A stretch of 21,972 nt of DNA, taken from positions 1 through 21,972 of the forward strand of contig JADGIZ010000161.1 in NCBI GenBank assembly GCA_027604665.1, given 5' to 3'. Both the position numbers and the translations under genes were made by a program. The stretch is from Polyrhizophydium stewartii. Its lineage: Eukaryota > Chytridiomycota > Chytridiomycetes > Rhizophydiales. The notes under the pieces were generated by a model. That model saw only the letters and a list, made by a program, of their open reading frames with translations, was not told the origin of the DNA and did not search any database. Of this stretch, positions 1 through 21,972 are shown one piece after another (within the stretch, counting starts at the first letter, position 1; each line of letters opens with the position of its first letter).

Positions 1-18
1 GTGTGTGTGTGTGTGTGT
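1..18. repeat. GT microsatellite
   Basis: Nine GT units at the window edge; the tract may extend beyond it. Confidence 0.9.
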
Positions 19-262
19 GAGGCGATGTTATTTGTGCGCTTCCTTGGCCGGCATGACAGAGTGAGGTGGTGTGGACCAGAATAACAGGCCCACACATGTA
101 CCAACGATAAAAGAGGCGCGTAAGTCGGCCAAAAAAAAGGTGCATCGCTCAACCTCAGATTCGCTTTCGTGATGGTGGAACAGTGTGGCATCGTGAGCGA
201 GTGAATACATGAGGTTGGAGATGCGGCACAGGAGGGGGTGGGGGTGGACGTCATTGTGAGTG

Positions 263-288
263 TTGGTTGGTTGGTTGGTTGGTTGGTT
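263..288. repeat. TTGG tetranucleotide repeat
   Basis: About six perfect TTGG units in non-coding sequence. Confidence 0.9.
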
Positions 289-881
289 CGTTGCAGTCGG
301 GTCGGCCCCACGCAATGCGCGTTTGGGATTGCATCGACAGCCGCGAGGACAATCGAGAACTGCTTGGTCGAGCAGGAAAACGGCGAGTTTCATCAACAGA
401 GGCGAACAAACGACACAGAGATTTGTAGGGTGGGAGAGAAGGGTGAGAGTGAGAGAGTGAGAGAGACAGAGAGGGTGAGAAAGAACGAAGCTCAAGCAAG
501 CCATCACAAGGAATAACAAAACAAAGCGTCCATATCTTGGACACTACAAAAGTAACAAAAAGCGTTGAAAACCGGGAAAACGACCACAGGGAAGTGTGTG
601 GCCTGCGTGCAGTCTTACATGCACAATGCAAGGATTGAAGTGGAAGAAAAAAGAGAGTGAGAGTGAAAGTGAAAGAGAGAGTGAGAGTGAGAGAGGAGTC
701 AAGAGATGAAACCCGCGACCTGATGTGCCTGTGTGTAATAGCAGATGTACACACGACACAACCGCGAGTCCATTCAAATCTGAGCCCCCCCTCCGACTTG
801 TGCAACGTCTAGTGTGTATGGGCGAGCAAGCAAGCACGCAAGCACTGCCAGTGCGAGAAGCTTCAACGCACGCCGCGGCAA

Positions 882-2845
882 TCACGGCTGTCCCGAAAGC
901 GTGCTCGCAACAGCAAACTCGTGCTCGTCCTTTGCCATGTCAGCGAGAATGTCAAAGGCCGGCTCGTTGTGCGCCAGGATCGCCACGTCAATGGCGGTCT
1001 TGAAGTTGAGGTCCAGCGCCGGCTCATTGGCCGCCGCGACCACGGGGTCCTCAAACTCAAACGGCGGGAAGGCTCGCACGGCGGGCGCATCGTGCGCCTG
1101 CTGCGCGGGCAGGGGCGGCGACAGCGGCGGCGGCGCGGCGGCCGCCGTCGCATGCGGGTAATCTGGCGAGTGGTCGAACCTTGTCCGCGTCGAGCTGCCG
1201 TCTCCAGACGCAGCGGAGGCAACCGCAGCAGCAACAGCAGCAGCAGCATCGCCGCTGCGGGCTTGGCCATGCGACGCAGATGCCGGCGGCACCGGGTGGC
1301 GGCGGACCGGCCGGCAGAACTCGCCACAGCGACTCCACACCGAGAACATGGCCAGCGTCCGCCGCTGGCGCCACGCCGCATCAGCGAAAGCAGTCGGGTC
1401 CACGCCGGGCATGCCTTGCGCGGCGCGGGCCTCTGCCATCTGCGCAGCCTCGGCAACAGCCTCGGGCGACGCCATGTCAATGGCGCGGTACTGCCGCACC
1501 AGCGTGCGGATATGCGACAGAAGCTGCGCGCTGCCCCCGTCGCGGCACAGCAGCGCCGCAACGTGCAGCGGGTATCGGGCCGGCGCGCCCTCGAGAAGCA
1601 CGAGCGTGAACGTCGACAGCTCCATCTTGGACGCGCGCAGGCGGAGCGCACGCCGGCTCTGGGCGTCCTCGCCGCCCGCATCGCCGCCCTCGGCAGCAAC
1701 AGTGGCGGGTCCGGCCGCCGTCGAGTCCTTGGCCGGGCCAATGATCTGCTCGGGGACGACCCAGTCGTTGACAATCTGGTTGCCGTGCATCTCGCACAGC
1801 TTCTCGAGCGTCGCAATCTGCAGATCGAGCAGCGACTGGATCTGCAAGGCCCGTGACATGCGCTGGAGGATGGGCTCCCGCGCAACAGCCGCCGCGCCCC
1901 CTGCTGGGCCTCCAGCGACGCCATCGCCGACGGGTGCGACGGATGCGGGTGCGGGTGCGGGTGCGGATGCGGATGCGAATGCGAATGCGGGTGCGGAGAC
2001 GGATGCGGCATTGACGAGCAGGTTGGCCGCAGAACCACGTGTGTGCGTGTCCATCGGGTCCGCAATCAGGGCGGCGCCGGCGGCAACGTCGCCCTCCAAC
2101 TCGGCGCCCTCGCGGCTGGGGCGGCGCCGGCGGAGACGGCGGCCATCCAAGTCGTCGCCGTCGCCGTCGCCGTCGCTGTCGTCTTCCGTCGCGGGTCCGC
2201 CCAGCGCGACCTTGACGACGCCCGCGGCCGTGCCCGGCCCAAAGGCCTTCTTGCGGCCGAGGATGCGGGTGCGGCCGGATGCGTCCTTTGCGAGCTCCGC
2301 AATGCGTGCACTGCGCAGGGCCTCGTACCCTGCGAGCGGCGCACCGCCGCGCAGGACGCGGCCCACGCCCAAAGGGAGCAAGCATGAGCCAAACAAGGCG
2401 GAGGTCCGTCAGCATCGGCGCAGCCAGCACGCGCGGGAGCGGGGCGCAACGGGACGGCGAGCGAGACAGAGAGCGAGGCCAGCAGGCTCGTGCACAGAGG
2501 CGACTGCGCAGAGGCGAGATCCGGTGCGGTGCACGCACCAACGTCGCTCTCGCCGTCGAGGAGCGGGGTCACGATACTGAACGCCTGCAGCGATGCGCGG
2601 TGCGGGTCCACGGGCTCGGCGGGCAGCTCGAGCACGGCGGCGACGGCCGCCGCGTCATCGTAGTCAGCGACGCCGCCGGCGCCCGCCGTCCATGCGCTGG
2701 CCACGCCCGCGTCCCACTGGGCGACGCGGGCAATGACCTCGTCAGAGGGCGAGGCGCAGTAAGAGCGGCCGCGCTCGAGCGAGCCGTCCGGGCGGCCGTC
2801 GTGGGCGGCGAGCGACTCGGCGGCGAGCGACTCGGCGTCAGAGTC

Positions 2846-2876
<31 letters not shown>

Positions 2877-3709
2877 TCGTGCACGAGCGGGCGGCCGCTG
2901 CGGTGCACAGGCGCGGCACGAAGGTCGATTGCGCTCCTTCCGCGGAGGGCGGCGAGCGCATGGTGCGGCGCGCACGGCCGGCCGAGGTTGTGGTGCGACG
3001 AGGACGCAGCGGCGGCGGCAGCAGCGGCGTGCGCGGAGGCGAGGTGGCCCGCGTGCGCCGGGTGGTGGCCGCCCAGCGCGGCGCGGAGATATGGGTCGGC
3101 GCCGTCGAGCGAGCGGGCGCGGCGGCGGCGGCGCTGCAGCTGCTGGAGCGCGAGCGCCGACAGGTCCTGGCGGCTCGAGTTGCGGGCGGGGATGCGCACG
3201 GCGCCCGGGCGGGCGGGCATCGGCGGCGCGGCAGCCACGGCGGCAGCGGCGGGCAGGCGCTGCCCGGGCGGCGGGCGGCGGTACGGCGCGCGCTGCATGG
3301 CGCTGTACGCCTCCCACTGCGTCGATGTCGACCGAGGCGACAGCGGCGTGCCCGAGGCCGTCGGCACCGCGCTCGCGTCGCCGCCCGCGGACGCCACGTC
3401 GCCGCCGGCGCACCCGCCAGCCAGCGAGCTGACGCTGCAGATGCCCAGCGAGTCGTCGCTGTCGCTCGAGGCGCCGTCGCCGCCGCCGCCTGCCAGAGAT
3501 GCCGCCGCAGTCGGCGGCTGCGCCTTGGCGCCGGATGACACCGCCCGCCGGACCGCCCTGGCGGCAATGGCCTTGAGCGGCAGCCGCGCGGGCCTGGCGG
3601 GCAGCGCCGCGGTGGCGGCAGTCTTGTTCTGCGGCGTTGGCGGCGGCGACAGCGACTCGCTCCTCGGCGGCAGCGCCAGCACGCCCAGAGCCAAGGCCAT
3701 GTGCGGCAT
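882..3709 (-). CDS. Low-complexity protein with C-terminal ankyrin-like segments (two-exon model)
   Basis: Model: exon 1 3709-2539, intron 2538-2330 (209 bp, donor GTGCGT, acceptor CAG), exon 2 2329-882 ending in TGA; 872 aa. The intron is inferred because two long frames meet here and join in phase 1 to read DVGYEALRSARIAEL. A CTGAC motif lies inside but about 78 nt from the acceptor, unusually far for this locus, so the acceptor is less sure than the donor. Residues 1-390 are Ala/Pro/Ser-rich with Asp-Ala and Asp-Ser runs and look disordered. Around residue 640 PLHVAALL resembles an ankyrin helix, and near the C-terminus (about 835-865) KTAIDVAILAHNEPAFDIL is a good ankyrin-type repeat. A helical segment (QIQSLLDLQIATLEKLCEMH) lies between. 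Function unknown; a scaffold or protein-interaction role would fit. More introns inside exon 2 cannot be excluded. Confidence 0.65.
1937..2010. repeat. Coding hexanucleotide repeat (GGGTGC/GGATGC/GAATGC)
   Basis: Imperfect 6-bp units on the plus strand. Read on the minus strand inside the ankyrin-like gene they encode alternating Ala-Pro, Ala-Ser and Ala-Phe dipeptides. Probably length-variable between strains. Confidence 0.8.
2842..2880. repeat. Coding GGCGTC repeat (Asp-Ala run)
   Basis: GGCGTC units that on the minus strand encode an Asp-Ala/Asp-Ser stretch in exon 1 of the ankyrin-like gene. Confidence 0.75.
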
Positions 3710-3802
3710 CGAAAAGTCGGGGCGGGAAAAAGATTGACGTCAGGCATCAACAATTTATGCCATCATCGCGGTTTCGGCCCACAATCACAGCGGGATCGTG
3801 GC

Positions 3803-3829
3803 CACACACACACACACACACACACACAG
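3803..3829. repeat. CA microsatellite
   Basis: A perfect CA run in the 158-bp gap between the ankyrin-like gene start (3709) and the hydrolase stop (3868). It lies in the likely promoter of the former and 3' flank of the latter. Confidence 0.9.
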
Positions 3830-3867
3830 ATCCGTTTCATTCGAGTACAGTGGCGGCAGCATCGTGC

Positions 3868-5027
3868 CTACACCGTCTTGAGGTGCTCGGTCAAAAAGTC
3901 AAACACCTGCTGCCACGTCCGCGTCACAAGCGCGCTGTCAAAGTCGCTGCGCTTGCGGACCTCGTTCATGAACGCATGCTGCGAGCCTCTGCGAGTCAGC
4001 AACGCCGCCACCACCAGGTCCATGCTGGGCGTCATGGAGCACTCACGCCAACGCCCGGATGCACAAACACGCGCTCCTCGAGCGAGTGCAGGCCGTGCGC
4101 GTGCATGCCGCCATGCTCCTTGATTGCCTTGGCCCACCGTGCCTCGAGCGCGCGCGCCGACGCTGCGTCACTGAAGCCCTTGTGATCGTCGTTCTCGCCA
4201 AAGTGCGCCTGCACCGGCGTGCGCACGGGCAGCTGCGAAATATCAATGAGACCCGCGGGCGGGATGCCGTAAAAGGCCACGCATGCTGCACGCCCGCACG
4301 CCGTTTAGGAGCGTCAGCTTCGCTGTGTGCGCCCAGACCACGCACACACGCACACACACACATGCAGAGCGCAACACCACGCACCGTTGAGCGGCGCAGC
4401 AGATGCGACCTGCTGCATCCGCGCGCCAAGGGCAAGCGACATCGCTCCGCCCATGCAGAATCCGAGCGAGGCGACCTTGCGCCGCTCGTGCCCGGCGTCG
4501 CGCAGCACGGCCACCAGCGACGCCAGATCCTCGAGCGCCTGCTTCCAGTCGAGGCCGTTCATCAGATGGGCCGCCTCCTGAACATGGTGTGTGAGTGCAG
4601 GCACAGCGGCCTAGCGACCGTCAGCAGCCGAGACCGCGGAGCATGCCACCCCCTGGATGCCGCGCAGACCCACCGCCTCGTCGAGCGCCACCTTGCCCTT
4701 GTACAGGTCCGGCACCAGCGCAACGGCGCCCGTGCAGTTGGCGATGCGCTGCGCGTGCGCCCGCACCTGCTCGTCGACGCCCCACCACTCCTGGATGACC
4801 ACGACCGCGGGCGTTGGCGTGTCGACGGCGTCGGCAGCGTTGAGCGTGTGCCGGAGCGTCGCGTGCGGCGTGAACTTGTGGACCGCGAACGGCAGCGACT
4901 TGAGGTGCAGCCCGCGCGCGGCCGGCGTGCGCGCAAGCGCCGCAAGCGCTGCAGTCGCGGCGGCCGGCGTGCGGGTGAGCGTGCGTGCGAACATCACAGG
5001 CGTGATCGGGGGGAGAGGAGAGGCCAT
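3868..5027 (-). CDS. Dienelactone hydrolase family protein (carboxymethylenebutenolidase-like)
   Basis: An alpha/beta hydrolase of the dienelactone hydrolase family, whose members open lactone rings or hydrolyse related esters with a Cys-Asp-His triad. Exons: 5027-4674, 4577-4385, 4285-4047, 3978-3868 (TAG stop); introns of 96, 99 and 68 bp with GTGGGT, GTGCGT and GTGAGT donors and CTGAC branch motifs. The product is 298 aa. Visible family motifs: VVVIQEWWGV (oxyanion strand/loop), LVPDLYKGK, GFCMGG with nucleophile C159, VAFYG, FGENDDH with D215 as the likely acid, and HPGVGHAFMNE with catalytic H263; the last intron falls exactly between G262 and H263. The N-terminus (from M1 or M12) is Arg/Ala/Thr-rich with no acidic residues for about 60 aa, typical of a mitochondrial presequence, and makes the protein longer than the roughly 240-aa bacterial enzymes. 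The true substrate cannot be read from sequence. Confidence 0.93.
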
Positions 5028-5289
5028 CCCGACTTTAACAGCCTGGCGGACGATGACTCAATCAAGCGTCACCGCTGTCCCGCCGACCCGGGCACACCGC
5101 ACAGAAAGCCGTTCTTTATCGTTTTATTTCTGGAGGAGCTGGCTCTGGCCGATTTAGGAAGGGGCGGGCGGGCCGCCAAAAGAGGGCCGTATAGGCAGAC
5201 ACTGTTGAGGGGAATGGCCAGGGACAAATCAACAAAAAGAATGAAGGCAAGGTGGGTTGGTGGATGATGAGCAAAAGGCGCGCTTAACA

Positions 5290-7939
5290 TCAAAGCTGGA
5301 GCGCGTTGCCAAAAGTCGTCTTGATCGAGTTGCCGAGAGACGGAGAGCACCGGAACTTGAACGTGCCCGATGACGACGAGCCGCCGGAAAACTTGTCCAG
5401 CATGCCCATGTCCATCTTGGCAGTGTACGTGGCCGAGAGGTCGTGCGAGCCAACGTCCGCGGCCAGGCCGCAGCCCTGGATCAGCTCGTACAGCCCCGCG
5501 TCCTGGCTCGGGTCGCTGGCCGTGTAAAAGTTGATCTGGTGCGCCATGACGTTGGAAACCGTGGAGCCGGCCGGCAGCGGAATGTAGCCGCGCTGGCCGA
5601 TGCCGAGGTCGTGCTGCGTGTCGAGCGCAGAAAGCGCCGACTTGCCGCGGAAATACGACTTGCCCACAACGTTGTTCTGCGTGACCAGCAGCTTGGTGGT
5701 CAGGGTCACGTGGTCGATGCTGACGTCGTACTTGTTGGGGTTGCGGATTGTAAAGTTCATAAAGAACGAGGTGTTGAACAGGTAGCCGCCGTCGCCCTGG
5801 ATCGTGTTCGCAATCGTCGTAAAGTCGCCATTGAAAGTCCCCGTGACCGTGAAGACGGCCGGGCTGCGGCACCAAAGAGTCGCAGCGTCAGCATACAGAC
5901 CCGACGCACGCCGTGCAGATGCCTCAGCGAGCTCACCGCGGCCAGAAAAAGTATGCGACGACCCCGAGCGCAGCAAGAACCGTTCCAAAGAAGCCGATGA
6001 GGATCCAGCAGCCTGCAGACAAGCGCCAGCGTCGCTTGGGCGGCTCCTCGTCATCGAGATCAAACTTGTCCGGGATGCGCGTCGACGCCCCGTGGCGGTC
6101 GTCAACGAGGCCATGGTCGGCGCCTCTGTCTCGCCCGTGCCCGCGGCCAGACTGCGCGGCCGAAGGCGGGACCGCCGGGCCGTGCATATCGTGCGCATGG
6201 ATGCCCTTTTCGTGCGCGATGTCGCGAGGTGGGAACGCTCGGTGGTTTCGGTCGTTGGCACTTGGCGGCTGCTGCTGCGGCTGCTGCGGCTGCTGTTGCT
6301 GCGGGTACGGATGCTGGTGCTGGTGCATGGGCATCACGGGCTGCGGCGGCGGAGGGGGCATCATCATGTGCTGTGGCGGCGGCATCTGCTGTGGCGGCGG
6401 CGGTGGCCGCATCTGCTGGCGGCTTCTGAACGAGTTGCTGTGCTCGAGATCCGTAAAGTACGACGGCGCCGGGCCCGGGGAGCCCGCCTGCGCCGGAAGC
6501 GGCTGCTTGTACATGTCGTCGACGGCGGGTGCACCGGTGAACGCAGCATATGGCGGCGCCTGATCGTGCCGATGGTCGAACCGGGGGTCGGCAAAGCGAG
6601 GGTCGTATCGCGGGTCCATCGGAGGCCCAGGGGGCGGCATGGGCATCGGCATGGGCATGTCGAACCGGCCGTCGGCGTGCACTGGCGGCGGCGGCGGTGG
6701 CGAGTCGAGCGGCGGGTACTGGCTGTACGGCGTCTGCATCGGCGGCAGCATCGGAGGCGGCGGCGGTGGGTATGCCGCCTGCTGTCGCGAGGTCGCCTGG
6801 TGCATGAACGGAGACACAGGGCCTCCCTGCTGGGCGTGCTGGCCTCGAGACTCGTACTCGCCATAGGGCTGCCGCAGAGCACCCGCCTCGCGCTGGGCTG
6901 CGGGCGCGGCGGGCGGCGGCATAGGCTGGTCTGCCTGGTACGGAAACCGGCCCGCAGGCATGGGCAGCGTGCCCGAGGACGTCGACATCACATCATCGCC
7001 TGTCAGCCAAGAGAAGCGAGACGCCTCAGTCGGGGCGGGCTCGGGCACGGGCGGCGGCGGCGGGTGGTAGTGCTCCTTGTGCTGCGCCTGGGGAGGCGGC
7101 TGCGCATGCGGCTGCTGCTGGTACTGCTGCTGGTACTGCTGCTGGTACTGCTGCTGCTGCTGCTGTTGCTGCTGCGCCGGAGGGCGCTGTTGCTGGTGCA
7201 CAGATGCTTGGCCGCGACTGTTGCTGCGCACGACGCTCGCGGGAACGGCCGCAGCCGGCGGCGCGCGCGCGGTAGAGGCGGCCGGCGGCGCGCGGGCCTG
7301 CGGCGGCGGCTCGTCCCCGTAACCCGCAAGCAGGTCCGCCGGATACAGGTCGCCTGCGGGCGAAGCCGTGCGCGGGACTCGGCCGCGTGGGCTGTCGGTG
7401 CGCTTTGGGGCGATCGGGTCGCGCTGGTGCTGCTCATGCTGGCGCTGGCGTTGCTGCGCCGGAGCCTGCGCCGGAGCCTGCGCGGCCGCCGCCTCGTCGC
7501 GGCCGCCGCCATAGACCTCGTCGACCATGTCGTTCATGGCCTGGCTGTGGTTCGTCAGGCGCCGTGCTTTCGGCGCCAGCAGCGGCGCATCGTGCTGGTC
7601 GGCCACGTCGGCCTGCCCGAGCGGCGACGCCCGGACAGCGGGGTGCGCCGGCATGGGCGGCACCGGCTCGGCCTGGATCCCGCCAATGAGGTCGGAGATG
7701 GAGAACTCGCTGATGGCGACCGACGCAAGGCGCATGTCCGGCTGCCGGCGAGAGAGCGGCACAAAGTCGTCGCTCTGCGCAAGCGCGGGGCTGCGGCTGC
7801 GGTTGGCAGCACGCGCACCGGCGCCGGGAACCGCGAGAGGGCGGTGCGGCTGCGGCGCGCCGGTGTCGTCGCGAGAGCGCTGCTGCCCGTGCATGTCGCC
7901 CGCGCCGAGGCCGGCGGCATATGCGTGCCCACTTGACAT
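5290..7939 (-). CDS. Single-pass membrane protein: Pro/Gln-rich cytosolic arm, TM helix, LEA-2-like domain
   Basis: Exon 1 7939-5937, intron 5936-5864 (73 bp, GTGAGC donor, CTGAC branch, CAG acceptor), exon 2 5863-5290 (TGA); 858 aa. The start is the ATG at 7939 (MSSGHAYAAG); the frame stays open to 7972 but without an ATG. Residues 1-640 are disordered and rich in Pro, Gln, Met and Ser, with a Gln/Tyr repeat near residues 255-276 and Pro-Met-Pro and DPRYDPRF-type runs. A basic stretch (KRRWR) precedes a hydrophobic helix at about 644-666 (CWILIGFFGTVLAAL...), followed by RPAVFTV. The rest matches the late-embryogenesis-abundant group 2 fold: FTIRNPNKYDVSIDHVTL with N709-P710-N711 is the signature. 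The basic side suggests arm in the cytosol and LEA-2 domain in a lumen or outside. Proteins with this fold are thought to bind lipids or act at membranes; the role here is unknown. It shares a 105-bp gap with the divergent LRR gene. Confidence 0.88.
7111..7174. repeat. 12-bp CTGCTGGTACTG repeat and CTG run (poly-Gln/Tyr coding)
   Basis: Three tandem 12-bp units followed by a run of CTG with one TTG. On the minus strand these encode a glutamine run and then QQQY units in the cytosolic arm of the LEA-2-like membrane protein. Confidence 0.88.
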
Positions 7940-8044
7940 TTGCCTCGTCAGGGAAGGTGTGGCTTGGATCACATCCGTGACATTTTTCGATTGCGGCGCG
8001 GGTTACCCCCGTCTCCAAGACCACCAGCCAAGGACCCTGCCAGC
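7940..8044. promoter_or_regulatory. Short divergent intergenic region (candidate shared promoter)
   Basis: Only 105 bp separate the ATG of the LEA-2-like gene (minus, 7939) from the ATG of the LRR-pseudokinase gene (plus, 8045). Both 5' untranslated regions and core promoters must overlap here or extend into the neighbouring gene. On the minus strand there is a short upstream ORF, ATG at 7983 to TGA at 7969 (MSRM), ahead of the LEA-2-like start. No TATA element is evident. Confidence 0.45.
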
Positions 8045-11000
8045 ATGAAGCCCTCGAACCTGCGCTCCTCCGACTCGCAGCCCCGCGGGCGAACTGGCGC
8101 TCCCGAGTCAGCGATTGACCGCCTCTTTGGCTTGTTCAGCCCCACCGCCGGTGGAAAGGCTCCAAGCGACGGCGACGTCGCCGACACGCCGCCGAGAGAC
8201 CCGCCTCGTGGCGACAGGCCCATGTCGCCGACCATGGGCTTGGCCGGCGCAACAGCTCCGCGCTCGTCCAGCCTCGCCAGGAGCGACGCCAGCGTCAAGG
8301 TGGGTCCCAATTCCCCGGGCTACCGGCTGCCGGGCTTGGAGGGCTGAGCCTGTTGCTGACACCTCGACGAACTAGCAGGCGGCCCAGACCATGCAGCATG
8401 CGATCGCCAGCATTGCCGCCCTGCACCCCACCGACCGCACTGCCCTCAGGGCCGTGCTCGAGCACGTCGCCAACCACTGCACGACAGCCGCGGCCGAGCT
8501 GGACGCAGGCGCCGTCGCCATATCCTCGCCGGTGGGCTGTGCGCCTCAGTCTGCGCCTCTCGCCGAGGCAACACAGCGCTGACGTCATGGCCAACAGCAC
8601 CGCTCCGACCTGCTCAAGCTGCTTGACGCCGCCGCCACATCAGTGCGGACAAACCCCACCATGTCTGCCGAAGGCGTCGAGCGCGCGATCAGCACCATCG
8701 TCGACGACTGCTTCGATCTGCGCAGCCGGGTCATGGACGCTCGCGAGGCCGAGGTGGCCGCGGCTGCCCGCCGCTCAAGGTCGACGGCGACGGCCAAACA
8801 GCAAGTAACGGCTGAAAAGGCACTCAAGAACCTGCAAGGCGTGCTTGACACGGCAATCGACGTGAGCGCCTTGCATTCACGCCTCCATCGAGCGTTTGCT
8901 GACGCTCGCGTTGGCCGCGCAGAACCAAGCCATGGTCAAGAAGGCCTGCGATGCGTTTGTTGAGAAGATCGGCCCCGGCGCTCCCAAGGTCGACGTCGAT
9001 ACCATCAGCAACATCGCCACGCTATCGTCGTCATTTGTCGAGTTCATCGAGCTGCTCAACCGCCCGCGCGACCCTGGCACCAAGGGCGTGCAGTCCGTCA
9101 CCCGCTTCCTTGCCACAAACGGCCTCGAGATCGCCTCGACCGTCGTCAACGTCGCCAAGGCCGCAGCCGACTTTGTGCCCATTCCCGGACTCGCCACTGC
9201 CATCGGCATCATCGACAAGATCCTCAAGAACATTGGCGACAGCCAGAACGCACCAAAGATCATGCAGGCGTTCTGCGACGACCTCGGCGAGATCAAGGCG
9301 ATCATCGCGCCAATGGCCAACCAGTGGTTCTCGGCCGACGTGCGGCGCAAGTGCAGCGACCTTGTCGCGCTACTCAAGGAGGCCGACGCGGCTGTCGAGC
9401 GCGGCAAGGCCGACGCAGGCACCTGGCGCGCGCTCATGGGCGGCGCCAGCACCAAGATGGCCGCGCAGGTCGAGTCGCTGCGCAAGAAGCTCGCTAAGAT
9501 CAAGGAGCTGCTGTCGCTCGCCATGCAGGTCGACAGCGCCATGATGCTGATGCGCATGGCCAAGCAGCTCAACATCATCGACGTCAAGGCGGACAAGATG
9601 CTTGCGTGCGTGCCCCTGTGCCGCACCGTGCGTCTGCCTGTCGTGCGCGGCTGACCTGTGCACTCGCCGCTGCTGCAGGCTGCTCCGCCCGCGCACGCTG
9701 CTGCTGCGGCACGACGACTTCATGGTTGCGCCAAAGCCGCTCGACTCGTCGGGCTCGTTCCGCGTGTTCGAGGCCAAGATGGACGGCAGTCCGTTTGTGA
9801 TCAAGGAGTTCCGCGACGGCATCGAGGGCCGCGAGGACGATCTCGAGGCCGAGGCGCACCGCTGGTTCAACGCCAACCACCCGAACCTGCTGCAGCTCAC
9901 GGGCATCTGCCTCGCCAAGGACAAGCAGACGGGCCGCGGGCCGTTCATTGCAATGCCGTTTGTCGAGCACGACCTCGAGTCGTTCCTGGCCGAGAACCCT
10001 GGCATGGACGTCAAGACGCGCATCAACATCCTGCTGCGAGTCGCGCGTGGAGTCAAGTACCTGCACCAGTATGCGCCGGACGCGCCGTTGGTGCACGGCA
10101 GCCTGACCATGCGCCACATTCGCATCGGTGGGTCAATCATCAACGATGCAGCCAGCGAAGACGGGCCGTCGCTGACCCACAGGCAACGCGCGCGCAGAGA
10201 CCAAGGCGCAAATCATCAATGACAAGTACATGCTCAAGATCCGCAAGCTCAAGATCGTGCCGTCAATCGGAACCAACTCGGCCAGCAGCGCCGAGAAGAG
10301 TGCGCTTGTGTATGTCGCGCCTGAGCTGTTCAAGTCAAGCAAGTCCAAGACAGCCGAGAACAAGGCGTCCACCGTTGGCATTGGCGGATCAGCCGGCGAC
10401 TCCGCTTCCGAAGCGCAAACGTCCACCGGACTGTCGTCAAAGAACACTTCGTCTGCCGGACAACCCTCTGATAATGCGGTTTCGGCTCTGTCTTTGAATT
10501 TGCCTGGGCAAGCCAAGCCCGCGAGCTCGGCACCGATCCTTGAGAAGCCCGCGGACATCTACTCGCTCGGAGTGCTCATGAAGGCCCTGCTGCACGACAT
10601 GGAGCCAGACAAGGTCGACGCAAAGCGGATCGACAAGCCTCACGGCATCAGCGACGACCTCTGGGGCATGATCTGCACGTGCACCAACCGAGACAAAGAC
10701 GAGCGACCAGAGATCAGCGATGTCGCCTCTGCGCTGATCGCGGCAGCTGGGTCGCAGCAAGGTGAGCCGGCCCGCCTTGTTTGCCAAGCTCTGCTCACAG
10801 CAGATCTGGCTGGCTGGCGAGGCAGTCGAGGCGCATGGGTCTGACAGACAGCGCCAGCCGTGCATGCCCCGCAGGCGGCACCGGACTTTGGCGTGCTTTG
10901 CCGACTCTTCCCAGAATGGGCCGAGGAGAGCGAACTGACGGCCAGCGGGCTCGACCCGCAGGGCGAGCTGGTTTATGTCATTGACAAGGAGCTCGGCAGG

Positions 11001-14000
11001 AGCGTCAGCCTCTGGCGCCTCAGCTGGGATGCGAACCACTGCTTGACGTCGCTGTGCGTTGGGAGGCTGCCGTGTCCAGGCGTGTTGGGTGCCGGCCGTC
11101 TCCTCGAGTGCGGGTGCTGACGGACGGATGCCTGCGCTGCCTGCAGGCGACTCACTGGCTGCGGCTTCGCCGGCACCATCCCCAAGGACATTGGCCGGCT
11201 GACGCAGCTGCGCGAGCTGTGAGTCGGCTGCACTGCGTCCTGGGCCGCTGCGAGGCGGTTGCATGCGTGTGCGAGCGTCGAGTGCTAATCCGATGCGGCG
11301 TGCAGGTGGCTCGACCAGAACGAGTTCGAGGGCCGCGTGCCGCCACAGCTCAGCAAGCTGACCAAGCTGACGTCGCTGTGAGTCGGCGGGGCGGCGACAC
11401 CTTGCTGCCTGGCACGCAGACTGACCGCCTCCCGCCTCCAGTCGGCTGTCGCAAAACAAGCTCTCGGGAGTCCTTCCGCCCTCGTTGCGGGCATTGTCGG
11501 AGCTGACTGAGCTGTGCGCCGCGGTCGCTCTGATCTTGTGGGCTGTGCGTCCAACGCATGATTGCTGACCACGGGCTGCGTGCCGACGCCAACAGCGACA
11601 TATCTCAGAACGAGATCACGGGGCTGTCTGGCGTGCTCCGTGGCATGCCCAAGCTGCGCTCGCTGTGAGTGACATGGCTGTGAGTGGGCTGCAAGCCTGA
11701 TCGAGAAGCCCTGCTGATCGATGCGCAGTGACATATCGATGAACAAGTTCCGCGAGATCCCCGCCGCGGTCTTCACGCTCGAGGCTCTCGAGTACCTGTG
11801 AGTCTCAGCCACTTCCTTTGGCATGCCGATGTGGGCCGTGTGACGCAGCTGCTGATCTTGGTGGCACGCGGGATGCGCACTCCAGCCACGCCGAGTCGTG
11901 GGTCAATGACGACGACGATGACGAGGAGTTCCGCATCTCCGAGATCCCGCCCGAGATCGGCAGGCTCAAGAACCTCACCAAGCTGTGCGTTTCCCGCCTT
12001 GATACGCCACACCGAGCAGCTTCTGGATGCGGCAGCTGACTCAGGATTGTCGACGCACTCAGCGACCTGACCGACAACACAATCAAGCATGTCCCCAAGG
12101 AGATCGGCCAGCTCACGGGACTTCGTTTCCTGTGAGTGAGCTGCGCGGCTCAAACTCGTTTGCAGAAAATGATTTTGCGGGATGCTGACTGCTTGCACAG
12201 ATCACTGAGCGGCTGTGGCGTCGAGGAGCTGCCAGAGGAGATCGGCAATCTGATGCTGCTCGATGAGATGTGCGCCGCACACTGAATCACACCGGTAGGT
12301 GCAAGCCTCCGCACACTGACAGCCGCCTCGCACAGTTTGCTTGATGGAAACAATCTCAGCAAGCTGCCTGAGAGCTTTGCCAACCTGACCAATGTTGAGA
12401 GGCTGTGAGTGCCTGACATTGGATCCACGGGCCTTGTAACCTCGACCACACAGCGCAACTGACATACACGGTGGCGCTTGCCGTCACCAAGTCTGCTGAA
12501 CGGCAACTCGTTTGCTGCGCTGCCGGCTTGCATCACCGAGCTTAGCCAGCTGCGCGAGCTGTGAGTCACCGCACTGCCGATCGCATCGAGGCCATTGACA
12601 GCGTTGCTGACATGCCGAGCAGCCAGGCGGACGAATGCGACATCGAGTCGCTTCCCGAGTCAATGGGTGATCTGGTCGATCTTGCCGTGCTGTGCGTGTG
12701 CCGCGCCGCTTTCCGGAGAAATCAGCGCTTGCCGAGTGCTGACCGAGTTTGTGTGGCAGGTCGCTCGCAAGCAACAAGCTCGACAGTCTTCCAGACAGCA
12801 TGCGCAAGCTCACTGAACTGCGCGATCTGTGAGCACGGCACTTACTTGCAGCCCACGTTGCACAGCCCGGCTCACATTTGGTGTCGCCAGAAACATCAAC
12901 GACTGCGCGTTCAGCGAGCTTCCTGACTGGATCGGCGAGCTGTGCAACCTCGAGAGTCTGTAAGGCAGCCTGTGAGGACAGCCGTCGATCCGCATCTGAC
13001 TGTTTTGTGCTGATGCTCGCCCAAAACGACAGCGATGTCGGCGAGAACCAGACCGAGCACCTGCCGGACTCGCTTTGCGACCTGACGCAGCTGCGCAGGC
13101 TGTGAGTCGGCCAAGCATCGACGGCGGGCCTTGCGTGTATGCTGCCTCGCTGACCTGCACTTGCGGAACATGCGGCGTGCAGCTGCCTTGAGGACAACTC
13201 CATTGAGAGCCTGCCCGACAACATTGGCCGCCTCAGCAGGCTGACGACGCTGTGAGTCTGCACTGCAGGTTTTGACAACGCTGCTTGCCCCGATGCTGAC
13301 TTTGAGTGTCTTGCAGCTCTGCCCAGAACAACGTGCTTTCGGAGCTGCCGCAATCGATCGGCGACCTGTCGAGCCTGGCTGTCCTGTATGTCGCGGCATG
13401 TGCCTTCGGCATCGCAGGTTGCGCGAACACAGATGGCTCACGATTGCATTGCAGCAACCTCGAAGACAACAGCCTCGAGTCCCTGCCAGACACCATTGGG
13501 CAGCTGCAGTCTCTCGAGAATCTGTGAGTGGGCAATGCTTGTCATGCTCACAGCGGGTTCTCGCGGCGTCGGCTGACATGGTTGCATGGACAGGTCGCTG
13601 AGCGACAACGAGCTCGAACAGCTGCCAGAGTCTTTCGCCAGGCTCGGATCTCTGCGCGAGCTGTGAGTGGTCATCGGGACTCGGATCTCGCCCGCATCCG
13701 CCTGCTGATGCGGCGATCTTGTGAATCGGGATGGCGTTGGCCCAGAAACCTGTCGTCGAACCGACTGAGCGAGTTCCCGCAGCAGATCGCGATGCTCACG
13801 AGGCTGGATGTGCTGTGAGTGGCTCCGTCAATCAGAATCACACCGCCTCGAGACTGCTGACTGCGTCGGACGACAGCAATCTCAGCTCGAACGAAATCGA
13901 GAGCATCCCGGACGAGATTGGGCGGCTCTCGCAGCTGACAATCCTGTGAGTCGGAGCACATCTCTCTGTGTGTCTGCACGCCTGCTGCTGACATGAGAGC

Positions 14001-17000
14001 CACTGGCGGCCGCAGCGACATGAGCAGCAACAGCTTGGTTGAGCTGGGCGACGGCTTGTTCAAGCTGCAGAGTCTGGTTGAGCTGTGGGTTCAGCAATGC
14101 GGTGGTGCTTGTTGCGTCGTGTGCTGAAGTCTGTCGGGCCATGTTACGCAGGGACCTGTCCTCCAATGAGATCGAAGAGATCCCTGAAGCGATCGGCCAG
14201 CTTGCCAAGCTCAACTCGCTGTGGGTCGCAACCGCGATGAAACGATGCAATTGCTGATGGTGGTGTGCTGACAGGTTGTCGATCTAGCAACTTGAACTGC
14301 AATGAGATCAGCGAACTCCCTGAGTCGATTGGCAAGCTCAAGCACCTTGACACGCTGCAAGTTTTTATCCTTGAGGAGATAATCAATTCTCCGCTGCTGA
14401 CAATTTATCAAGCCTGTTGTCTGAGAACGCAGTCGAAACTCTGCCTGGGTCACTCAGTTCTTTAGCAAATCTCACCAACTTGTGAGCCTGCCTCTCGGGT
14501 GGGACAATGATGTGGTCTGCGATGCGCTGACAAGGTTTCCCAATTTAGAAACCTCGGCGACAACGAATTTACGGAGCTGCCCGAGTGCATCTCTGGTCTT
14601 ACGGAACTGACTGAGCTGTGAGCTGCAATGCTTCGATCAGGCATAGTTCTGGCCATTCACTTCCAGCTTGCTGATCTCAGCGCTGCCACAACAGTTACGC
14701 ATTCGACAACTTGTTTGAGAGCGTGCCCGACTGGATCGGCAACCTCACGCAGCTCAAGACCTTGTGGGTCATGTGCTTGGCAGCAACAATGCGGCGATCT
14801 TCTGCTGACTGCTTGATCAGTGAGCTGCAGAGATGCAAAATCAGCCACCTTCCCGAGAGCATCGGCAAGCTGGAGCAGTTGGAGTTTTTGTGAGCCCCTT
14901 GATTCCTCAATGTCGACATGCCCGGCTTCATCTGATCGATGCTGTGCAGCGACATCTCGGACAACCAGATCGAGTCGCTGCCTGACTGCTTCAGCAACAT
15001 GAGCAAGCTCAAAACCTTGTGCGTTGCAGCCACACGATTCGCCGATGTCTGAGCGATGTGCTTGTGTGTCGTGCTGCTGACTCGTGCTTGCCGGCAGCCT
15101 GATGATCAGGATGGCCGTCAAGGAGCTGCCGCCATCGATCACCAAGCTCACCAGCCTGACCAAGTTGTGAGTGCAGCCGCTGCCGCTGGAACATGTGGCC
15201 TCTGCGAGCTGCGGCTGACCAAGGCGGTGGCAGCTGGTTTGCTGCCAACCAGATCTCGTCGCTGCCTGACAACTTTGGCGATCTCACGAGTCTCGAGTAC
15301 ATGTGAGCCATGCCTGCGAGCCGTCTTGCAGCTGCCAGCTATCGTCGTTCTGACAGAGATCCCGTTGCAGCGAAATGTACAAGAATCCGATCGAGTTGCT
15401 GCCCGACAGCATGCAGAATCTTGCCAATCTCCAACGACTGTGAGCTCTCACCGGTCGCACTGACGCAGATGTGCGTTGAGCCGCGCGGCTGACGCCTTTT
15501 GCCAGCAACATGAAAGACTGCAAGATCTCGACAATTCCCGAGTGGTTCGGCAACCTCACCAACCTCACTCTGTTGTGAGTCTTGACATATCGAATGTGTC
15601 GCATTCGATTGCCTATTGACGGTGCCGCTGGTGCAGATACATTTCAAACAACCCAGTGGAACATCTGCCGGACTCGCTGCGCGCACTGACCAAGCTGACC
15701 AAGCTGTGAGTGCAGCAACGGCAGAAGGGCACGTATATGTGGAGCATACTTACATGGCGGCTTCCGGATGCACAGATCGATATCCGGTTGTCAGGTGACA
15801 GAGATGCCCGAGTGCATCTCGAGCTTCACGCAGTTGACCGAGCTGTGAGCTGCAACGCTTCGATCAGGCAGAGCTCTGCCCCTTCGCCTCCGGCGCGCTG
15901 ACTTCAGCCTTTCCAATTTGTCGCAACAGTTACGCATTCGACAACTTGTTTGAGACTGTGCCCGACTGGATCGGCAACCTCACGCAGCTCAAGATCATGT
16001 GAGTCGCATGTCGTGCAATGACCATGTTGCGATCATTCGCTGATCACTTGGTCACAGGCAGCTGCAGAGATGCGAAATCAGCCACCTTCCCGAGAGCATC
16101 GGCAAGCTGGAGCAGCTCGAATACCTGTGAGTCCCTTGATTCGTCAATGTCGACATGCCCGACTTCATCTGACCGATGCTGTGCAGCGACATCTCGGACA
16201 ACGAGATCGAGTCGCTGCCTGACTGCTTCAGCAACATGAGCAAGCTCAAAACCTTGTGCGTTGCAGCCACACGGCTCGCCTCTGTCTGAGCGATGTGCTT
16301 GTGTGTCGTGCTGCTGACTTTCTTTCTCTGCAAGCTACATGATCAGGATGGCCGTCAAGGAGCTGCCGCCGTCGATCACCAAGCTCACCAGCCTGACCAA
16401 GTTGTGAGTGCAGCCGCAGTTGCTGATGCATCTGGCCTCTCCGAGCCGCGGCTGACCAAGGCGGTGGCAGCTGGTTTGCTGCCAACGAGATCTCGTCGCT
16501 GCCTGACAACTTTGGCGATCTCACGAGTCTCGAGTACATGTGAGCCACGCCTGCAGGCTGTCTTGCAACTGCCAGCTGCCGTCGCTCTAACAGAGATGCC
16601 GTTGCAGCGACATTTACGAGAACCCGATCGAGTCGCTGCCCGACAGCATGCAGAACCTCACGAATCTTTGGCAGCTGTGAGTTTGCGTCGGCCGTGCTGA
16701 CCCAAATGTGTGTCGGGCAATGCGTGCGGCTGACGCCTTTTGCCAGCGACGTGAAAGACTGCAAGATCTCAGTGATCCCTGAGTGGCTCAGCAGTCTCAC
16801 CAACCTCACCGAGCTGTGGGTCTTGCAGCCCGCATTTTATTCGCATTTGATTGCTTGTTGACAGTGCCGCTTGTGCAGATACATTTCAAACAACCCAGTG
16901 GAACATCTGCCGGACTCGCTGCGCGCACTGACCAAGCTGAACAAGCTGTGAGTGCAGCAACGGCAGAAGGGCACGTGTGTCCGGAGCATACTTACATGGC

Positions 17001-19119
17001 GGCTTCCGGATGTACAGGTCGATATCCGGTTGTCAGATGACAGAGATGCCCGAGTGCATCTCGAGCTTCACGCAGTTGACCGAGCTGTGAGCTGCAGCGC
17101 TTGAATCAGGCAGAGCTCTGCCCCTTCGCCTCCGGCGCGCTGACTTCAGCCTTTCCAATTTGCTGCAACAGTTACGCATTCGACAACTTGTTTGAGAGCG
17201 TGCCCGACTGGATCGGCAACCTCACGCAGCTCAAGACCTTGTGGGTCATGTGCTTGGCAGCAACAATGCGGCGATCTTCTGCTGACTGCTTGATCAGTGA
17301 GCTGCAGAGATGCAAAATCAGCCACCTTCCCGAGAGCATCGGCAAGCTGGAGCAGCTTGAGGAGTTGTGAGTCCCTTGATTCGTCAATGTCGACATGCCC
17401 GGCTTCATCTGACCGATGCTGTGCAGCGACATCTCGGACAACCAGATCGAGTCGCTGCCTGACTGCTTCAGCAACATGAGCAAGCTCAAAACCTTGTGCG
17501 TTGCAGCCACACGATTCGCCGATGTCTGAGCGATGTGCTTGTGTGTCGTGCTGCTGACTTGTGCTTGCCGGCAGCCTGATGATCAGGATGGCCGTCAAGG
17601 AGCTGCCGCCGTCGATCACCAAGCTCACCAGCCTGACCAAGTTGTGAGTGCAGCCGCAGTTGCTGATGCATCTGGCCTCTCCGAGCCGCGGCTGACCAAG
17701 GCGGTGGCAGCTGGTTTGCTGCCAACGAGATCTCGTCGCTGCCTGACAACTTTGGCGATCTCACGAGTCTCGAGTACATGTGAGCCACGCCTGCAGGCTG
17801 TCTTGCAGCTGCCAGCTGCCGTCGCTCTAACAGAGATGCCGTTGCAGCGACATTTACGAGAACCCGATCGAGTCGCTGCCCGACAGCATGCAGAACCTCA
17901 CGAATCTTTGGCAGCTGTGAGTTTGCGTTGGTATCACTGACCCAAATGTGTGTCGGACAATGCGTGCGGCTGACGCCTTTTGCCAGCGACGTGAAAGACT
18001 GCAAGATCTCAGTGATCCCTGAGTGGCTCGGCAGTCTCACCAACCTCACCGAGCTGTGGGTCTTGCAGCCCGCATTTTATTCGCATTTGATTGCCTGTTG
18101 ACGGTGCCGCTGGTGCAGATACATTTCAAACAACCCAGTGGAACATCTGCCGGACTCGCTGCGCGCACTGACCAAGCTGACCAAGCTGTGAGTGCAGCAA
18201 CGGCAGAAGGGCACGTGTGTCCGGAGCATACTTACATGGCGGCTTCCGGATGTACAGGTCGATATCCGGTTGTCAGATGACAGAGATGCCCGAGTGCATC
18301 TCGAGCTTCACGCAGTTGACCGAGCTGTGAGCTGCAACGCTTGAATCAGGCAGAGCTCTGCCCTTTCGCCTCCAGCTTGCTGACTTCAGCCTTTCCAATT
18401 TGCTGCAACAGTTACGCATTCGACAACTTGTTTGAGAGCGTGCCCGACTGGATCGGCAACCTCGCGCAGCTCAAGATCATGTGAGTCTCATGTCGTGCAA
18501 TGACCATGTTGCGATCATTTGCTGACCGCTTTGCAACAGGCAGCTGTATGAAAACAAGATCAAGCACCTTCCCGAGAGCATCGGCAAGCTGGAGCAGCTT
18601 GAGGAGTTGTGAGTCCCTCGAATTGCCAGCGCCAGCATGCCCGGCTTCATCTGACCGATGCTGTGCAGCGACATCTCGGATAACCCAATCGAGTCACTGC
18701 CCGAGAGCATGCAGAACCTCACGAACCTTTGTGTGCTGTGAGTTTGTGCCGGCAGTGCTGACCCAAATTTGTGTCAAGCCATGCGTGCGGCTGACACCCG
18801 TTGTCAGTGATATGAAGAACTGCAAGATCTCGACGATCCCCGAGTGGTTCGGCAACTTCACGAGCCTCACCGAGCTGTGGGTCTTGCAGCTCACATGCTT
18901 GTGGCAGCAGATTGCGTATTGACGGTGTCGCTGGTGCAGGGACGTTTCGAACAACCTTGTGGAACGGCTGCCGGACTCGCTGCGCGCACTGACCAAGCTG
19001 ACCAAGCTGTGAGTGCAACAAGGGCAGAGGGCGCCTGTGTGCGCGGGTCGTGCTGACCTTGACTCGGAACGAGCAGAGACACGAGCGGCTGTCCGATGCG
19101 CGACTCGTCCTCTGAGTGA
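8045..19119 (+). CDS. MLKL-like helical bundle / pseudokinase / 57-LRR protein, 65 exons
   Basis: My model joins 65 exons into 6579 nt (2192 aa, TGA at 19117) with no internal stop. Non-LRR exons: 8045-8299, 8379-8531, 8598-8861, 8923-9605, 9679-10127, 10198-10761, 10858-11053; exons 8-64 carry one LRR each; exon 65 is 19077-19119. Order in the protein: residues 1-85 Ser/Pro-rich and disordered; 86-224 helical; 225-452 a HeLo/MLKL N-terminal-like bundle; 453-790 a kinase fold without catalytic residues; 790-855 a linker/LRR cap; 855-2178 LRRs; a 14-residue tail (DTSGCPMRDSSSE). No signal peptide or clear TM anchor, so probably cytosolic. The layout suggests a sensor (LRR) fused to a cell-death-type effector (bundle plus pseudokinase); this is inference from domain logic. 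The exon 6/7 junction is the least certain: acceptor 10857 keeps the frame, acceptor 10874 does not. The start is the first ATG of the frame after a stop-free upstream stretch. Confidence 0.85.
8923..9605 (+). other. Helical region resembling the HeLo/MLKL N-terminal four-helix bundle (exon 4)
   Basis: Residues 225-452. The segment is almost wholly predicted helix, with amphipathic stretches such as SSSFVEFIELLNRP and VESLRKKLAKIKELLSLAMQ. It contains VAKAAADFVPIPGLATAIG followed by IIDKILKNI at about 302-328: an Ala/Gly-rich helix with a Val-Pro-x-Pro-Gly turn, then a helix and polar residues. I recall this pattern from fungal proteins assigned to the MLKL N-terminal/HeLo-like group. In that family the bundle is the membrane-active or signalling part. 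Assignment is by pattern only and needs a profile search; a generic adaptor helical domain is the alternative. Confidence 0.55.
9679..10761 (+). other. Pseudokinase domain (exons 5-6)
   Basis: Residues 453-790. Kinase landmarks in order: SSGSFRVFEA (degenerate glycine loop), FVIKEF with the ATP-site Lys (K494) kept, HPNLLQLTGIC, IAMPFVEHDLESFL (hinge), ILLRVARGVKYLHQ (helix E), then LVHGSLTMRHIRI where HRD should be (H591-G592-S593, no catalytic Asp; the metal-binding Asn is His598), then KIRKLKIVPS where DFG should be (K618-L619-K620). LVYVAPELF, PADIYSLGVL (D721) and DERPEISDVASAL restore the normal C-lobe. A low-complexity insert of about 70 residues (647-718, Ser/Thr/Ala-rich) separates APE from DIYSLG. 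Both catalytic aspartates are lost, so phosphotransfer is not expected; a nucleotide-binding or conformational switch is possible. Confidence 0.85.
11147..14617 (+). other. LRR array part 1: exons 8-32, one repeat per exon, diverged
   Basis: Exons: 11147-11218, 11306-11377, 11442-11513, 11596-11664, 11729-11797, 11886-11984, 12063-12131, 12201-12269, 12336-12404, 12492-12560, 12623-12691, 12760-12828, 12891-12959, 13033-13101, 13183-13251, 13317-13385, 13455-13523, 13594-13662, 13746-13814, 13877-13945, 14016-14084, 14152-14220, 14288-14356, 14413-14481, 14549-14617. The first three are 72 nt (24 residues) with plant-type motifs such as GTIPKDIG; later ones are 69 nt (23 residues) of Shoc2-like type, e.g. 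LSSNEIESIPDEIGRLSQL. Exon 13 is 99 nt and carries an Asp/Glu-rich insert. Every intron is phase 2, splitting the last Leu codon of each repeat. Sequences differ enough that this part is the older half of the array. Confidence 0.88.
14357..14412 (+). other. GC-AG intron within the LRR array
   Basis: Intron 30 (56 bp, the shortest in the array) starts GCAAGT rather than GT, has a GCTGAC branch motif and ends in AAG. The flanking exons are 69 nt and the frame requires this junction, so it is best read as a GC-AG intron; GCAAGT is the usual form of such donors. Confidence 0.75.
14695..15929 (+). repeat. LRR cassette copy 1 (exons 33-41 plus introns)
   Basis: First of a nine-exon tandem unit, about 1.24 kb. 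Exons: 14695-14763, 14821-14889, 14950-15018, 15098-15166, 15234-15302, 15371-15439, 15506-15574, 15637-15705, 15776-15844. Characteristic repeats in order begin YAFDNLFESVPDW, ELQRCKISHLPES, DISDNQIESLPDC, LMIRMAVKELPPS, WFAANQISSLPDN, EMYKNPIELLPDS, NMKDCKISTIPEW, YISNNPVEHLPDS, SISGCQVTEMPEC. Exon 32 (14549-14617, TELPECISGL) resembles the ninth exon, so the duplicated block may really begin one exon earlier. Confidence 0.9.
15930..17171 (+). repeat. LRR cassette copy 2 (exons 42-50 plus introns)
   Basis: Exons: 15930-15998, 16058-16126, 16187-16255, 16335-16403, 16471-16539, 16608-16676, 16747-16815, 16879-16947, 17018-17086. Same order of repeats as copy 1. Differences include NEIES for NQIES, FYMIRMAV for LLMIRMAV, and a different intron between the first two exons (15999-16057) that matches copy 4 but not copies 1 and 3. 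From exon 46 on it is almost identical to copy 3, introns included. Confidence 0.9.
17172..18411 (+). repeat. LRR cassette copy 3 (exons 51-59 plus introns), mosaic
   Basis: Exons: 17172-17240, 17298-17366, 17427-17495, 17575-17643, 17711-17779, 17848-17916, 17987-18055, 18119-18187, 18258-18326. The 5' part follows copy 1 (intron 17241-17297 appears identical to 14764-14820; NQIES; LLMIRMAV). The 3' part follows copy 2 (introns and exons from 17644 on). The switch lies inside exon 54, between about 17576 and 17611. Confidence 0.9.
18412..19008 (+). repeat. LRR cassette copy 4, shortened to five exons (60-64)
   Basis: Exons: 18412-18480, 18540-18608, 18669-18737, 18808-18876, 18940-19008. 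They match cassette positions 1, 2, a 3/6 fusion, 7 and 8. Exon 62 begins like position 3 (DISDN) with the intron of position 3 upstream, and ends like position 6 (PIESLPESMQNLTNL) with the intron of position 7 downstream. Three repeats' worth of sequence is missing without a frame change. The short terminal exon 65 follows where position 9 would be. Confidence 0.85.
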
Positions 19120-19484
19120 TCTGCCTGGAGATATCGCTCGCACCACGGCATCAGAGTGACCAGAAGGCCGAGCCGGCTTGCTGGCAGCCAGAATGAACGA
19201 CCCGCCTGTTGTTGTCGATGGCGCCAGAGAGAGTGCACTCTCTCGCCCTGCTTGTTGTTGCCGAGCCTCCATCTCTCGTCCAAGTCGCAACCTCGCCCGT
19301 GTCTTTGTGAACTGAACATGGCAGCTGCCGTTGCTCAAGGCGCAGGCAAGATGGGCGTGCGAGTGTGCCGCCCAGAGCTGCCCTGGGCGGCGTCGAGCGC
19401 CGCGCCCCCCGTCGTCAGGAATGCGGTTGGCCTCGCCTGAGCCGCACCCACTCAGCTGCGCGCAGCCCCTCGCCCCCGCCAGCC
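19120..19484. other. Intergenic region upstream of the F-box-like/ankyrin gene
   Basis: 365 bp between the LRR gene stop and the next ATG, same strand. It should hold the LRR gene's 3' UTR and the promoter/5' UTR of the next gene. A perfect 18-bp palindrome (GAGAGAGTGCACTCTCTC) lies at 19227-19244. A short upstream frame (ATG 19318 to TGA 19440, 40 codons) precedes the main start; I cannot support it as a gene. Confidence 0.5.
19227..19244. promoter_or_regulatory. 18-bp perfect palindrome, candidate regulatory site
   Basis: GAGAGAGTGCACTCTCTC reads the same on both strands and sits about 240 bp upstream of the F-box-like/ankyrin start. A homodimeric factor site is possible. There is no loop, so it would make a poor terminator hairpin. 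Chance occurrence cannot be excluded in GA-rich sequence. Confidence 0.35.
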
Positions 19485-21018
19485 ATGGACGCCGACCCCG
19501 GCATCGCCGCCGCCCCCGGCGTCGCGGCTGTGCGGCTTGAACCCGACGAGGCGCTGCCCGCCATCCCGGCGGCGCCTCGACGCCCCAACGGCTTCCGGCC
19601 CGGCGCAACCAACGAGTGGGACCGCATGCCGGCCGAGATCCAGCGCATGATCCTCAAGGCCACAAGCCCCTTCACCCAGTTCATCAACAGGCTGCTGCTC
19701 AAGGCCGAGCTGCTCGCCCTTTCCGACAAGCAGCGCGAGCAGGTCTGGCAGGACGCCAGCGACGCCGACTGGCAGGGCGATGTGGATGTGCTGCCGCCCG
19801 TCGACACAAGCAGGTCGCTCCGCCTTCAGTCCTGCACATTCCTCGAGCGCTGCAAAGAGTACACTTACTACCACGCCGCCATCCGCAGCGGCTGGACGGA
19901 CATGCTCGGCTATGAGGAGCCCGAAGAGATTGCGTTTTGCAGCCGCCAGCGAGGGCAATGTCGAGATCCTGTGCGATCTGATTGACGTGCGCAAGGCCGT
20001 CAAGCCGAGCAGCGACTATGCTGAAGAGGCAGCAAAGCAAGGTCGCCTTGAAGTTGTTCGGGTGCTTCACGAGCGCATGCCGGACGACGCCTGCCCCCTC
20101 AGAGTGGGCGATAATGCCTGCGAGAGCGGGAACCTCGATCTCGTTGTCTGGCTCAAGCAGCACCGGCCCGAGTGCATTGGCCCGAGTGCGCTTGTTGGTG
20201 CGGCCCGTGAAAAGCACATGCACATTGCACGCTGGCTTGTCGAGCACACAACGGACCTTGAGTGCGACTGGGACGCATTCAAGCTTGCGGCCAGCACCGA
20301 CAACCTCGAGATGCTCGAGCTGCTCGATCAGCGGTTCCCAAGCGAGCTCGACAGCGTTGGGTCTCGTAAGCTCGTGGCGTCTGACGTGAATGTCCTCGGG
20401 TGGCTTGACAAGCGCGGCGCCGTTGGATATGAAAGTTTGGCCTCTCACATTGCAAGCACGGGCAAGATCGAGTCGCTCGAGTGTGCCATGGTGCGCTTCG
20501 GCATCGAGCTGCGAGAGCAAGACTTGTCGCCTGCCATTCAGCATTGCCACAATCACGTCATCAATTGGGCGTGCAGGCGCGGCGTGCCGCTCACGACCGA
20601 CTCGGCATATTCTCTGGCCTTGTATGATCGCACGGACTTGATGAGCTGGCTGATTGCGCGCGACCGCAGTGCGATCCCGGCTCTTGTCCAGGAGACCTTG
20701 AAGCACGGCAGCGCATCGCTGGTCGAGTGGTGGTGCGTGCGTCACGGCGCTGTGTTTGGCCAAGCGGACCTCGAGACGGCCATCCTCAAGAGGAATGGAG
20801 GAGTGGTCAAGGCTCTGCTCGACCTGAAAGACGTCGAGTGGGATCTTGAAGCCGCGAGGGACATTGCGCAAGGACTGCGCTTGGAAGGCTCGTATTACTT
20901 TCTGCAGCGGTTTTCCCATTTCGCAAAGTACCAGCTGGATGATATTGCTCGAGTACGCAGCGTGATTGACGCGGCGATCGCCCGTCGGGCTGCACAGGCC
21001 GCTGCACCTGCGGAGTAA
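19485..21018 (+). CDS. F-box-like/ankyrin repeat protein with an apparent +1 frameshift
   Basis: Two overlapping frames together look like one protein. Frame A starts at ATG 19485 (MDADPGIAAAPG) and carries NEWDRMPAEIQRMILKAT, an F-box-like helix, then HAAIRSGWTDMLGYEEPEEIAF. Frame B continues AAASEGNVEILCDLIDVRKA and runs through about ten degenerate ankyrin repeats (e.g. AAKQGRLEVVRVLHER, ACESGNLDLVVWLKQ, AASTDNLEMLELLDQ) to TAA at 21018. The switch falls at the T4 run 19935-19938; one T fewer gives IAFAAASEGN and a 510-aa protein. I found no GT-AG intron that fixes the frame. So it is a sequencing or assembly indel, a recent pseudogenisation, or frameshifting. Proteins of this type are probably substrate adaptors for ubiquitin ligases (inference). 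It is convergent with the TLC gene, with 150 bp between the stops. Confidence 0.8.
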
Positions 21019-21168
21019 ATGAAGCTTCTTCTCCCGGTCCAGCCGATGGGATTGCGATATGGCATTCAAAATGCAAGCGCACAAGCAGCAGGAGCACAAG
21101 AAAAGCAAGCAACCGGTTGTGATTGTATGTGTTTGTTTCACTCGACACTCGATGAAATGAATGAGTGA

Positions 21169-21972
21169 TCAGATGTGGTGGATTGCCGCAGCCGTCTTGG
21201 CAACCGAAGCCACTGCTGCTGCCGCCGCTGCCACGTCGGAAGGACGGAAGCGCCACCATGCGCGGATGACCAGCACGGACCAGTACACATTCAAGACCGA
21301 GAACGCGAGCGAGTTGAGTACCAGGAGCAGCGAGACGATGCGGGGCATGTGTGCCGCATCGTCAACGAGGAGGGCCGCGATGCGGGCGTTGGTGAGCTGG
21401 GCGTGCTGCCGCTTCTCGTGTGCAGCGGGAGATGAGGTTGCAGCGGCGGGGAGAGATGAGGCGGCAGTGGACGACGAAGAGCCGGAGGTCCGATCCGGGC
21501 CGGCCAGGCGGGTCAGGGCTGCGCGGGAGATGCCGGTCGAGTCTGCCGAGGCAACGCCGGGCGATTCTGGCATCGCATCGACAAGCATCTTGGCCCCGTC
21601 GCGCACACGCCGGGCATAGTGGACGCCAAGCTCGGCCCAGAATCGCGCGGCGACGATGGCAGGAACGGGCAGCCTGAAGATGAGGAACGCAACCGCACGC
21701 ACGGCAAGGGCGGCCTGGAACCAGCACGGGTGCGACTTGTCTGCGCCTGCGCGCTGCATGAGCCAGACGGCGCTCGATGCCGGGACCGTCGCCTCCGGAA
21801 TGATGAACGAGACGGGAAGCACGGCGGAGATGCGGTACACACGCTCGAGGGCCGTGCCGACGACGCCGAGGCCGTGGTGGATCCATGCGGACCAATGCTC
21901 GCGGGCCTGCAGGGCCATGACGTACATGCCATAGAACGCAAACGCCGTGAAGTCAGCCAAGGCAACGTCGGC
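21169..21972 (-). CDS. TLC (TRAM-LAG1-CLN8) domain membrane protein, C-terminal part
   Basis: The frame enters from the right edge (reading ADVALADFTAFAFYG...) and ends with TGA at 21169; 267 residues are visible and the start lies outside the window. Hydrophobic segments: about 5-21, 30-60 (WSAWIHHGLGVVGTAL, with the His-His pair typical of the TLC core), PVSFIIPEATVPASSAVWLM (the family's Glu-x-Thr/Ser-x-Pro-like segment), AFLIFRLPVPAIVAARFWAEL, and SLLLVLNSLAFSVLNVYWSVLVIR, which matches the last TLC helix. A loop of about 90 residues rich in Ser, Ala and Thr sits before the last helix, longer than usual; it may be real or hide an intron. TLC proteins include ceramide synthases and lipid-sensing or trafficking proteins of ER and plasma membrane; the subgroup looks nearer TMEM56/TLCD than ceramide synthase, with low confidence. 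Confidence 0.8.
   Translation of the reverse strand, partial: ADVALADFTAFAFYGMYVMALQAREHWSAWIHHGLGVVGTALERVYRISAVLPVSFIIPEATVPASSAVWLMQRAGADKSHPCWFQAALAVRAVAFLIFRLPVPAIVAARFWAELGVHYARRVRDGAKMLVDAMPESPGVASADSTGISRAALTRLAGPDRTSGSSSSTAASSLPAAATSSPAAHEKRQHAQLTNARIAALLVDDAAHMPRIVSLLLVLNSLAFSVLNVYWSVLVIRAWWRFRPSDVAAAAAAVASVAKTAAAIHHI

What the first reader, a model, noticed from the sequence alone, without database searches (positions are those of the whole stretch)
8045..19119. MLKL-like bundle plus pseudokinase fused to a giant LRR array
Seen: a helical region with an Ala/Gly-rich VPIPG helix, then a kinase fold lacking HRD and DFG aspartates, then 57 LRRs, in one continuous frame over 65 exons. 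Known: MLKL combines a four-helix bundle with a pseudokinase to execute necroptosis, and fungal HeLo-type bundles act in regulated cell death. Inferred: a single polypeptide joining an LRR sensor to an MLKL-like effector, a candidate innate-immunity or allorecognition receptor. I know of no described system with this exact order.
Basis: partly seen in the sequence, partly recalled or inferred. Interest (0 to 1): 0.92.

Follow-up and report, generated by a model that had tools for sequence, protein, structure and literature searches.

The report
Chytrid LRR receptor with pseudokinase effector
A chytrid fungus carries a small family of large, apparently intracellular proteins that join a helical-bundle domain, a catalytically dead kinase and a long leucine-rich-repeat array, which looks like an immune or self-recognition receptor in a kingdom reported to be nearly without LRR receptors.

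Summary
A splice model runs from ATG 8045 to stop 19119 in 65 exons and encodes 2,200 aa. Fifty-seven consecutive phase-2 exons each encode one LRR; reverse-strand and shuffled controls give none. The public protein for this locus, HK105_001868 of the chytrid Polyrhizophydium stewartii, agrees at 1,310 of 1,312 aligned residues but reaches only exon 29.

It is not a one-off. Relatives with the same order occur at eight further loci of this genome and in Entophlyctis helioformis. The 17 aligned rows that cover the catalytic loop all lack the HRD Asp.

The MLKL label is only partly supported. Pfam MLKL_N is hit below its cut-off (best E 3.3e-5; 5 of 11 members). A PDB profile search and a low-confidence fold did not confirm it. 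A 447-aa stand-alone paralogue (bundle plus kinase, no LRR) resembles MLKL in size and order.

Best reading: an intracellular LRR receptor in which ligand binding, relayed by a pseudokinase switch, releases a helical-bundle effector. Function is inferred. No paper listed or passage read describes the order bundle, pseudokinase, LRR. New variant of a known kind.

The parts
8045..8299 (+). exon 1: low-complexity, probably disordered N-terminus (aa 1-85)
   Evidence: splice model; same in public protein P0001
8376..8861 (+). exons 2-3: helical, less conserved N-terminal region (aa 86-225)
   Evidence: 35-57% identity over parts of it at five paralogous loci; helical in the P0003 model
8923..9605 (+). 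exon 4: conserved helical-bundle domain (aa 226-452) with VPIPG stretch; four long helices modelled at aa 315-328, 335-358, 363-388, 402-440 (low confidence)
   Evidence: Pfam MLKL_N below cut-off at aa 357-440; paralogues
9679..10127 (+). exon 5: kinase N-lobe to catalytic loop; beta3 Lys kept, HRD replaced by HGS
   Evidence: Pfam PK_Tyr_Ser-Thr 2.4e-14 for the kinase part; alignment
10183..10761 (+). exon 6: kinase C-lobe without DFG, with Ser-rich insert (aa about 603-795); start may be 10198
10852..11053 (+). exon 7: conserved junction before the LRRs, probably an LRR N-cap (aa 796-862)
   Evidence: 42-54% identity at 8 paralogous loci
11147..11513 (+). exons 8-10: three 24-aa LRRs resembling the LxGxIP type
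11596..19008 (+). exons 11-64: 54 further one-LRR exons (53 of 23 aa; exon 13, 11886-11984, is longer with an acidic insert)
   Evidence: SHOC2-type fold in the model of paralogue P0003
14695..15929 (+). tandem super-repeat copy A: 9 LRR exons with introns
15930..17171 (+). tandem super-repeat copy B
   Evidence: exons 91.5% identical to A, 97.1% to C
17172..18411 (+). tandem super-repeat copy C (a shorter, more diverged partial copy follows to 19008)
14357..14412 (+). GC-AG intron after exon 30
19077..19119 (+). exon 65: C-terminal end and stop

Best explanation
This is one member of a chytrid family of apparently soluble, intracellular receptors. Shown: the order helical bundle, pseudokinase, conserved junction, LRR array; loss of kinase catalytic residues across the members examined; strong conservation of bundle and kinase N-lobe; variable LRR number; recent tandem growth of the LRR array. 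Inferred: the LRR superhelix binds a ligand (non-self, damage or modified-self); the pseudokinase, which keeps the nucleotide-site lysine, works as a conformational latch; its change releases or clusters the N-terminal bundle, which acts on membranes as MLKL, HeLo and CC/RPW8 bundles do, giving regulated cell death. It would thus be an all-in-one sensor-executioner that uses a pseudokinase where NLRs use a nucleotide-binding ATPase.
For: One open frame in 65 exons, far above controls, and an independent public model of the first part. Family: 15 of 17 proteins carry both kinase and LRR Pfam domains; the other 2 (P0010, P0015) are shorter or partial models. The HRD Asp is absent in 17 of 17 rows that cover the loop; the beta3 Lys is present in 18 of 18. 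In the own genome, 8 of 8 LRR-type paralogous loci lack the Asp. MLKL_N is the family matched by most bundle sequences, 5 of 11, with best E 3.3e-5; the best other family there has 0.003, and 6 of the 11 sequences run reversed gave no MLKL_N and a best chance family of 0.0074. The bundle core is modelled as four long helices that match four-helix bundles, at low confidence. A stand-alone 447-aa paralogue with bundle plus kinase and no LRR exists (P0022), its bundle linked to this family at hhalign E 3e-18. LRR super-repeats show recent array growth. No 19-residue stretch exceeds a mean hydropathy of 1.37.
Against: MLKL_N stays below the curated cut-off of 27 bits wherever bits were printed for this family, and 6 of 11 members have no match; of full-length proteins scanned, P0003 gave 6.1e-4, P0012 0.013, and P0007, P0009, P0016 none. 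A second family, EAD5, is also weakly matched by the window bundle (0.0041). The PDB profile search did not list MLKL at E up to 10. The fold of the bundle has low confidence (pLDDT 51) and MLKL is not among its best matches. hhalign did not join this bundle to the other bundle family of the genome, one member of which passes the MLKL_N cut-off; a reversed control scored better. The stand-alone paralogue has no MLKL_N match at E up to 1 and keeps the HxD Asp. LRR copies show no clear positive selection (dN/dS 0.40, 0.33, 1.03). There are no expression, localisation or phenotype data.
Confidence: 0.4

Rival explanations
1. LRR-pseudokinase signalling scaffold. The LRR array senses or docks a partner and the pseudokinase recruits or activates real kinases of the same cell; the helical region only mediates oligomerisation, without membrane attack.
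For: The LRR array of a paralogue folds like SHOC2, a scaffold. The kinase N-lobe is as conserved as the bundle. The genome has many kinase-domain matches (157), and on contig C623 kinase units with HGD, some with DFG, alternate with helical bundles. The MLKL link of the bundle is weak.
Against: The bundle is, with the N-lobe, the best-conserved part across two genera, with a near-invariant F-x-P-x-P motif in its most hydrophobic stretch, more than a generic coiled coil would need. A stand-alone bundle-kinase paralogue has MLKL's size and order.
Confidence: 0.35
2. Developmental or housekeeping LRR protein, for example in rhizomycelial growth or adhesion, unrelated to immunity.
For: dN/dS of the bundle (0.34 and 0.37) and of two of three LRR copy pairs (0.40, 0.33) indicates purifying selection.
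Against: A multigene family with varying LRR number (5 to 27 LRR exons in six automatic paralogue models, 57 here) and relatives found in only two genera fits recognition better than a core role.
Confidence: 0.18
3. Gene-model artefact: two adjacent genes or a pseudogene read as one.
For: No transcript evidence. The public model ends after exon 29, and splice choices at exons 2, 6, 7 and 14 differ.
Against: Uniform phase-2 exons without a stop for 57 repeats; the same order in public proteins of paralogues and of another genus; controls.
Confidence: 0.04

Closest known systems
MLKL (animal necroptosis executioner; plant MLKLs)
   Same: Helical bundle placed directly before a pseudokinase that keeps the nucleotide-site Lys; the stand-alone paralogue P0022 is 447 aa, near human MLKL's size (size recalled).
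   Different: Bundle similarity is below the Pfam cut-off; the window protein continues into 57 LRRs; animal MLKL is fired by RIPK3 and has no sensor of its own.
Fungal HeLo/HELL/Goodbye/BaMLKL bundles of NLRs, including HELL-kinase and HELL-pseudokinase fusions (PMC12881547, PMC9815663 and PMC10197012; passages read)
   Same: All-in-one receptors with an N-terminal bundle effector; fusion of HELL to (pseudo)kinases is known.
   Different: Those receptors carry ANK, TPR or WD40 repeats and NACHT/NB-ARC; LRRs are reported absent from fungal NLRs (PMC12881547). The window bundle matches no HeLo-type Pfam model at E up to 1 (model names recalled).
Plant and animal NLRs with LRRs (CC/RPW8-NB-LRR)
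   Same: N-terminal helical effector, central switch, C-terminal LRR sensor.
   Different: The switch is a pseudokinase, not a nucleotide-binding ATPase; no NB-ARC or NACHT listed.
LRR receptor kinases of plants and oomycetes; fungal LRR+kinase genes without transmembrane segment (four in B. dendrobatidis, five bacterial-like ones in filamentous ascomycetes; PMC2939053, abstract and passages)
   Same: LRR plus kinase domain; LxGxIP-like LRRs at the start of the array.
   Different: Kinase lies before the LRRs, no transmembrane-like stretch, dead kinase, extra bundle; no B. dendrobatidis or ascomycete protein is among the 17 hits. The published B. dendrobatidis genes were not compared directly.
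SHOC2 / Ras-group LRR proteins
   Different: SHOC2 has no bundle or kinase domain (recalled).

Membership tests
MLKL | N-terminal four-helix executioner bundle of MLKL type | tested here: inconclusive
   MLKL_N E 6.5e-5 but under cut-off; 5 of 11 members; reversed control clean for 6 of 11; PDB profile and fold do not confirm
MLKL | Pseudokinase after the bundle: beta3 Lys kept, HRD and DFG Asp lost | tested here: met
   17 of 17 rows with the loop lack the HRD Asp, beta3 Lys in 18 of 18, no DFG by eye; 8 of 8 LRR-type loci
MLKL | Protein ends after the pseudokinase | tested here: not met
   57 LRR exons follow; met only by the stand-alone paralogue P0022
MLKL | Phosphorylation-triggered oligomerisation and membrane permeabilisation | not testable with these tools
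   needs biochemistry
Fungal HeLo/HELL/Goodbye effector domain | Match to the curated Pfam HeLo-type models | tested here: not met
   none listed at E up to 1 (11 members); distant relation not excluded
NLR (STAND) receptor | Central NB-ARC or NACHT ATPase | tested here: not met
   none in Pfam scans of aa 86-862 or of five family proteins P0003, P0007, P0009, P0012, P0016
NLR (STAND) receptor | C-terminal repeat sensor | tested here: inconclusive
   57 C-terminal LRRs are present; that they sense anything is not tested
LRR receptor-like kinase | Extracellular LRRs, one transmembrane helix, then kinase | tested here: not met
   order reversed; best 19-residue hydropathy 1.37, inside the bundle; simple hydropathy only
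SHOC2-type LRR | Array of 23-aa LPxxI repeats with SHOC2-like fold | tested here: met
   fold tested on paralogue P0003, not on the window protein

The most novel reading that the evidence does not exclude
Chytrids have an LRR-based intracellular immune or allorecognition receptor class in which a pseudokinase replaces the NLR ATPase as the switch between an LRR sensor and an MLKL-type membrane executioner in one chain, with an LRR-less bundle-kinase paralogue as possible partner. It would be a sensor-executioner architecture not known from other kingdoms and an exception to the rule that fungi lack LRR-based receptors.
Probability: 0.3. Interest if true: 0.9.

Novelty: new variant of a known kind. 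Interest (0 to 1): 0.68.

Why it matters
LRR receptors have been reported as almost absent from fungi (PMC2939053, which defines them by a transmembrane helix) and fungal NLRs as lacking LRRs (PMC12881547); one survey of early-diverging fungi found MLKL homologues only in Glomeromycotina (PMC8778642). A conserved bundle-pseudokinase-LRR family in two chytrid genera would change that picture, tie LRR sensing to a pseudokinase switch, and allow a direct test of whether necroptosis-like execution was fused to a sensor in early-diverging fungi. No title or abstract start listed by searches, and no passage I read, describes it.

Tried and rejected
Rejected: a link between the window bundle and the bundles of the C623 kinase array. 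I expected it because one C623 stretch passes the MLKL_N cut-off (27.3 bits), but hhalign gave E 0.014 (0.028 without C474) against 0.0065 for a reversed control, so it is not claimed.

Rejected: positive selection on the LRRs. dN/dS is 0.40, 0.33 and 1.03 for the three copy pairs (the last rests on about 18 differences). In one search the bundle comparisons with C409, C135 and C660 used the wrong strand and are discarded; only C57 (0.34) and C253 (0.37) count.

Led nowhere: PDB search with exon 4 alone and with the 11-member profile; Foldseek and VIA-align on the low-confidence bundle model (0 of 463 matches at E up to 0.001; 50 rows shown, mostly generic helical bundles, MLKL not among them); profile search for wider relatives (5 proteins, the same two genera); NCBIfam (LRR and kinase look-alikes far below cut-offs, nothing for exon 4); a DNA search of plasmids (none). 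One search (relatives of the stand-alone paralogue) gave 104 hits; besides the paralogue itself they cover at most 64% of it, so apparently only the kinase; I did not examine them one by one.

Considered and rejected: two genes read as one; a simple repeat artefact; a bacterial gene (the genes are intron-rich).

Full report
What is there. The window lies on contig C161 of a 12.86-Mb, 690-contig assembly. The organism is the chytrid Polyrhizophydium stewartii or something indistinguishable from it here: a public protein of that species, HK105_001868 (P0001), is identical to my splice model at 1,310 of 1,312 residues aligned with the first 1,420 of the model. NCBI taxonomy places the species in Rhizophydiales.

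Gene model. A dynamic programme over donor, acceptor and branch-point-like sites gives 61 exons with only an exon-length bonus and 65 with GC donors and an LRR term. It runs from ATG 8045 to stop 19119 and encodes 2,200 aa with no internal stop. Exons 8-64 are 57 consecutive phase-2 exons, one LRR each (53 of 23 aa, 3 of 24, 1 of 33). Used the same way, the programme finds 53 LRR-pattern exons in the real LRR region, 0 on the best path of the reverse strand and 0 in 4 dinucleotide shuffles. Because the model favours LRR-like exons, that control matters. Points still open: exon 6 may start at 10198; P0001 uses other borders at exons 2, 6, 7 and 14, drops exons 10 and 28, and ends by reading into the intron after exon 29. 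The public protein therefore lacks exons 30-64, 35 of the 57 LRR exons of my model. No transcript data were available.

Family. One search found 13 matching stretches of exon 4 in the own genome, on ten contigs including the window's. Besides the window and the stand-alone C474, translated comparison shows kinase N-lobe, junction and LRR matches at eight loci (C57, C409, C135, C253, C660, C512, C218, C114). Automatic models of six of these eight have 24, 23, 18, 5, 27 and 10 LRR exons (unrefined; C512 and C218 were not modelled). Outside, one search returned 17 proteins, 8 from P. stewartii and 9 from Entophlyctis helioformis (Chytridiales); 15 of the 17 carry both kinase and LRR domains. That search scores only candidates sharing exact words and capped them at 7,995, so absence elsewhere is weak evidence. 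A later profile search with a shorter query listed 5 proteins, all from the same two genera.

Stand-alone paralogue. On C474 a three-exon gene encodes 447 aa: bundle, then kinase, then stop, identical over its length to public HK105_203849 (P0022). Its bundle aligns with the window family (hhalign E 3e-18). It keeps HGD but has NFN where DFG is expected. Size and order recall MLKL, but it has no MLKL_N match at E up to 1.

Array growth. From 14695 to 18411 three copies of a unit of about 1.24 kb (nine LRR exons plus introns) follow each other. Exons are 91.5%, 93.7% and 97.1% identical between copies, introns 87.2%, 90.4% and 94.3%. dN/dS is 0.40, 0.33 and 1.03, so there is no sign of strong diversifying selection.

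How it most likely works. Shown: domain order, dead kinase, family, LRR expansion, no transmembrane-like stretch by simple hydropathy. Inferred: LRR ligand binding, a pseudokinase latch, release of the bundle, action on membranes and cell death. I give this 0.4. A signalling scaffold without membrane attack is nearly as likely (0.35).

Relation to the literature. Soanes and Talbot (PMC2939053; abstract and passages read) report LRR receptors, defined by a transmembrane helix, as almost entirely absent in fungi. They list LRR+kinase genes without transmembrane regions: four in B. dendrobatidis and five bacterial-like ones in filamentous ascomycetes. So an intracellular LRR-kinase protein in a chytrid is not without precedent; the bundle and the order are. 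A 2025 review (PMC12881547; passages) states that no LRRs were found in fungal NLRs and that some HELL domains are fused to kinase or pseudokinase domains. [quoted passage not shown] PMC8778642 (passages) found MLKL homologues among early-diverging fungi only in Glomeromycotina. PMC10197012, PMC12258605 and PMC3268121 were seen in passages and added nothing on this architecture. Searches listed no paper on it; one search matched 20,846 papers of which 10 were listed, so it says little, and the library holds open-licence PMC papers only. The parts are of known kinds and the combination appears new, hence 'new variant of a known kind'.

Noticed in passing
L025 1361-2864 (G000:C474): Stand-alone 447-aa bundle plus kinase protein without LRRs (public HK105_203849); HGD kept, NFN where DFG is expected. 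A possible MLKL-like partner of the LRR family.
   Followed up: partly
L026 (G000:C623), also L027-L029: Helical bundles alternating with kinase units that have HGD and in part DFG; one bundle passes the Pfam MLKL_N cut-off (27.3 bits). Not linked to the window bundle by profile comparison.
   Followed up: partly
window 14695-18411: Three recent tandem copies of a unit of about 1.24 kb holding nine LRR exons with their introns; introns have diverged more than exons.
   Followed up: yes
window 14221-19119: The public model P0001 ends by reading into the intron after exon 29, so 35 of the 57 LRR exons of the splice model are missing from the annotated protein.
   Followed up: yes
window 11886-11984: One LRR exon is 10 residues longer than the rest and holds an acidic run (DDDDDEE).
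   Followed up: no
window 14357: A GC-AG intron in the array; the other donors of the model are GT.
   Followed up: no
window 19780-21015 (+): Neighbouring frame encodes ankyrin repeats (Ank_4 5.9e-10).
   Followed up: no
window 4614-5027 (-) and 21172-21960 (-): Neighbouring frames: dienelactone hydrolase family (1.9e-10) and a TLC-domain match below its cut-off (1.3e-4).
   Followed up: no
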